64,000 nucleotides of DNA from Bacteroidetes Order II. bacterium. GTDB taxonomy: Bacteria > Bacteroidota > Rhodothermia > Rhodothermales > UBA2364. Where the stretch lies: contig JAEUSQ010000053.1 of assembly GCA_016788705.1 (NCBI GenBank), positions 1 to 64,000 on the forward strand. Reading direction: 5' to 3'. The translations under genes were made by a program, and so were the position numbers. Of this stretch, positions 1 through 64,000 are shown piece by piece. Under the pieces are notes generated by a model. It was not told where the DNA came from, made no database searches, and saw only the letters and a program-made list of their open reading frames with translations. Each line of letters opens with the position of its first letter. Position 1 is the stretch's first letter.

Positions 1-93
1 CATCCGCACTGCTTCTTGCTTGAACGCCCTGTCATACTTGCGCCGCAACCGGTTCGCACTTGCAGGACTTACTGCTTGTTCTTGTTTCTTCAT
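1..93 (-). CDS. IS3-family transposase OrfA, N-terminal part (truncated by window edge)
   Basis: Thirty-one codons from the ATG at 93 read MKKQEQAVSPASANRLRRKY and then a DRAFKQEAVRM segment. This is the start of the helix-turn-helix OrfA protein of IS3-family elements, which binds the element ends and is joined to the OrfB integrase by programmed frameshifting. No stop is present up to base 1. The decayed copy at 980-1366 shares the RAFKQE-VVRM motif, so the two elements are relatives in the same orientation. Confidence 0.7.
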   Translation of the reverse strand, partial: MKKQEQAVSPASANRLRRKYDRAFKQEAVRM

Positions 94-141
94 GACACAA
101 TATTAAGTTAGATTTGTGTCCGCCTAAATTAGACCACCTCA
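1..141 (-). mobile_element. IS3-family insertion sequence, one end (continues beyond window)
   Basis: The element is read on the minus strand and leaves the window at base 1. Its outer end is at base 141, where the minus strand begins TGAGGTGGTCTAATTT, a typical IS3-family terminal inverted repeat. The same end, slightly diverged (TGAGGCGGTCAGATTT), recurs at 1422 in front of a second orfA remnant, which fixes the boundary. The short leader between the end and the orfA start is about 48 bases. Whether this copy is intact cannot be judged from the window. Confidence 0.7.
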
Positions 142-189
142 ATACAACGTGACCAACGGAAACAGTCCCAAGGTTAGACCATAAACCAA

Positions 190-837
190 GAGCCGTTTCC
201 GGCGGGCGAGGTCCACATTGTCTGTAGTTATGGGAATTGATATTGGTGAAAATGGAGATATTTATACCTATAGCAAAGGATTTAAAAAATACAAATTTAT
301 GATTCATTAGGTGCAAAGAAAAGTTCTTTTGATATAGAAGACAATTTTTCGCTTGCAAACAGGCATGTTGCAACAAACAGCATTCGGTACGTCAAGAATA
401 ACATGTATATATCCTTGCCTTTTTCCTCAAATCTGTTAAAATATACCATTACAGGACAATTTTTAGGATCCTCTAATATCCAACATTCATCCCTGCGGAT
501 GGCCAAAAGTGATCTCAAAAATAAAGACGATTTTAGCCCAATCTTTCAACTATCCCTAAGCCTTGGCTCACATAAGTTTGGCAATAACACACTTCTTACC
601 TTCTTTAACTCCTTCAATGTAAAAAGGAAGCCAGAAGCAAGATATTCGGTGATGCTGCTTGACGAGGATGGTAACCAAAAATCTTTTGTATCAACAAGTA
701 TTTCTGTATTGGCTACTCACAATGACCAACTATATGCCTTCCGTGAAACCACCAAACAAGAATCGGATAAAATTTGTCTTAAGTGCGGAGGAATGGCCAA
801 TCCTGGACTGGCGGTGTATGACTTTAAGTGTAAGTAA
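190..837 (+). pseudogene. decayed hypothetical gene between two IS3-type ends
   Basis: No single reading frame spans this stretch, but adjacent frames give a continuous protein-like text: EPFPAGEVHIVCSYG (frame ending near 232), then GIDIGENGDIYTYSKGF (230-306), then DSLGAKKSSFDIEDNFSLAN running on to the stop at 837. At least two frameshifts are needed, near 230 and 286-306. The open 3' part could be translated from an ATG at 403 (144 residues) but lacks the conserved start. The tail has a CLKCGG motif. I do not recognise the family; the GDIYTY and LYAF segments would suit a beta-propeller-like secreted protein, which is only a guess. It is AT-rich compared with the rest of the window. Confidence 0.4.
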
Positions 838-979
838 ATAACTAGATAGAGGCAGCATAAAATTTTGTAAAACTATTAAATTTGCTTATTTTACAAAAAA
901 ATTCATCCTCCCTCTCCCAAGATCATCATGCAGTCTTTTAAACACGTATTGAATATTTGCCCCTGTTCTTAACCTCTTG

Positions 980-1366
980 TGCCCAAGAAACCCAAATCCC
1001 GGAGCACGCTGCCATTGTGGAGAACTGGCCAAGATGTTCGTCTATAAACTCGTAGGTCTTCACGAGGTCGTCCGGCTGAAAATGGACAAGGTTTTTAAAA
1101 AATGTCACGTTCCGTCTCCGCTTCTTTCAGCCGCTTGAGCAACTGTTCCACCTCTTAACGGGCCGCATTCAGCCCGAGGCTGCTCTCCGATGCCGATAGC
1201 CCCAATTCCTTGCTCTTCCAGTTGTACAGCTCCTATTCGCTGACGCCGGAGAGCGGTTCGGCCACTTCTTTTATGACCCTGCCGTTTTGCAGCATCCTCA
1301 CTACCTCTTGCTTGAATGCCCTCTTGCGGCACAAGCGGTTTACACTAACAGCACTTGCTTCTTCAT
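980..1366 (-). pseudogene. broken IS3-family orfA and start of orfB
   Basis: From the ATG at 1366 the minus strand starts MKKQ like the neighbouring copy, then hits an early stop. In another frame it continues KRAFKQEVVRMLQNGRV, IKEVAEPLSGVSE, stop, ELYNWKSKELGLS and EVEQLLKRLKEAETERDIF, the usual OrfA sequence ending in the coiled-coil segment before the frameshift site. About 30 bases later LVKTYEFIDEHLGQFST, with AACSGIWVS after it, matches the start of an OrfB integrase (Y-FI--H---F----C----VS). There are two in-frame stops, an internal deletion near the start and no catalytic domain. It cannot make an active transposase. Confidence 0.6.
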
Positions 1367-1422
1367 GACACAAAATTAAAAATTAAGTTTAGATCTGTGT
1401 CCGACTAAATCTGACCGCCTCA
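980..1422 (-). mobile_element. remnant of an IS3-family element
   Basis: The right end at 1422 carries an inverted repeat closely matching the one ending at 141. Inside lies a broken orfA followed at the expected distance by the first codons of orfB; similarity stops near 980, so most of orfB and the other end are deleted. The copy has the same orientation as the element at 1-141, so the two could once have bracketed the decayed gene between them. Confidence 0.6.
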
Positions 1423-1426
1423 GTAA

Positions 1427-1605
1427 GATATAATTCTTGCTTTTGAAAATGTTATTAGTGGACATTGGGAATGTAAAACATACTACAAGTTTTTTCATGC
1501 CAATAATACTAATCAAAAAAATGCAAAATAGCAATTTGACAAAATCTTGTATTAGCGCGCGAAGAATTAGGCACTGGAATTTTTGACGATTTGAAAGACA
1601 AATGA
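1427..1605 (+). pseudogene. short gene fragments next to the IS remnant
   Basis: Directly after the IS end one frame reads DIILAFENVISGHWECKTYY and continues to a stop at 1531; a second frame then reads LAREELGTGIFDDLKDK to a stop at 1605. Both look like protein text but neither has a start. They are best seen as C-terminal debris of one or two genes cut by the IS insertion. The family is not recognised. The rest of the 1423-1827 interval is AT-rich and holds nothing else I can support apart from the upstream region of the glycosyltransferase. Confidence 0.25.
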
Positions 1606-1827
1606 ATTGATGGAATCGAGTTTTGAAAATATTTAGATTACAATAAGAAACGTTAAACGTTTTTAAAAATCTTTTTAGGAGCTTTGGAACTATTCACCTT
1701 ATTTACTTAAATCAAGTTCTGTGCTTCTATCAAAATTTGCGCTTTATTGACAGTAAATTGCTTTGGAATTACCACTTTTGGATAGATTTCAATCGTGATC
1801 TACAATGAACAAAAACTTCCGTAAAAA

Positions 1828-3054
1828 ATGAAAATATCAATTCTGACAATGGGAACTCGTGGGGATGTACAGCCATATGCAGTATTAGGGCAGGCGCTCC
1901 AACAAAGAGGACACGACGTAACGTTATCCACAGCAAAGAATTTTGAAACATTTGTTAGGGCATATGGAATTGGCTTTAAACCTGTTGAAGCGGATTTTCA
2001 GGCCATTTTAGACTCGGAAGAAGGTAAAAAAATGATGAAGGGTAATCCTTTTACAATAAAGAAAAACCTCAATACGTGGATTTATCCACTCATCACCAAC
2101 TCTTTAATAGAGTTTTACACCTTATCCCAAGAAAGCGATTTGGTTCTATATCATGTAAAAACTTTGGCGGACAGTTTTGCCGACCAGTTTCCTAACAAAA
2201 TGATACGTGCTTCTGTTCTACCTATTATTGAACCAACCAATTACTTCCCAAATCCTGCTTTTAGTGGATTACCTATACCTGATTTTTTAAACAGATTGAC
2301 CTATACATTTTCAAAACTCAGCATAAAATTATTGTCTAACCCCATTGGCCGATTTAGAAAAAAATTTAATCTACCTAAAAAATTTCAGGTCCCGGTTGTT
2401 AAGAACATCTATGGAATAAGTCCAACCTTCTTGCCCATTCCGAATGATTATCCTGAAAATTCAGCATTTTTAGGATTTTGGTTTGGCACCTCAAATGAAG
2501 AAATCTCACCTGATCTGAATGATTTTATACACGCAGGTGAGCCACCTTTGCTCCTGACATTCGGAAGTATGCCCTTCAAAAGCAAAATGGATATACAAAC
2601 CGCTATTTTGAAACTGACAGAACAATTAGGTGTAAGACTAATTGTCGTAAAGGGTTGGGGATTAACACAAACAGAACGTCTTGAAGTTTCACCAAAGATC
2701 AAAGTAATAAGTGGTGCACCTTATGAAAAATTATTCCCTTTGGTAAAGGCCGTCATTCATCATGGAGGTATAGGCACTACGGCAGAATGCTTAAGAGCAG
2801 GTAAACCTTTTATGATCTGCCCCATTTTACATCCAATTGGAGACCAACAATTTTGGGGAGACCTATCATTTAGCAAAGGGCTTGCTGTGGAGCCAATACC
2901 CCTCAGTAAAATGACTGAAAAAAAATTAATCGAGCGCGTAAGAGAACTGATTAATAATCCAACATTATATGAAAACGCTCAAAACATTAAAACAAAAATA
3001 GATTATGAAAACGGCGTACTTAATACGTGTATTGAAATTGAAAAATATAGATAA
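1828..3054 (+). CDS. GT1-type glycosyltransferase (sterol/macrolide glucosyltransferase-like)
   Basis: A 408-residue protein that probably transfers a sugar from a UDP-sugar to a small lipophilic acceptor (sterol, flavonoid, macrolide or similar). The N-terminus MKISILTMGTRGDVQPY is the hallmark Rossmann start of the GT28/GT1 group, with the GTRGDVQP acceptor-side motif. The C-terminal half has the donor-binding motif HHGGIGTT at residues 311-318, followed by GDQQFWGD, which takes the place of the usual DQ sugar-contact pair. There is no signal peptide or membrane segment. It stands alone, is clearly AT-richer than genes from 4 kb onward, and lies beside IS debris, which suggests horizontal acquisition. 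The acceptor cannot be predicted. Confidence 0.85.
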   Translation: MKISILTMGTRGDVQPYAVLGQALQQRGHDVTLSTAKNFETFVRAYGIGFKPVEADFQAILDSEEGKKMMKGNPFTIKKNLNTWIYPLITNSLIEFYTLSQESDLVLYHVKTLADSFADQFPNKMIRASVLPIIEPTNYFPNPAFSGLPIPDFLNRLTYTFSKLSIKLLSNPIGRFRKKFNLPKKFQVPVVKNIYGISPTFLPIPNDYPENSAFLGFWFGTSNEEISPDLNDFIHAGEPPLLLTFGSMPFKSKMDIQTAILKLTEQLGVRLIVVKGWGLTQTERLEVSPKIKVISGAPYEKLFPLVKAVIHHGGIGTTAECLRAGKPFMICPILHPIGDQQFWGDLSFSKGLAVEPIPLSKMTEKKLIERVRELINNPTLYENAQNIKTKIDYENGVLNTCIEIEKYR

Positions 3055-3177
3055 CAGAACATGACTACATATAGCCACAAAAGCCCATCCTGCGAAGCCA
3101 ATACTTGTCTATATGCCCATGTAATGTTTAGTGAAATTATTACGGGCATTATAAACTATGGTAAAACGACATGTTAT

Positions 3178-3425
3178 CTAATGGCAAATTCAATCTTCAA
3201 CTGCAACAGTTTTTTGTCTAAGTAAAGCCTTTTTTGATGTAAAAAATAACTCTATAAATGGTCGGTAAATACCCAATATTTATTTGGAGTCAATATTTTT
3301 TACAGCTCCCCTATAATCGCATTCAGAAAGTAAAAAAATGTAAACTCCTTCGAAAGGGTACCTAAAAAAGGGCTTACGAAGGAGTCTATCAACCTAATGG
3401 CGAATTCTATTTTCAGTTTGCTTAG
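3178..3425 (-). repeat. imperfect direct repeat encoding LKIEFAIR-like C-termini
   Basis: The segments starting CTAATGG at 3178 and 3394 are imperfect copies of about 25 bases. On the minus strand both translate to an LKIEFAIR tail: LDKKLLQLKIEFAIR followed by a stop for the first, and AEDYLSKLKIEFAIR for the second. The adjacent gene at 3465-4034 ends in LKMEIGWTIAL, which aligns loosely. These may be 3' scraps of tandem duplicates of that gene. The rest of the 3055-3464 interval shows only a terminator-like hairpin and AT-rich sequence. Confidence 0.35.
3332..3385 (-). terminator. terminator-like hairpin after the 7.3-3.5 kb minus-strand genes
   Basis: A perfect 9-base inverted repeat, ACTCCTTCG at 3344-3352 and CGAAGGAGT at 3377-3385, is followed on the minus strand by TTTACATTTTTTT. 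It lies about 80 bases past the stop of the 3465-4034 gene, where the transcript from 7.3 kb would end. The loop is long (24 bases). Confidence 0.55.
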
Positions 3426-3464
3426 GTAGTCCTCAGCAGTTGCTTACCTTTTATTTTTCACAAT

Positions 3465-4034
3465 CTACTCAATTTTACTGAGCGCAATTGTCCAACCAAT
3501 TTCCATCTTTAGAATAAGCGGATGCTGCGCATTTTTGGTGATCCAAAGTTTTTCTTTCCCATCTTCGCTAACCACATAGAGGGCATCTAATACATTTTCT
3601 CCCATTTTAAATGCGGTTGCTTCGGTGGTTGGTTGGGCTGTAAACTTTTTTTTGCCAGATCCTGCATTAAATTGAATTGTCTTGCCCTTGGTAAACAACT
3701 CATATGCTTCACGCGAAATAAACCCAGCAGTGAAGTCTTCTAATTTTTTATTACCTGGATTGTAAAAATTGTCTAAAGCCATTGCTTTATTCATTGCAGG
3801 TATTTTGAGTGATACATGCCCTTTATATTGTGGGCCTAAGGTCATGTTCCATTTGTATTCGACCGATTTATCGGCCCCAGTAATCTCCATGATGAACTGA
3901 TATTTTGTCCCACCAAAATTGACATCATAGGTGTATTTTGCGCCTTTCTTTACATCAATGGGCGCATCTTGTGCGGACACAAAGGCGGTGGCCCAAAGGG
4001 CCAATACAAAGAATAGAATAGTTTTTTTTAGCAT
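3465..4034 (-). CDS. secreted protein of unknown function
   Basis: A 189-residue protein with a clear signal peptide (MLKKTILFFVLALWATAFVSA, cut before QDA), so it is exported to the periplasm or outer membrane. The mature part, about 168 residues, is rich in beta-strand patterns, for example YTYDVNFGGTKYQFIMEITG and LWITKNAQHPLILKMEIGW. The final part, a carrier-like sheet with 'KLWITKN..HPLILKMEI', recalls DUF3108-like or LolA/LppX-like folds, but I cannot assign a family. It follows the nitroreductase-family gene by about 30 bases on the same strand and is probably the last gene of that operon. Confidence 0.7.
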   Translation of the reverse strand: MLKKTILFFVLALWATAFVSAQDAPIDVKKGAKYTYDVNFGGTKYQFIMEITGADKSVEYKWNMTLGPQYKGHVSLKIPAMNKAMALDNFYNPGNKKLEDFTAGFISREAYELFTKGKTIQFNAGSGKKKFTAQPTTEATAFKMGENVLDALYVVSEDGKEKLWITKNAQHPLILKMEIGWTIALSKIE

Positions 4035-4064
4035 AATGATAAAATATTTAAATGGTAAATAGGT

Positions 4065-4742
4065 TTATTCGTACCAAACGGACAGTTCAGCAAGTGGTTT
4101 TCGAGCAAAATCAGGGACAGTGGCATCCATGGCCGGATATCCTACTGGAAACAGCATAAAGGGGCGTTCGTTTGCGGGGCGTTTTAACAAAGTGCTCAAA
4201 AAGCCCATCGGACTGGGGGTGTGGGTCAGGGTCACCAAACCCATGTGATGAATCGCCGCAATAAACAGGCCACAAGCAATACCACAGCTCTCCTGAACAT
4301 AATAATTTTTTTGTTTTCCACCATCGGGTGTTACGCCATGCACCTCCTCGAAGCAAACGACCAACCAAGGGGCCTGTTCTAAGAATGGTTTTTCCCAGTT
4401 GGTGCCGATGGGGGCCAAAGCCTTTAGCCATTCTTGGGGCATACGCGATTCGTATGACCGACGTTCTTCGGCCTCGACAGCCACCCGGAGCTGATGCTTG
4501 AGTGACGCATTCGAAATAGCCACAAACTTCCACGGTTGGCGATGAGCTCCACTTGGCGCGGTTCCCGCTGTCTGGATGGCCCGTTCGATACAGACACGCG
4601 GTACGGGAGCATCCGAAAAAAAGCGTACCGATCGTCGTTTGTTCATCAATTGAAAAAAATCCGATGCACGTTTTGTCATTTCTGCCTCCGGCAGACGCTC
4701 AAACGCCAACGGAATATGAGGGGATGTGGGATGGTTTTCCAT
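4065..4742 (-). CDS. nitroreductase-family flavoprotein, iodotyrosine deiodinase-like
   Basis: A 225-residue FMN enzyme. RRSVRFFSDAPVP and TAPSGAHRQPWKFV are the FMN-phosphate-binding signatures of the iodotyrosine deiodinase (IYD) branch. The three residues that hold the zwitterion of halotyrosine in IYD appear conserved: Glu93 and Tyr97 with IYD spacing (EERRSY), and Lys118 in TNWEK. The C-terminus LPVGYP-type (FPVGYPAMDATVP) also matches. The likely activity is reductive dehalogenation of halogenated tyrosines or a related flavin reduction. The ATG at 4742, with AGAGG nine bases upstream, is preferred over an in-frame TTG at 4763 that would overlap the peptidase stop. It lies between a secreted peptidase and a secreted protein. 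Confidence 0.85.
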   Translation of the reverse strand: MENHPTSPHIPLAFERLPEAEMTKRASDFFQLMNKRRSVRFFSDAPVPRVCIERAIQTAGTAPSGAHRQPWKFVAISNASLKHQLRVAVEAEERRSYESRMPQEWLKALAPIGTNWEKPFLEQAPWLVVCFEEVHGVTPDGGKQKNYYVQESCGIACGLFIAAIHHMGLVTLTHTPSPMGFLSTLLKRPANERPFMLFPVGYPAMDATVPDFARKPLAELSVWYE

Positions 4743-4759
4743 TATCGTGCCTCTTCGGT

Positions 4760-7297
4760 TCAATAAGTCCTACCTAAAAAGATGGCATTGAGCATCAGCC
4801 CATTCATCCCATACCAAAATGCGCGAAAATTTGGATTATCGGCAAAGAGCACTACATTTCCCCGACCGCTTTTTCTGGAAATCAATGCGGCGGTTCCTTT
4901 TATTTCCTGCAACATTTCGTCAGAGACATAACCGCTTATATAAGGCTGATCGGTATATCGGGCGACGGTTGCACCAGGAACAGCAGAGACCTGATACAAA
5001 GTTTCAGAGGATTTAAAAAGAGCCATTTTCTCGTTCTGACCAAAGGCCAATGGGTGTGTCAGATCGAGTTTTGCCTCAAAAATAGCTCCTGCAATATTTT
5101 GTGCACCACGGGTACGTGATAGGTTTTCAAAAGGCACATTTCGCAAATCTAAAGGCTTGGGTTCTTTTATTTTTTCGTCGGTTAGGTTATTCCGGATAGC
5201 CCACTGTGCCGCACCTTGAAGGGCAATCAGGGTGTTCCCTTCTGCGAGCCAAGTTTTTAACTTCTCGGCTGCGCCATTCGGATACGTTCCCTCCGAAAGA
5301 ATGAGGACATTGTATGGGTCTAAATCAAGCCGATTTAAATCACTGGCCTCCAGTAACGAAACCGGCATTTTCATGCGTTCCGTGATTAAATGCCATGCTT
5401 CTCCCGCATTATTGCTATTAATTCCGCCACCTGTAAAAAGCCCGATGGTTGGCTTAGACAAGACCGGCATATTTCCACTTCCCAAATCCGGGCCATCCGG
5501 TGTATATCCTGTTTCGGCGGCATAAAAATCTACGCCTTCAGCCTCGGCAATAGACGTTAATTTACCCATTAATAGGTCGCCCTTATCGCCCAATACGGGA
5601 ATCACAATAGTTCCACGTTCAAAGGATTGCTTTTTCCCATTGATATCCAGTGTAAACGGCAGTTTACTCATCCGCGTTTGTATCCCCGCTTGCTGCAATT
5701 GATACAAGGCCCTCGGCGTATAGTAATCCCCCCAAGGAAGCAAATAAGCATACACATTGGCCGAACGCCCCCATATCTGTCCTTTTTTCCGGAGGGGCTC
5801 TTGCATCCGATCACCCAATAACGGAGCTATGTTATTGGTTAATTCCTGATACGGAACGGCAAATGCCAACGGCATCGTCCATGTAGAAATATCATAGAAG
5901 AGGGAATCCCGAAATTGGGTGTTTTTTTCCATGATGCCTTTCAATAAACGCGCTTGAGTTTGCTCCATTGGAATTACGTACCCACTTTTGATTACACCCA
6001 CACTCCCTTTCAGCCGATGAATGACCACCTGATGGCGTAGCAGCATGTTGACCAATTCCATCGTTCGATTTGGATAACGGCTATCATCCAAAACATACGC
6101 CTTTACTGAATTGTTTTTCCCCACTTCCTTTGCTTCACGGTAAAATCCGCGCATATGATGTAAAAAATCCTCGCGCATCGCGCTTAGTCCAGTCATCGAA
6201 GACAACGAAGCAACAAACTGATTCAGCACGGTTTGCGCATAATGCAATGCTCCAGAAGCTGTTTCCCGTACCAAGGCACGACTCGATGCCTGTTCGAACA
6301 AGATGCCCACGGCTCCATTGATGTCTGGAAAGGTAGAACCTTTACCATAATAATAGTCATCAAAATTTTCTCTTGTAAAATATAAAGAACCGATCTGGTC
6401 CAAAAAGCGGGCATGGAACTCGGCCAACTTTTCGGTTAGGGTGATATTCCCTTGCGGTGTGAGTGGATTTGTACTGGCTGGGATACCTGGCTGAAAGAAA
6501 AAGGTGGACTCACTCCCCATTTCGTGATGGTCCGTCAGCAATTGCGGCCGCCACTGATAAAACGTTTCAATTCTTCCTTTAGATTCGGGATGCACCGTCA
6601 GCACCCAGTCTCGGTTCAGGTCGAACCAATATTTGTTGGTTCTGCCACCCGGCCAAGGCTCGTTGTGCTCGGCATCACGGGGGTCGCTGTTTGGCACGGC
6701 GCCGCGCATCCGGTTGACATGGTCCACAAATCGGGCCCTCCCGTCTGGATTCATACAAGGGTCCAATAAAATCACGGTTTTATCCAAGATTGCCTCCAGT
6801 TCTGGGCCTTGGCCAGCAGCCAAATAATACAGGAACAACAAAGAGGCATCGGTTCCACTTGCTTCGTTTCCATGTACCGAGTATCCCGCATACCAAACGG
6901 CAGGCATTTGTTTCAACACAGCATCGGTAACGCGTTCGGGTTCATGAACCAACCGCAGGTTTTCTTGCCGAATGGTTTCTATGCGTGCATGATTTGCCGG
7001 ACTACTAATCGTGGCCACTACCAACGGGCGGCCCTCGTAACTGTAGGCATAGGTTCGGAGCGTTATCCGATTGCTGGCCGCTGCAATGGCCTCGGCATAC
7101 CGCACCACTTCATCGGGCCGGCTCTGCCGCGCACCCACTTTATATCCCAAAATGGATTCAGGAGTTGGAATTTTGGGATCAAATCCGGTAATGCCAGAAG
7201 GCCGATAGTCCAAAACAAAAGGCATGGGTTGTGCATGTAGCCCAATGACGAGGCAAAAAAAACACCCCATCCAAAAAAGTACGCGGTTGGTTTTCAT
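4760..7297 (-). CDS. secreted M14-family zinc carboxypeptidase with C-terminal GATase1-like domain
   Basis: An 845-residue exported peptidase; the signal peptide ends at GLHAQ. The M14 domain (about residues 40-380) has the zinc motif H142-G-N-E145 (VHGNEASG), the NPDG and NRDW substrate-pocket motifs, a TDHHEMG segment with the third-ligand candidate His257/258, and GILFEQASSR with a plausible catalytic Glu. The C-terminal third (DPYNVLILSEGTYPNGAA, LKTWLAEGNTLIAL) matches the class-I glutamine-amidotransferase-like fold that many Bacteroidota M14 proteins carry, without an obvious catalytic Cys. It is the first gene of a minus-strand operon with the IYD-like gene 17 bases downstream. It probably trims peptides outside the cytoplasm. 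Confidence 0.88.
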   Translation of the reverse strand: MKTNRVLFWMGCFFCLVIGLHAQPMPFVLDYRPSGITGFDPKIPTPESILGYKVGARQSRPDEVVRYAEAIAAASNRITLRTYAYSYEGRPLVVATISSPANHARIETIRQENLRLVHEPERVTDAVLKQMPAVWYAGYSVHGNEASGTDASLLFLYYLAAGQGPELEAILDKTVILLDPCMNPDGRARFVDHVNRMRGAVPNSDPRDAEHNEPWPGGRTNKYWFDLNRDWVLTVHPESKGRIETFYQWRPQLLTDHHEMGSESTFFFQPGIPASTNPLTPQGNITLTEKLAEFHARFLDQIGSLYFTRENFDDYYYGKGSTFPDINGAVGILFEQASSRALVRETASGALHYAQTVLNQFVASLSSMTGLSAMREDFLHHMRGFYREAKEVGKNNSVKAYVLDDSRYPNRTMELVNMLLRHQVVIHRLKGSVGVIKSGYVIPMEQTQARLLKGIMEKNTQFRDSLFYDISTWTMPLAFAVPYQELTNNIAPLLGDRMQEPLRKKGQIWGRSANVYAYLLPWGDYYTPRALYQLQQAGIQTRMSKLPFTLDINGKKQSFERGTIVIPVLGDKGDLLMGKLTSIAEAEGVDFYAAETGYTPDGPDLGSGNMPVLSKPTIGLFTGGGINSNNAGEAWHLITERMKMPVSLLEASDLNRLDLDPYNVLILSEGTYPNGAAEKLKTWLAEGNTLIALQGAAQWAIRNNLTDEKIKEPKPLDLRNVPFENLSRTRGAQNIAGAIFEAKLDLTHPLAFGQNEKMALFKSSETLYQVSAVPGATVARYTDQPYISGYVSDEMLQEIKGTAALISRKSGRGNVVLFADNPNFRAFWYGMNGLMLNAIFLGRTY

Positions 7298-7675
7298 ACG
7301 TAGGTATTGCTGATGACCATTAGGCTGGTAAAACTACGAATCAAGCCTCCAGACTACAAGTTTATTTATCCGTCTTTTGGTCTTCTTTTCCACTTTTAGG
7401 ATAAAACGGCCATACTACTCCTGTTCAATAAACCAAGGACATCGGTAACAAAGTAGGGTTGTATGGATTTTCTGTCCCCCCCTTGCCGCTACGTCGTTAC
7501 TCATAAACTTCCTTTAAGTATGAATAGCACAAATTTTTTATTTTAACTCCTTTCGACAGCGATCGTAGGCCCACTCTTTGGCATGAGCATTACAAGGCTA
7601 ATGTGCGAAAAACGTCAAATCTTTGGGTAAAATTCCGTTTTCAGAAACCAATTGATGGTTTTTTTCGTTTTAACT
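7298..7675. other. divergent intergenic region
   Basis: This is the gap between the divergent M14 peptidase (minus) and zinc-ribbon (plus) genes. It is T-rich with no convincing reading frame, RNA gene or strong hairpin. Upstream in-frame codons from 7603 extend the zinc-ribbon gene but carry no conserved sequence, so they are treated as leader. Confidence 0.4.
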
Positions 7676-7709
7676 TTTGCATGACTAACTGGTACACCGC
7701 TATATATAG
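7676..7709 (+). promoter_or_regulatory. possible promoter of the zinc-ribbon gene
   Basis: TTTG at 7676-7679 and TATATATA at 7701-7708, 21 bases apart, resemble the Bacteroidota -33 TTTG and a -7 TA-rich element. A start near 7715 would leave a 38-base leader before the ATG at 7753. Confidence 0.25.
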
Positions 7710-7752
7710 CCAACATGCCATTGCTCTGAACTTGAACACGTCAGTTAAAAAT

Positions 7753-8280
7753 ATGGAATATCTAAAATGTAAAGCCTGTGGCTGTTTCAGCATGGTTCCG
7801 GTGGATGTGGAACTGGGGGATATGGAGGACTTTACGGCCGATATGATGGCCGATGAGGACGAGGCGGAAAATAACCTGAGTTTAGATGAATTGCTTCAGG
7901 CGAATTTTGAACTCGATGATGATGATGATGATGCAGACTTGGACGAAGAGGAGGAGGAAGAGGAGGAGGATTCATCCCCACTTTCCGAGGCACTAATGGA
8001 ACAGGAAACGCGGTTTTTCTCTTGCCATGTTTGCGGAGACAACTGGCTTTCTATTAAGGAAGTACATCAGGACGGCGCCTGTAAAATTGTTTTTATCCAC
8101 CAAATGGGTGCTACCCCGATCTTGAAGCGCGTAGCGGACATGCAAACCCAAGTAGTCCTAAACCATCAAACTGTTGCCGAATGGTCTTATTTCCTTGATG
8201 ACAACGAGGTGGATGAAACAGAATGGCTACACCAATTGGATAATCGCCGACATATTCTGAAGGCCATTTGCTCGAATTAA
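7753..8280 (+). CDS. zinc-ribbon protein with a long acidic insert, function unknown
   Basis: A 175-residue cytoplasmic protein starting MEYLKCKACGCFSMVP. Two CXXC pairs, C6-KA-C9 (with C11) and C91-HV-C94, would make one zinc ribbon, but they are separated by about 80 residues that are mostly Asp and Glu, including D55-D60 and E65-E72. The C-terminal part (TPILKRVADMQTQVVLNHQ) is helical and not acidic. The start was chosen at the ATG next to the first CXXC; an in-frame ATG exists at 7681 but the added residues look like leader. The family is not recognised. A strong terminator follows, so it is probably monocistronic. Confidence 0.75.
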   Translation: MEYLKCKACGCFSMVPVDVELGDMEDFTADMMADEDEAENNLSLDELLQANFELDDDDDDADLDEEEEEEEEDSSPLSEALMEQETRFFSCHVCGDNWLSIKEVHQDGACKIVFIHQMGATPILKRVADMQTQVVLNHQTVAEWSYFLDDNEVDETEWLHQLDNRRHILKAICSN

Positions 8281-8301
8281 TTCCCTTTTAGGTTTGCTCA
8301 C

Positions 8302-8334
8302 AGCCCTTTCCTTAACAAAGGGCTTTTGTATTTT
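8302..8334 (+). terminator. rho-independent terminator
   Basis: AGCCCTTT (8302-8309) and AAAGGGCT (8317-8324) form a perfect 8-base stem with a 7-base loop, followed by TTTGTATTTTG. It sits 21 bases after the zinc-ribbon stop codon and separates it from the alkane hydroxylase-like gene. Confidence 0.85.
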
Positions 8335-8357
8335 GTTTGTGTCAAAAATGGACGTCC

Positions 8358-9404
8358 ATGCCCACTCGTGCAGCCAAGTACGGATTGGTTTACATAACCC
8401 CAGCCGTGGTTATGTATTCACTTTGGTCGGCAGATTGGAGATCGTTTCTTGCCGTCTTTACGCTTTTCGGGATTATCCCATTTTTAGAATTATTCACCAA
8501 GGGTTCTACCGCCAATTTATCGGCAATAGAGGAGGAACTGGCCCGGCAAGACCGTAGCTACGATTTTCTGCTGTATGGTCTTGTTCCCGTTCAATACCTG
8601 ATTTTGGGGTATTTTTTGTTCCAGATCAGTCAAGAAGCGCTTCCACTCCATGCCCAAATCGGGATGATGACGGCGTTTGGGATGGCGTGTGGGGTTTTGG
8701 GAATCAATGCCGCACATGAACTGGGCCATCGTAGCACACGATACGAGCAATTCATGAGCAAGGCCCTTTTGCTCACCACGCTCTACATGCACTTTTATAT
8801 TGAGCACAACCGAGGCCACCATAAAAACGTCTCCACCGACGAAGATCCGGCCTCTAGCAAATATGGCGAATCGGTGTATGCGTTTTACGTTCGTACTATC
8901 TGGGGTAGTTGGATTTCGGCATGGCAATTGGAAGCGGGCCGGTTAACAAAGTTAAAACGTGGATTCTGGACTTGGCACAACGAGATGTTACGTTTTCAGG
9001 TGATTCAGTTTTGTTTATTAGGTTTGATTTATGGATATTTTGGCCTGCCGACCTTGCTTTGGTTTTTAGGCGGGGCAACCATTGGCTGTTTACTCCTCGA
9101 AACCGTCAACTATATTGAACATTACGGACTCCGCCGAAGAAAATCCGGTCATCGCTATGAAAAAGTCTTACCCATCCATTCGTGGAATTCCAACCATCCT
9201 ATTGGGCGTTTGGTATTATTGGAGCTATCCCGCCATTCCGATCATCACTATGTTGCCAGCCGGAAATACCAACTCTTACGACACTTCAATGATAGCCCGC
9301 AAATGCCGACCGGATACCCAGGTATGATGCTCTTGGCCTTGATACCGCCCCTTTGGTTTTATGTCATGCACCGCGAAATGGAAAATCTGAATCATCAAAA
9401 ATAA
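8358..9404 (+). CDS. alkB: AlkB-type membrane di-iron hydroxylase (alkane 1-monooxygenase family)
   Basis: A 348-residue inner-membrane protein with about six hydrophobic segments and the full set of histidine boxes of membrane fatty-acid desaturases/hydroxylases in the AlkB arrangement: H120-ELG-H124, H150-NRG-HH155, H255 in NYIEHYG, and H293-SDHH297 followed by YQLLRHF. NYIEHYGL is specific to the AlkB/XylM group. It would insert oxygen into the terminal carbon of alkanes or related hydrophobic chains, with electrons from rubredoxin or ferredoxin. No rubredoxin or reductase gene lies next to it, so the donor must be encoded elsewhere. The ATG at 8358 (MPTRAAKYG) is preferred to a TTG at 8337, which would lie next to the terminator. 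Confidence 0.9.
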   Translation: MPTRAAKYGLVYITPAVVMYSLWSADWRSFLAVFTLFGIIPFLELFTKGSTANLSAIEEELARQDRSYDFLLYGLVPVQYLILGYFLFQISQEALPLHAQIGMMTAFGMACGVLGINAAHELGHRSTRYEQFMSKALLLTTLYMHFYIEHNRGHHKNVSTDEDPASSKYGESVYAFYVRTIWGSWISAWQLEAGRLTKLKRGFWTWHNEMLRFQVIQFCLLGLIYGYFGLPTLLWFLGGATIGCLLLETVNYIEHYGLRRRKSGHRYEKVLPIHSWNSNHPIGRLVLLELSRHSDHHYVASRKYQLLRHFNDSPQMPTGYPGMMLLALIPPLWFYVMHREMENLNHQK

Positions 9405-9606
9405 GGGAGCTGGGCCGTTGATTGGTTTTTAGCTAAACTTAACCATTGGATTTTCAACTTAGCTCTTCCCTTTTCAAAAGGGTACGTAATTTACCTATAC
9501 GTCGTCCCTACGTTCCCTTACAGCGTTTCAATTTTCATTTCCTATACTACTTTTTGAAGAGACGTCAGGTCTCTCCGTCATTCAACATCCTACAAAATAA
9601 AACATT

Positions 9607-10590
9607 ATGGAACCAAATATAAATCATACAGAAAGCATACAAATCAATGGGACACCAGAAATCTCTTTTCAGTTGGAAGGCGATCAACTGGTTTCTGCCA
9701 TAGATACCCCTGAGGAAGCCCTTACTCCTGCTTTTTGGGATGAGAAAATCTCTTTACGGGAATTGCGAAACCTAAGAGACAAAGGACAATTAGAATCTTT
9801 TTTAACCAATCCAAATGCAAATGCCAAACGGATTCTGACAGACATTAAATATGAAGCAGAATTAGAGCGGCTCCAAATTGAATTGGTGAAAATGCAACGC
9901 TGGGTTCAAGACCAAGGCATCCGTCTCGCCATCTTGTTCGAAGGGCGTGATGCCGCTGGAAAAGGGGGAACCATCCGACGGTTTACCGAGCATCTAAATC
10001 CGCGTGCCATGCGGGTAGTCGCCCTAAACAAACCCACCGAAGAAGAGCGTGGTCAGTGGTATTTTCAACGATATGTACGACAAATCCCTAACCGTGGCGA
10101 GATTGTGTTTTTTGACCGGAGTTGGTACAATCGTGCGGTGGTAGAACCCGTCAATGGTTTTTGTAATCAAAAGCAATATGACATCTTTATGCAACAAGTG
10201 CCTGAATTTGAGCACATGCTTTACGAAGATGGGTTATTGCTTATCAAGTTCTGGTTTTCTATTACGAAAGAAGAGCAACTCAAGCGGTTCCAATCACGGA
10301 TGATCAATCCTTTAAAACAATGGAAGATTAGTCCGGTGGACATGAAGGCCCAAGAGCAATGGGAAGCCTATACAAAGTATAAAGAACTAATGTTTAGCAA
10401 AACGCATAATTCCTTTAGCCCTTGGATGATTGTGAAGGCCAATAGCAAGCAAAAGGCACGCTTAGAAAGTATCCGCTATGCACTTTCTATTTTACCATAT
10501 GCCGGAAAGGAAGACGCTGTTACGTCGTTAATTCCCGATCCGAACATCATTACGCGCTACCATCGCCGTGTTCGTCAACTTGACCATTGA
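9607..10590 (+). CDS. ppk2: polyphosphate kinase 2 (PPK2)
   Basis: A 327-residue cytoplasmic P-loop kinase that moves phosphate between polyphosphate and nucleotides. It has the Walker A motif G113-RDAAGKGG121 and the lid and Walker B region EIVFFDRSWYNRAVVEPV; both are diagnostic for PPK2. The single kinase domain, about 230 residues, with an N-terminal extension of about 85 residues fits class I enzymes (NDP to NTP), though the class cannot be fixed by eye. The ATG at 9607 follows an AT-rich leader. The 200 bases upstream hold no other gene. Confidence 0.92.
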   Translation: MEPNINHTESIQINGTPEISFQLEGDQLVSAIDTPEEALTPAFWDEKISLRELRNLRDKGQLESFLTNPNANAKRILTDIKYEAELERLQIELVKMQRWVQDQGIRLAILFEGRDAAGKGGTIRRFTEHLNPRAMRVVALNKPTEEERGQWYFQRYVRQIPNRGEIVFFDRSWYNRAVVEPVNGFCNQKQYDIFMQQVPEFEHMLYEDGLLLIKFWFSITKEEQLKRFQSRMINPLKQWKISPVDMKAQEQWEAYTKYKELMFSKTHNSFSPWMIVKANSKQKARLESIRYALSILPYAGKEDAVTSLIPDPNIITRYHRRVRQLDH

Positions 10591-10667
10591 GGGCAATCAA
10601 AATATCGTTATTCGCAGATTATAGATTACAGAAATTATCGAGACGAAGGCGCATTTGATGATTTTCA

Positions 10668-11513
10668 CTATAGATGGGTTTTGGCATACCGAACGGTTCT
10701 TGCAATGACGTTTTCCAATGTTGGAGGTAGCGGAACGGCTTGCGGAAACGAGCCGCCCAAGCCATGTTGACCAGCCGCTTTTAGCAAGATTGGTTGTTGT
10801 GCGGCCATGTTGTATAAATAAACGGCATGTGCAAACGGAACCACATTGTCGTCTTCCGCATGTACAATCAGCCACGGTAGCGCGGTAAGTTGTTGGGCCC
10901 GCTTGGGCAGATCTAATCGTTCCTTGTGGGCCAATGCATCGTCATACAGGATTTTTCCCATACGCATTTTTTGACCCGTTCGGTCGTTCATGATTTCGGT
11001 AAATCCCTTTTCTGTCCAATCTTGGATCATATTAGGTTTAAACCGCTGGAAAAAATCAGCGATACTGTTCCATGTAACCAAGCATTTTAAAGCATCGGTT
11101 TGCTCGGCAGCCGTAATAATCGCAATGCCTCCGCCACGGGAATGCCCCATCAAGCCAATGCGTTGTGCATCCAATTGTCCGCGCCCCACCAAGCCATTTC
11201 GGATGGCGGCGAGCATATCAGCCACATCACTTAGTTCACGAGAAAGGGTATTTTGCTCGAACAAGTCGAGGCGCGTAAATTCCGTCATATTTTCCGCGCC
11301 CATGCCATTAAACGACAGGTTGAAGGCAATAGACGCAATGCCCTCTTCAGCGAGCCTTTCAGCCAGAAAGGGCCAAAACCCCCAATCTTTGAACCCTTTA
11401 ATGCCATGTACAAAGACCAAAACAGGGAAAGGCCCAAAGCCATCGGGGAGGGTCATATCCCCAAAGAGGGTGTCTCCACTACGGTTGGATAGTTTAAAAG
11501 GATATCGGTGCAT
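10668..11513 (-). CDS. alpha/beta hydrolase, dienelactone-hydrolase/acyl-esterase-like
   Basis: A 281-residue cytoplasmic hydrolase with no signal peptide. The fold is visible from VLVFVHGIKGFKDWG (oxyanion-hole HG), the nucleophile elbow GHSRGGG, the acid loop HAEDDNVVP and the catalytic His in AGQHGLGG near the end. The substrate is unknown; the family includes esterases and dienelactone hydrolases. It follows dsbD by 12 bases on the same strand, so the two are probably cotranscribed from 13.9 kb. Confidence 0.85.
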   Translation of the reverse strand: MHRYPFKLSNRSGDTLFGDMTLPDGFGPFPVLVFVHGIKGFKDWGFWPFLAERLAEEGIASIAFNLSFNGMGAENMTEFTRLDLFEQNTLSRELSDVADMLAAIRNGLVGRGQLDAQRIGLMGHSRGGGIAIITAAEQTDALKCLVTWNSIADFFQRFKPNMIQDWTEKGFTEIMNDRTGQKMRMGKILYDDALAHKERLDLPKRAQQLTALPWLIVHAEDDNVVPFAHAVYLYNMAAQQPILLKAAGQHGLGGSFPQAVPLPPTLENVIARTVRYAKTHL

Positions 11514-11525
11514 GGTATTTATCAG

Positions 11526-13898
11526 TCAAGAAGAACGCGCAGAGATTCCGTCTAAGAATGCCACAAAGGTGGACAAATCGGCGAGGCCATTCCACTGCCG
11601 AAGCAGTTTTCCATCGGGTGTTACGATGGCGTAGGTGGGCAAGGCAACCGTTCCCGTCATGGCCAATTGGTATTCTTGCATCATTGGTCCTTCGGCATCA
11701 TCATCGGTATAAAGACGGAGGAGGACAAATTTTTCCTTTAATCGCTGCTCGACGACAGGTTGAGGAAATACACTGGCCTCCATTTGCCGGCAATTGGTAC
11801 AGGTATAACCCGTAAAATCAATAAAAACGGGCTTTCCGGTTGTCTTTGCCAATCTAAAGGCCTCCCATTTGGCTTTTTCGGCAGGATGACGATCATTCCC
11901 AATCCATCCATGAACATCTTTAAGCGATGCTGTTTTTGCGGTTTGGGTATTTTTTTCTGTTGATACAAAAGCCGGAGGCAAATACGGATCAAAAATCGGA
12001 AGGGCCGCCCCATTGATACCCGAAAACAAATAGACCGAAAGCCCAGTAAAAGCCAAGGCTCCCGCCCAACGAAAAGCAGAAATACGTTCACCTATTTGGG
12101 CATGAGGTAAACGTAACCAGCCCATTAAAAACAAAGCGGTCAGCAAGAAGATAATACCGGCCAAAACAATGGCCAGTGGGCGTGAAAGCCAGAACGTACC
12201 CCAAACCAAATCTGCATTCGACAAAAACTTGATGGCTGCAGCCAATTCCACAAAACCGAGAACCACTTTTACGGTATTCATCCATGAACCCGATTTGGGC
12301 AAAGCCGTTAGCCAATTCGGGAACATTGCAAACAAGACGAAGGGTAATGCAAAAGTGATGCTAAACGCCAACATTCCTAAGATAGGCCACGACCAATTGC
12401 CTTGCGTGGTGGCTGCCAACAAGCCACCAACAAAGGGAACCGTACAGGAAAACGAAACCAACGTGAGGGTAAAACCCATAAATATCAACCCCAAATAACC
12501 TTTATTTTCATTCCCTTTTTGATTAAAATAATTAAGCAAGCCATTTGGAATGGTGAGTTCATAAAATCCCAATAACGAGAACGCAAATGCCATAAATACC
12601 AAGCCAATAAAGAGGTTTACCCACGGATTGGCTGCAATGGTTTGTGCACCAGCAGCACCCGAAATAGCGGCCATCAACAATCCCAATCCCGTAAAAGTGC
12701 CGACTATCGCCAAGCCATAAACCAAGGCAGATCTAACCGCATTTTGGGTACGATGTGTAAAATAAGAGACTGTAAGCGGAATCATGGGGAAAACACATGG
12801 GGTCAACAAAGCCGCGAGTGCTGCCCCAATAGCCAAAAAGAGAAAGGCCCATAAGCCGCCCGACTTGGCCTGCTTTAAGGCGTCGGTAGCCATTACCCCC
12901 GCTCCACCTCCTCGGTTTTCGTCTGTACCCTCACCCAAAGCGGCCCCCTTTTGCCTGTAGATCGGAAGGCTTACACTAAAATCAGATTGCCGAGGTACGC
13001 ACACGGTGGCATTACAGATCATGTACTTTATTTTCCCCACCAAATGTACATCCCCTTTTACTTCATCTGGTATCCGGAGAAATGCCGTAAACTGCGCTTT
13101 TTCTGTCCACTGACGCACGTTTGATTTAAACACAGTGTCATACGCTTCTTTCCCGTCAAAGGGCCGCAATGCACCTTCCACCTTGGCCCCCACAGGCTGG
13201 CGGAGGTCCAATCGGAGTGGATTTCCGGCAGGCGAGTCGGGGGTGTACAGTTTCCAATTTTCTGGAATAACGGCTTTAAAATCCACTTGTAATAACCCAC
13301 CACGCGCCACCGAGGTATTGGCCAATTGCCAAGTCCAACGAATTTCTGGAATGGGAACAGGGCGGGTAAGAGAATCCTGAACGATTGATTTATTGCTCGA
13401 CGCCTTGTTGTCTGTATTAAGGTTAGGCAGCGGTGCCACTTCTACATTCGTCATCAACAGTATTTTCTTTACAGGCAAACAAAGGCGATCGTCACAAGAC
13501 ATAAACGCCACTTCTGCCGATAGGGCGTGTACACCCGCAGGCGCATCGGGTGCAATGTACAGTACCCCTTCTATGTATGCGGTTTTATCCCATTGCAACA
13601 CATCAGACTCAAAGTTCGGATCATACATTTTTTCTTCACCCCGCTGTATAAATCCCCCTTTTTGTACAAAAAACGATGGCAATTTGGTAAACTTTACGGA
13701 AAGGGGCCGCCCCGCAGGCGAACCCATTGCATAAACATGCCACCCGTCTTCGATGTGTCCGATAATCTGAATCCGCACCTCATTTCCTGCTGAAACACGG
13801 TATTTTTCCGGTGTAAGTTCCCAAGTAACCACCGATGTTTGTGCGAGCAAAAAAGGTATATGCACCAACCAACTTAATAACCAAAAAATGGATTTCAT
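11526..13898 (-). CDS. dsbD: thiol:disulfide interchange protein DsbD
   Basis: A 790-residue inner-membrane protein that passes electrons from cytoplasmic thioredoxin to periplasmic thiol proteins. A signal peptide (ending LLAQ) is followed by two DsbD-alpha/DsbC-like beta domains (about residues 20-310), an eight-segment membrane domain (about 345-620) with the redox Cys pair C368 (LTPCVFP) and C485 (FSCTVPF), and a C-terminal thioredoxin domain with C700-TN-C703. All key cysteines are present. A tandem duplication of the N-terminal domain is visible as two PAGxPL-type segments (SPAGRPLSVKF and SPAGNPLRLDL). Confidence 0.93.
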   Translation of the reverse strand: MKSIFWLLSWLVHIPFLLAQTSVVTWELTPEKYRVSAGNEVRIQIIGHIEDGWHVYAMGSPAGRPLSVKFTKLPSFFVQKGGFIQRGEEKMYDPNFESDVLQWDKTAYIEGVLYIAPDAPAGVHALSAEVAFMSCDDRLCLPVKKILLMTNVEVAPLPNLNTDNKASSNKSIVQDSLTRPVPIPEIRWTWQLANTSVARGGLLQVDFKAVIPENWKLYTPDSPAGNPLRLDLRQPVGAKVEGALRPFDGKEAYDTVFKSNVRQWTEKAQFTAFLRIPDEVKGDVHLVGKIKYMICNATVCVPRQSDFSVSLPIYRQKGAALGEGTDENRGGGAGVMATDALKQAKSGGLWAFLFLAIGAALAALLTPCVFPMIPLTVSYFTHRTQNAVRSALVYGLAIVGTFTGLGLLMAAISGAAGAQTIAANPWVNLFIGLVFMAFAFSLLGFYELTIPNGLLNYFNQKGNENKGYLGLIFMGFTLTLVSFSCTVPFVGGLLAATTQGNWSWPILGMLAFSITFALPFVLFAMFPNWLTALPKSGSWMNTVKVVLGFVELAAAIKFLSNADLVWGTFWLSRPLAIVLAGIIFLLTALFLMGWLRLPHAQIGERISAFRWAGALAFTGLSVYLFSGINGAALPIFDPYLPPAFVSTEKNTQTAKTASLKDVHGWIGNDRHPAEKAKWEAFRLAKTTGKPVFIDFTGYTCTNCRQMEASVFPQPVVEQRLKEKFVLLRLYTDDDAEGPMMQEYQLAMTGTVALPTYAIVTPDGKLLRQWNGLADLSTFVAFLDGISARSS

Positions 13899-13992
13899 AT
13901 AAACAGGACGGGTTTAATTAAAGGATGTACAACCCAAAGTATTGTAGATGGTTGCCAATCTTGCAATTCTTGATCACTTGTTCTAACAAGTT

Positions 13993-15063
13993 CTATGCTC
14001 CCCATGAAAATCGCCAGAGGGTTTGTTGCTGATAAACCTCCCCCGGAAGCAAAAAGATGGAGGGAAAATGGGGTTGATTCGGGGAGTCGGGGAAATATTG
14101 GGTTTCGAGACAAATTCCTGCACGCCTGATATAAGGAATTGCTCCACGGCCTTTTTGGGAACCGTCCAAAAAATTGCCCGAATAACATTGCACAGCGGGA
14201 TAGGTTGTAAAGACATCCAAGGATCGTCCGGAAGATTTTTCCCGCAATGTAGCGGCCAAACAAGGCGTGTAAGACTCTTCCTCCAAAACAAAACAATGGT
14301 CTAATCCGCCCGCCTGCTGTAATTGGGGGTTCGGTACGTCCATCTTTTTGGCCAATTTACGGGGCTTCATAAAATCAAAAGGCGTATTGTACACCGGATC
14401 AAAGGAACCTTGCGGGACATAGGCTTCGCTCATGGGCAGGTAATATGCCGCACGAATAAAAAGTTTGTGGGATTCTATGCCCGTTGCGCCCCCGTCCTTT
14501 AAATTAAAATACGTGTGGTTGGTTAGGTTGAGGGGTGTTTCCTGATCGGTCATTGCTTCATAATGAATTTGGAGTGTTTTGCCACACAAGGTATAACGAA
14601 CCGAAGCCGTTACATTTCCAGGATAGCCTTCGGTTCCATCTTTGCACGTATGACAGAACACCACGCCCGAAGAATGATTGGTTTCAAAAGGATAGGCGTC
14701 CCAGAGGACACGGCTCCAGCCCTTTTCACCGCCGTGTAGATGATGCAGCCCCGCATTACGCCCTAACTGATACCGCTTTCCATTTTTCCAATAACGGGCA
14801 TCCTTGATTCGTCCAGCGACCCTCCCAATGGTGGCCCCAAGGTAAAACGGATCTTGCATATACCCCTCTAACGTATCATACCCCAAAACAACATCACCCA
14901 CGTCTTGGTTGCAATCGGGCATTTGTATTTGCAACACCGTTGCCCCCCAATTACATAAAGCAACCTCAATTCCATAAGGCGATGTCAATACAAAGCGGTA
15001 CACCGACCTTCCATCGGGCAAAGTACCAAAAACCGACGTAGTAAGGCGTTCTTGTTCGTTCAT
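13993..15063 (-). CDS. galM: galactose mutarotase (aldose 1-epimerase)
   Basis: A 356-residue cytoplasmic enzyme that interconverts alpha and beta aldohexoses. Family landmarks in order are GATVLQIQMPD, NRVAGRI-like IGRVAGRIKDA, HHLHGGEKGW (substrate loop), NHTYFNL with the catalytic acid His, GLDHCFVL, and the catalytic base Glu in CLETQYFPDSPNQPHFPS. Length is normal for GalM. It lies about 95 bases upstream of dsbD on the same strand; functional linkage is not evident. Confidence 0.93.
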   Translation of the reverse strand: MNEQERLTTSVFGTLPDGRSVYRFVLTSPYGIEVALCNWGATVLQIQMPDCNQDVGDVVLGYDTLEGYMQDPFYLGATIGRVAGRIKDARYWKNGKRYQLGRNAGLHHLHGGEKGWSRVLWDAYPFETNHSSGVVFCHTCKDGTEGYPGNVTASVRYTLCGKTLQIHYEAMTDQETPLNLTNHTYFNLKDGGATGIESHKLFIRAAYYLPMSEAYVPQGSFDPVYNTPFDFMKPRKLAKKMDVPNPQLQQAGGLDHCFVLEEESYTPCLAATLREKSSGRSLDVFTTYPAVQCYSGNFLDGSQKGRGAIPYIRRAGICLETQYFPDSPNQPHFPSIFLLPGEVYQQQTLWRFSWGA

Positions 15064-15178
15064 TGTTTCTTTGCTTTAATTTTTCATTACGCCCCGAAAC
15101 CCATTTGGTTCTTCATTTGGAATCCTCATTTTCCCCAATTAGCTTTCTTTGGAACCCTTTTCACCGATCTTTAAACTG

Positions 15179-16510
15179 ATGAAACGTTTTTTTTATGTCT
15201 TTCTTTGGATTTGTTGGGTGCCCTTTTCTTTTTCCCAACCCCATTCCACAAAAGCCGAGCAAACCCTACACCGCACCTTGATGCACCAAAGTGTGCATGC
15301 TTTGACGGAGACCATCGTACATGATATTCTCTCGCCCCCCGTCGCCAGCAGGGTTTATGCGTACACAATGACCGCACTTTATGAAGGCATTCATCGCCAA
15401 GACCCAACGTATCGTAGCTTATATGGGCAACTGGGTTCATTTCCCGAAATGCCGCAACCAGAGCCGGGCAAAACATATCATTGGCTTTTGGTAGGAACAC
15501 AGGCATTTTTTGAAACTGCCGGAAAATTTGTTTTTTCCACTACAATGCTTGCAGAAAAGCGCCAAACCGCGATGTCGGCATTTGAAAAACTAAATATCCC
15601 GCCCGAAGTAGCCGCACGATCTACACAATTGGGCAATGCCATTGCCGCGAGAGTGGTGGCATGGTCTAAAACCGATCAATACGCCCAAACCCGCTCTATG
15701 CGTCGGTACGATGTAAAAAAGGGCGAAGATAAATGGCAACCAACGCCCCCAAATTACATGGCGGCATTAGAGCCGAATTGGAGCAAGATACGTCCATTTG
15801 TGATGGATTCAAGCGCCCAATTTAGGGTAGAAGGCCCACCCAAATTTGATATGACGCCAGGATCCAAATACCACACCGAATTGATGCGGGTATATCAGAC
15901 CACGAAAACCCTAACGGCAGAACAAAAGTGGATCGCCGACTTTTGGGACGATAGTCCTGCAACCACACAATACCAAGGCCATCTTGCAATCACCATAAAA
16001 AAAATATCCCCACCCGCCCATTGGATTGGCATCACCGAGATGGCAACCAATACAAAAAAAAGTTCGCCGGTTCAAACTGCTGAAGCGTATTGCATGGTTT
16101 CGCTGGCCCTCGCCGATGGCTTCATTGCTGCTTGGGAACAAAAGTATGCCGATGAATTTGTCCGCCCGATCACGGTGATTCGGAAGTACATAGATCCTGA
16201 GTGGCGACCCATGCTCGAAACCCCACCTTTTCCGGAACATACCAGTGGTCATAGTGTCATTTCGATGGCCGCCGCTACTGTATTGGCCCATTTCTTTGGC
16301 AATAAATTCCGCTTTACGGACCGATCCGAGGAGAGCTATGGGATCAAGCCACGCACCTTTCGTTCCTTCGAGGAAGCCGCTACCGAAGCTGGGATGAGTA
16401 GGCTTTATGGGGGCATCCACTACTTGCACGCCCTTGTTCTCGGCAAGCACCAAGGTGCATTGGTCGGAAAAAACGTGTACACCCGTATTCAGTTGCGAAA
16501 GTCCAAATAA
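15179..16510 (+). CDS. secreted vanadium-dependent haloperoxidase/PAP2-superfamily protein
   Basis: A 444-residue exported protein; the start at 15179 gives the signal peptide MKRFFYVFLWICWVPFSFSQ. The three vanadate/phosphate-binding blocks of this superfamily are present: KYADEFVRPITVIRKY (Lys and Arg), PEHTSGHSVISMAAA with S356-G-H358, and SRLYGGIHYLHALVLGKHQG (Arg and His). The spacing and the long helical N-terminal half fit vanadium-dependent haloperoxidase homologues rather than small PAP2 lipid phosphatases. Whether it halogenates or is a phosphatase cannot be decided. The downstream gene encodes a CXXCH lipoprotein 138 bases away. Confidence 0.85.
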   Translation: MKRFFYVFLWICWVPFSFSQPHSTKAEQTLHRTLMHQSVHALTETIVHDILSPPVASRVYAYTMTALYEGIHRQDPTYRSLYGQLGSFPEMPQPEPGKTYHWLLVGTQAFFETAGKFVFSTTMLAEKRQTAMSAFEKLNIPPEVAARSTQLGNAIAARVVAWSKTDQYAQTRSMRRYDVKKGEDKWQPTPPNYMAALEPNWSKIRPFVMDSSAQFRVEGPPKFDMTPGSKYHTELMRVYQTTKTLTAEQKWIADFWDDSPATTQYQGHLAITIKKISPPAHWIGITEMATNTKKSSPVQTAEAYCMVSLALADGFIAAWEQKYADEFVRPITVIRKYIDPEWRPMLETPPFPEHTSGHSVISMAAATVLAHFFGNKFRFTDRSEESYGIKPRTFRSFEEAATEAGMSRLYGGIHYLHALVLGKHQGALVGKNVYTRIQLRKSK

Positions 16511-16598
16511 GGGTATTAGACGCCAAGACAACCGATGGTCGCTGCTGTTCGGTCTGTGTTTCATCATTTCCCCCACATTCTTATAGGGGTTATTGCAT

Positions 16599-16606
16599 TA
16601 TCTTGC
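16599..16606 (+). promoter_or_regulatory. TATCTTGC element upstream of the CXXCH lipoprotein gene
   Basis: TATCTTGC lies 42 bases before the ATG at 16649. The identical octamer precedes the quinone oxidoreductase (25294) and hutH (27063) genes, and a close match (TATCCTG) precedes aspS (20415). It resembles the Bacteroidota -7 element TANNTTTG and may be the local -7 box. Confidence 0.35.
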
Positions 16607-16648
16607 AGTTCCCTGCCCACAGATCATCACATACCATACATCATACCG

Positions 16649-17587
16649 ATGAAAAAAGTTATTATCGTTTGGCTTTTTTGGGCAATGATAAGCGGCTGTT
16701 CACCCACATCCGATCCCGATTTACTGCCCGTTAGCCTAAACAAGTCCGATCAAGAACGTTTATTATTGTTTTATCTTGGTGGGTATGCCGCCCCCGAAGG
16801 CCAAGATCCAATTAAAGCCGGGATTCTGGTGAAAGACGGAACGGCCTTCTTTATCCGGAAGTCAGCCCTTAAAGCCGTTTCTCCTGAGGCAGCCGCCCAA
16901 CTGCCAGCGGATAAAATGGACTGGAACGGCCTAAAATCTTGGGTTGCGGCCACCTATAACCGCGCCAGAAATATGCCTGTGTCACTTTCATTATTTTTAC
17001 AGCAAGATTCGTATAAACAAGGCTTTAGACTATCTGTTTCGGGGGTCATGACCACTGCCATACGAGATGTCTATGTGCCTGAATCTGCGATCCGAACAGC
17101 ACTCACTTCGTACAAAGAAAATGGTGAAAAAATTTTGTATCCTGTGGGAACTACCTTTGTTGGCGAACACCGCGAAGACGGAAAGTGGGTAGAAACCACG
17201 GTAATGAAAAAGCGCCAAGATGGCTTTTGGGATTATTGGGTATATGATCAAGCGGGCAAGTTGGCAGAACAAACACTGGCCAAACCACAAACTTTAAAAT
17301 CGCCCGTGCAATGTGTGGGTTGTCATTTTGGTTCTCGACAATTCGAACCCCACAAAAGTTTTCCCAATGCCGCCCCTTTAGGGCCTAATGGCACCAAGCG
17401 GGAGGTTTATCTAAATGGTAAAAAGATTCCAGTAGCTTTGGTAACCCATTTTAGGGAACATGCCAAACGCAGCGATACCATCTTAGGCCCCTATGCCACC
17501 CTCTTTGTATCCGAGCTATTGGAAAAACGGCAAACTGGAACTGCGTCAGAAGAGGATATATCTTTGATTAATTCTTTGGGCTTTTAG
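16649..17587 (+). CDS. lipoprotein with a CXXCH haem-binding motif, function unknown
   Basis: A 312-residue lipoprotein; MKKVIIVWLFWAMISGC ends in a lipobox (ISGC). One c-type haem motif, C222-VG-C225-H226, lies in a KSPVQCVGCHFGSRQFEP context, and the C-terminal part resembles cytochrome-like proteins with EEDISLINSLGF at the end. The middle (YPVGTTFVGEHREDGKWVET) looks like the 'cytochrome P460-like' beta region with a redox-linked WVYD. An upstream in-frame start at 16535 would add residues without a signal peptide and is rejected. It probably sits in the periplasm and may serve electron transfer; partner unknown. Confidence 0.7.
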   Translation: MKKVIIVWLFWAMISGCSPTSDPDLLPVSLNKSDQERLLLFYLGGYAAPEGQDPIKAGILVKDGTAFFIRKSALKAVSPEAAAQLPADKMDWNGLKSWVAATYNRARNMPVSLSLFLQQDSYKQGFRLSVSGVMTTAIRDVYVPESAIRTALTSYKENGEKILYPVGTTFVGEHREDGKWVETTVMKKRQDGFWDYWVYDQAGKLAEQTLAKPQTLKSPVQCVGCHFGSRQFEPHKSFPNAAPLGPNGTKREVYLNGKKIPVALVTHFREHAKRSDTILGPYATLFVSELLEKRQTGTASEEDISLINSLGF

Positions 17588-17605
17588 ATTTTTATCCATT
17601 ACAAC

Positions 17606-18172
17606 ATGACCCATTTTCAGGCCCCTATTCGTCCCGCACGGATGGACGAAGTACACATACTTAATGACTTAATTGCACATTCTACCCGCATTTTACAGGC
17701 CCCTTATTATACCGATCGGCAGTTGGAAGGTGCTATCGGAACGGTATTTGGTGCAGATTCTCAGCTGATTCTGGATGGAACTTATTACGTGGTTGAAAAT
17801 GAAGGGCTTGTCGTTGCCTGTGGTGGGTGGTCTGGCCGAAAAACATTGTTCGGGAGCGACCATGCAACCCACCGCGAAGACGGGGAATGGATGGATCCAC
17901 AAACCGAAGCTGCTCGGATCCGTGCCTTTTTTGTTCATCCAGCTTGGGCGCGGATGGGAATAGGCGGGCAATTATTGGCGTGGTGCGAACTAAAGGCATT
18001 TGAGGCGGGATTCCGCAGGTTTTCCCTCGGGGCCACTTTGGCGGGCGTTCCGTTATATGCACGGCACGGTTATCACGAGACCAACAACATTCGTGTACCC
18101 TTGCCCAATGGAGAGAAGCTTCCGGTGGTTTTGATGGAAAAAAACCTTATACACAAAACCCTTACGCCTTAA
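17606..18172 (+). CDS. GNAT-family N-acetyltransferase
   Basis: A 188-residue cytoplasmic protein. The acetyl-CoA-binding signature is RIRAFFVHPAWARMGIGGQL (beta4, then the R/Q-x-x-G-x-G/A loop as RMGIGG), followed by the alpha3 helix and a beta5 segment FSLGATLAGVPLYARHGY. The substrate is unknown. It follows the CXXCH lipoprotein gene by 18 bases and overlaps the convergent DinB-like gene by 11 bases at the 3' end. Confidence 0.88.
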   Translation: MTHFQAPIRPARMDEVHILNDLIAHSTRILQAPYYTDRQLEGAIGTVFGADSQLILDGTYYVVENEGLVVACGGWSGRKTLFGSDHATHREDGEWMDPQTEAARIRAFFVHPAWARMGIGGQLLAWCELKAFEAGFRRFSLGATLAGVPLYARHGYHETNNIRVPLPNGEKLPVVLMEKNLIHKTLTP

Positions 18173-18689
18173 GCCGCTTTCGGATTTGCAACTCATGACG
18201 GTTCAGATGGATCAAGAAAAAGTCCAGCATCTGCACCAAAGATATATCTCCGGCAATCGGATGCCGAAAACAAGTAGAAGTCACCACTTCGTCGGGAAGT
18301 CCCCCCAACCACGTTTGAAGGTCTCTTCGCTGGACAAACCATTCCTCCCGAACATGATCCCATTGCAAATTCGGCGGAATTTTCGCGACCGGACCAGGGG
18401 CATTGATCTGTACAGGCAAGAGGTTGCCAATCCGAAGTTTCCACATACCGATGGTAGATTTAAGGCTTGCCTGAGACGCCTTTTTACCAGAAGAAAGAAA
18501 CCGCTGAACCAAAACCTGAGACATTCTTTCAGACAAATAGAGGTGATACACTACCTCTATCGGCGACCATACATCAGGGGAAGGCTTCACCACTCTTGCC
18601 GCCTCCGGGAAGGTTTCTGCGTGATTTAGCAGGACGCATGTCGCATTTTCCAAGGTATTTAGTTTTTCTGTAAGTTGTGCTTGAATCAT
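18162..18689 (-). CDS. DinB-like four-helix metal-binding protein
   Basis: A 175-residue helical protein. WSPIEVVYHLYLSERM near residue 45 and HLNRHELQIRKRL at the end supply the three-His pattern of the DinB/YfiT superfamily, which binds a divalent metal and often acts in thiol (bacillithiol or mycothiol) transfer. The exact substrate cannot be deduced. It converges on and overlaps the GNAT gene, and is about 40 bases downstream of the FAD oxidoreductase gene on the same strand. Confidence 0.75.
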   Translation of the reverse strand: MIQAQLTEKLNTLENATCVLLNHAETFPEAARVVKPSPDVWSPIEVVYHLYLSERMSQVLVQRFLSSGKKASQASLKSTIGMWKLRIGNLLPVQINAPGPVAKIPPNLQWDHVREEWFVQRRDLQTWLGGLPDEVVTSTCFRHPIAGDISLVQMLDFFLIHLNRHELQIRKRLKA

Positions 18690-18732
18690 GATTGATAACC
18701 AAAGAACGTATTAATTAATTCCCCAAAAAACT

Positions 18733-20076
18733 TTATTTGGGTCTATAGAACGGCCAAAAAGTTCGTTTGGGAATGGAAGGCATGGTCCATGGTTTTCCAG
18801 TGGCAGCCTTATAGACCTCTCTCACTTCCGTTCCAAAAGTATCAAAAAATTCAGGATCAAAAAAGGCCATCTTCAGATTTGTCAGCACCTCCTTGATGGG
18901 TGTTTTTCGTCTGATCCATTCTTGGCAGGCTTGTTGTCTAAACCGTATCCCCATCACCAAAAAACCAATAACGGATCCTGTTGTGGCATTGTATCGGATG
19001 CGGATAGACTTGTGGTCGTGCGGATGTTGCCAGAAAACTTCCTGAACCCCGGCTGGAACATCAGGCGTTACATCGCCATATACCTGATATTCCATATCAA
19101 AAAACTTAGCCGAGTTAAAGAATACCCCTTTTTGATACATCGCTTTTCCTCCGCCTAGCACCTTTCCCAATACTTCTCCGTGCATCTTTCCGGTGTACCA
19201 AAGTTGTTCAAGGGGGCGTTGTCCGGGTAACGGATTTTGAAATTCCGCACAATCTCCAACCGCAAAAATATTGGGGAAATTAGTCTGAAAATGGGCATCC
19301 ACCAACACGCCACGACGGGTGTTGACACCACTTCCGTTCAACCAATCAATATTCGGGGTAACGCCAATGCTGATGCACGCCAATTGGGTGGGTATTTCTT
19401 GACCTGTGGTGGTTTCAACCTTAGATACACGACCATTCCTGTCTGCATGAAATGCCTTAACCGCCGTATTCAATTGGAGGCAAATTCCATTGCGGCGGAT
19501 TTCTTGGTGTACCAATTCAGATTCTTCGGGCGGTAGAATCCGTTCCATATACCGGCCCTCACGAACCAAAAAAGTAACGTGAAGCCCTCTGGTGTGCAGC
19601 ATTTCCGCCAATTCGATCCCAATTAATCCCCCCCCAATTACCGTTGTATTACGGATATTCTGGGTATTTTCCTCCAACAGCGCCAAATCGTTCATCCCAT
19701 AGAATCCTTGTATGCCAGAAAGGGTTTCGCCAGGCCAATTTGCCATCAGCGGTTTAGAACCGGAGGCGATAACCAGTTGGTCAAAGACAAAACTACGGCC
19801 ATCTGCCAGAAGAAGCTTGCGGTCTTCTGGACGAAGAGACACCACATCGCCTTTGACAAGGGAGATTCGGTTTTTTTTCCAGAATCCATCTTCATAAGGC
19901 TTGGTATCATTAAATTGAAGATGGCCCATATACAGATACATCAAAGCCGTTCTTGCATAAAAATAATCCGTCTCGTTGCCAATAACGGTGATTTTGATTT
20001 CAGGATTTTGCTTCCGAATATACCGAGCGGTCGTAATACCGGAAATTCCATTGCCAATAATAAAAATGTGCTTCAT
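18733..20076 (-). CDS. FAD-dependent pyridine-nucleotide oxidoreductase
   Basis: A 447-residue flavoprotein starting MKHIFIIGNGISGITTARY, the FAD-binding Rossmann motif. The NAD(P)H fold follows at VIGGGLIGIELAEMLHTRG (about residue 150), and NIFAVGDCAEF is the second FAD-contact motif. There is no CXXC redox pair, so it belongs with rubredoxin/ferredoxin reductases and the small subunit-like nitrite reductase/Nox-type proteins. The C-terminal 130 residues (EYQVYGDVTPDVP onward) are longer than the usual dimerisation domain. An upstream in-frame codon at 20124 exists but adds no conserved residues. The electron acceptor is unknown. Confidence 0.85.
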   Translation of the reverse strand: MKHIFIIGNGISGITTARYIRKQNPEIKITVIGNETDYFYARTALMYLYMGHLQFNDTKPYEDGFWKKNRISLVKGDVVSLRPEDRKLLLADGRSFVFDQLVIASGSKPLMANWPGETLSGIQGFYGMNDLALLEENTQNIRNTTVIGGGLIGIELAEMLHTRGLHVTFLVREGRYMERILPPEESELVHQEIRRNGICLQLNTAVKAFHADRNGRVSKVETTTGQEIPTQLACISIGVTPNIDWLNGSGVNTRRGVLVDAHFQTNFPNIFAVGDCAEFQNPLPGQRPLEQLWYTGKMHGEVLGKVLGGGKAMYQKGVFFNSAKFFDMEYQVYGDVTPDVPAGVQEVFWQHPHDHKSIRIRYNATTGSVIGFLVMGIRFRQQACQEWIRRKTPIKEVLTNLKMAFFDPEFFDTFGTEVREVYKAATGKPWTMPSIPKRTFWPFYRPK

Positions 20077-20322
20077 TAGGAGAAGGTTTTCGGGGTATGA
20101 ACATAAAGTACGATGGTTTTGCAATCGTTTTGTTACGGGCCTTAAAAAATCGGGCGATCTAAATACACCACCTCAAGGTCTATTGTCCGAATTTGGGGCA
20201 TTTTGCGGCTCCTCTATACACCAGATTGAGCCTACCTCGCATTGTAGAATGATTCTTTTTACAATCTTGATTGCCACGACGATGGGTAAAAACTATATTT
20301 TTGGAATTACACCCTAAAACCG
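20077..20322. other. divergent intergenic region upstream of aspS
   Basis: Between the FAD oxidoreductase start (minus) and aspS (plus) are 352 bases with no gene. The right part holds a possible promoter (TATTTTTG near 20297, matching TANNTTTG) about 25 bases before the hairpin at 20323; the left part shows nothing specific. Confidence 0.35.
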
Positions 20323-20347
20323 AAGGCCGGAAACGGGCCTTTTTTTA
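20323..20347 (+). terminator. terminator-like hairpin in the aspS leader
   Basis: AAGGCC (20323-20328) and GGCCTT (20336-20341) enclose a short GA-rich loop and run into seven T residues. No plus-strand gene ends nearby, since the gene to the left is divergent. The hairpin must therefore end a short leader transcript or an antisense or small RNA, about 80 bases before the aspS ATG. Confidence 0.5.
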
Positions 20348-20414
20348 TGGGAATAGTTTTTAAAAAGCGCTTTCTGACATTGGCGATAGCGATTTGGTGC
20401 AAAACAACCTTTTA

Positions 20415-20421
20415 TATCCTG
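20415..20421 (+). promoter_or_regulatory. TATCCTG element directly before aspS
   Basis: TATCCTG lies 7 bases before the aspS ATG. It is a near match to the TATCTTGC octamers found before three other genes here. If it is a -7 box the aspS message would be almost leaderless. It could equally be a chance match. Confidence 0.25.
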
Positions 20422-20428
20422 TATAAAC

Positions 20429-22261
20429 ATGACACATTTCGGAAAAGACACCCATGGTGAACGGTCGCATACTTGTGGCAGTTTAACCCTCGTCGAAGTA
20501 GGGAAAACCGTAACCCTCAAAGGCTGGGTGGATACACGCCGCGATTTGGGAGGCGTTATTTTTATTGACCTTAGAGACCGATTTGGCTTGACGCAAGTCG
20601 TCTTTTCCCCACAAGACAACCAAACCGCTCATGCCGCCGCAGAAGCGCTCCGTAGCGAGTTTGTGATTTCAGTTCAGGGCGTGGTACAGGAGCGAGATGC
20701 CGAAAATGTAAATCCGAAACTCCCCACCGGACAAATTGAGATCCGGGTACATGACTTGATTATCCTGAATGCTTCCGATCCGGTACCGTTTTCTCTCTCG
20801 GCACACGAGGAAAAGTCTGGGAAAGTCAATGAAGAACTACGTCTGCGGTATCGTTATTTGGACATGCGGCGCCTTGGACTACAACAAAACCTTATCCTTC
20901 GACACAAATTATACCAAATTACCCGCCGTCACTTTTCAGAAAATGATTTTATAGAAGTGGAAACGCCCGTCCTGATGAAATCCACGCCAGAGGGCGCGCG
21001 CGATTATTTGGTGCCAAGCCGAGTACATCCCGGGCAATTTTTTGCGCTCCCACAATCTCCACAAACCTACAAGCAAATTCTAATGGTGGCCGGGATGGAC
21101 CGCTATTTCCAGATTACGAAGTGTTTCCGTGACGAAGACCTGCGTGCAGACCGACAGCCCGAATTTACGCAAATAGACGTTGAAATGACTTTTGCTACCG
21201 AATCGGCGGTTCAACAGATCATCGAAGGGCTGATGGTGAAGGTTTGGCAGGAACTAAAAGGCGTTACCCTGCAAACGCCCTTCCGAAGAATGACCTACGA
21301 TGCGGCAATCCGAACTTATGGGGTTGATAAACCGGATTTACGCTTTGGCTTACCGCTATTTGATCTAAGTACGGCCTTTGCGGGTTCTCCTTTCCGGATT
21401 TTTAATCAGGTTTTAGAAAACAAAGGGGCCATTGTTGGGATTTTGGTTCCCGGTGAAAGCGAGCGTGGCCGTGCGTGGTTGGATAAAATGGACAAAGACG
21501 TGGCCCGTAAGAAATTGGGCGCTGCCGGACTGATCTACTTCAAGTGGCAACAAGACGATACCATTTATTCTTCTATTAAAGCCGAGGTGCTGCCTGCTGA
21601 ATTTGTTAAAAAAGGCTTAGAAACCATTGGTGCTCAAAAAGGAGACTTGGTCTTTATTTTGGCAGGCCCACAGCCCAAGGTCTTTGAGCAAATGGGCGGG
21701 CTACGCTTGGCCTTGGCGAACGAATTGAACCTCATCCCCGACGGTGAAGCATGGGAATTCCTTTGGGTAACCGATTTTCCCCTCGTGGAGCGCGATCCCA
21801 ACAGTACCGAAGATCGTTGGTATGCCATGCACCACCCGTTTACATCACCCAACCCAGACGACCTACCACTCATGAAAACCGATCCCGACAAGGTGCGGGC
21901 GCGGGCCTATGACATCGTGCTGAATGGATTCGAGATCGGAGGCGGCTCTATCCGGATTCATAACCGAGAAGTACAACAACAAATGTTTGAATTATTGGGT
22001 ATTGACGCCGAAGAAGCCCAAGCCCGTTTTGGATTTTTATTAGATGCCTTCCGCTTTGGAGCCCCTCCGCATGGCGGTGTTGCACTCGGCTTAGACCGTA
22101 TGGTGATGCTGCTCACGGGTTCACCCTCCTTGCGTGATGTGATCGCTTTTCCCAAAACAGCATCCGCCCAAGAATTAATGGTACAGTCTCCCGACTCGGT
22201 GGACAATCACCAATTGGAGGAGTTGCACATTCGTGTGGTGATGCCAGAGCCGAAAAAATGA
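20429..22261 (+). CDS. aspS: aspartate--tRNA ligase
   Basis: A 610-residue class-II aminoacyl-tRNA synthetase that charges tRNA with aspartate. The N-terminal OB anticodon-binding domain contains LKGWVDTRRDLGGVIFIDLRDR. Motif 2 is FRDEDLRADRQPEFTQIDVEM, the GAD insertion domain of the bacterial type spans about residues 300-420, and motif 3 is GLDRMVMLLTGSPSLRDVIAFPK. Length and insert match bacterial AspRS. Whether it also charges tRNA-Asn cannot be read from the sequence by eye. A terminator follows at 22288. Confidence 0.97.
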   Translation: MTHFGKDTHGERSHTCGSLTLVEVGKTVTLKGWVDTRRDLGGVIFIDLRDRFGLTQVVFSPQDNQTAHAAAEALRSEFVISVQGVVQERDAENVNPKLPTGQIEIRVHDLIILNASDPVPFSLSAHEEKSGKVNEELRLRYRYLDMRRLGLQQNLILRHKLYQITRRHFSENDFIEVETPVLMKSTPEGARDYLVPSRVHPGQFFALPQSPQTYKQILMVAGMDRYFQITKCFRDEDLRADRQPEFTQIDVEMTFATESAVQQIIEGLMVKVWQELKGVTLQTPFRRMTYDAAIRTYGVDKPDLRFGLPLFDLSTAFAGSPFRIFNQVLENKGAIVGILVPGESERGRAWLDKMDKDVARKKLGAAGLIYFKWQQDDTIYSSIKAEVLPAEFVKKGLETIGAQKGDLVFILAGPQPKVFEQMGGLRLALANELNLIPDGEAWEFLWVTDFPLVERDPNSTEDRWYAMHHPFTSPNPDDLPLMKTDPDKVRARAYDIVLNGFEIGGGSIRIHNREVQQQMFELLGIDAEEAQARFGFLLDAFRFGAPPHGGVALGLDRMVMLLTGSPSLRDVIAFPKTASAQELMVQSPDSVDNHQLEELHIRVVMPEPKK

Positions 22262-22287
22262 TCCATAAAAACAAATAAATCTATAAC

Positions 22288-22320
22288 AGGTCTTTACATA
22301 TGTATAGACCTTTATTTTTA
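22288..22320 (+). terminator. rho-independent terminator after aspS
   Basis: AGGTCT (22288) pairs with AGACCT (22306-22311), and the stem continues through a TACATA/TATGTA palindrome with one T-T mismatch. TTTATTTTTA follows. It lies 26 bases past the aspS stop. Confidence 0.8.
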
Positions 22321-22421
22321 CTCTAAAACATATTTACTACATCTTTAAAAGCCCATATGTATAAGTTGAATAGAAAGCGTTTTCCGTAAATTACAACCTG
22401 TATCCAATAACCATTTTTTAA

Positions 22422-24638
<2,217 letters not shown>

Positions 24639-24662
24639 TCTACTTTCTGAGAAGGCAATTTT

Positions 24663-24694
24663 AAGGTGATCTCGCCGAGGTCACCTTTTTTTGT
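24663..24694 (+). terminator. rho-independent terminator after katG
   Basis: AAGGTGA (24663-24669) and TCACCTT (24681-24687) form a perfect 7-base stem followed by a run of seven T residues. It begins 25 bases past the katG stop, between katG and the convergent hxlR-like gene. Confidence 0.88.
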
Positions 24695-24712
24695 TTTGGA
24701 AATACATTCCTC

Positions 24713-25066
24713 TTATCCCAACTCGGATATTTTGGAAGTTTTCTTCGCCATATCTGCCAGCCCCCATTCACTCATCGCATTAATCAGCGGGAACAGGGTT
24801 TCACCATAATCGGTGATGGCGTACTCGACCCGTGGTGGTACTTCGGCATAAATCTTCCGGCTAATCAGCCCATCTTCTTCTAATTCCCGCAGCTGTTGCA
24901 CCAGCATTTGTTTACTGATCGCAGGAATGGCCTTCTGAAGCATTCCAAACCGGTTGCACCCTCGCGGAATCAGATACAATACAATCGGTTTCCATTTCCC
25001 ACCGATCAGGTTCAGACAATGAGTTACGGGGCACTGATTGGGGTTAAAGTCTTTGTTTTTTCTCAT
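24713..25066 (-). CDS. HxlR/DUF24-family winged-helix regulator, probable thiol-based redox sensor
   Basis: A 117-residue DNA-binding protein. The family signature is CPVTHCLNLIGGKWKPIVLYL, followed by the helix-turn-helix (FGMLQKAIPAISKQMLVQQL) and the wing (DGLISRKIYAEVPPRVEYAIT). The conserved N-terminal Cys12 is the residue used by DUF24 regulators such as YodB, HypR and QorR to sense quinones, aldehydes or oxidants. It is transcribed away from the quinone oxidoreductase gene at 25310, the usual arrangement in which the regulator represses that gene and itself. Confidence 0.9.
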   Translation of the reverse strand: MRKNKDFNPNQCPVTHCLNLIGGKWKPIVLYLIPRGCNRFGMLQKAIPAISKQMLVQQLRELEEDGLISRKIYAEVPPRVEYAITDYGETLFPLINAMSEWGLADMAKKTSKISELG

Positions 25067-25183
25067 TCGGATTTCGTTCGTTTAGCGGTTGCATCTTTTG
25101 AAAAAACGGCCTCCCATTGATACAAGCCCTTGAAATGGATTTCTCTTGCTTTGTGTGGCCACAACGTCTAAAACATTCATTTT

Positions 25184-25202
25184 CTATTGTATTTTTCAAT
25201 AG
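25184..25202. promoter_or_regulatory. possible operator for the HxlR-type regulator
   Basis: CTATTG (25184-25189) and CAATAG (25197-25202) form a 6-base inverted repeat with a 7-base spacer in the middle of the hxlR/quinone-oxidoreductase divergent region. Just to the right, ACTACATATAAAAT and ACTATATAAAATGA form an imperfect direct repeat. Either could be the binding site; no direct evidence. Confidence 0.3.
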
Positions 25203-25293
25203 CCTATTTTTATTTACTACATATAAAATTACAGACTATATAAAATGACAAGACCAATATACGTAATTTAAATAAACGCTTCACCTTCTTTAT

Positions 25294-25301
25294 TATCTTG
25301 C
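25294..25301 (+). promoter_or_regulatory. TATCTTGC element before the quinone oxidoreductase gene
   Basis: TATCTTGC ends 8 bases before the ATG at 25310. It is identical to the octamers at 16599 and 27063. If it acts as a -7 box, transcription would start within a base or two of the ATG, giving a leaderless message. Confidence 0.35.
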
Positions 25302-25309
25302 AATCCCCT

Positions 25310-26236
25310 ATGAAAGCAATCCAATACAACGCCTATGGCGGTGTTGAACAAATGCACTTGACCGATCGGGTCTTACCCTCGCTGAAAGCAGCAGAACTCT
25401 TGGTAGAGGTTCATGCCGCCTCGGTCAATCCGGTTGACCTCAAAATCCGGCGAGGCGAGATGAAACTTTTTACAGGCACTAAGTTTCCTCGTGGGATGGG
25501 TAGTGACTTCGCTGGCACCGTCACCCAATCCAATTCTCCACGATTTAAAGCAGGTGATGCAGTATTTGGTTTTGTTCCCTTCAAAGATGCACAAACCTTT
25601 GCAGAACAAGCTATTGTTTCTACGGAACTTACTTACCTCAAACCCGAACATTTATCTTTCGAGGAAGCGGCGTGTTTGCCAATGGCGGGTACTGCGGCTT
25701 TGCGGGCATTATTGGAAAAAGGAGCCTTACAATCCGGAAACCGCGTTTTGGTTATTGGATGCACAGGCGGTGTGGGTATGATGGCCGTCCAAATTGCCAA
25801 GGCAAACAATGCCAACGTGACAGGTACTTGCAGCGCATCTAATTTGGCGTTGGCCAAATCACTCGGCGCAGACGAGGTATTAGACTACAAAAAAACCAGC
25901 CTTTCGGACTTTTCCGGACCTTACGATATTGTGTTTGATACAGTCGGAATCTTCACATTCGGACAAATAAAACCGCTTCTCACCCAAAAAGGTATTTTTT
26001 TGGAACTTAATCCCAAACCATTCAATTTGCTTTTCCAATTGTTTAATAGCCGCTTAAAGCCCCTTATCACCCAAGTACGTCAAGAAGACTTGGCCGCCTT
26101 GGCAAAGTTGGCTTCCGAACACCATCTTCGTCCGGTTATTGGACAAACGGTATCGCTTGGTCAAGCTATCCAAACCCTTGCCGATTTCGAACAAGGGAAA
26201 CGGGTAGTTGGCAAAACTGTTATCCAGATACCATGA
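25310..26236 (+). CDS. zinc-independent quinone oxidoreductase / NAD(P)-dependent MDR-family dehydrogenase
   Basis: A 308-residue enzyme of the medium-chain dehydrogenase family. The N-terminal GroES-like half includes VHAASVNPVDLKIRRGE and GSDFAGTV. The Rossmann half has VLVIGCTGGVGMMAVQIAKA and the LGADEVLDYKK cofactor-selecting loop. Structural and catalytic zinc ligands are missing, which places it in the QOR/zeta-crystallin group acting on quinones or unsaturated carbonyls. The ATG at 25310 is chosen over a TTG at 25298. It is divergent from an HxlR-type redox sensor and overlaps the next gene by four bases (ATGA). Confidence 0.9.
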   Translation: MKAIQYNAYGGVEQMHLTDRVLPSLKAAELLVEVHAASVNPVDLKIRRGEMKLFTGTKFPRGMGSDFAGTVTQSNSPRFKAGDAVFGFVPFKDAQTFAEQAIVSTELTYLKPEHLSFEEAACLPMAGTAALRALLEKGALQSGNRVLVIGCTGGVGMMAVQIAKANNANVTGTCSASNLALAKSLGADEVLDYKKTSLSDFSGPYDIVFDTVGIFTFGQIKPLLTQKGIFLELNPKPFNLLFQLFNSRLKPLITQVRQEDLAALAKLASEHHLRPVIGQTVSLGQAIQTLADFEQGKRVVGKTVIQIP

Positions 26237-26856
26237 AGCACCCTTTTTATCTACTTGTCTTCGCGGTCTTCTTGGCTGTACTCTGCCTTTTCAGTGGCCT
26301 TGATTGGATCTGGGCAAAATGGAGTGAACAATGGATGTGGCTGCAATATATTGCGATTCCCTCAGTATTTATTGGGATATTAATGCCCGTAGTGCTTCCT
26401 ATCTGGCTTTTTCTACGAGGAAAAAAGCATGTGATGGATGCCTTTCGTGCAAAAGCAGCACTCTATGCTTTTATCGCCACATGGGGCATTTCCACTTTTA
26501 TGAAAGCCTTCACCAACCGCATTCCCCGCGAACCCTTCGAGGCATTGGGCGAAGTGGATTTTAGTGCCCAGTTTCGGTTTGGTTTTTTACAAGGAGCCAA
26601 TTTATGGGAAAGCTTAGTTGAGGGTTTCCCATCAGGCCATGCCATGACTGCTTTTGCGATGTCATTTGCCCTACTCCCTTTTATCCGGCGACGAGAACTC
26701 CGGTTATTGGTTGTTTGGTATGCCCTATATATTGGATGGGGGGTTACGATGACGGTTCACTGGCTTTCGGATGCTCTCGCAGGCGGAATAATTGGTATTG
26801 CCATCGGGCAAGAGGTTGGAAGGCGCATAAAAAATGCCATATCAAAATCTTTGTAA
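26233..26856 (+). CDS. PAP2-superfamily membrane phosphatase
   Basis: A 207-residue inner-membrane protein with about five or six hydrophobic helices. The phosphatase blocks are KAFTNRIPRE (a variant of the K-x6-RP motif), FPSGH with His136, and the HWLSDALAGG block with His176 as the nucleophile. It probably dephosphorylates lipid phosphates such as undecaprenyl pyrophosphate or phosphatidate. It is translationally coupled to the quinone oxidoreductase gene by an ATGA overlap, although a joint function is not obvious. Confidence 0.87.
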   Translation: MKHPFYLLVFAVFLAVLCLFSGLDWIWAKWSEQWMWLQYIAIPSVFIGILMPVVLPIWLFLRGKKHVMDAFRAKAALYAFIATWGISTFMKAFTNRIPREPFEALGEVDFSAQFRFGFLQGANLWESLVEGFPSGHAMTAFAMSFALLPFIRRRELRLLVVWYALYIGWGVTMTVHWLSDALAGGIIGIAIGQEVGRRIKNAISKSL

Positions 26857-27062
26857 TGGGCACCTTGTATTGTATTGTCCTTCAAAATAAAGGTTATGGT
26901 TAGGTCTTTTAAATGGCGAATTACCCGTTTCGCTTTGCATTCCCGGTTTTGTTGCTTACCCATCATCGCATCCAAGTTTGGCAAAGAAGTGGAGGCCATA
27001 TCAAGCAATCGTGCCTATTGTTTAGATTGTCTGTTCCGTTTTTTTGTCGGCAATAAATATTG

Positions 27063-27070
27063 TATCTTGC
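27063..27070 (+). promoter_or_regulatory. TATCTTGC element, possible hut promoter
   Basis: TATCTTGC lies 45 bases before the hutH ATG. TTTG followed by TCGGCAATAAATATTG places a -33-like TTTG 16 bases upstream of it. This is the best promoter candidate for the hut operon. The rest of the 26857-27115 gap shows no gene. Confidence 0.4.
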
Positions 27071-27115
27071 TGAAAGCGGTTCCATGAGCCGGCCCTGCAA
27101 CCTTTGACCACGGAT

Positions 27116-28657
27116 ATGTTTTCATTTGGAAAAGACCACCTTGGTGTCGGTTTTGTTCTTGATTTATTAAAAAAGCCAGATTTAGGCATTCTTTCAGAAG
27201 CCGTCATTCATAAAATCTCTCAAAATGCGGCCTATGTCTCCAAAATGGCCTCTGGAGAAACCCCCGTCTATGGAATCAATACAGGATTTGGCCCCCTTTG
27301 TGATACCTTGATTTCTCCGGCACAAACTGCAGAACTTCAACACAATTTACTAATTAGTCATAGTGTGGGTGTGGGTGATCCCATTTCCGAAACGATGGCC
27401 CGCACCATGCTTATCTGCAAAGTTCATGCCTTGGCACGTGGCTTTTCCGGCATACAGCCCCAAACCATTGCCTTCCTTCTCACGATGCTTCGAGAAGGCA
27501 TCACGCCAGTTGTTCCTGAAAAAGGTTCCGTGGGAGCATCTGGCGATCTGGCGCCATTGGCCCATCTTTTCTTACCTCTTCTGGGTTTTGGAGAGGTTTT
27601 TTTTCAGGGAAATCGTCAACCTGCTCGTCGGGTTTTGGAAAAACTGGGCCTTTCTCCGATTCAATTGGGACCTAAAGAAGGGTTGGCATTGATTAATGGT
27701 ACCCAATTTATGCTTGCCCATGCTGTACATGGCGTAGCGCGGCTACATCATCACCTCGAATGGGCGGATGTCATAGGCGCGCTTTCCATCGAGGCACTAA
27801 TGGGTTCCGTAAAACCATTCGAAGCGCGGCTGCATGACCTTCGCCCTTTTCGGGGCAGTCAGTTGGTGGCCCAGCGCCTTAGGAAGTTAATCAATGGTTC
27901 CGAAGTATTGGCTTCTCATGCCGAATGTGGCCGCGTCCAAGATCCCTATTCCTTACGTTGTATCCCTCAGGTACATGGTGCCTCCAGAAACGCTTGGCTC
28001 CACCTGAAGGAAGTGACCGAGATCGAACTCAATGCCGTTACGGATAACCCCATCGTTTTAGGGATGGAAGAGGCCCTCAGTGGTGGTAATTTCCATGGAC
28101 AACCGATTGCCCTCCCATTAGATTATGCAACATTGGCTGCAGCAGAATTAGGCAACATCGCCGATAGGCGATGCTATTTAATGCTTGAAGGGCGGTATGG
28201 CCTACCCAGACTTTTACTTCATGACACGGGATTAAATTCTGGTTTTATGATCCCACAATACACCACAGCTGCTTTGGTGAGTGAAAACAAATCCTTGTGT
28301 TTCCCAGCCTCTGCCGATAGTATCCCTACCTCGCTTGGCCAAGAAGACCACGTTTCGATGGGTTCTATTAGTGGGCGCAAGCTACACATGGTTCTCGATA
28401 ATTTGGCATACATTCAGGCGATAGAATTACTCTATGCCACTCAAGCCATTGCTTTTAGGCGGCCTTTAAAATCAAGCCCCATTATCGAAGAAATCATTGG
28501 ACTGGTGCGTGAAAAAGTGGATTTTGCTACCCAAGACAAAGTGTTATCTGCAGACATCCATGCTTTGCACCAACTCATTCTTTCCGACACCCTCACCCAA
28601 ACATTAGCCTCCCATGAAGAACTCAACGATGGATTCGACTCTTTCGGACTTTATTAA
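27116..28657 (+). CDS. hutH: histidine ammonia-lyase
   Basis: A 513-residue enzyme that removes ammonia from L-histidine to give urocanate, the first step of histidine degradation. The autocatalytic MIO cofactor triad is A141-S142-G143 in [14 protein letters not shown]. Other family landmarks are [32 protein letters not shown]-type ([15 protein letters not shown]) and NPIV. Start at ATG 27116 rather than TTG 27104. It is the first gene of the hut operon; the end overlaps hutU by 29 bases. Confidence 0.97.
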
Positions 28658-30311
28658 GACATATGCTGCGCATCCAGTTTATCGCGCGCCAATGGGACGC
28701 CAATTACACGCAAAGTCATGGCAGACGGAAGCTCCCTTGCGTATGTTATTAAACAACTTAGATGCAGCCGTTGCTGAAAACCCGGAAGAGCTTGTTGTTT
28801 ACGGCGGCATCGGACAAGCAGCCCGTGACCGTCCGGCTCTCGAAAAAATCATTGCCTTACTTTTGGAATTAGACGAAAACCACTCCCTTTTAATCCAATC
28901 TGGCAAGCCCGTTGGAATCGTCCGCACACACCCTGAAGCCCCCCGTGTACTCATTGCAAACAGCAATTTGGTTCCGCATTGGGCCAATTGGAAACATTTT
29001 AATGAACTACGCGAAAGGGGGTTGATGATGTATGGTCAAATGACCGCCGGAAGCTGGATCTACATCGGTTCGCAAGGCATTCTTCAAGGAACTTACGAAA
29101 CCTTCATGGAATGTGGCCGACAACATTTTGGTGGCAATTTACGTGGAAAACTTTTGGTTTCAGGTGGCTTGGGTGGGATGGGCGGCGCACAACCCTTGGC
29201 CGCCACAATGGCTGGTGCTACCTTTCTGGGCGTAGATATAGACCCCACTCGTATCCAAAAACGTTTGGAAACACACTATATAGACCGCATGACCGATTCT
29301 TTTAGCGAGGCCATGCTTTGGATTCAAACCGCCATGAGCAAGAAGGAAAACCTCTCGGTGGGGTTGGTAGGCGATATTGGCGATGTACTGGAAAAACTGT
29401 TGGAAGCGGGCATTACACCCGATATTCTTACCGACCAAACATCCGCCCACGACCCCTTAAATGGTTATGTACCGTATGGATTAACACCAGAAGAAGCCCT
29501 TAAATTACGAAAGAGTGATCCAGTCCTCTATCAGGAGCGTGCATTAAGAAGCATGGCCCGTCATGTCGGTTTCATGCTACAGCACCAAGCAAACGGCGCC
29601 GTTGTCTTTGACTATGGCAACAATTTACGGGAATTTGCGCGTCAGGGTGGCGAACCCAATGCCTTTAATTTTCCAGGATTTACCCCTGCTTACATCCGCC
29701 CACTTTTTTGTGAAGGAAAAGGCCCATTTCGGTGGGTGGCGCTTTCTGGTGACCCGGAAGACATCTTCACCACCGATCGTGCCTTATTAGCACTTTTCCC
29801 CGAAAACACGGGCCTCGCCACTTGGATTCGAGGGGCGCAGGAAAAAGTGGCTTTCCAAGGGCTTCCTGCACGTATCTGCTGGCTTGGAATGGGTGAACGA
29901 GAACAGGCGGGTTTGCTTTTTAATGAACTGGTGCGTTCTGGGAAAGTGAAAGCACCGATTGTCATTGGTCGAGATCATTTAGATTGTGGCTCCGTGGCCT
30001 CTCCGAACCGAGAAACAGAAGCCATGAAAGACGGAACTGACGCCGTTTCCGACTGGGCCTTGCTCAATCTAATGTCCAATACTGCGGGAGGCGCTACTTG
30101 GGTTTCCTTTCACCACGGCGGCGGGGTAGGTATGGGTTTTTCGCAGCACGCGGGCATGGTTGTGGTGGCCGACGGAACGGATCGGGCAGCGGCCTGTATT
30201 CGTAGGGTGTTGCACAACGATCCAGCCTTAGGTGTTTTTCGCCATGCAGATGCCGGATATGACAAGGCGCAAGAATGGGCGAAACGGTTTGACTTAGATA
30301 TGTGGGGTTAA
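28629..30311 (+). CDS. hutU: urocanate hydratase
   Basis: A 560-residue cytoplasmic enzyme converting urocanate to imidazolonepropionate with tightly bound NAD+. It has [14 protein letters not shown], the dinucleotide-fold glycine cluster [19 protein letters not shown], and the active-site block [20 protein letters not shown] followed by [18 protein letters not shown]. Length is normal. Start at the ATG at 28629 inside the end of hutH gives the expected N-terminus; an ATG 15 bases earlier is possible. Translational coupling to hutH is likely. Confidence 0.96.
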
Positions 30312-30325
30312 AAAAAGGTGATGAC

Positions 30326-31567
30326 ATGAACCAGTCCGTACTCATTGGCCCTTTTACCCAAATTCTTCCTTTGGATGATTTGCCACTTAAAGGCGCCTTG
30401 ACCGATGATCGGTTACGCAGTATTAAGGCGGGTGGAATTTTGGTTGAGGCAGGCAAAGTCAAGGCCATTGGCCGATTTGATAATTTGCATAGGCAATTTC
30501 CACACGCTTCCATTCAGGAGATCACACAAGAAGCCGTGGTACTTCCCGGTTTTGTAGATGCGCACACCCATGCGTGTTTTGCAGGCAGCCGCGCCCTAGA
30601 TTTTGCTGCCCGAAATGCCGGGAAAAGTTATTTGGAAATTGCCGAAAGCGGCGGTGGCATCTGGCGAACCGTTGGTGCAACCCGTGAGGCCAGCGAAGCC
30701 GAACTTGCCACCAAAACATTGCATCACACCGATGTTTTTTTGCGTCAAGGAGTCACCACCATCGAAGTTAAAAGCGGGTATGGTTTATCGGTTAACGCAG
30801 AATTAAACATGATGCGGGCCATCCAGCGTGCTGCACAAGAAAGTACCGCAACCATCATTCCCACTTGCCTTGCAGCGCATATGCTGCCTCGCGACTTTGC
30901 AGGGGACCACCAAAGCTATTTGGCCTATATTGAACACGAACTCTGGCCCGTCATCCTAAAAGAAAATCTAAGTAAGCGTATAGATATTTTTATTGAACGT
31001 TCGGCATTTCCTTCCCAAGTTGGCCTTCTTTACTTACAAAAAGCACGAGAGGCCGGGTTTTCGGTCTGTGTTCATGCAGACCAGTTCACCACAGGCGGTT
31101 CAACGGTTGCAGTAAAAGTGGGCGCTGCGTCAGCAGATCACCTCGAAGCCAGTGGACCAACAGAAATCAAACAAATAGCAGCCTCCAAGACCGTTGCCAT
31201 TGCCTTGCCAGGTGCTTCGATGGGCCTCGGAGAACCCTTTGCCCCTGCACGGGCCCTATTGGATGCAGGTGCTACCGTTGCCATTGCCAGTGACTTCAAT
31301 CCGGGATCGGCTCCAATGGGCCATTTGTTGTTACAAGCCTCCGTTTTGGCCACCTACCAGAAGCTCAGTACCGCCGAGGTCTTTGCTGGTTTAACATTTC
31401 GTGCCGCTAAAGCATTGGAGTTGTCTGATACAGGATCATTGCAAGTGGGCTATGTGGGTGACTTTCAGGCCTATCCTACAAATGATTACCGCGAAATCTT
31501 GTATTCTCAAGGGAGAATAGCACCTTTTTACGTTTGGAAGCACGGTAAAGCCTATAAAATTAGATAA
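30326..31567 (+). CDS. hutI: imidazolonepropionase
   Basis: A 413-residue amidohydrolase that opens imidazolonepropionate to formiminoglutamate. The metal motif H80-x-H82 is in VDAHTHACFAGSR; further ligands are in CLAAHMLPRDF, CVHADQFT and ASDFNPGSAPM. AGGTGA six bases before the ATG at 30326 is one of the clearer ribosome-binding sites in the window and decides this start over an upstream in-frame GTG at 30302 that overlaps hutU. It is the third gene of the operon. Confidence 0.96.
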   Translation: MNQSVLIGPFTQILPLDDLPLKGALTDDRLRSIKAGGILVEAGKVKAIGRFDNLHRQFPHASIQEITQEAVVLPGFVDAHTHACFAGSRALDFAARNAGKSYLEIAESGGGIWRTVGATREASEAELATKTLHHTDVFLRQGVTTIEVKSGYGLSVNAELNMMRAIQRAAQESTATIIPTCLAAHMLPRDFAGDHQSYLAYIEHELWPVILKENLSKRIDIFIERSAFPSQVGLLYLQKAREAGFSVCVHADQFTTGGSTVAVKVGAASADHLEASGPTEIKQIAASKTVAIALPGASMGLGEPFAPARALLDAGATVAIASDFNPGSAPMGHLLLQASVLATYQKLSTAEVFAGLTFRAAKALELSDTGSLQVGYVGDFQAYPTNDYREILYSQGRIAPFYVWKHGKAYKIR

Positions 31568-31569
31568 TT

Positions 31570-32532
31570 ATGTACCAAAATCCAGATCTCGCCCATTGGC
31601 AGGGTCGAATAGATGGAGAAACGCCCGAATATTGGCGGTGGCATCAGGCCATAAAAATACGCTCTTTATCAGACATAGGACCAGCCCCTCCAGAAAAAGC
31701 CGTGGCACTCTTGGGCTTTGCTTGCGACGAAGGGGTTCGGCGGAACCAAGGTAGAACAGGAGCCTCTTTGGGCCCAGTTTCTTTGCGAAATGCCTGTAGA
31801 AACCTCCCTTGGCACTTTCCCGACTTTGTGACGGTAACGGATGTCGGAGATATCGTCTGCGTGGGAACGCAATTAGAAGAGGCCCAATCACATCTTAGCG
31901 CAGCTATTCATCAACTTCAGACCAATCAATATTTTACCGTGGTCATGGGTGGAGGACACGAAGTGTTGTATGGCCATTATAAAGGCTTGCGCCAAGCCTT
32001 CCCCGACGCAAGGATCGGCATTATTAACTTTGACGCACATTTTGATTTACGGGCCGTTGAACCAAGCACAGGCCCTACATCAGGAACAGGATTCTGGCAA
32101 ATTGCCCAAGAAGAACCCCTTTATTATTTAGCACTTGGCATACAAAGAAACGGTAATACTGCCGCCCTTTTTGAGCAAGCCCGCACGCTGAATGTAACCG
32201 TTATCCAAGCAGACGATTTTCACACGGACTACCGAGAAGGGATACGGAAAACCATACATACCTTTATGTCAACTGTGGATATACTATACCTCACGATTTG
32301 CTTAGACGTTTTTGCGACGGCATTTGCACCCGGTGTCAGTGCACCAACCGCCATGGGCCTACATCCTGATGCGATGTTAAGAGAGGTTCTTAGGCCCATC
32401 ATTTACTCATCAAAACTGGTTTCGATAGACATTGCGGAATTAAACCCAACCTACGACCAAGACGACCGTACAGCCAAATTGGCGGCACACTTAATCTCCG
32501 ACACCATTTTCGCCCAAACACTTAATACATAA
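31570..32532 (+). CDS. hutG: formimidoylglutamase
   Basis: A 320-residue member of the arginase/ureohydrolase family that hydrolyses N-formimidoylglutamate to glutamate and formamide, the last step of this pathway version. The two-manganese ligands are in VMGGGHEVLYG, NFDAHFDLR and LTICLDVFATAFAPG. The motif order and length fit HutG rather than arginase. It starts 2 bases after the hutI stop, so the two are coupled. Presence of hutG shows the four-step route without the formylglutamate (hutF) branch. Confidence 0.95.
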   Translation: MYQNPDLAHWQGRIDGETPEYWRWHQAIKIRSLSDIGPAPPEKAVALLGFACDEGVRRNQGRTGASLGPVSLRNACRNLPWHFPDFVTVTDVGDIVCVGTQLEEAQSHLSAAIHQLQTNQYFTVVMGGGHEVLYGHYKGLRQAFPDARIGIINFDAHFDLRAVEPSTGPTSGTGFWQIAQEEPLYYLALGIQRNGNTAALFEQARTLNVTVIQADDFHTDYREGIRKTIHTFMSTVDILYLTICLDVFATAFAPGVSAPTAMGLHPDAMLREVLRPIIYSSKLVSIDIAELNPTYDQDDRTAKLAAHLISDTIFAQTLNT

Positions 32533-32536
32533 TCCC

Positions 32537-32914
32537 TTGCATACCATATTTACCCCACTCGCTCCTACACCTGCTGGTCATTACAGCCAAGCCATCGTCC
32601 ATGAAAGATTGGTTTATGTGGCTGGCCAATTACCCATTGTCCCTGGCCAAACCCATGTTGTTGGTAGCATCGAAGACCAAACCAGACAAGTACTACACAA
32701 TGTTTCGATGGTTTTAGAAGCCGCAGGCAGCAGCCTGAACCATCTCCTTAAAGTGACCATTTATGTTTCGGATATGGCACTTTGGGGCCGCGTAAATGCC
32801 ATTTACAGCGAAGTTTTGGGAGACCACAAGCCAGCCCGTGCCGTCGTACCCGTAAACCCTCTACATCATGGCTTTCAAATCGAAATAGACGCAATTGCAG
32901 CCCTTCTTTCGTGA
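32537..32914 (+). CDS. RidA-family (YjgF/YER057c/UK114) imine deaminase
   Basis: A 125-residue trimer-forming protein that hydrolyses reactive enamine/imine intermediates. YSQAIVHERLVYVAGQLPI, VTIYVSDM and PARAVVPV with the catalytic Arg101 are family hallmarks. It begins four bases after hutG, apparently with a TTG start since no ATG fits, so it belongs to the hut operon. The combination suggests a protective or accessory role in histidine catabolism, or a distinct deaminase of the Rid family. It ends 3 bases before a convergent gene with no terminator hairpin between them. Confidence 0.88.
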   Translation: MHTIFTPLAPTPAGHYSQAIVHERLVYVAGQLPIVPGQTHVVGSIEDQTRQVLHNVSMVLEAAGSSLNHLLKVTIYVSDMALWGRVNAIYSEVLGDHKPARAVVPVNPLHHGFQIEIDAIAALLS

Positions 32915-32917
32915 AGG

Positions 32918-33526
32918 TTATCGTGTACTTTCGATGCGGAAAGGCAACCTCATGGTTTCCCAAGACAATGCAGCAACTGCACTATTCTCCGTCAATTGAT
33001 CAAAGGAGAAAGTCATCCATTCTACCAAAGAAATTTGCTCTGGCTTAATATTCAGACGAAGGGCGTCATCATTTTTATTATAATTAAAAGCACCCCATTG
33101 GTCGGACTTGCGGTTGAAAATCAAGGTCCATTCTTCTTCTGTGGGGATCACAAATAACGCATATATCCCTTTTTTGAGCAATTGACCATTCACCAGTACA
33201 TCATCTGGCGTAGAAAAAACGGTAGATTCATTGGCCCCCGTCCGCCAGACTTCACCATAGGCTTCTAATCCTCCAAATATTTTTCGGCCTTTTACCCCCG
33301 GACGCCCATAGGAAATGGTGATAACCGTTTTGCCCACATTTTGTGCAATCATGGCATTCGGGCTCATCCGGGCGTCGCTATTGTCCCGTAGAGGTATTTT
33401 TGCGGTTTCGCCAGCACTGGCTTTGCTTTCCGGCTCAGAAGGCGTCGGAGAATCAGTAGAACTGGTACAAGCCGAAAGGAGGGCAAAATATATTCCACAA
33501 ATGGTTAGTGTTATATAGGGTTTCAT
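32918..33526 (-). CDS. DUF2911-family lipoprotein
   Basis: A 202-residue lipoprotein; the signal MKPYITLTICGIYFALLSAC ends in a lipobox. A Ser/Pro/Glu-rich linker leads to the DUF2911 domain with ISYGRPGVKGRKIFGG, YGEVWRTGANESTVF and YALFVIPTEEEWTLIFN, which are diagnostic of this Bacteroidota family. The function of DUF2911 is unknown. It stands alone, convergent with the ridA gene. The 33527-33737 gap upstream has no convincing gene. Confidence 0.88.
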   Translation of the reverse strand: MKPYITLTICGIYFALLSACTSSTDSPTPSEPESKASAGETAKIPLRDNSDARMSPNAMIAQNVGKTVITISYGRPGVKGRKIFGGLEAYGEVWRTGANESTVFSTPDDVLVNGQLLKKGIYALFVIPTEEEWTLIFNRKSDQWGAFNYNKNDDALRLNIKPEQISLVEWMTFSFDQLTENSAVAALSWETMRLPFRIESTR

Positions 33527-33737
33527 AACGGAGGATTATGGGTGAGGAAATCGGGAGTGAATAAAATGCGTCAATTTTTGTCCAAATGCAAATAAAGGAT
33601 AATTTATGGCACAAAATTTAGGAATCCATTGCATAAAAAATAAGTAAGCACAAATAAAGGCTTTTTCCGTCTTATCCATGTCCTCAACAAATGCTCTAAT
33701 GGCCTTGGCCTCAAAGTTTTTTGCTGGTCTTATTCTA

Positions 33738-34736
33738 TTAAACACAGATCAAGGCATCAATCAATGGCTTTATTTGTTGTATTCGGTCTTCGATTCTGCC
33801 TGAAATGACCATATAAGGCATGTTCAATTCACTTAGGGTCTCTCGAAAAACCGCCTGCAATGCTGCCCTTACCGCAGGCCCATCGCGTTGGATGCCATCC
33901 GCTTCCCAAGGAATATCGTTGTCTGCCAATAAAACGAGGTCATAACGGTGCTGTTCAGCCAATTCCCAAAGGGACGCATCGTTCAAGTCAAAGTAATAAC
34001 GGGCATAAATAGCAGTTGTTAAAGGAGTTGTATCACAAAAAAGCACCCGATTGGCCTTGCCCGCTGCTTGGTCTTCCTGTTCAATTTGTTTTTGGGCGAT
34101 GTGTAACATTTCTTCTGGCCTGGGCAAGCGTTGGTATTCATCCACAAAAATACGTCCGTATTCAGGAACCCATACGGTCTGATATTCCTCTGCCAGTCGT
34201 TTGGCTAACGTGGTTTTTCCGGTACTTTCGGCTCCAAGAATAGCCACCCGAAGCACATATAACTTTTTGACAGGTTCTGGCAAAAAAGGCCAATGTTTAA
34301 AAGGATTTTCCCGAATTTCCGATCCAGAAATTGGAAATGCCTCACGCTTTTGGTCTATACAAATATGCACAGCATTTAGACACGCAGCCAACGGTGTTCC
34401 ATACGCCTCGGAAGTAAAAACGACATCTGGGCCATCCGGAACCAATGCCCGTATGCTATTGGTCCAAATCGTCCAAAATTCTGCATGTTCATGCGGATAT
34501 GAAGGGTTCTCAGCAGTATGGTGCAACACCTCTACCCCAGGACACAAGGCCTTCATCCATTCATATCGAAGCGCACCAAGAATCGGTTCTGAAGTCAAGG
34601 TACATACTAGAACAGTAAGCCGTTCCACCTGATCTTGTGCTGATTTAATCAGGTATAAATGCCCTTCATGTGGTGGCAAAAACTTTCCAATAATTAAGCC
34701 GTGACGGAAGCGGGGCTTATCATTGACTTTTTCCAT
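33738..34736 (-). CDS. nadR: NadR-like bifunctional NMN adenylyltransferase / nicotinamide riboside kinase
   Basis: A 332-residue two-domain enzyme of NAD salvage. The N-terminal nucleotidyltransferase has GKFLPPHEGHLYLI (the H-x-G-H motif) and ISGSEIRENP (the ISST-R-like motif). The C-terminal kinase has the Walker A motif GAESTGKTT starting at residue 168 and a CDTTPLTT motif. The DNA-binding domain of enterobacterial NadR is absent, so it is an enzyme and not a repressor. ATG 34736 overlaps the end of pnuC by 43 bases; a longer start at 34757 is possible. With PnuC it takes up and phosphorylates nicotinamide riboside. Confidence 0.93.
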   Translation of the reverse strand: MEKVNDKPRFRHGLIIGKFLPPHEGHLYLIKSAQDQVERLTVLVCTLTSEPILGALRYEWMKALCPGVEVLHHTAENPSYPHEHAEFWTIWTNSIRALVPDGPDVVFTSEAYGTPLAACLNAVHICIDQKREAFPISGSEIRENPFKHWPFLPEPVKKLYVLRVAILGAESTGKTTLAKRLAEEYQTVWVPEYGRIFVDEYQRLPRPEEMLHIAQKQIEQEDQAAGKANRVLFCDTTPLTTAIYARYYFDLNDASLWELAEQHRYDLVLLADNDIPWEADGIQRDGPAVRAALQAVFRETLSELNMPYMVISGRIEDRIQQIKPLIDALICV

Positions 34737-35323
34737 TCTCGAAGCCCAAGGATACACAGCGCAATAAAAAGGCCATACAAAAGTGCGGTCAGATACAATT
34801 CTTTAACGATGAACAAGGTTACGTATATCACATCTGCCATAATCCATAGATGCCAATTTTCGTATATTTTACGGGCGAGCATCATCTGAGCCACAACACT
34901 CATCATGGTGGGTAATGCATCAAAGTAGGGCACATTGGTTTGCGGAATTCCTGGCCAGATATCATGAATATGCGCAAAAAAATACCCCATAGAAAGCCAT
35001 CCAATGCCGATAAATGCAGTTGCCAGCGCCCATAGTTTTGGCGTGGCACGCGAGACCTGTAAAATGCTTTTATGTTCACCGCCATATAGCCACTCGTACC
35101 ACCCATAAAGGGAAGAGCCAAGGAATATAAATTGCAGACAAAAATCGCCATACAACTGAAAATTAAAAAACAATAACATCGAAAAGACGATGCCTACCAT
35201 TCCAATGGGCCATGCCCAAACATTTTCCTTGGTGTTCAGATAGACACAAACCAGATTAAAGACAAAGGCAATAAACTCGAACCATGTCAATGGGTAATTC
35301 CAGATTTCAACCAGTGTCTGCAT
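34694..35323 (-). CDS. pnuC: PnuC-type nicotinamide riboside transporter
   Basis: A 209-residue inner-membrane protein with seven predicted hydrophobic helices. WPIGMVGIVFSMLLFFNFQLYGDFCLQ and YGWYEWLYGG match the PnuC substrate-path motifs. It carries nicotinamide riboside by facilitated diffusion, trapped by the kinase domain of NadR. The gene overlaps nadR, and is 8 bases after the GDYXXLXY gene. Confidence 0.93.
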   Translation of the reverse strand: MQTLVEIWNYPLTWFEFIAFVFNLVCVYLNTKENVWAWPIGMVGIVFSMLLFFNFQLYGDFCLQFIFLGSSLYGWYEWLYGGEHKSILQVSRATPKLWALATAFIGIGWLSMGYFFAHIHDIWPGIPQTNVPYFDALPTMMSVVAQMMLARKIYENWHLWIMADVIYVTLFIVKELYLTALLYGLFIALCILGLREWKKSMISPASVTA

Positions 35324-35331
35324 AATAAGAC

Positions 35332-35853
35332 TTAGAATTCATAAGTTTTATTACCAACCACCATGCGTTTCACAGCGGCATGTCCATCTGATGTAACGGC
35401 GACAATCATGCGGGTTTGTTCCCGTTTTTTCTGGACTTCCTGTTCAATTTCTAAACGGCGGGCTTCAGGAATAAAATATGCCTCGATGCCATAGCGAATG
35501 CTTCCATCACGATACGTTCCGACGAATTGGCGCTCATTGGAACTCAGGTTTTCTTGCTTCGTCTTGGCAAAACGTGAAAGCCGAAAAGCCCCCACAGAGT
35601 CCCGTTTCACGACCGCCCAAACTGTCTGACCATCCTCAAACTTTAATTTATCCCACTGCGTTAAGTCTGGACGGGAAATATCGTAATTCAAAATTACGTA
35701 ATACCCACTCCACATGTCATACGGGTCTATGGGAGCCAGTGGTAACGAAATTTCTTCCCCGACAGCCCGTGTCATCAAGGTTCGTGCTGGAACCAGTGCC
35801 AAGATGAGCACTTGAAGGGCGATCATAACCAAAAATGGAAGATACTTTTTCAT
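35332..35853 (-). CDS. GDYXXLXY-domain membrane-anchored protein
   Basis: A 173-residue protein with one N-terminal hydrophobic anchor (LPFLVMIALQVLILALVPA) and an extracytoplasmic domain. The motif that names the family appears as SGYYVILNYDIS, a variant of GDYxxLxY. FVGTYRDGSIRYGIEAYFIPE is also typical of the family. Function is unknown. Its ATG overlaps the stop of the DUF2157 gene by four bases, and these two families are usually neighbours, so the two probably act as one membrane module. Confidence 0.8.
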   Translation of the reverse strand: MKKYLPFLVMIALQVLILALVPARTLMTRAVGEEISLPLAPIDPYDMWSGYYVILNYDISRPDLTQWDKLKFEDGQTVWAVVKRDSVGAFRLSRFAKTKQENLSSNERQFVGTYRDGSIRYGIEAYFIPEARRLEIEQEVQKKREQTRMIVAVTSDGHAAVKRMVVGNKTYEF

Positions 35854-37169
35854 GTGGTGGCCTCCTTTGTTTGTTTGGCCTTCAGGTGTTTTTCAAATCG
35901 GAATGTTACTATAATCAGGCTAATACCGAGTAAAATAAATACGACGGCCTTTAATGTGAGGTCTTCGGTGTATTCAAAAAACCGACTCCCAATAATAATA
36001 AATAAATAAAGCAAACCAATCCAGAATGAACCTCTTCGTAATCCAATATATCCGATGTAGAGCATTCCCCCTCCAAGGGCAAGCGATGCCGCATTGTTAA
36101 TAATCAAAAACAGCATATAATTTTCCGGGGTCATCGCTCTGAGGTACAAGAGGGCTACCGCCACTGCCAAACCAATTAATCCCATTAGGCTCAACTGGAC
36201 GGCTTTTTGGTGTTCGGTACCCGCTTCTTTTCGGTAGAAAGGCCAAGCCGTTAACGGTAAAAGAAGGGCCAAAGCCGACAATCCATAGGTTAATGTTTTT
36301 TTACTTTCAGTCAATTCTTTCGCCAACTCCTGAAATCCGAACAGGTAAAAAAACATCAGCAAGGGGATTACAGCCAAAACCACCCCCGCATAACGATAAC
36401 CAGCTATTTTTTGCCATGCTCCCAAAACCAAACCCACTATTAAGACCACCTGTAAGGCAATTAAGAAGACAGACATTCCATCGGTAAAAGATGGATTCAT
36501 ATGTAAAATAGCAAGCACGACATAAGCGATCCAAGCAATGGCGAGCAAGGTAAAAAAGGCTACCGATTTATCCCAAACCACCAAGGGCAAGAACAACATC
36601 GGAATCCCCAACAACATCCAATGCGCCAACGATTCGTGGTCTTCATATAAGCCGACTCCATAGACAAAGGCACAAATTAGGGCAAATACCCCGTTTGGGA
36701 TGCTCCGAAAGGCATAAACAGCAGCCAATGCACCAACAGCCGACGCACCAAAACCATTATACCAATTACCCCGAATATGGAAAATTTGTGCAATCAGACC
36801 AATATTCGCGGCAAAAATCAGGGTTCCTAACAAGATAAGCGCATGACCTAAGCGTGGTGCATTGCCTTTTATTTTCCAGAAATAATAGCCCAACCCATGA
36901 GCGGTAAACATGGCCGCAAAAAGCAATACCAATTTAAAAGCTGCCGGGATGGCTTCCCAATTGGCAGCCACAAAAGTAATAACCCCCATGCCCACAATGA
37001 GCGCCCCCATGGCATACACCGACATCAGAAAACGGTTAGTTCCGTCATCTTTTATTTCAGAGAGTTGATAGCGGGATTGTATTTTTTCGGCGATTTCCGG
37101 CGGAAACCAGCCTTCTTCCTGCCATTTTTGCATTTCCTGCGCCAACCAGCGCTTTTGAGGGACAGACAT
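35850..37169 (-). CDS. DUF2157-family multi-pass membrane protein
   Basis: A 439-residue protein with a soluble N-terminal segment (MSVPQKRWLAQEMQKWQEEG, then PPEIAEKIQSRY) typical of DUF2157, followed by about 12 hydrophobic helices. The C-terminal half includes ENYMLFLIINNAASLALGGGM and a final basic tail. The role is unknown. It is translationally coupled (ATGA) to the GDYXXLXY gene downstream, which matches the conserved pairing of the two families. Confidence 0.85.
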   Translation of the reverse strand: MSVPQKRWLAQEMQKWQEEGWFPPEIAEKIQSRYQLSEIKDDGTNRFLMSVYAMGALIVGMGVITFVAANWEAIPAAFKLVLLFAAMFTAHGLGYYFWKIKGNAPRLGHALILLGTLIFAANIGLIAQIFHIRGNWYNGFGASAVGALAAVYAFRSIPNGVFALICAFVYGVGLYEDHESLAHWMLLGIPMLFLPLVVWDKSVAFFTLLAIAWIAYVVLAILHMNPSFTDGMSVFLIALQVVLIVGLVLGAWQKIAGYRYAGVVLAVIPLLMFFYLFGFQELAKELTESKKTLTYGLSALALLLPLTAWPFYRKEAGTEHQKAVQLSLMGLIGLAVAVALLYLRAMTPENYMLFLIINNAASLALGGGMLYIGYIGLRRGSFWIGLLYLFIIIGSRFFEYTEDLTLKAVVFILLGISLIIVTFRFEKHLKAKQTKEATT

Positions 37170-37203
37170 AAATCAAGAGGTATGAAGGGTGTTGAGAATG
37201 GCG

Positions 37204-38334
37204 TTAAGGGGTTGTTTCACCAAAAGCATCCAGTGCATGGCGAAAAGCAAGATACGCCAAAAATCCGCCTTTCATGTCCCACACATCGGTAAATCCTGCG
37301 TTTAAGAGCAATTTTGTGGCTTCACGAGACCTTCCACCCGACTTACAATGCACCACCACCCGTTTGTTTCGGTATTGACTCAGTTCATCCAGCCTGAGTG
37401 GTAGCTGGCCAGAGGGGATCAGATGGCCACCCATATTTCCTGCGTTATATTCTTCCGGCTCCCGCACATCCAGCATAAAATACGGGATATCCTGTCTTTT
37501 CCAATCGTGCAGTTCCGCAGGAGTTACCGCCTTGGGCACCTGTTCTGAGATGCCACAAAAGGCTTCGTAGTTTTCTAATAGATCAAATATTTCGGGTGCT
37601 TCACCACAAAGCAGACAGGCCGTATTTTTTGAAAGCGCAACCTTCGCGAAGCGCAAAGTCTTTAAATCCACTTGCAGCAATTCTCCGCCTTTTGGTGTAT
37701 GAAGTCCCAGCAAAAAACGCAAGGTTTCAGTAGCCATAAGCCCGCCAATGACACCCGCAACCGCTCCCAAAACCCCTTCTTCGGCACAATTTGCCACCAA
37801 ACCCGGCGCTGGTGGTTCGGGGTATAAACATCGGTAACAAGGCCCTTCAGGTAAACCCAGCAACACCACTTGACCCTCGAAGCGGTGCACCGCCCCGCTA
37901 ATGAATGGCTTTCCGAGTAGTACACACGCATCGTTCACCAAATAGCGGGTGGGGAAGTTGTCGCTCCCATCCACCACCATATCATAGGGCTGAACCAAAG
38001 AGTAGGCATTTTTTATGGAGAAACGCTCATTATAGTGCTGGATTTCCACATCGGGGTTCAGTCGGTTCAACACGGCTTTGGCAATAACTCCTTTGGATTG
38101 TCCTATGTCCTGATGGGTAAACAAGATTTGGCGGTGCAAATTAGATTCTTCCACCACATCGGCCTCCACCAATCCAATTCTCCCAACCCCTGACGCAACC
38201 AAGTATTGCAAAACGCTCCCGCCAAGCCCCCCTGCACCAATAACCAAAACAGATGAATGTTGGAGTTTTTCTTGTCCTTGCACGCCAACTTCCGGCAAGA
38301 TGATTTGGCGCTGGTATCGTTCTGATGTAAACAC
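37204..38334 (-). CDS. moeB: MoeB/ThiF-type adenylyltransferase fused to rhodanese
   Basis: A 376-residue E1-like enzyme. The adenylation domain has the nucleotide motif VIGAGGLGGSVLQYL, ESNLHRQ, DGSDNFPTRYLVND with the catalytic Asp, and zinc-binding CYRC and CLLC pairs. The C-terminal rhodanese has VHCKSGGRS with active Cys330. It activates the C-terminal glycine of a sulphur-carrier protein such as MoaD or ThiS, and the rhodanese can supply the sulphur. GTG 38334 is preferred since MFTSERYQRQ is the usual family start; TTG 38353-38355 is an alternative. Molybdopterin versus thiamin use cannot be decided here. Confidence 0.88.
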   Translation of the reverse strand: MFTSERYQRQIILPEVGVQGQEKLQHSSVLVIGAGGLGGSVLQYLVASGVGRIGLVEADVVEESNLHRQILFTHQDIGQSKGVIAKAVLNRLNPDVEIQHYNERFSIKNAYSLVQPYDMVVDGSDNFPTRYLVNDACVLLGKPFISGAVHRFEGQVVLLGLPEGPCYRCLYPEPPAPGLVANCAEEGVLGAVAGVIGGLMATETLRFLLGLHTPKGGELLQVDLKTLRFAKVALSKNTACLLCGEAPEIFDLLENYEAFCGISEQVPKAVTPAELHDWKRQDIPYFMLDVREPEEYNAGNMGGHLIPSGQLPLRLDELSQYRNKRVVVHCKSGGRSREATKLLLNAGFTDVWDMKGGFLAYLAFRHALDAFGETTP

Positions 38335-38410
38335 AATCGCGAATATTGGGTTCAAAAAAAGCCTCAGTCCAAAAACAGAGGCCGAAAATACTAATATGCG
38401 GCTTAAAAAC

Positions 38411-39514
38411 CTATCTCGCCCCCGGAAAGGCTTGTTTCAATCCGGCTGTCAAGACGCCATCATCGTATCCAGGAACAAAGACGGCAACACCACCCAAGCC
38501 ATTTTGCTTGATAAACTGATATTTTTTGGCAAGACTTGTCTGGTCTTCAAACCATCCCTGAAACCAGCCATTCGCTGTTTGATAGGCGTAATAGGGCGAG
38601 CCACTCACCGCATCGCGTTTCAAACCAAATTTGGCTGCTCGCTCTTTTGCGGCATATCGAATGGTACTGGCATAACGGACCCCTCGGTTAGAATAGGAAA
38701 TGGTTTCACCAGGACCACGGGTAGTAGATCCGAGGTCGCCCGTTGCCGTCGGCCATTCATACCCATAAAAAGGAACTGAAAAGACCAGTTTTTTGCGAGA
38801 AACACCCAAGGCGTCGTAGCGGGCGAGGATGTTTTTCCAATTCCGTTGCCCCCATCCCGAAACAGGCGCAATAGGTCCTGCATCGGGTCCGGTTTTCCAG
38901 TGTAAATCAAAGCCTTGTACCACCAACTTGTCTGCATGTCGCGCAATGGCGGCTTCATCATAGGCGTCGGCAGGATCTAAGGCCAAGGTAAAAACCACCA
39001 ATTCCTTGCCCCATTTCCACTGGTTGAGCAGTGTGCGAATATCTTTAATAAAACGGGTATAATTTGCTTTAGCGGTGGCGGAAATGGGCTCAAACATCTC
39101 AAAATCCAAATGCACACCATCGGCATTTGCCACACGGGCGGCATTCATCACATTGGTTTTGAGGCGCGCAATCGCCGCAGGATCCGAAAATAAACGATTT
39201 ACTTTCTGCGCTTCGAGCAGGGTAAATGAAGGAACCACACGCGCTTTTTTCTCTCTTGCCGTCAATACCAAATCTGCCCATGACATGGGCCAACCGTTTA
39301 AACTACGAAAATTACCGTCTTCTTCCACATAAAGCGCAAAGAAAACTACATGATCATACATATTCAAATCATATTGCTTCCAATTATCCTTCATCCAATA
39401 CGGATGATAACCCATAATGGTATATTGGTTTCGTAGATTGGTATCTCCCGAACCTAAAAGAAAAAAACAGGCCAGAAACAGAACGGAACGGGTGGCGTAC
39501 TTTAGCAGTTGCAT
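38411..39514 (-). CDS. secreted GH18-family glycosidase-like protein
   Basis: A 367-residue exported protein; the N-terminal hydrophobic signal is VLFLACFFLLGSG. The GH18 barrel is recognised from IMGYHPYWM and the active-site strand D132-G-V-H-L-D137-F-E139, which keeps the acid Glu and the second Asp but has His in place of the middle Asp of DGxDxDxE. VFSVPFYGYEW and YYAYQTANGWFQGWFEDQTS fit the YaaH/chitinase-like branch. It probably cuts or binds N-acetylglucosamine polymers, either peptidoglycan or chitin fragments. It is the first gene of the 39.5-33.7 kb minus-strand run. Confidence 0.85.
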   Translation of the reverse strand: MQLLKYATRSVLFLACFFLLGSGDTNLRNQYTIMGYHPYWMKDNWKQYDLNMYDHVVFFALYVEEDGNFRSLNGWPMSWADLVLTAREKKARVVPSFTLLEAQKVNRLFSDPAAIARLKTNVMNAARVANADGVHLDFEMFEPISATAKANYTRFIKDIRTLLNQWKWGKELVVFTLALDPADAYDEAAIARHADKLVVQGFDLHWKTGPDAGPIAPVSGWGQRNWKNILARYDALGVSRKKLVFSVPFYGYEWPTATGDLGSTTRGPGETISYSNRGVRYASTIRYAAKERAAKFGLKRDAVSGSPYYAYQTANGWFQGWFEDQTSLAKKYQFIKQNGLGGVAVFVPGYDDGVLTAGLKQAFPGAR

Positions 39515-39551
39515 GATATACCCAAAGGTTGAACGTGAAAAATCGTAAATA

Positions 39552-41387
39552 ATGAATCCTATCGTCGAAGAAAAACTGAAACACTTACCTACCTCACCAG
39601 GGGTGTATCAGCATAAAGATGCGTCCGGAAAAACCTTGTATGTAGGCAAGGCCAAAAACTTACGCAATCGGGTTCGATCCTATTTCCAAAAAGGCGGGCC
39701 GGCGGATGGCAGAATTCGCATTATGGTAGAAAAAGTGGCCGATATCGAGATTATTCTGACCGATACCGAGGCGGAAGCATTGATTTTGGAAAACAACCTG
39801 ATCAAAACGCTTAAACCCCGTTATAATGTCAATCTACGGGACGACAAAACCTACCCTTATATCTGCATAAAAAATGAGAGGTTCCCCAGAATTTTTCCGA
39901 CCAGGCGGGTGATTCGTGATGGTTCTAAATACTTCGGGCCTTATACCGATGTCAAAAACATGCACCTGATGTTAGAAACCATCCGCTCCGTCTTTAAACT
40001 CCGAGACTGCAACCTCCTTTTATCCGAGGCCAACATCCGAAGCAACAAATTTAATGCTTGTTTACAATTCCATATCAAGAAGTGTGCCGCTCCTTGCATC
40101 GGATTGGAGACAGAAGCACACTACCAAGAAACGCTCGCACAAATCCGGCAACTCCTGAGCGGAAAAACGGGGGCATTGATCGCACATTTGAAGCAAGAAA
40201 TGCGTTCTACTGCCGAAAATCGCCGTTTTGAACAAGCCGCAGAACTTCGGGATAAAATTTTGGCCTTAGAACAATTTTCTGCAAAACAAAAAATTGTTAC
40301 GGAGAACGAGGTGAACCGAGACCTTTTTGGTCTCTACGTGGAACGAGACGAGGATGTGGCCTGTGGCGTGGTTTTTCAGGTGCGCGAAGGCAAAATCGTG
40401 GGCAGAAGACATAAATACCTCACCCAATTGGGCGATGCATCAGACGATGCCTTGCTCCAGTCTTTTGTGGAAGACTACTACGCCGAGGCCGTTTTTTTTC
40501 CGGACGAGGTGTTTCTGGCCGCCGAACTCCCCAATCCAGAACCCATCTTGGAACTGCTACGAAATGCAACCGGAAAAAAAGTGCCGCTCCATACCCCGCA
40601 ACGCGGCGAAAAAGCGGAATTGATGCGCATGGTGGAGGCCAATGCCAAATTGCTAACGGGCGAGTTCCTACAGGCCAAAGCCAAGCGCCACGAAGAGGTC
40701 ATCCCACGCTCGGTGCAGTCCCTCCAACGCGATTTGCACCTGCCCCGACTTCCCAGACGCATCGAATGTTTCGACATTTCCCACCTTTCGGGTACGGGAA
40801 CTGTGGCTTCTTGTGTGGTATTTATTGATGGAAAGCCCGCCAAAAACGAATACCGGAAGTTCAAAATCCGAAGCGCAGAAGGCAAACCAGACGATTTTCT
40901 CTCCATGCACGAGGTTATTTCCCGCCGTTTCACCCGTGTTCAACAAGAAAAACTGGCCATTCCCGACCTGATCATCATTGATGGCGGAAAAGGCCAACTC
41001 TCACATGCCGTAGAAGCCCTTAAAGAGGTTGGTTTTTATGGCAAAGCACCCGTCGTGAGTCTGGCCAAACGCATGGAAGAGGTTTTTTTTCCCGAAGACC
41101 AAAAATCGGTGATGATCCCGCGCACCAGCTCCGCCCTCAAGCTCATGCAACAACTCCGCGACGAAGCCCACCGATTTGCCATTACCTTCCAACGCCAACA
41201 ACGCAAAAACGCACAACTCCGCTCCGAACTGATGGAAATCCCAGGCGTGGGCGCTAAATCCGTCGAAAAGCTACTCAAAACCTTTGGCTCCGTCAAAAAA
41301 ATAAAAGAAGCCCCTGCTGATGCCTTAACGGATGCCGTCGGGCCCAAAATGGCCTTAGCCGTGAAGCGGTTTTTTGAGGAGGAATAA
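39552..41387 (+). CDS. uvrC: excinuclease ABC subunit C
   Basis: A 611-residue nuclease that makes the two incisions of nucleotide excision repair. Domains are GIY-YIG nuclease (SPGVYQHKDASGKTLYVGKAK, about residues 13-90), the UVR helix pair (RRFEQAAELRDKI, about 220), the RNase H-like nuclease (IECFDISHLSGT, IIIDGGKGQLSHA) and C-terminal helix-hairpin-helix motifs (IPGVGAKSVEKLL). All blocks are intact. The gene is divergent from the GH18 gene. Confidence 0.97.
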   Translation: MNPIVEEKLKHLPTSPGVYQHKDASGKTLYVGKAKNLRNRVRSYFQKGGPADGRIRIMVEKVADIEIILTDTEAEALILENNLIKTLKPRYNVNLRDDKTYPYICIKNERFPRIFPTRRVIRDGSKYFGPYTDVKNMHLMLETIRSVFKLRDCNLLLSEANIRSNKFNACLQFHIKKCAAPCIGLETEAHYQETLAQIRQLLSGKTGALIAHLKQEMRSTAENRRFEQAAELRDKILALEQFSAKQKIVTENEVNRDLFGLYVERDEDVACGVVFQVREGKIVGRRHKYLTQLGDASDDALLQSFVEDYYAEAVFFPDEVFLAAELPNPEPILELLRNATGKKVPLHTPQRGEKAELMRMVEANAKLLTGEFLQAKAKRHEEVIPRSVQSLQRDLHLPRLPRRIECFDISHLSGTGTVASCVVFIDGKPAKNEYRKFKIRSAEGKPDDFLSMHEVISRRFTRVQQEKLAIPDLIIIDGGKGQLSHAVEALKEVGFYGKAPVVSLAKRMEEVFFPEDQKSVMIPRTSSALKLMQQLRDEAHRFAITFQRQQRKNAQLRSELMEIPGVGAKSVEKLLKTFGSVKKIKEAPADALTDAVGPKMALAVKRFFEEE

Positions 41388-41396
41388 AGCGCAAGG

Positions 41397-41472
41397 CTCC
41401 CCAAAACTGGACAAATATTTTAAGTAAAAACAGGCTCGCTTCCCTTTTTATGCGGAATTTTGGGGAGTTTTG
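41397..41472. terminator. bidirectional terminator-like inverted repeat between convergent genes
   Basis: CTCCCCAAAA (41397-41406) and TTTTGGGGAG (41458-41467) form a perfect 10-base inverted repeat with a 51-base spacer, followed by TTTTGTT on the plus strand. It lies in the 90-base gap between the ends of uvrC and the large T9SS protein gene and could end both messages. The loop is long for a classical terminator. Confidence 0.5.
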
Positions 41473-41477
41473 TTCGC

Positions 41478-44400
41478 TCATTTCAACAAGGTCATCTTGC
41501 CTTGTAGTAACGTGGTCTTGGATTTTGATTGCACTGTTAGGCGATAGATATAGGTTCCAGATTGCAAGTTTTGGCCATCTATGTTGAGGGACTGATTTTT
41601 TCCGGCTCCAAAGGGTTGGGCAGGGATAAATTGTACCTTACGGCCTAACAAATCAAAAATATCAACTGAAACCATCGTCGCGTCTGAGGTATCAAAAATA
41701 AGGGTGGTGATAGGATTAAATGGGTTGGGGTAATTTCCTTGCAAAACAAAGGTTTCAGGAAGGGTATTTTCCATTTCACTATTCACCAAACCAGCCATAA
41801 AGACAATCTGGGCGTTACTTGGGATGGATTCAAGCGAGTTGTCCTGTACCACATACTCTATGTATGGAATTTTAACGGGAGTTGCTTGTTGCCCCCTAAA
41901 GGTTGGTTTTACGGTTAGGTTTACAACCCCCAACAGCCCATCCCCACTAACCATTTTATCCTGTGACCCACCATCTAAAACCACCGCAATGGTTAACGTG
42001 GTAAGGGTACCTTCTACCTTTGTGGTCGTAATGGGCGAAAATAATCTTCCGCCATTTTTGGTTAAAATATTGGCCTCTCCATTTTTACCCGCCATATTAA
42101 AACTATCAAATTCAAAGTCGCGGGTATCGTAAGTGAACAGAACTTGATAACCTTTGACGTTCAACACTTTTTGCGTACGGACCTCAATTGGCAAAATACC
42201 GTTTCCTTTAATGGGGCTGCTAAGAACCGTATGCTTTTGGTCACCATTGGACATATCAAGGTCTAATGCCCCAAGTGCGCCTGCATTTTGTAAGGATGCT
42301 TTGATGAACGCTACTTCAATGGTTTGGTCTGTGGTTACGTTGGTGAAGGTATAGGTATTGGTTGCGGGAATAGAACTCCCATTTATTCGGATATTGTTAA
42401 CCCGATACCCACTATCGGGTGTAATGGTAACGGTTAGGTTTTGCCCATGATTGACAATGGCTTCTTCGCCAATGGAGAGTTTACCACCTGTGCCTACGGT
42501 TGCTTTGATGGTGTAAGGTTTTACAAAACTCGTGGGCAGCTTAGTTTGTTCGGGTGTGCCGTCGCCATTAGTGTCTATTTTTATAGGTGTGGTAATGGCG
42601 GCTGTACTGGTGGTGTAGGTTTGTGTGATGACGGTTGTTGGGGTAACAGGGATACTATTATATATATTTACCCCTACGTAATTACCTTCAGAAAAGTTTT
42701 TAACAGCAAGGTTGACACTTCCATTAGTTGTACTTGATAATTTGGTGATATATCCAGTAGCACTATATGGTACAAATACCTTTACATTTAAACTATCTGT
42801 AGAAATACCAATGCGGCTTTCAGGTATTTCTTGGATCAAGATATTATTCTCATTAACACCAGACTTTCGTCCTTGCTGATCTTGAATAATAAATGCAGGG
42901 ATTTTTTTTACTCTTGATGATGTTTTGTTTAAAGCATTATTAGTAGGTTTGTAGTTACTATAAAACCCAATATCTGTTCTTGGTTTATCGGAAATGTCGT
43001 CAAGGAAAAGTGGGTATGTACCAGAAGTATTTTTTACAGAGAATGTTAGGTCATGGGTTTGTTCTTTAAATTTATTAGGAATTGGTACACATACTTGCCT
43101 AGTAATACCTATATGAGTAAAAGCGATACTATGTATGATTTCTCCACTCATATAAACATCTAATATAGCAGGAGTATCTGCTATTTGCCCTACTCTTAGC
43201 GGGTTTAAAACAAAATCTAATTCTGCATTAAAGCAAATATTACTCATTGTTTTAGGAATAAAAAACTTATTATGAGTTCTACTTTCACCTTTCACTAACT
43301 TAAGCTTAAAATTAGAAACATTTAACCAAGCTCCAATTAAATCCTCTGCAATAGAAAATCCCCCACCTCCGCCTCCTTGTTGCGACCAGCCTGGTATATC
43401 ATATTCTGTTGGGTCTGTAACGGTATGTTTTTCAAAGTCCCCATTAAAGATAATATCAATTGCATTATTCAATTTGTTGTCGAGTAATGGCAATTGGTTT
43501 TGTACACGAAATAAATCTAAATTAGCAGGATTAACTTTTGTTTTATTAAAGCCAATAGACTCCCTGTCATTATTTTTATACCATGCAAGGTTTATGTCTG
43601 TTGCTATTAAATCTACTACTTCTTCTGATAGATCATTTATAGGTGTCGTTCCAACAAGTGTTTTATATAATTCACTGTTTAATACAGTGTCTTTTAATCC
43701 ATTATTTTGTGCAGATTGATCAATTGTGCCATAATAGTAACGATGAGGTACAGAGTGTGAAACTTTACCTAAATAGTTTGAATACTGTCCACCCTCAATA
43801 ATACTTAAACCACTTAATCGATTAAGGCATAAAAGCCACTTGGCGAAGCTTAAAAAACTTCCGTCTGGTTTTAAAGAACATTTTATTTTTTCCCAAACAC
43901 TTCCTTTGTCTTGCCAATAATTATCAATATATCCAATATTTTCCCATGCCAAAACAGGTTTTACCTTACCCCCATTCACCCCCGAATCATTAGAGAAAAA
44001 TAATGGATCAGAAACCCCTTCCCCACAATTACTTGATTTACAATTAGTAGGGTGAGCATCTAACGTTGTAAAGTGTATTTGATTATCAATAGGAATACTT
44101 ATCCAATTATTTTTCGTATAAACACCAAGCCTTTGTATGGCTTCACTAGATACAACAGCACCTCTGCTATGCCCTATAAAATGTAATTGCCTTAATCCCC
44201 ACTTATTTTCTTGTGCGCCTTTTACCAATAAAGCTGCCAAAGCATCTCCTGCACCTTCCGCATAACCTTCTGTATTTCGGTCTGATTCGGGTATCCAATT
44301 GAAAACGATGATTTTTTCACCACTGGGATACAAACATTCTTTTTGTGCGATATTACTGGATTCTATAAAGTAAATACATCCTCCAACTCTATTCGAAATT

Positions 44401-46769
44401 GCCTTTGCCATCGTATGCATCCAAGTATCAGAAGCACTATTTGATAACCCTATTGCTGGTGTAAAGCCATGAACAATAACCGTTGTGCCATACGAACGGT
44501 TTTTAGGAGTACCTTGCAACGAAATCTCGCATGCAATGGTAGCCATTGTTGTAGTGCAGCCCAAGTTTGAACTACTATTAATTTGTACTTTAGTGCTTAA
44601 ATTTAGCAGTGTCGTTGGTTTATACCATATTGTAAAGGTTATACTTTCATCTTTTGCAACTGTTGGTGGGTTTGTAATATCAAAACTTTTAGGCGTTGTA
44701 TCAGAGGTACGCTTATAGAGGGTTACAAACACATTTGGGTTTGACAAAAAGGGGGTTATAAATGTCCCTATTGTTCCTTTATTGGTAATTGTGAACGATG
44801 CTTCCTTATGATCAAAAAGTAATGCATCTCCAAAATTTATCGCAGTTGTAGAAAGAACAAGACTATTGCTTCCAATAGCATTAGCTGTAAAATTTCTGCC
44901 TGTGAGGGCAGCACCACTAACAACGATGCTTTGCGAAGTTGGAGCAAAGGTGTAGGCAGACGAAGTAGGCGTAAGCGTGTATGTGCCATTGGGTACATTT
45001 TGGAAGGTGAAGTCGCCATTGGTATTGGTGCTAGCCGTTTTATTGCCCAAGGTAAGCGCAACATTTGACAAGCCATTGCCATTAAAGGTTATGCGCCCTG
45101 ATACCGTATAAGCGGTACTTTGCCCTTGTACAGTAAAACTCCGAATCTCGGAATAGTCGCTGGAGCGGCTACCATCGCTGTTTTGGGCATTTGCACGCCA
45201 ATAATAGGTAGCACCTGCGGTGAGTGCCGTACTGGGTGTAAACGTCGTGCCTGTTTGTAAGGATTGCGTTACAATGCTATAATTCCCATTGACCAAAGAC
45301 AGCACCTGAACCAAATACTTTGCTGCACCAGTTACGGGGTTCCAAGAAAAAGTAGGCGTAGCGCTTAGGTTGGTAGCGCCATTGAGAGGACTGATGAGTT
45401 GCGGCGCTGTAAGACCGGGCGATATTTGTGTGGTGAATGACCACACCCCAGACCATGCGCTGCTACCTGTTGCATTTTTTGCCCGTACCCGCCAATAATA
45501 GGGCGTATTATATGTCAATGCCGTACTTGGGGTATAACTTGTACCTGTAACAGCAATGGGTGATGGACTGGCATCTGTGAAGTTATTGCTATTGGAAACC
45601 TGCACCTCGTACCCTGTTGCACCACTTACGGCATTATAGGTTAAAGTTGGGGTGATGGATTGATTGGTAGCGGCGTTGCTTGGGGCTGTGAGGGTAGGTG
45701 CAGACAAAGATGTTTGAGGCGAAACATTCCAAAGTTGGATATAATTTGCAGAGGTACCTGATCCAGCAGTTGCAATCGTTTTTCCATCGGGTGAAAATGA
45801 AACACCACCCATTCCCCAATAATTATTTGTGTCAATTGACTTGAGTAAGTTTCCTGTCGTAAAATCATATAATTTTAATACATAATCCCCAGTACCCACA
45901 GTCTTGTCCGATGTTGTAAATAAAGTTTTATTGTCTGGACTTAATCCATTTAATTTTATTGATTCACCTCCTATCACTTTGAACACTTGAGCCGTTGTGG
46001 TATTATAAGCTTGGACCCCTAAAGTAGTACCAGATTTATATACGCTTGCAGTAACATATTGATTATCATTTGTAAAAGAATAGTTTCTTGAAAGACCAAA
46101 GCCATAATGAGCCTTCTTAATAAAATCATAGTTAACATACAAAGACGGACTCCCTTGAAACGCCATTAAGCCATTATAATTAACTAACAACCCCAATACA
46201 ATGACAATTTGACCATTTGGCGACCATTGTACTGCCCCTCCTCCACTACTACCAGTAACCGTTTTAATGATATTTCCTGTGGCAAAATCGACAATTTTTA
46301 GAACTTCAGAAGTTGTAAAACAATTACACGTCATTGCTATTTTACTTCCATCTAGAGAAAACACAAAATCTCCCATATCACCGCTATATGGAGAAATCAG
46401 AGCAATGGTTCGAGCTAAATTTAAGTTTGATGTATTCCAAACCCGAATTCCAGTGCTACCAGAGCCAGTTTCTCCGCTTGAAACAATATAATTTCCATCA
46501 GGCGAATAGATCGCTTTACCGACTCCTCCTTGATGAGCATTATTTATTGCCTGAATGACCTTACCTGTACTAACATCCCAAATTCGTATTGCACCATCTG
46601 GATGTGCAGTCATTATCTTTGTTCCATCTTTAGAGAAAGTCAAAGAATTAAAAGTTGTTACAATAGGATCAAAGTTACGAATAGGAGTGTCTTGCGCAAA
46701 TGTGCTTTGAGTACACAAGGTAAAAAGGCATAGATATAGGAAAAAGAGGGTTTTTATCGGTAAACGCAT
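41478..46769 (-). CDS. very large mosaic T9SS-secreted protein with propeller, fibronectin-like and alpha/beta hydrolase parts
   Basis: A 1763-residue secreted protein. In order: signal peptide (to STFAQ); WD40-like propeller with SKDGTKI, SPDGNYIVSS and SPDGKTIATAG repeats (30-350); two fibronectin type-III-like repeats with TPYYWRVRAKN and ATYYWRANAQN (355-550); carboxypeptidase-regulatory-like domain (557-630); an abnormal-spindle-like segment (640-760); an alpha/beta hydrolase with VIVHGFTP, nucleophile Ser868 (FIGHSRGA), Asp904 and His1005 as triad candidates; a carbohydrate-binding-like region; a bacterial repeat (SGYRVNNIRINGS, about 1425-1490); a cohesin-like sheet (1503-1660); and the T9SS type A sorting domain from NYPNPFNP to KMTLLK. 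The hydrolase and propeller blocks are AT-richer than the flanking repeats. It should be cell-surface-anchored or released. The hydrolase substrate may be a lipid or ester; unknown. Confidence 0.85.
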   Translation of the reverse strand: MRLPIKTLFFLYLCLFTLCTQSTFAQDTPIRNFDPIVTTFNSLTFSKDGTKIMTAHPDGAIRIWDVSTGKVIQAINNAHQGGVGKAIYSPDGNYIVSSGETGSGSTGIRVWNTSNLNLARTIALISPYSGDMGDFVFSLDGSKIAMTCNCFTTSEVLKIVDFATGNIIKTVTGSSGGGAVQWSPNGQIVIVLGLLVNYNGLMAFQGSPSLYVNYDFIKKAHYGFGLSRNYSFTNDNQYVTASVYKSGTTLGVQAYNTTTAQVFKVIGGESIKLNGLSPDNKTLFTTSDKTVGTGDYVLKLYDFTTGNLLKSIDTNNYWGMGGVSFSPDGKTIATAGSGTSANYIQLWNVSPQTSLSAPTLTAPSNAATNQSITPTLTYNAVSGATGYEVQVSNSNNFTDASPSPIAVTGTSYTPSTALTYNTPYYWRVRAKNATGSSAWSGVWSFTTQISPGLTAPQLISPLNGATNLSATPTFSWNPVTGAAKYLVQVLSLVNGNYSIVTQSLQTGTTFTPSTALTAGATYYWRANAQNSDGSRSSDYSEIRSFTVQGQSTAYTVSGRITFNGNGLSNVALTLGNKTASTNTNGDFTFQNVPNGTYTLTPTSSAYTFAPTSQSIVVSGAALTGRNFTANAIGSNSLVLSTTAINFGDALLFDHKEASFTITNKGTIGTFITPFLSNPNVFVTLYKRTSDTTPKSFDITNPPTVAKDESITFTIWYKPTTLLNLSTKVQINSSSNLGCTTTMATIACEISLQGTPKNRSYGTTVIVHGFTPAIGLSNSASDTWMHTMAKAISNRVGGCIYFIESSNIAQKECLYPSGEKIIVFNWIPESDRNTEGYAEGAGDALAALLVKGAQENKWGLRQLHFIGHSRGAVVSSEAIQRLGVYTKNNWISIPIDNQIHFTTLDAHPTNCKSSNCGEGVSDPLFFSNDSGVNGGKVKPVLAWENIGYIDNYWQDKGSVWEKIKCSLKPDGSFLSFAKWLLCLNRLSGLSIIEGGQYSNYLGKVSHSVPHRYYYGTIDQSAQNNGLKDTVLNSELYKTLVGTTPINDLSEEVVDLIATDINLAWYKNNDRESIGFNKTKVNPANLDLFRVQNQLPLLDNKLNNAIDIIFNGDFEKHTVTDPTEYDIPGWSQQGGGGGGFSIAEDLIGAWLNVSNFKLKLVKGESRTHNKFFIPKTMSNICFNAELDFVLNPLRVGQIADTPAILDVYMSGEIIHSIAFTHIGITRQVCVPIPNKFKEQTHDLTFSVKNTSGTYPLFLDDISDKPRTDIGFYSNYKPTNNALNKTSSRVKKIPAFIIQDQQGRKSGVNENNILIQEIPESRIGISTDSLNVKVFVPYSATGYITKLSSTTNGSVNLAVKNFSEGNYVGVNIYNSIPVTPTTVITQTYTTSTAAITTPIKIDTNGDGTPEQTKLPTSFVKPYTIKATVGTGGKLSIGEEAIVNHGQNLTVTITPDSGYRVNNIRINGSSIPATNTYTFTNVTTDQTIEVAFIKASLQNAGALGALDLDMSNGDQKHTVLSSPIKGNGILPIEVRTQKVLNVKGYQVLFTYDTRDFEFDSFNMAGKNGEANILTKNGGRLFSPITTTKVEGTLTTLTIAVVLDGGSQDKMVSGDGLLGVVNLTVKPTFRGQQATPVKIPYIEYVVQDNSLESIPSNAQIVFMAGLVNSEMENTLPETFVLQGNYPNPFNPITTLIFDTSDATMVSVDIFDLLGRKVQFIPAQPFGAGKNQSLNIDGQNLQSGTYIYRLTVQSKSKTTLLQGKMTLLK

Positions 46770-47219
46770 GGGTGTTAGTCAGTTTTGAAGGGTAATCAAT
46801 CAATGTTACGATTGGGCAAAATAAGGGGTTTATCGCTTCAAGCGATAGGTGTAGTGCGTGTTCTTGCCCTTTTGTCGCATGTTTGTCGCATGTTTGTCGC
46901 ATGTTTGTCGCCAAAAAGCCAGCCCTCATTTCGTCAGAACTTTTTCGATCACTGCTTGGGCGAGAAAAGACAGACCAATCGGAACCTTTTTCCTACGAAG
47001 ACATCAGGACTACGCCCGTATTCTTGCTTCGATCCTTATTTTTCTACGGTCAATTTGAAATGACCAACATAGGCTCCCTTGCCGGAAAAACCCCGTCATG
47101 CGAAGTAGGAAAAAGCGGATATTACGCCCATGTGTGGATGCCTAACTTGCAACAGCATGGCAAAACGGGTACTTCCCACCCTGTCAAGTAGTTATTCACC
47201 CGGTAAACCTCCAGACATT
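46770..47219. other. intergenic region upstream of the large secreted protein
   Basis: This gap of 450 bases separates divergent genes. It holds the tandem repeat at 46871 and open frames on the plus strand (the longest from 46883) that begin inside the repeat and show no recognisable domain. I treat them as non-coding. No RNA gene is evident. Confidence 0.4.
46871..46911 (+). repeat. 11-base tandem repeat, about 3.7 copies
   Basis: The unit TTTGTCGCATG occurs three times without change (46871-46903), followed by a partial TTTGTCGC. It lies about 100 bases upstream of the start of the 1763-residue T9SS protein gene. Repeats of this length and purity expand and contract by slippage and could change promoter spacing. 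It is too short and spacer-free to be CRISPR. Confidence 0.85.
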
Positions 47220-47633
47220 ATGCAAAAGATATTAACTTCGGGCATTGCCGCTGGCATCGTGCTCCTCATTGTGAGTTATGGACTCCTGACCCTGACCCCC
47301 ACCCTGCTTCCCGCGCTTACAGACGAATATTTTAATCCGGCTGTTTTTCAAACCGGAAATGATCGGATCATCTTGTATTTTTTGCATCCCTTTGTACTGA
47401 GTTTTGCATTGGCTTGGTTCTGGGAACGATTTAAGGGGCTTTTCCACTCTTCTTCCTTCATTTGGCGTGGCATCGAGTTAGGGCTGGTATATGGCTTGGT
47501 GGCCACGCTACCTACCATGTGGATTACGTTTAGCTCCATGAACGTAAGCATGATGATGATTTTGTCGTGGCTGGGCTATGGAATTATTCAAGCCATTGTG
47601 GCAGGGATCATAAATGCAAAACTGAATCCGTAA
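47220..47633 (+). CDS. small inner-membrane protein of unknown family
   Basis: A 137-residue protein with four hydrophobic segments (about 5-27, 52-70, 82-103 and 110-131) and little soluble sequence. The start at ATG 47220 directly begins the first helix; upstream in-frame codons add no conserved sequence. LVYGLVATLPTMWITFSSMNV and QAIVAGIINAKL recall small DUF1761-like or four-helix membrane proteins, but I cannot name it. A strong terminator follows, so it is probably a single-gene unit. Confidence 0.7.
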   Translation: MQKILTSGIAAGIVLLIVSYGLLTLTPTLLPALTDEYFNPAVFQTGNDRIILYFLHPFVLSFALAWFWERFKGLFHSSSFIWRGIELGLVYGLVATLPTMWITFSSMNVSMMMILSWLGYGIIQAIVAGIINAKLNP

Positions 47634-47657
47634 TGGTTTTATTTGTTTGGTATGAAG

Positions 47658-47693
47658 CGCCGAAGCCCTACAAATGGGTTTCGGCGTTTTTAT
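47658..47693 (+). terminator. rho-independent terminator
   Basis: CGCCGAA (47658-47664) and TTCGGCG (47680-47686) form a perfect stem extended inward by GCCC/GGGT, followed by TTTTTATT. It lies 25 bases past the stop of the small membrane protein gene. Confidence 0.85.
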
Positions 47694-47788
47694 TGCGGCT
47701 TTCATCCTTTTAGACTTTTCAAGGGATGGTCTGTAACGTAGCTTGATTACGCTGCACTAATCGTAAATTTCTCCGACCTCCATAGCGC

Positions 47789-48481
47789 GTGTTTACACCA
47801 GATAAACCTCTCCAAACAGCCTTATTACTTTTTGCCCAGACCGATCGTCAAGAATCGGTTTACAAGCCTTTGTTTGGGAAAACGGCGCTTAAACGGAATC
47901 AGGCTTTTTATCGGGCACTCAATCAGTGGTTGCACCACGTGGCCGAACAAACCGGATTGCCCCTTTTCCATATTTCGGAGACGGCACAGACAGGCACAAC
48001 CTTTGGCGAACGGTTAACAAATGCCTTGCTACAGGTTTTCGGCCAAGGATATGCGCATGTGGTGGTGATCGGAAATGATACCCCCGGCCTAAGAACACGC
48101 CATATCATGGCAGCCGTGGCAGCCCTCGATTCGTCGGATTGGGTGGTGGGGCCAGCCACAGATGGGGGAATTTATGTACTAGGGGTGAACTATTCGGCAT
48201 TTAACCCCGAATGGTTGGCGGAATTGCCTTGGCGTACACCAGAATTGTTTGGCTGTTTTGAACGGAAGCACTCGGTGCATGTGTTAGAAGACCGCCTTGG
48301 AGACATAGACCAATATCCGGACCTCCTGCGGCTAAAGATAGGCAATGCCGCGTTCCCGCTTAGGCTAAAGCGCCAAATAGAAGCCCTTGAAACACCCGTT
48401 TCAACCGATCATTACCCAACGCTCCCCGTATCAAGCGTCTATATTGGCCCTCATTCCTTAAGAGCCCCCCCTTTCGTCTAA
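47789..48481 (+). CDS. DUF2064-family (TIGR04282-like) nucleotidyl/glycosyl transferase-fold protein
   Basis: A 230-residue protein. VVVIGNDTPGLRTRHIMAAV and SSDWVVGPATDGGIYVLGV are the two signatures of the DUF2064 group, a GT-A-fold family related to molybdenum cofactor guanylyltransferases. The usual N-terminal acceptor motif is weakened here to ALLLFAQTDRQESVYKPLFG, and GERL sits before the first motif. GTG at 47789 is the only suitable start. The substrate is unknown. It precedes the TonB receptor gene by 75 bases; a short CAGTCT/AGACTG hairpin lies in that gap without a T run. Confidence 0.75.
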   Translation: MFTPDKPLQTALLLFAQTDRQESVYKPLFGKTALKRNQAFYRALNQWLHHVAEQTGLPLFHISETAQTGTTFGERLTNALLQVFGQGYAHVVVIGNDTPGLRTRHIMAAVAALDSSDWVVGPATDGGIYVLGVNYSAFNPEWLAELPWRTPELFGCFERKHSVHVLEDRLGDIDQYPDLLRLKIGNAAFPLRLKRQIEALETPVSTDHYPTLPVSSVYIGPHSLRAPPFV

Positions 48482-48556
48482 CGCCCCTCCTTCCACTTTG
48501 CTTTTCCGCCCCAGTCTTCAGACTGCGGGTTAATCTGTTATTTATACCCTTATTCC

Positions 48557-51500
48557 ATGAAATCAGGCTTATTCTTTTGTCTTTTCTTTTGCCTCCTTCC
48601 GCTTCATGTCTTTTCACAAGCAGAAGTAGAAGTGGTGGTATTCAATGCCGAAACCAATGCACCGGCGGCCAATGTGGTTGTTCGTTTGGTTAATTCCGAC
48701 ATCGGATTCTCGTCCGCAAAAACCACCCAATCACAGGGGAAAGTGCAATTTATCGGGCTTTCAACTGCTGGAACATACCGCGTTTCCACCGATAAAGGTG
48801 TAACGTTTGATGCCGCCCTTTCGGCCCCTTTTACCCTGCGGAATACCGAAAAAAGAAGTGTTTTGCTTTATGTCATTCCCTCTATCCAAAGTGCAGGAAC
48901 GGTAGAAGTGCGGGCGAGCAGCATTGCCACCCTTAATACCCGAAATGCCGAAGTGGCCTCTTCACTCAGTTTGGCAGAAGTCCAAGCGCTTCCGGTAGAA
49001 GGCCGAGACCTCACGCGGGCTTTATTTCGATTGCCCAATGTGGTACAATCCACCGGTTTTTATCCAGAAGCCCCCAATGTAAGCATCAATGGCGCCAATG
49101 GCTTGTTTACGAATTACCTCGTGGATGGTATGGACAATAACGAAAACTTTTTGGGCGGCCAAAAATTTGCCATTCCAATTGGTGCGGTACAAGACGTTGC
49201 CGTTTTGACCAATAATTATTCGGCAGAATTTGGGCGAACAGGGAATGGTGTTTTTAATGTCACGACCAAATCGGGCGCAAATACGTTTACGGGCGAAGGA
49301 TTTTATGTGGTTCGTCCCGGACCAGCACTCGATGCCGCAAGTCCGTATGCACAGCGCGACCTTTCGGGCAACCAAGTCAAGGATGGATTTCAACGCCACC
49401 AACTGGGTTTTGGTGTCGGTGGTGCGTTGCGTAAAGACCAGACCTTTTACTACCTGAATGCAGAGCATACCTTAGATTTGAAGGACAATTTGCTCAATTC
49501 CCCACAACTTGGCGTCAACGAAACCGTACAGGGGCGCAATGATTTCAGCTACCTTACCACTCGGTTGGATCAAAAATGGAGCAATGCGTTTCGATCCGCT
49601 TTGCGGGTAAACCTCGGCAATGTTGCCATAGACCGACAAGGTGGCGGCTTAGAAGGAGGGTTGGAGTTCCCGTCAGCGAGCAATAAGCAAGTCCGACAGT
49701 CGGCCTTGGTGGCACTACAAAACACCTATGCCGGAACCAATTTGGTGTATGAAGGCCATATCCAATTTAGCCGATTTTTATGGGATTATGCGCAAGTAAA
49801 CGACCTTCGCAAACCCCGCGTTAATGTGCTGGATGCGCAAGAACAATTTATTGCTGGCCTGGGCAGCCCTGGCTATATCTTCAAAGACATTGAAAACACC
49901 CTTCAATTTCAGCAAAAAACAAGCCTTTTCCGCCGGAATCACACCTTCAAGCTCGGTGTAGATGCCTTAACATCGCGCTTTGACCTTTATGGCGGGGGGA
50001 ATGAAGCAGGGTCTTACACGGTAAAACTGACAAAAGCCCAATTGGATGCACTCAAAGCCAAAAACCTTGGGGGTAACTTAGACATCAACGACATTCCTTC
50101 CGACGCACACGTATTAAATTATAGCATTGAGTTGCGTCCAGAGTCTTTTGGCGCACGACAAAACCAAGTGGGTTTATATGTGGAAGACCAAATTTCGGTG
50201 GCCAGCCGCTTAAACCTGACCGTAGGGCTGCGCTGGGATTATGACAGCCTCTCCAAGGGAGGGAGCACAGGAAGCGGAGACTTAAATAACCTTGCACCCC
50301 GCTTTAATTTCAATTACTTGCTTGATGCCCAAAGTGTAATTCGGGGTGGGTATGGCCTGTTCTACGACAAAATTGTATATGCCATTTATTCCGACGCCTT
50401 GCAGCAAAACTCGACCGCAGCAGGATACCGTACCCAACTCCAAGCCCTGGTTGATAAAGGCATTCTGCCCAAAGACACGGATTTGAGCCGAATCACCTTT
50501 GCCGGAAATGTGACCGCAGACGGGACCGCTGTTACCTCTGGTTATTTAAAAGGGCCTTCGGCAACCCAACTACAAGCCCAACGCGAAAACCTTTTTGCAG
50601 GTGAACGACGCATTTTGAATCCCAATGGATACCAAAATCCCGCCACCCATCAGTTTTCTTTAGGATATCAACGCCAAATTTCTCGGATGTATTTGTTCTA
50701 TTTAGACCTAGTACACACGAAATCTTATCACCTGATGCGGCTAAGAGATTTAAACAGCCCGTCCGCCTATGCGATCAATCCAGACAATGTGGTCGTTCGA
50801 TCGCAGGCACAGGCCGATGCCACGCGCCCCATCCCCATTTTCACCGATGTCCAAGGGGTCTATGCTTTGGTGGATGGCCAAAAAGTACGGAATGGCATTG
50901 CACGCACCATCACCATGACCGAAACCGCAGGGAAGGCAGAATACAGCGCGGCTTCCTTCAATATCTTGAAAGACCGAGGCGCCGATAACTATGGTTTTCG
51001 TATTTCTTACACCTTATCTCGCCTGCTTAACGATACCGACGACATTAATTTTAAAGCCCAAGATGCCAATCAATACAACGCAGAATGGGGGCCATCGGTC
51101 AATGATCGTACCCACGTAATGAGTGCCGTAGGCTATTGGTATCCTCTCAAAAACCTTACGGTAGCCCTTGCAGGACTATTCCAAAGCGGCCAACCGATTA
51201 ACCGCATACCAGACGCTACACTTTATGGTACAACCGACCTCAACGGAGACGGACGTTCATTCGGCGCAAGTTATGTGGGTAACTCAGACCGACAGCCGGG
51301 AGAAACCCGTAACTCCGGAAGATTGCCTTGGGCAAATATAATGGATTTCAGCCTGCGTTATCGCTTGGGCGCTCGCAAAAACCAAGTTGAGCTAAGTGCA
51401 GATATTTTTAATGTCTTCAATGCAGAAGTATTAAGTGGATATGCAAATAATGCAACCCAAAGCAACCAAATTCAGGTTGGTCCCCGAACCAACCCCTTGG

Positions 51501-51559
51501 TCAAGAAAAATGCTGGCCCTCCACGTCAATTTCAGTTTGGTATCCGCTTTTTGATTTAA
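48557..51559 (+). CDS. TonB-dependent outer-membrane receptor with N-terminal carboxypeptidase-regulatory domain (Oar-like)
   Basis: A 1000-residue outer-membrane protein. A signal peptide (to HVFSQ) is followed by a carboxypeptidase regulatory-like domain (about 22-115), a plug domain with VSINGANGLFTNYLVDGMDN and GNGVFNVTTKSGANTFTG, and a 22-strand barrel whose last residues, FQFGIRFLI, form the usual C-terminal strand. It resembles the Oar/Cna_B-type receptors of Bacteroidota. No SusD-like partner lies beside it, so glycan import through a SusCD pair is unlikely. Possible cargo is peptide, metal complex or a lipophilic compound; none can be named. Confidence 0.92.
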   Translation: MKSGLFFCLFFCLLPLHVFSQAEVEVVVFNAETNAPAANVVVRLVNSDIGFSSAKTTQSQGKVQFIGLSTAGTYRVSTDKGVTFDAALSAPFTLRNTEKRSVLLYVIPSIQSAGTVEVRASSIATLNTRNAEVASSLSLAEVQALPVEGRDLTRALFRLPNVVQSTGFYPEAPNVSINGANGLFTNYLVDGMDNNENFLGGQKFAIPIGAVQDVAVLTNNYSAEFGRTGNGVFNVTTKSGANTFTGEGFYVVRPGPALDAASPYAQRDLSGNQVKDGFQRHQLGFGVGGALRKDQTFYYLNAEHTLDLKDNLLNSPQLGVNETVQGRNDFSYLTTRLDQKWSNAFRSALRVNLGNVAIDRQGGGLEGGLEFPSASNKQVRQSALVALQNTYAGTNLVYEGHIQFSRFLWDYAQVNDLRKPRVNVLDAQEQFIAGLGSPGYIFKDIENTLQFQQKTSLFRRNHTFKLGVDALTSRFDLYGGGNEAGSYTVKLTKAQLDALKAKNLGGNLDINDIPSDAHVLNYSIELRPESFGARQNQVGLYVEDQISVASRLNLTVGLRWDYDSLSKGGSTGSGDLNNLAPRFNFNYLLDAQSVIRGGYGLFYDKIVYAIYSDALQQNSTAAGYRTQLQALVDKGILPKDTDLSRITFAGNVTADGTAVTSGYLKGPSATQLQAQRENLFAGERRILNPNGYQNPATHQFSLGYQRQISRMYLFYLDLVHTKSYHLMRLRDLNSPSAYAINPDNVVVRSQAQADATRPIPIFTDVQGVYALVDGQKVRNGIARTITMTETAGKAEYSAASFNILKDRGADNYGFRISYTLSRLLNDTDDINFKAQDANQYNAEWGPSVNDRTHVMSAVGYWYPLKNLTVALAGLFQSGQPINRIPDATLYGTTDLNGDGRSFGASYVGNSDRQPGETRNSGRLPWANIMDFSLRYRLGARKNQVELSADIFNVFNAEVLSGYANNATQSNQIQVGPRTNPLVKKNAGPPRQFQFGIRFLI

Positions 51560-51582
51560 CAGGCAAGGATCATTTACGAAAA

Positions 51583-51625
51583 AAAAAGGGTTAAAGCTCA
51601 AAAAGATGGCTTTAACCCTTTTTGA
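51583..51625 (+). terminator. strong bidirectional rho-independent terminator
   Basis: AAAAAGGGTTAAAGC (51583-51597) and GCTTTAACCCTTTTT (51609-51623) are a perfect 15-base inverted repeat with an 11-base loop. It carries A-rich sequence on the left and T-rich sequence on the right. It begins 24 bases past the TonB receptor stop. Confidence 0.92.
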
Positions 51626-51947
51626 TGATGTATCATAAATGGAGAGATGCAGCAATAAAACCACTTTTATGGCCAACTTATAAACCTTTACGGGTTGTAA
51701 ATGAGGCAGTAAATTCGTACATTATATTTTCTTATTTCATAAGACGTAGGTACTTGATTTTAACGGATATGTCATCTTTCATAAAGGAAGGTACGCAACC
51801 GGTAACCGTGTCTTATTAAATACCAAACGGTCTTTGCGTATCTATTACTCTTAAGCATAATTCCAGTAGGTTTTTAACTACCGAGAGTTTTTTTATTGCC
51901 AATACCCAAACTAATTTCCAAACATCTTAAATACATCACTATATAAC
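51626..51947. other. AT-rich intergenic region
   Basis: The 320 bases between the terminator and the amidohydrolase gene are AT-rich. A frame of 65 codons from about 51622 begins inside the terminator and has no recognisable sequence. I see no RNA gene or clear promoter box. Confidence 0.4.
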
Positions 51948-52931
51948 ATGAAACACCTCTTTCTATTTTTATCATTTCTGCTCTTTTCTTGCACACCCTC
52001 AAAAGAGCCTCAAATCGCTATAGTCCATCATCAACACATCTCAGATGGCCACGTCCACCTGATGAGCCCTCAACTGATCGCTCTTTGGAAAAGTATGGGC
52101 ATTCCTTTTTCAAAGAAGGAGGCTTTTTATTCAGACATAGATACCATCATGACGACCTCTGGTGCCGAAAAAATCAACCTGATCTCTATGGCATATGTTT
52201 ATTCTTCACAAGAATTTGGGGGTGGCACGCAAAATATCATCCAAAAATTTCGTGAAGAAAATGATTTTCTTGCTTACTCTAAAAGTAAATACAAAAATAG
52301 GATTAAAGCATTTTTTGGAATTGATCCTTTGTCGGAATTTGCATTAGAAGAAATTAAAAGATGTTATAACATACTAAAATTAGATGGGATTAAAATCCAT
52401 CATAATGCTTCACAAGTATATTTAACAGAGCCTGAACACCTTCAAAAGGTTAAAGCCCTTTTCCAGTATGCCTCAGATCAAAAAATACCTATTCTAATGC
52501 ACTTTGATAATGGCCATCGGAAATTTGGTAAAACAGATGTTCAAATTTTGGCAGATTCTGTTCTCGCAAAACTTGATTTTGTGGATATCCAGATCGCCCA
52601 CTTTGGCACTTCTGGAGGATTTAGCCCAAAAACCAAAGAAGTATTGGATACATTTATCGCGCTTTTCAACATAAATCACCCCATTGCACGTCAAAACATA
52701 AAGTTTGATATTTCTGCGGTTGCATTGGATAAAGACGCAGAAGGCGTTAAACAACTAACAGAAAGTGAATTCATTGAATTAGCTGAATATACCCGAAAAA
52801 TAGGATTTAAAAGAATTGTTTTTGGCACCGACTATCCATTATACAAAAGCAGTGAATACTTAAATATTTTAATAAAAAAATTACACCTTTCTGACAAAGA
52901 AATAAATCAACTATTATTTAAGACTTCCTAA
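51948..52931 (+). CDS. lipoprotein amidohydrolase (TIM-barrel, amidohydrolase 2-like)
   Basis: A 327-residue lipoprotein; MKHLFLFLSFLLFSC ends in a lipobox (LFSC). The metal-dependent barrel shows the H-x-H start DGHVHLMSP, a carboxylated-lysine or barrel-core strand LDGIKIHHNAS, PILMHFDNG, IQIAHFGTSGG and the final-strand Asp in VFGTDYPLY. The order fits the amidohydrolase 2/ACMSD-like family. The substrate is unknown. Its AT-rich base composition and codon use differ from the neighbours, and no partner gene is adjacent, which suggests recent acquisition. Confidence 0.82.
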   Translation: MKHLFLFLSFLLFSCTPSKEPQIAIVHHQHISDGHVHLMSPQLIALWKSMGIPFSKKEAFYSDIDTIMTTSGAEKINLISMAYVYSSQEFGGGTQNIIQKFREENDFLAYSKSKYKNRIKAFFGIDPLSEFALEEIKRCYNILKLDGIKIHHNASQVYLTEPEHLQKVKALFQYASDQKIPILMHFDNGHRKFGKTDVQILADSVLAKLDFVDIQIAHFGTSGGFSPKTKEVLDTFIALFNINHPIARQNIKFDISAVALDKDAEGVKQLTESEFIELAEYTRKIGFKRIVFGTDYPLYKSSEYLNILIKKLHLSDKEINQLLFKTS

Positions 52932-52961
52932 CAAAATTTTTGAAGTATAAAAACATCTCTA

Positions 52962-52986
52962 ATGATTTAATATTAAAGTAAATCAT
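52962..52986. terminator. inverted repeat between convergent genes
   Basis: ATGATTTA (52962-52969) and TAAATCAT (52979-52986) form a perfect 8-base AT-rich stem in the short gap between the amidohydrolase and M48 genes. On the minus strand a TTTTTAT run lies several bases past it. It may be a weak bidirectional terminator. Confidence 0.3.
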
Positions 52987-52992
52987 CCCTTA

Positions 52993-53784
52993 TCAAGGTT
53001 GAAGATTTGCGGGAACACCATTGGGAAATTTTTTTCGGATTTCCTCCTGAATCCGCACAACCCGATTATCCGGATCTGGATGTGTAGATGCAAATTCAGG
53101 TTGACGATTTGGTCCGGCAGCAGCTTTTAGAATTTCCATGACACTGGCCATTGAATTGGGGTTATAGCCTGCATCCGCCATAAACCGCACCCCTAATTTA
53201 TCCGACTCCAGTTCATCATTACGGCCATATTTCATATTGACCATCATGGCCACCTGCTGTGCAATTTGGTCGGCCCCAGCACTACCCGACGCCACCGAAA
53301 CCGCTCCCAATAATCCCCCAGTTAGGTCTTCTTTCGCCATTTGTTGTGCACCATGCCTTGCAATAACATGGGCAATTTCATGACCAAGCACGCCTGCCAG
53401 CTGTCCTTCGGTTTGAAGGCGACTCAAAAGGGCATAGGTAATAAACACCTGCCCCCCTGGTAATGCAAAGGCATTGATGGTTTGGGGGTCTGCAAGCAAT
53501 GTGAACTCAAAGTTCCAATCGGTTTTTCTGGCTTCGGAACGTTCCAAAAGCCTTTTCCCAACATGCTCCACCAACTGCCGGAGACGTGCATCGGGGTGGA
53601 CACCACCATATTCCTGTACCAAACTGGGCTTTGCCTGTAATCCTAAGGCAATTTCCTGATCTGGCGTGATACTAACATGCTGTTTTTCCCCTGTTACAGG
53701 GTTGTAGCTACTCGATCCAAAATAAGAGATCAAAGCAAAAACGGCCATTACAAGTCCAATGAATAGGCGTGAATTGTTTTTCAT
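52993..53784 (-). CDS. M48-family metalloprotease, membrane-anchored
   Basis: A 263-residue zinc protease with one N-terminal hydrophobic anchor or signal (LFIGLVMAVFALISYFG). The active site is H135-E136-IA-H139 (LGHEIAHVIARHGAQQM), and the third ligand Glu is in DELESDKLGVRFMADAGY. FALPGGQVFITYALL is the substrate-cleft motif of the periplasmic BepA/LoiP-like M48 group. It probably acts in envelope protein quality control. The ATG at 53784 is chosen; an in-frame TTG at 53805 exists. It is divergent from the ATP-grasp cluster. Confidence 0.92.
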   Translation of the reverse strand: MKNNSRLFIGLVMAVFALISYFGSSSYNPVTGEKQHVSITPDQEIALGLQAKPSLVQEYGGVHPDARLRQLVEHVGKRLLERSEARKTDWNFEFTLLADPQTINAFALPGGQVFITYALLSRLQTEGQLAGVLGHEIAHVIARHGAQQMAKEDLTGGLLGAVSVASGSAGADQIAQQVAMMVNMKYGRNDELESDKLGVRFMADAGYNPNSMASVMEILKAAAGPNRQPEFASTHPDPDNRVVRIQEEIRKKFPNGVPANLQP

Positions 53785-54059
53785 AACAAGCAATAAATGA
53801 GACAATAACTAGAAGCTACTAAGTATCCTCTCAAAACACAAGCATAATTTTTCCTATTCGTTTTCCTCGATGTATGCTTCTGCCTCGTATATTTTTTCAC
53901 GCTTTTGGCCAAAATCTTTAAAAAACATCCGGATTAGGGCTTGCAGGGAGACAAAAGAGGTTGTAATATGGAAAATAGGGCAACCTTCACGCGCCCATTG
54001 GCATCTACTTCATATATCATCAGATGCAACTTTGAACTACTCACCCTACACACTTGGTC

Positions 54060-55034
54060 ATGGCAAAAAAATCAATTTCCTCTGTTCCAAAAAAAATTGG
54101 CATTTTACGTGGAATGGAAACCACCTTTCCGGACGCGTTAATCCCCTATATCAACGAACATTATGGGGACCGTGGCGTGGTTGCCGAGTTTTGTAATTTA
54201 GACGCCTTTTCACAGGATGAAGCGCCGGCTTACGACCTAATCCTCGATCGTATTTCCCACGAAGTCCCTTTTTACCGCTCGTATCTAAAGGCAACGGCCA
54301 TAAAAGGTACCTACGTTATTAATAATCCATTTTGGTGGAGTGCCGACGATAAGTTTATCAATAATTTTGTTGCCCAACAAGTTGGGGTTGCCGTTCCCCG
54401 AACAGTCATTCTCCCCCACAACCAACATCCGCCCAATACGCAGACCACCTCTTTCCGCAACCTTAACTATCCATTGGATTGGCAAAAGGTATTTGATTAT
54501 GTTGGATTTCCAGCCTTTATGAAGCCACACGACGGCGGTGGTTGGCGTGGTGTTACCAAGGTCAACAATCCCGAAGAATTTTTTACTGCATACAATGCGT
54601 CTGGCACAGACTGCATGATGTACCAAGAAGGAATTGAATTTACCGAATATTTCCGCTGTTATGGTGTAGGCAGGAAAAAAGTACACATCATGCGGTATAA
54701 CCCTGGAGCGCCGCATCATTTAAGGTACAAAGATGTACCACAGGAGCCTATTGCACCAGACCTACATGCGCGTTTAGAAAGGGATGTATTGGCGCTGTGT
54801 AATGCCTTGGGGTACGACCTTAATACGGTCGAATTTGCGGTTCGGGACGGTATTCCGTATGCGATTGACTTTATGAATCCAGCACCAGATGGTGACTACC
54901 ACTCGGTCGGTCACGAAAACTTTGAATGGATTGTGACCCATATGGCCGAGTTTATGGCCGAAAAGGTCTTGAGCCACAAGCGTAAGCCTCTTGCGTTTTC
55001 CCCTGGAAAAGCCTTAGACAAGAAAGGTTTCTAA
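54060..55034 (+). CDS. ATP-grasp ligase 1 of a multi-ligase cluster (RimK-like)
   Basis: A 324-residue cytoplasmic enzyme. After an N-terminal Rossmann-like part (about 10-115) comes the ATP-grasp fold: Lys155 in FPAFMKPHDGGGWRGV (nucleotide Lys and glycine loop), MMYQEGIEFTEYFR (adenine hinge), and the magnesium pair D270 and N273 in YAIDFMNPAPDGD. Such enzymes join a carboxylate, activated as acylphosphate, to an amine or thiol. It is the first gene of a five-gene run, starting at ATG 54060; the 53785-54059 gap upstream should carry the cluster promoter. A terminator-like hairpin follows it. The substrate is unknown. Confidence 0.85.
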   Translation: MAKKSISSVPKKIGILRGMETTFPDALIPYINEHYGDRGVVAEFCNLDAFSQDEAPAYDLILDRISHEVPFYRSYLKATAIKGTYVINNPFWWSADDKFINNFVAQQVGVAVPRTVILPHNQHPPNTQTTSFRNLNYPLDWQKVFDYVGFPAFMKPHDGGGWRGVTKVNNPEEFFTAYNASGTDCMMYQEGIEFTEYFRCYGVGRKKVHIMRYNPGAPHHLRYKDVPQEPIAPDLHARLERDVLALCNALGYDLNTVEFAVRDGIPYAIDFMNPAPDGDYHSVGHENFEWIVTHMAEFMAEKVLSHKRKPLAFSPGKALDKKGF

Positions 55035-55043
55035 TTATTGGAA

Positions 55044-55072
55044 GGGGGCTCCAAGCCCCCGCTTATTTTTTA
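55044..55072 (+). terminator. terminator-like hairpin inside the ATP-grasp cluster
   Basis: GGGGGCT (55044-55050) and AGCCCCC (55054-55060) with a 3-base loop are followed by GCTTATTTTTTAA. It lies 10 bases past the first ligase gene and may let only part of the transcription continue to the next gene, giving more of ligase 1 than of the others. Confidence 0.65.
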
Positions 55073-55097
55073 ACCATTTAAAGCGACCACCAGTCCC

Positions 55098-56459
55098 ATG
55101 CAACAACGGTTATACGAAGCCATCAACCACTATCACGGGCTTATTTCCGCTGATCTTGCTTCGGCTGAAGCACAACTCACCCTCTTGGCTGATTTGCAAC
55201 AACAGGAAGAAACCCTGTTCGGAGACCGTCCCCTCACCACCACTTTACGCCCTGCCTTCATTACCGAGAGTACTTATACGCGAATGCAGGATGTCATTTA
55301 TCTCTTCCGGCAGGCCGTAATTAGTATTGCAAGAGCTTTTTTCAATGACGAACACATCCTCAAAAACATTTTGTGCATGGAGGATTGGGAAATAGAACTG
55401 GCCGCGATTCCAACCAAAATTGCACGTTTTTCAGTGCTTTCGCGCATGGATTCGTTTGTGACCGAGCACGGGTTTAAATTTGTGGAGTTGAATGGAGAAA
55501 GCCCTGCTGGGCTGGCGTATAACCATCATTTGCACAAGGTTTACAAAAAACTTCCCATTTTTAGCGCTTTCGAGAAACAATTTCCCGTTCGTTATATATC
55601 GCCATTAGAACATACCATTCAAGCGATGTTGCGGGCATACCACGAGGAATTCGACGGTACCGAAGAACGGCCTACGTTCTGTATTGTGGACCACTTAGAT
55701 GTCCCCACTATTCATGAGTTTAACCTGACCAAAGCTTATCTGGAACGAATGGGCTTTCCTTGCGAGATTGCTCATCCCAAAGATTTAGACATCAAAGATG
55801 GTTGGATTTATGCAAATGGCCGTAAAATTGACATTCTTTATCGTCGTTTATTGATGAATGAATATTATGATATCAAAGATGACTGCAAAAATTATCTCGA
55901 AGGGTATCGTCAACAAAAAACGTGCTACCTAAACACATTCCGGTCTAAGTTGGTGCATAAAAAATCTATTTTTGAATTCCTCACCGACGAGTCCTACACC
56001 CGTGTGCTTACCATCGAACAAGCAGAAGCCATTCGTCAACATATTCCTTGGACCCGTATCCTCAAAGAACGTAAGACCAAATTCCGTGGGCTACCCATAG
56101 ATTTGGTTCCATTTGTTCGCGCCAATAAGCAATTCTTCGTTATTAAACCCAATGATGAATATGGTGGCAAAGGCGTCACCCTCGGCTTCTCGGCAAGCCA
56201 GAGCGAGTGGGACGATGCGATTCATGACGCCATCACAAATGGTCCATATGTCGTACAAGAAGTGGTGGATATTCATCGTGAACCATACCTCATGTTTGTC
56301 GAAAAGGAATGGAAGATGGTTCCTGTGGTTGTGGACTTGGATCCCTATGTGAACGGCCCACTCATGGGAGGGTGCCTAACCCGTATTTCATCTTCAAATT
56401 TAGCGAATGTCACCGCTGGTGCAGGGTCGCTGCCCACCTTTATCCTACGGTATAGTTAA
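55098..56459 (+). CDS. ATP-grasp-like enzyme 2, possibly circularly permuted type
   Basis: A 453-residue cytoplasmic protein. The N-terminal half is helical with FKFVELNGESPAGLAYN, which recalls the pre-ATP-grasp region of glutathionylspermidine synthase-like and circularly permuted ATP-grasp proteins. The C-terminal half has Lys350 in FFVIKPNDEYGGKGVTLGF (nucleotide Lys and glycine loop), YVVQEVVDIHREPY and the strand MVPVVVDLDPY, ending GCLTRISSSNLANVTAGAGS. The typical D/E-x-N metal pair at the end is not seen; ELNGES near residue 131 could supply it if the fold is permuted. It is the second gene of the cluster. Likely an amide ligase with a substrate I cannot name. Confidence 0.75.
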   Translation: MQQRLYEAINHYHGLISADLASAEAQLTLLADLQQQEETLFGDRPLTTTLRPAFITESTYTRMQDVIYLFRQAVISIARAFFNDEHILKNILCMEDWEIELAAIPTKIARFSVLSRMDSFVTEHGFKFVELNGESPAGLAYNHHLHKVYKKLPIFSAFEKQFPVRYISPLEHTIQAMLRAYHEEFDGTEERPTFCIVDHLDVPTIHEFNLTKAYLERMGFPCEIAHPKDLDIKDGWIYANGRKIDILYRRLLMNEYYDIKDDCKNYLEGYRQQKTCYLNTFRSKLVHKKSIFEFLTDESYTRVLTIEQAEAIRQHIPWTRILKERKTKFRGLPIDLVPFVRANKQFFVIKPNDEYGGKGVTLGFSASQSEWDDAIHDAITNGPYVVQEVVDIHREPYLMFVEKEWKMVPVVVDLDPYVNGPLMGGCLTRISSSNLANVTAGAGSLPTFILRYS

Positions 56460-56516
56460 AATGGAAACCCTTTTTATGGGATCCAAATTAACATCCGATT
56501 GATTCGTGGAGAATTA

Positions 56517-56550
56517 AGGGCGTACGGCTTGCCTGTATGCCCTGCTTTTA
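56517..56550 (+). terminator. weak terminator-like hairpin between ligase 2 and the amidotransferase gene
   Basis: AGGGCGTAC (56517-56525) and GTATGCCCT (56534-56542) form a 9-base stem with one G-T pair, followed by GCTTTTATG. It is weaker than the hairpin at 55044. The two together suggest stepwise attenuation along the cluster. Confidence 0.35.
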
Positions 56551-56606
56551 TGTAGGTTTATTGGATTGGCCCGCCCCGAATCCTCCTTGCATTTAAACAA
56601 AACGAT

Positions 56607-57464
56607 ATGGAGTCCCTCAGTACAAAGCCCCTCCGGGTGGCGATACTGGACATGAACAACAATCATCCCAATTTGGGATTGAACTGCATCCGGACGATGG
56701 TCAAGCTACAGTCCGGTGAAATAGAAAATGTTCTATTGGATTATGACATTTTTGATGTTCGTGCCCGTAACGAAGTACCGGATCTTTCTTATGACATTTA
56801 TATCTCGTCCGGCGGTCCCGGAAGTCCTTATGACGGAGAAGGAACCGACTGGGAGGAAAAATATTTTGAATGGATACGAGATGTATGGGCCTACAATTTA
56901 GACCATGAGCCAGAAGCCCGGAAGCATGTCTTTTTTATTTGTCATTCCTTCCAAATGGCCGTTCGGTTTTTCAAACTGGCGAAAGTTGTCCCACGAAAAG
57001 GAGAGTCATTTGGTATTTTCTCCTGTTCGCTCACCGAGGCCGGAAAAAGGGAAGTCATTTTTGAAGGGCTCGATGACCCTTTCTACATTGCAGACTTCCG
57101 GAAATGGCAAGTGATTCAGCCTGATTGGGAACGCCTTGCAGGTTTGGGAGCAGAAATATTGTGCATTGAACAAGAACGTCCACATGTCCCCTTAGAGCGT
57201 GCTGTAATGGGCATTCGGATTACCCCCGAAATGATAGGGGTACAATTTCATCCCGAAGCAGACCCGCCTGGCATGGCTTGGCACTTTATTCAACCTGAAC
57301 GCCAACAGGCCATAAAAGAAAACTTTGGGGAAGCCAAGTACCAACGGATAATGAGCCATTTATACGATCCGAATTATTTACTAAAGACCTATAACAGCGT
57401 TTTACCCAACTTCCTCCGGAATGCCATTTTGGCACTTCGGCCCCAAATCTTGCAAGAGGTATGA
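56607..57464 (+). CDS. class-I glutamine amidotransferase-like protein of the ATP-grasp cluster
   Basis: A 285-residue cytoplasmic protein. The nucleophile elbow is C112 in FFICHSFQMA (consensus G-x-C-x-G, here with Ile and Ser in place of both glycines), and His215 and Glu217 are in IGVQFHPEADPP. SSGGPGSPYD is the oxyanion strand. The triad is intact, so it can hydrolyse glutamine or a gamma-glutamyl bond; the changed elbow hints at a peptide substrate instead. The last 50 residues are an extra helical tail. It is the third gene of the cluster and probably removes or transfers a glutamyl or amide group. Confidence 0.8.
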   Translation: MESLSTKPLRVAILDMNNNHPNLGLNCIRTMVKLQSGEIENVLLDYDIFDVRARNEVPDLSYDIYISSGGPGSPYDGEGTDWEEKYFEWIRDVWAYNLDHEPEARKHVFFICHSFQMAVRFFKLAKVVPRKGESFGIFSCSLTEAGKREVIFEGLDDPFYIADFRKWQVIQPDWERLAGLGAEILCIEQERPHVPLERAVMGIRITPEMIGVQFHPEADPPGMAWHFIQPERQQAIKENFGEAKYQRIMSHLYDPNYLLKTYNSVLPNFLRNAILALRPQILQEV

Positions 57465-57620
57465 GGCCTTTGGGGGAAATTGTGTAGCCATTTTGTTTGT
57501 ATGGGCAAAAAGGAGTGGGCAAAGGTGTTGGCTTTCACCATCAAAGAAACCAACTTACTAAATTATCGAGATACACCAAGTCACCCTTTACGCTTCATAG
57601 ATACCCTCAATCCTCTGTGT

Positions 57621-58580
57621 ATGACCGAAGAAGAAATACTCACCCGCCACCGACAGCACTTGCACGGCAGCCTAAAAACCATCCGGCTAAAATCCAATGC
57701 GCTGCGGGTGTATAAAAATTTTTATGTTTATGAGCCGCCCTATTACGGCCATCCGATGTACCCTCAGGAGACCTCGTTGCTGTATTTATTTAGGGGCCAT
57801 GAACGTGAATATGTAAACATGTCGGAAGACGGCTCGCGTAAAATGGTTACTACCATTGAGCTGTTGGATCAGTTGATTGTAGCGGGTATCCTTCCGCCTG
57901 TCATTGCCATTCTACCAGGCCTCAATAGCAATAACAATCATGTCCCTTCTTTGGGAATTGATATGGCAGGGAAATGGGAACGAGGATTAAAAGGGCTGGG
58001 AACTGGGAAATTCTGGGAGTATATGACGCAGGAATTGTTTCCCTATGTGGAAACCCGATGGCCTTTGAGCAAAAAAGGGCTTCGCCTTGGTGCTGGGTTT
58101 TCACTGGGCGGTTATACGGTGAGCATGATTGCGGCACGTGTGCCCACTTTTTTCCACCATGTCGGGATATACGACGGTACGATGATGTGGCCGGATCAAA
58201 ACGACCCACGATACCCTGAGCCGGAAGACGGCGTTTGGCGGTCTGCACGCCTATTTGATGCCGCATTGGGTTCCCCAAGAGATGCAAAACTGATGCATCA
58301 ATGGAATCCTACCGATCTTATTTTGGAGTCTAATGGGGAAAAACTCGAAAAATTACGCAAAATCACCTTCTGGGTAGCCAGTACCCCCTTTGATGGGATG
58401 CGCGGGAACCGCGAACGATGTGAGTATTTTTTACAAATGCTCCAAGACAAAAACATCCCGGTCGGCTGGAAATCCGTTCCCTTTGATCCCGCCGCAGAGC
58501 ATAATTGGTATTGGAACAACTTGTTTGTCATGCGTTTTTTAAAATCCGTTTTTCAGAAAACAGATCCGGCGACCCCTTAA
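57621..58580 (+). CDS. esterase-family alpha/beta hydrolase of the ATP-grasp cluster
   Basis: A 319-residue cytoplasmic hydrolase similar to the esterase D/Fes group. Nucleophile Ser161 is in GAGFSLGGYTV, His294 is in PAAEHNWYWNN, and Asp258 (TPFDGMRGN) is the likely acid. TSLLYLFRGHEREYVNM and ILPGLNSNNNHVPSLGID surround the oxyanion strand. There is no signal peptide. The ATG at 57621 starts MTEEEILTRHRQHL; an earlier in-frame ATG at 57501 would add 40 residues and start 37 bases after the amidotransferase gene. It could release, cyclise or trim the ligase product. Fourth gene of the cluster. Confidence 0.82.
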   Translation: MTEEEILTRHRQHLHGSLKTIRLKSNALRVYKNFYVYEPPYYGHPMYPQETSLLYLFRGHEREYVNMSEDGSRKMVTTIELLDQLIVAGILPPVIAILPGLNSNNNHVPSLGIDMAGKWERGLKGLGTGKFWEYMTQELFPYVETRWPLSKKGLRLGAGFSLGGYTVSMIAARVPTFFHHVGIYDGTMMWPDQNDPRYPEPEDGVWRSARLFDAALGSPRDAKLMHQWNPTDLILESNGEKLEKLRKITFWVASTPFDGMRGNRERCEYFLQMLQDKNIPVGWKSVPFDPAAEHNWYWNNLFVMRFLKSVFQKTDPATP

Positions 58581-58656
58581 ATATTGTTTTTTTGACCCCA
58601 ATTTTTGCTTAAAACAACCCTATCCTTTTTATTTATCATACCCAACACGCACCTTC

Positions 58657-59835
58657 ATGCACCAAAAAACCATTCTTTGTGTGGCCAGTTATTTTAAGGG
58701 CGCACGCTTTATTCAAGCAGCAAAAGCGCAGGGCTGGCGCGTCTTGTTGCTGACCTCACTCTCTATCAAAAACGAACCCTGGCCCTGGGCATCTATTGAC
58801 GATGTTTTTTATATCGCAGACGACAATCATAAATGGCACATGCCGGATGTGATTAAAGGCGTCAGTCATTTAGCCAGAAGAGAGAAGTTAGACAAAATTG
58901 TTCCGCTCGATGATTTAGATGTCGAGAAAGCGGCTGAACTCCGGGAGCACCTTCGTATTCCAGGATTGGGCACAACCCAAACCCGCTTCTTTCGCGACAA
59001 GTTGGCCATGCGCGAACGGGCACAAGCCCACCATATTTTGGTTCCACCGTTCATCCATGCCCTACATTATCAAACCGTGACCGATTTTGCAAGCCGTGTT
59101 CCAGGTCCGTGGGTTGTGAAACCTCGTTCGGAAGCGGGTTCTATGGGAATTAAAAAGGTTTATACCACCGAGGAATTATGGGCCGTTATCCACAGCCTTG
59201 GCGATGAACAATCGAACTTTCTGATTGAGCAATTTATTCCGGGAGACATTTTCCATGTGGATTCTATTTTTGTAAACGGTAAAGCCATTTTTCAATTGGT
59301 ACACCAATACGAGAACCCACCTTTGGCCGTAACACAAGGCGGTGGGGTTTTCTGTAGTCATAATGTCTTATACAAAAGTGAGGTGGACAAGACCCTGCGC
59401 GAATACAACAAGACCATTCAGAAAACAATGGGGCTTAAAAATGGCGTTGCCCATACCGAGTTTATCAGAGCACATGCAGATGGCGAATTTTATTTTTTAG
59501 AAACCGCTGCCCGTGTCGGTGGTGCACACATTGCCGATATGATCGAAGCTTCTGCGGGGATTAATCTATGGGAAGAATGGGGGAAGTTGGAATGTTTGCA
59601 CGAGGATGAGCAATATCAGCTTCCAAAAATCAGAAAAGAATACGGCGGTATCCTGATTACCCTATCTAAAGTAGAACATCCGGATTATAGTGCTTATACC
59701 GACCCCGAAATCGTCTGGCGGATGCATGACAACCGTTATCATGCTGGTTTAATTGTCCGTGCAACGGATTTAGAGCGGGTCAAATCCCTATTAAACGGAT
59801 TTTCTGAGCGGTTCCGAGACGACTTTTGTGCCTAA
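58657..59835 (+). CDS. ATP-grasp ligase 3 (carbamoyl-phosphate-synthase-like fold)
   Basis: A 392-residue cytoplasmic enzyme. The N-terminal Rossmann domain starts TILCVASYFKGARFIQAAKA. The ATP-grasp part has DKLAMRERAQAHHI, Lys155 in WVVKPRSEAGSMGIKKV, NFLIEQFIPGDIFHVDSIF and the metal-binding end YFLETAARVGGAHIAD with Glu282. This is the branch seen in carboxylate-amine ligases and dipeptide ligases such as BacD and PurK/CarB-like proteins. It is the last gene of the cluster, with a strong terminator behind it. It differs from ligases 1 and 2, so three distinct bonds or steps are possible. Confidence 0.87.
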   Translation: MHQKTILCVASYFKGARFIQAAKAQGWRVLLLTSLSIKNEPWPWASIDDVFYIADDNHKWHMPDVIKGVSHLARREKLDKIVPLDDLDVEKAAELREHLRIPGLGTTQTRFFRDKLAMRERAQAHHILVPPFIHALHYQTVTDFASRVPGPWVVKPRSEAGSMGIKKVYTTEELWAVIHSLGDEQSNFLIEQFIPGDIFHVDSIFVNGKAIFQLVHQYENPPLAVTQGGGVFCSHNVLYKSEVDKTLREYNKTIQKTMGLKNGVAHTEFIRAHADGEFYFLETAARVGGAHIADMIEASAGINLWEEWGKLECLHEDEQYQLPKIRKEYGGILITLSKVEHPDYSAYTDPEIVWRMHDNRYHAGLIVRATDLERVKSLLNGFSERFRDDFCA

Positions 59836-59855
59836 AATGATATTGCATTTCGGAG

Positions 59856-59888
59856 AGGCTGGAACACACAAAATCCGGCCTTTTTTTG
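59856..59888 (+). terminator. rho-independent terminator at the end of the ATP-grasp cluster
   Basis: AGGCTGGA (59856-59863) and TCCGGCCT (59874-59881) form an 8-base stem with one G-T pair, followed by seven T residues. It begins 20 bases past the last ligase stop and marks the end of the transcription unit. Confidence 0.8.
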
Positions 59889-59899
59889 TGAGAAGCGGC

Positions 59900-60877
59900 T
59901 CAAATAGCGGTCCAAATGGCTCCTTGCTTCTGCCAACCTCCTCTTGCCATTCGTGGGGTTGAATAGGCCCATGCACCGTTTCCGTAGCGATCCAATATAA
60001 TGATGCCAGCAGTTGCCTCAATCTTTTGCCCCTTCTGATGTTTTTGGAAGAGGTGTCGTAATGCTTGTACTGCGGCTTCGGCAAGAGGTTGTTGGGCGGA
60101 AACCTGAAAAGCTATCCGACTACTTAGCTGTACCCCCAAAATACCTTCTCCCCAACCTGTAGCACTACACGCCACCAGTTCGTCAGCAAAAAAGCCTGCT
60201 CCTGGGATAGGAGAATCGCCTACCCGACCAGCAAGGGTGAACGGCGCTCCTCCCGTAGAAGTACCAGCTGCCAAGTTGCCAAATGCATCACGAACCACAC
60301 ATCCTACTGTTCCACGAGGCATTGCATTTCCCGAAAAAGCAGTACTGGTATGAAAACTGGTATCGAGGAGCAGTTGTTCATATCTTCTCTGCTCGCGGAC
60401 TGTGTGAAAATAATCTGGCTTAACCGGATGAAAACCATTGGCGGCTGCGAAACGTTCTGCGCCTTCCGCAACCAAAAACCGATTTTGTCCCCGCCCCTCT
60501 TCCATCAGTCGAAAGGCCACTTGGATAGGATGTTGTATGGTTTTGACACCAGCTACGGCTCCGTATGCAGCTGTTTCGCCACACATAATCCCAGCATCTA
60601 ATTCCACTTCTCCATCTCTATTAAACACAGCCCCAATGCCAGCATCGAAGGCTGGGTGTCGTTCCAGCAAGGTTATGACTTCCCGAACAACCGATGTACA
60701 TTTTTTGTTTTGCAATAACAGTCTTCTACCACGATCCAAAGCCATCCTCATGCCTTCTTCGTGCATCCTCGTCTCACCGAAAGGAATATCCCAAGCGCCT
60801 CCATGCACCAAAATCATGGGTACATTCATTTCGTTGGCCTTAACGACGCCAAAGGGAATGGAAAGTTGTTGATACAT
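59900..60877 (-). CDS. isoaspartyl peptidase/L-asparaginase (Ntn-hydrolase)
   Basis: A 325-residue precursor that cuts itself into two subunits. The nucleophile is Thr190 in MPRGTVGCVVRD, which becomes the new N-terminus. VHGGAWDIP at the N-terminus, AGIGAVFNRDGEVELDAGIM, GRVGDSPIPGAGFFADE and SATGWGEGIL are diagnostic of the plant-type asparaginase family. It hydrolyses beta-aspartyl dipeptides and asparagine. The ATG at 60877 is 8 bases after the YraN stop; longer starts would overlap YraN. It converges on the ATP-grasp cluster end; a link to the peptide-like product is possible but not shown. Confidence 0.92.
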   Translation of the reverse strand: MYQQLSIPFGVVKANEMNVPMILVHGGAWDIPFGETRMHEEGMRMALDRGRRLLLQNKKCTSVVREVITLLERHPAFDAGIGAVFNRDGEVELDAGIMCGETAAYGAVAGVKTIQHPIQVAFRLMEEGRGQNRFLVAEGAERFAAANGFHPVKPDYFHTVREQRRYEQLLLDTSFHTSTAFSGNAMPRGTVGCVVRDAFGNLAAGTSTGGAPFTLAGRVGDSPIPGAGFFADELVACSATGWGEGILGVQLSSRIAFQVSAQQPLAEAAVQALRHLFQKHQKGQKIEATAGIIILDRYGNGAWAYSTPRMARGGWQKQGAIWTAI

Positions 60878-60884
60878 ACGGGGT

Positions 60885-61253
60885 TTAATTTGCCCAAAAG
60901 GCATCTTCATAGTGCTCAATTTGAACCGCTTGCCCTTTCTGCATGACAATGGAAACAACGTCGAAGCGACATCTCGTCTCTTCCAAACGATGGAGGTGCA
61001 GATATAATTCAGCAGCCCGAATCAAACGATCCCGTTTCACGGATCCAATGGCCTCGGCAGGATGGCCAAACTGAACCGTTCTACGGGTCTTAACTTCCAC
61101 AAAGACCAAAAAAAGGGCATCTGGAGAGCGGCAAACCAAATCCAGTTCTAAATGTCCCACGCGATAATTCCGGTGGAGAATCTGGAATCCTTTTTTATGA
61201 AGGAACGCTTCGGCAACTTCCTCGCCCTGGTCACCCGTTTGTTTATTTCCCAT
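60885..61253 (-). CDS. YraN-family (UPF0102) endonuclease-like protein
   Basis: A 122-residue cytoplasmic protein. GDQGEEVAEAFLHKKGFQIL and HRNYRVGHLELDLVCRSPDALFLVFVEVKTR contain the restriction-endonuclease-like core (E, D and E-x-K) typical of YraN. It is thought to act on Holliday junctions or in competence-linked DNA processing; the exact role is not settled. It lies 4 bases after the histidine kinase gene; the ATG at 61253 is used, since longer frames run into the kinase stop region. The dprA-like gene close by is a suggestive neighbour. Confidence 0.92.
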   Translation of the reverse strand: MGNKQTGDQGEEVAEAFLHKKGFQILHRNYRVGHLELDLVCRSPDALFLVFVEVKTRRTVQFGHPAEAIGSVKRDRLIRAAELYLHLHRLEETRCRFDVVSIVMQKGQAVQIEHYEDAFWAN

Positions 61254-61257
61254 ACTA

Positions 61258-62814
61258 CTAAGCCAATTCAATGACAGGAGATATTTTATCCAACGCACCC
61301 TTTATTTTGGAGCGGTCCGGAAGGGCTTCGTGAAGCGTAAAAAAGAAACTCGCACCTTTTCCCGGTTCCGAAAACGAATCAATTTCCCCGCCATGACGGG
61401 TAATAACCCGCTCAACGGTGGCCAACCCCACGCCCGTGCCGGTAAACTGCCTTTCGGTATGGAAACGTTGAAAAGGTTGAAACAATTTGTCGGCAGCACG
61501 CCGATCAAAGCCATCTCCATTGTCTTTCACAAAATAGACCATTTTATCTTCTATATGAAAGGTCCCAAAAATGATGAATGGATCCAAGGTCTTGCCAGTA
61601 TATTTCCACGCATTGCCTATTAGATTCTCCAAAGCGATTTTGATCATACTGGCGTCGCATCTACCCCCGATGGATTCTTGAACATCTAAGTGAACCCAGC
61701 GACCTTTGGCAGAAAATTGAATATCCCGATGAATACTTTTCACCATCTCGGATAGATCAATCCAATCTTGCTCCAATTTAGTGCGCGTAACCCGTGAAAG
61801 AGCCAGCAAGTCATCAATCAAGGCATTCATACGTTCCGCATTCCGTTTTACTTTTTGCAGATATTCCTGCTGTTTTTCTTCATTAGCCCGCCCTTGCATC
61901 AAAATCTCAAGAAACCCATAAATTGCCTGAAGTGGCACCCTTAAATCGTGTGAAACAGAGTAGGCAAATGCTTCTAATTCTTTATTCGAAGCTTCTAATT
62001 CAGCAGTACGTGATTGTACACGGGCTTCGAGAAGTTCATTCATGCGCAAAATCTGATTTGCCGCTTCCCTCTTCTCGGTCACATCCATCACAATTCCAGT
62101 CATGCGCAACGGATCGCCTTCCGCACTTCTGAAAACCTTAGCAACAGAACGTACCCACCGCACTTTACCATCCGATGCCCGAATGCGGTATTCAAAATCA
62201 TAGTCCGAACCCCAAACCAGTATATTTTGGATAGATTGGTTTACGGCTTCACGATCTTCTTCGTGGACATAAGAGAGAAACGTTATAAATTTATGCCTTA
62301 ATCCATAAGAGATACGTCCAGTGACCATGGATGGTTCGGACGAATAGCGTAACTCATCTTTTGGTACATCCCAATCCCAAGCCACCATTCTGGCCGCTTT
62401 CAGGGCAAGACGTAGCCGTTCGTCTCCTTCCGACACCGCCCTAATGGCATCTGCCTGACGCAAACTAGTGTGGAGCAAAGAGCGGAGCGGTTGTAACCTA
62501 ATGCCATCCATAGACAAACACCCAAGTGCCCCTAAGTCATGAACCCGCTGTACCATCCTTTCGTCGTTATAGCGTTGGATTAGCAAAGCGGGAATTCTTT
62601 CTTTATCTTTACGTGCAGCATGAAGCAGTTGCAACCCTCCACTTTCATAGCTGAGCAGGTAGAGGTCATATAAGCCTTGTTCCAGTGCATTCAAGGCTTC
62701 ACGAAAAGAAGAAGTCCAGTCAAGTTTGATTTCTTCAGCGTCAGACGAAGACACCAAATCTTTAAGGAACAGGTAGTTGCCCTCAAGTTGATCGAATAAT
62801 AGGATCGTTTTCAA
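61258..62814 (-). CDS. hybrid-like histidine kinase with a degenerate N-terminal receiver domain
   Basis: A 518-residue cytoplasmic sensor kinase without membrane segments. An N-terminal receiver-like fold (MKTILLFDQLEGNYLFLKDL to about 125) has Ser55 (YLLSYESGG) where the phospho-acceptor Asp should be. A PAS domain with a PAC segment follows (about 145-270: WDVPKDELRYSSEPS, RASDGKVRWVRSVAKVF), then a coiled coil, the HisKA box with His289 (AYSVSHDLRVPLQAI) and HATPase_c with NLIGNAWKYT, DNGDGFD and GTGVGLATV. The TTG at 62814 gives a clean receiver start; the frame continues upstream only by running antisense over the dprA-like gene. No response regulator gene is adjacent. Confidence 0.85.
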   Translation of the reverse strand: MKTILLFDQLEGNYLFLKDLVSSSDAEEIKLDWTSSFREALNALEQGLYDLYLLSYESGGLQLLHAARKDKERIPALLIQRYNDERMVQRVHDLGALGCLSMDGIRLQPLRSLLHTSLRQADAIRAVSEGDERLRLALKAARMVAWDWDVPKDELRYSSEPSMVTGRISYGLRHKFITFLSYVHEEDREAVNQSIQNILVWGSDYDFEYRIRASDGKVRWVRSVAKVFRSAEGDPLRMTGIVMDVTEKREAANQILRMNELLEARVQSRTAELEASNKELEAFAYSVSHDLRVPLQAIYGFLEILMQGRANEEKQQEYLQKVKRNAERMNALIDDLLALSRVTRTKLEQDWIDLSEMVKSIHRDIQFSAKGRWVHLDVQESIGGRCDASMIKIALENLIGNAWKYTGKTLDPFIIFGTFHIEDKMVYFVKDNGDGFDRRAADKLFQPFQRFHTERQFTGTGVGLATVERVITRHGGEIDSFSEPGKGASFFFTLHEALPDRSKIKGALDKISPVIELA

Positions 62815-62866
62815 TGGGATCGGGTGAGGTTTATAATCAAGATGTTTACTAAAATATGAATATACA

Positions 62867-63763
62867 ATGAACGAATCAAGTCTTGAAGATAAAAAGAATC
62901 GGCTTTCGTGGATATTATCGTTAGAAGGCTTGGAGGGCATTGGTCGGATAAGCGCCCGAAAAGTAGTGAAGGCTTTTCCTTCGTATTCGGCACTTTTAAA
63001 CATGCCATACGAACAAGCATATATCCGATTAAAAGGCGTTGCCAATCGAGAAAACCTGATACGCAAACTTAAAGATCGTGCCTTTTTTGAGCCTGAACTT
63101 GCGGCGGCTTATGATCGTGTTTCTCGGCTTTTTAACATGCAGGTGGAGCTATTTTCTTGGGATACACCCACTTGGCCAGTAAGACTTGAAATGCTTGAAG
63201 GCAGCCCTAAACCTAATATTTTGTATGGATATGGTAATGTGGCTTTGCTAAATCAGCCCCTCATTGGCCTTTTTGGCCGCCCCAATCTTGAATCACATCA
63301 TTTTGAGCTGGCACAAGATGTTGTTCGCTTTTTGCTTCAAGAAAATCTGGTCCTTATGGCTGGCCTACAGACGGGTTTTGACACTGTAGTACATAAAATT
63401 TGCTCAACTTCTGGGCATCCATCGGTTATGTGGGCGAGTAGCGGCCTATCACGTGTCAACAACAACATACGGTCGCAAGCGATGGCATCGGTTCGGCAAG
63501 GTGGCCTGATGGTTTCTTCGTTCCCCATGCAACATGGCCCTTATGAACACGACGAATTTGAACGCGCCAAACTGGTTGCTGCCACTGCAAACGTTTGTTT
63601 GTTCACCCAACCAGAAGCACATACACCAGAATACCATGCACTAGAATTGGCCGTACAGCTAAAGAAACCAGTATTTGGCATCATGCAACAACAGATTCAA
63701 GGAGTACACCCCCTTGCTTCGGTAGATGATTTTCCATGGATCAAAGCAGCCTTAAAAATATAA
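62867..63763 (+). CDS. divergent DprA-like DNA-processing protein
   Basis: A 298-residue cytoplasmic protein. The N-terminal helical part (LSLEGLEGIGRISARKVVKAF) is a helix-hairpin-helix-like segment. The Rossmann-like DprA core has NILYGYGNVALLNQPLIGLFGRPN, AGLQTGFDTVVH (matching SGLARGID-AAH), WASSGLSRVNN and GGLMVSSFP, but the usual VGSR/T at the start of the ssDNA-binding strand is replaced by LFGRPN. DprA loads RecA on incoming single strands during transformation. Because the signature is altered it may be a paralogue with another role. It is divergent from the kinase operon by 52 bases. Confidence 0.75.
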   Translation: MNESSLEDKKNRLSWILSLEGLEGIGRISARKVVKAFPSYSALLNMPYEQAYIRLKGVANRENLIRKLKDRAFFEPELAAAYDRVSRLFNMQVELFSWDTPTWPVRLEMLEGSPKPNILYGYGNVALLNQPLIGLFGRPNLESHHFELAQDVVRFLLQENLVLMAGLQTGFDTVVHKICSTSGHPSVMWASSGLSRVNNNIRSQAMASVRQGGLMVSSFPMQHGPYEHDEFERAKLVAATANVCLFTQPEAHTPEYHALELAVQLKKPVFGIMQQQIQGVHPLASVDDFPWIKAALKI

Positions 63764-63791
63764 GGCGGATGTAAGCATAACACCCGCCTTA
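63761..63791 (-). terminator. terminator-like hairpin for the minus-strand gene at the window edge
   Basis: TAAGGCGG (63761-63768) and CCGCCTTA (63784-63791) form a perfect 8-base stem. On the minus strand it is followed by TATTTTTAAGG, so it can end the transcript arriving from the right. It overlaps the last bases of the dprA-like gene and would be less effective in the plus direction. Confidence 0.55.
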
Positions 63792-63827
63792 ACTTCAACC
63801 AAGAGGCTATGAAGCCTGTATAGTCGT

Positions 63828-64000
63828 TTATTTCTTTTTATCTTTTTGTGTTTGTTTTACCCCTACACGCATAGAAGCATCGGCAGCGGCTTCGGTATCG
63901 AAATATTTTCCGGTACGAAGTTCCTGTGCAATCCGATCTAAATCAAATATCTTATCTAAAGACTCAACCATGGCGCGAGAGTCCACTGATACCGTCCTAT
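63828..64000 (-). CDS. C-terminal end of an unidentified protein (cut by window edge)
   Basis: The minus strand has 56 codons open from the window edge to the TAA at 63828. The visible end reads VDSRAMVESLDKIFDLDRIA and then QELRTGKYFDTEAAADASMR, finishing with a basic VKQTQKDKKK tail. It is helical with a Lys-rich C-terminus. No family is recognised from this piece. Codon use is like the neighbouring genes. The hairpin at 63761 would terminate it. Confidence 0.55.
   Translation of the reverse strand, partial: RTVSVDSRAMVESLDKIFDLDRIAQELRTGKYFDTEAAADASMRVGVKQTQKDKKK

Follow-up and report, generated by a model that had tools for sequence, protein, structure and literature searches.

The window, that is the whole 64,000-nucleotide stretch of DNA analysed here, carries five plus-strand genes in a row, as had been claimed in an earlier note made from the sequence alone, and open reading frames were found at each of the positions that follow. 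Gene A (54060-55034, 324 aa, with an alternative TTG start possible at 54054) is predicted to encode an ATP-grasp ligase of RimK/LysX fold and is the signature gene of the system, gene B (55098-56459, 453 aa) a circularly permuted ATP-grasp ligase (CP_ATPgrasp_2), gene C (56607-57464, 285 aa) a free-standing enzyme of class-I GATase fold with Cys112, His215 and Glu217, gene D (57621-58580) a PF00756 esterase with Ser161 and His294, and gene E (58657-59835, 392 aa) an ATP-grasp enzyme of the L-amino-acid-ligase type. The ORF of D opens at 57480; one congener lacks the stretch before the ATG at 57621 and the other conserves it poorly, which makes this ATG the likely start, and the residues of D are counted from it. 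The five genes are under strong purifying selection, with a dN/dS of 0.027-0.035 for all of them against the nearest species (the third species of the genus being saturated at silent sites), which excludes chance ORFs. Moreover, the catalytic residues named in the earlier note proved correct and conserved: K155, D270 and N273 in A, K350 in B, C112 in C, Ser161 and His294 in D, and K155 and E282 in E.

The B-C intergenic stretch (56460-56606, plus strand), compared in three species of the genus, is well conserved and holds a hairpin (56517-56543) of which both arms have changed between species yet stay largely paired, followed by a T-rich stretch; this hairpin is a possible attenuator. In two of these species the sequence after A has a further hairpin with a T-rich tail (55044-55060). 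Beyond E, and convergent to it, an Asparaginase_2 (beta-aspartyl-peptidase-like) gene (59900-60958) is retained in each of the three species. Elsewhere in the window are found a histidine-degradation-like run of aromatic amino acid lyase, urocanase, amidohydrolase and arginase family genes (27104-32532) and a minus-strand protein of 1763 aa with N-terminal WD40-like repeats and a Por secretion tail (41478-46769). No Rfam RNA was found within the 64-kb window, none of the five proteins matched an anti-phage defence model of PADLOC, and a search for plasmid and phage carriage of A gave no match.

By sequence, A stays below the Pfam cut-off for ATP-grasp (15.3 against 27 bits); it matches the RimK subfamily profile with an E-value of 4.4e-5 and scores 23 bits where the curated cut-off of TIGR00768 (RimK family alpha-L-glutamate ligase) is 143.4. 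The AlphaFold model of A (pLDDT 88.8) matches RimK with a Z of 21.2 (VIA; rmsd 2.9, 262 residues aligned), near-tied with LysX/ArgX at Z 20.1-20.6, and residues K155, E258, D270 and N273 are conserved across 82 sequences. On the strength of this model and these residues, A is judged a member of the ATP-grasp superfamily with a RimK/LysX-like fold. It shares with the RimK and LysX/ArgX ligases the fold and the metal and ATP residues, but identity is about 16%, the RimK subfamily cut-off is far off and the LysW carrier (TIGR01206), matched in four control genomes, was not found in that of the window.

B, which had been described as possibly circularly permuted, exceeds the Pfam cut-off for CP_ATPgrasp_2 (PF14403; 36.7 against 32 bits) and so falls inside ATP-grasp. 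In its permuted order D118, E130 and N132, putative metal ligands according to the motif pattern, precede K350, the putative ATP-binding lysine, and all four are conserved columns. Furthermore, B matches 3n6x, a putative glutathionylspermidine synthase. The CP_ATPgrasp_2 family also includes the ligase of the alpha-E / CP ATP-grasp / transglutaminase operon, a possible peptide-tagging system; B is 22% identical to the window genome's other CP ATP-grasp, and the canonical operon stands as a separate copy on contig C28 of the same genome (L240:4087-7517), whereas no alpha-E or transglutaminase gene lies beside B in the cluster.

C exceeds the Pfam cut-off for GATase (PF00117; 31.4 against 22.8 bits), and its triad of C112, H215 and E217 is intact and invariant among relatives. 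Its AlphaFold model (pLDDT 92.6) gives Z values of 21-23 to the Thermotoga GATase TM1158, to homoserine O-succinyltransferase and to Arabidopsis gamma-glutamyl peptidase 1, all near-tied, the match to gamma-glutamyl peptidase 1 having a Z of 22.0 (rmsd 2.9, 230 residues aligned). C is like gamma-glutamyl peptidase 1 and homoserine O-succinyltransferase in fold and Cys nucleophile, but the identity to them is only 14-17%.

D exceeds the Pfam cut-off for Esterase (PF00756; 48.5 against 22 bits), belongs to the ferulic acid esterase family and has a weak match to fghA (E-value 0.0013). E exceeds the Pfam cut-off for ATP-grasp_4 (PF13535; 54 against 27 bits) and matches the L-amino acid ligases 4wd3, BL00235 and BacD at E-values of 6e-18 to 4e-6, that of 4wd3 being 6e-18, but it stays below every NCBIfam equivalog cut-off among the 25 matches listed. 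Hence the three ligases, RimK/LysX-fold A, CP ATP-grasp B and L-amino-acid-ligase-type E, are distinct, as the earlier note had held. In most of the order's other families the gene immediately before A is a sixth one, est3, coding for a 237-aa alpha/beta hydrolase; the window's genus has two est3-like genes, both on other contigs. Thus est3 belongs to the gene set but has moved away from A in the window's genus; the five genes taken as the whole set therefore miss a partner that is core elsewhere. Ser117 and His222 are kept in over 93% of est3 proteins. In one Ignavibacteriae locus (L036:9252-9968) they are replaced by E and K respectively, and this est3 may be a non-catalytic form.

We examined the neighbourhood of the genes among 60 relatives, of which 20 have A at high score and 19 have B; further A matches, at E-values above 1e-6, are other ATP-grasp genes. 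Where the contig permits, nearly all genomes with A and B have A, B and C side by side in this sequence, with D next in many. The A-B-C arrangement is seen across many families of the order and also in one further family of the class; est3 usually precedes A, and D often comes after C. Over the 60 genomes, co-occurrence gives p values of 1e-14 for A and B, 5e-15 for A and est3 and 2e-7 for A and E, uncorrected for kinship, so that related genomes do not count as independent. The expectation that all five genes are kept together thus holds for A-B-C, and often D, across the order, but the exact five-gene set is confined to the window's genus by E, which in the rest of the order mostly has no linkage to the cluster. 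E is divergent from est5, another PF00756 esterase, in four genomes; in four genomes of the order it adjoins a gene with a glycogen-synthase-like start and an M14-peptidase-like gene (by eye).

One could argue that E and at least one of the hydrolases are neighbours by chance and that A, B and C are the sole functional unit, with no single five-gene pathway. In favour of this, nearly every other family of the order has E unlinked, and C lacks an adjacent D in some (L105, L106, L115). However, E co-occurs with A (the p of 2e-7 above) and is found near the est3-A set in L051, L059, L096 and L119, and we consider such incidental linkage rather improbable.

Outside the order, at least 590 A-coding stretches were counted with one genome per species, and the neighbourhoods of the best 80 of these were taken. 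The locus tallies rest on a six-frame HMM scan, used because calling by longest ORF had concealed genes where GC content is high. In Acidobacteriota, Ignavibacteriota and Bacteroidota the order est3-A-GCS2-(GATase or M29 peptidase)-c2 is seen, in some cases with a divergent est5 before est3. Among 117 loci, the GATase is present in 35 and the M29 aminopeptidase in 44, never both, B and c2 never share a locus, and B and GCS2 are together only in L093 and L119. B occurs where GCS2 and c2 lie in other phyla. A plain replacement of GCS2 by B is too simple, given that L093 and L119 hold both. In the tree of A, a single well-supported group (100/98) unites the 17 genes linked to B but not to GCS2, with L093 outside it; L119 was not part of the tree. 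No GCS2 match was found in the window's genome or in its two congeners, in a search confined to GshA of the GCS2 type. As for c2, it exceeds no Pfam cut-off, and its profile aligns remotely with that of B over the full length, with motifs in common (hhalign E-value 5e-5, probability 67%); together with other weak profile matches, this suggests that c2 is a remote permuted ATP-grasp-like protein. It was not found in the 60 relatives of the order in a search run without a positive control genome.

With moderate confidence, we read the cluster from the families, the folds of A and C, the catalytic residues, the linkage, the co-occurrence and the exchange of parts between lineages as a pathway, probably cytosolic, that would build a small amide-linked, peptide-like metabolite. 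The reactions that we infer, and their order, are as follows. A and B would each use ATP to turn a carboxylate into its acyl phosphate and then join it to an amine, giving successive amide bonds, and E, where linked, would perform the same ligation with another amino acid. C would act as a thiol hydrolase, taking off or trimming a residue held by an amide bond, for example a glutamyl protecting group or a surplus residue. The alpha/beta hydrolases D and est3 would cleave an ester or thioester of the product or of a precursor. There are precedents for COOH-NH2 ligases beside a GATase-like thiol peptidase (PMC2588565) and for linked peptide ligases acting in succession (PMC4431377). Two points speak against this reading, namely that lineages with a GATase and those with an M29 peptidase may make different products and that E is usually not linked to A. 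Furthermore, relatives among RimK and the tubulin ligases modify proteins, so that the substrate may be a protein.

Indeed, A and B could instead attach an oligopeptide to a protein encoded elsewhere, with C, the M29 peptidase and the esterases removing or editing it. The closest folds of A, those of RimK and of the carrier-protein ligases LysX/ArgX, are what such a modification would call for, and removal enzymes are conserved beside A. On the other hand, the window's genome gave no LysW, the surroundings of A in 99 loci show no conserved small ORF, and the presence of several ligases together with GCS2 and L-amino-acid-ligase types suits small substrates better; protein modification is accordingly held to be doubtful. 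The search for a precursor peptide or tag gave no conserved small ORF common to more than 6 of the 99 loci, and by eye the small ORFs shared by a few loci look like shadows of unrelated flanking genes. The earlier proposal of an amide-linked metabolite or tag is retained in one part, stepwise amide-bond formation with processing hydrolases being a good fit, but a locally encoded tag finds no small ORF to carry it.

The PF00117 match of C and its intact Cys-His-Glu triad would suit a genuine glutamine amidotransferase, from which A or B would receive ammonia to give a terminal amide. Against such ammonia supply, the nucleophile elbow of C reads ICHSFQ and not the usual CxGxQ, its near-best folds include gamma-glutamyl peptidase and homoserine O-succinyltransferase, and ammonia-channelling GATases match the model no better than these two, the top matches being near-tied. 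Moreover, an M29 aminopeptidase takes the slot of C in Acidobacteriota, and the occurrence of GATase and M29 in the same slot, never together, points to a peptidase-like job. Given its fold, this exchange and the fact that no synthase partner is evident, C is likely a trimming enzyme of the gamma-glutamyl-peptidase-like or acyl-transfer type and not a supplier of amide nitrogen, and the amidotransferase alternative is judged quite unlikely.

Some glutathione pathways pair a GCS2 with an ATP-grasp ligase. GCS2 or B together with A could in this manner make a gamma-glutamyl tripeptide, that is a glutathione-like thiol, with C as a gamma-glutamyl hydrolase and the esterases acting like S-formylglutathione hydrolase; the resemblance of C to gamma-glutamyl peptidase and the weak fghA match of D agree with this. 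However, the window's genome has no GCS2 match and does have BshC, from which bacillithiol is probably its thiol, and we regard a thiol product as very unlikely. A locally encoded precursor, carriage on LysW and a glutathione-type thiol are all judged less likely. A graspetide (RiPP) was rejected, no conserved small ORF that could be a precursor peptide gene lying beside the ATP-grasp in the 99 loci.

Returning to the amide-linked metabolite, we suggest, more tentatively, that the cluster could be one lineage's version of an undescribed and very widespread pathway whose product would be an amide-linked metabolite or cofactor of a new class; whole enzyme classes would have been exchanged around a kept core of A and est3. 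A is present in one copy in 71 of the 198 sampled genomes of the host phylum, and a conserved single-copy set in about a third of these genomes and in several other phyla likely makes something that the cell uses. The exchange of ligase and hydrolase parts offers a ready comparative test of the role of each step, and with gene A as a clean marker, cultured strains that carry each version can be selected.

No published description of this gene set was found in a full-text literature search that had the survey of Iyer et al. 2009 outside its scope. As relayed in PMC4431377 and PMC2588565, the multi-ligase amide or peptide systems predicted by that survey (ATP-grasp and COOH-NH2 ligases with peptidases) are like the present cluster in linking several unrelated amide ligases operonically with hydrolases, and also in having a GATase-like thiol peptidase beside COOH-NH2 ligases. 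Clusters of several amide ligases are thus an already predicted kind. The particular set, its spread and the exchange of its parts, of GCS2 and c2 with the CP ATP-grasp and of M29 with the GATase, are worked out here.
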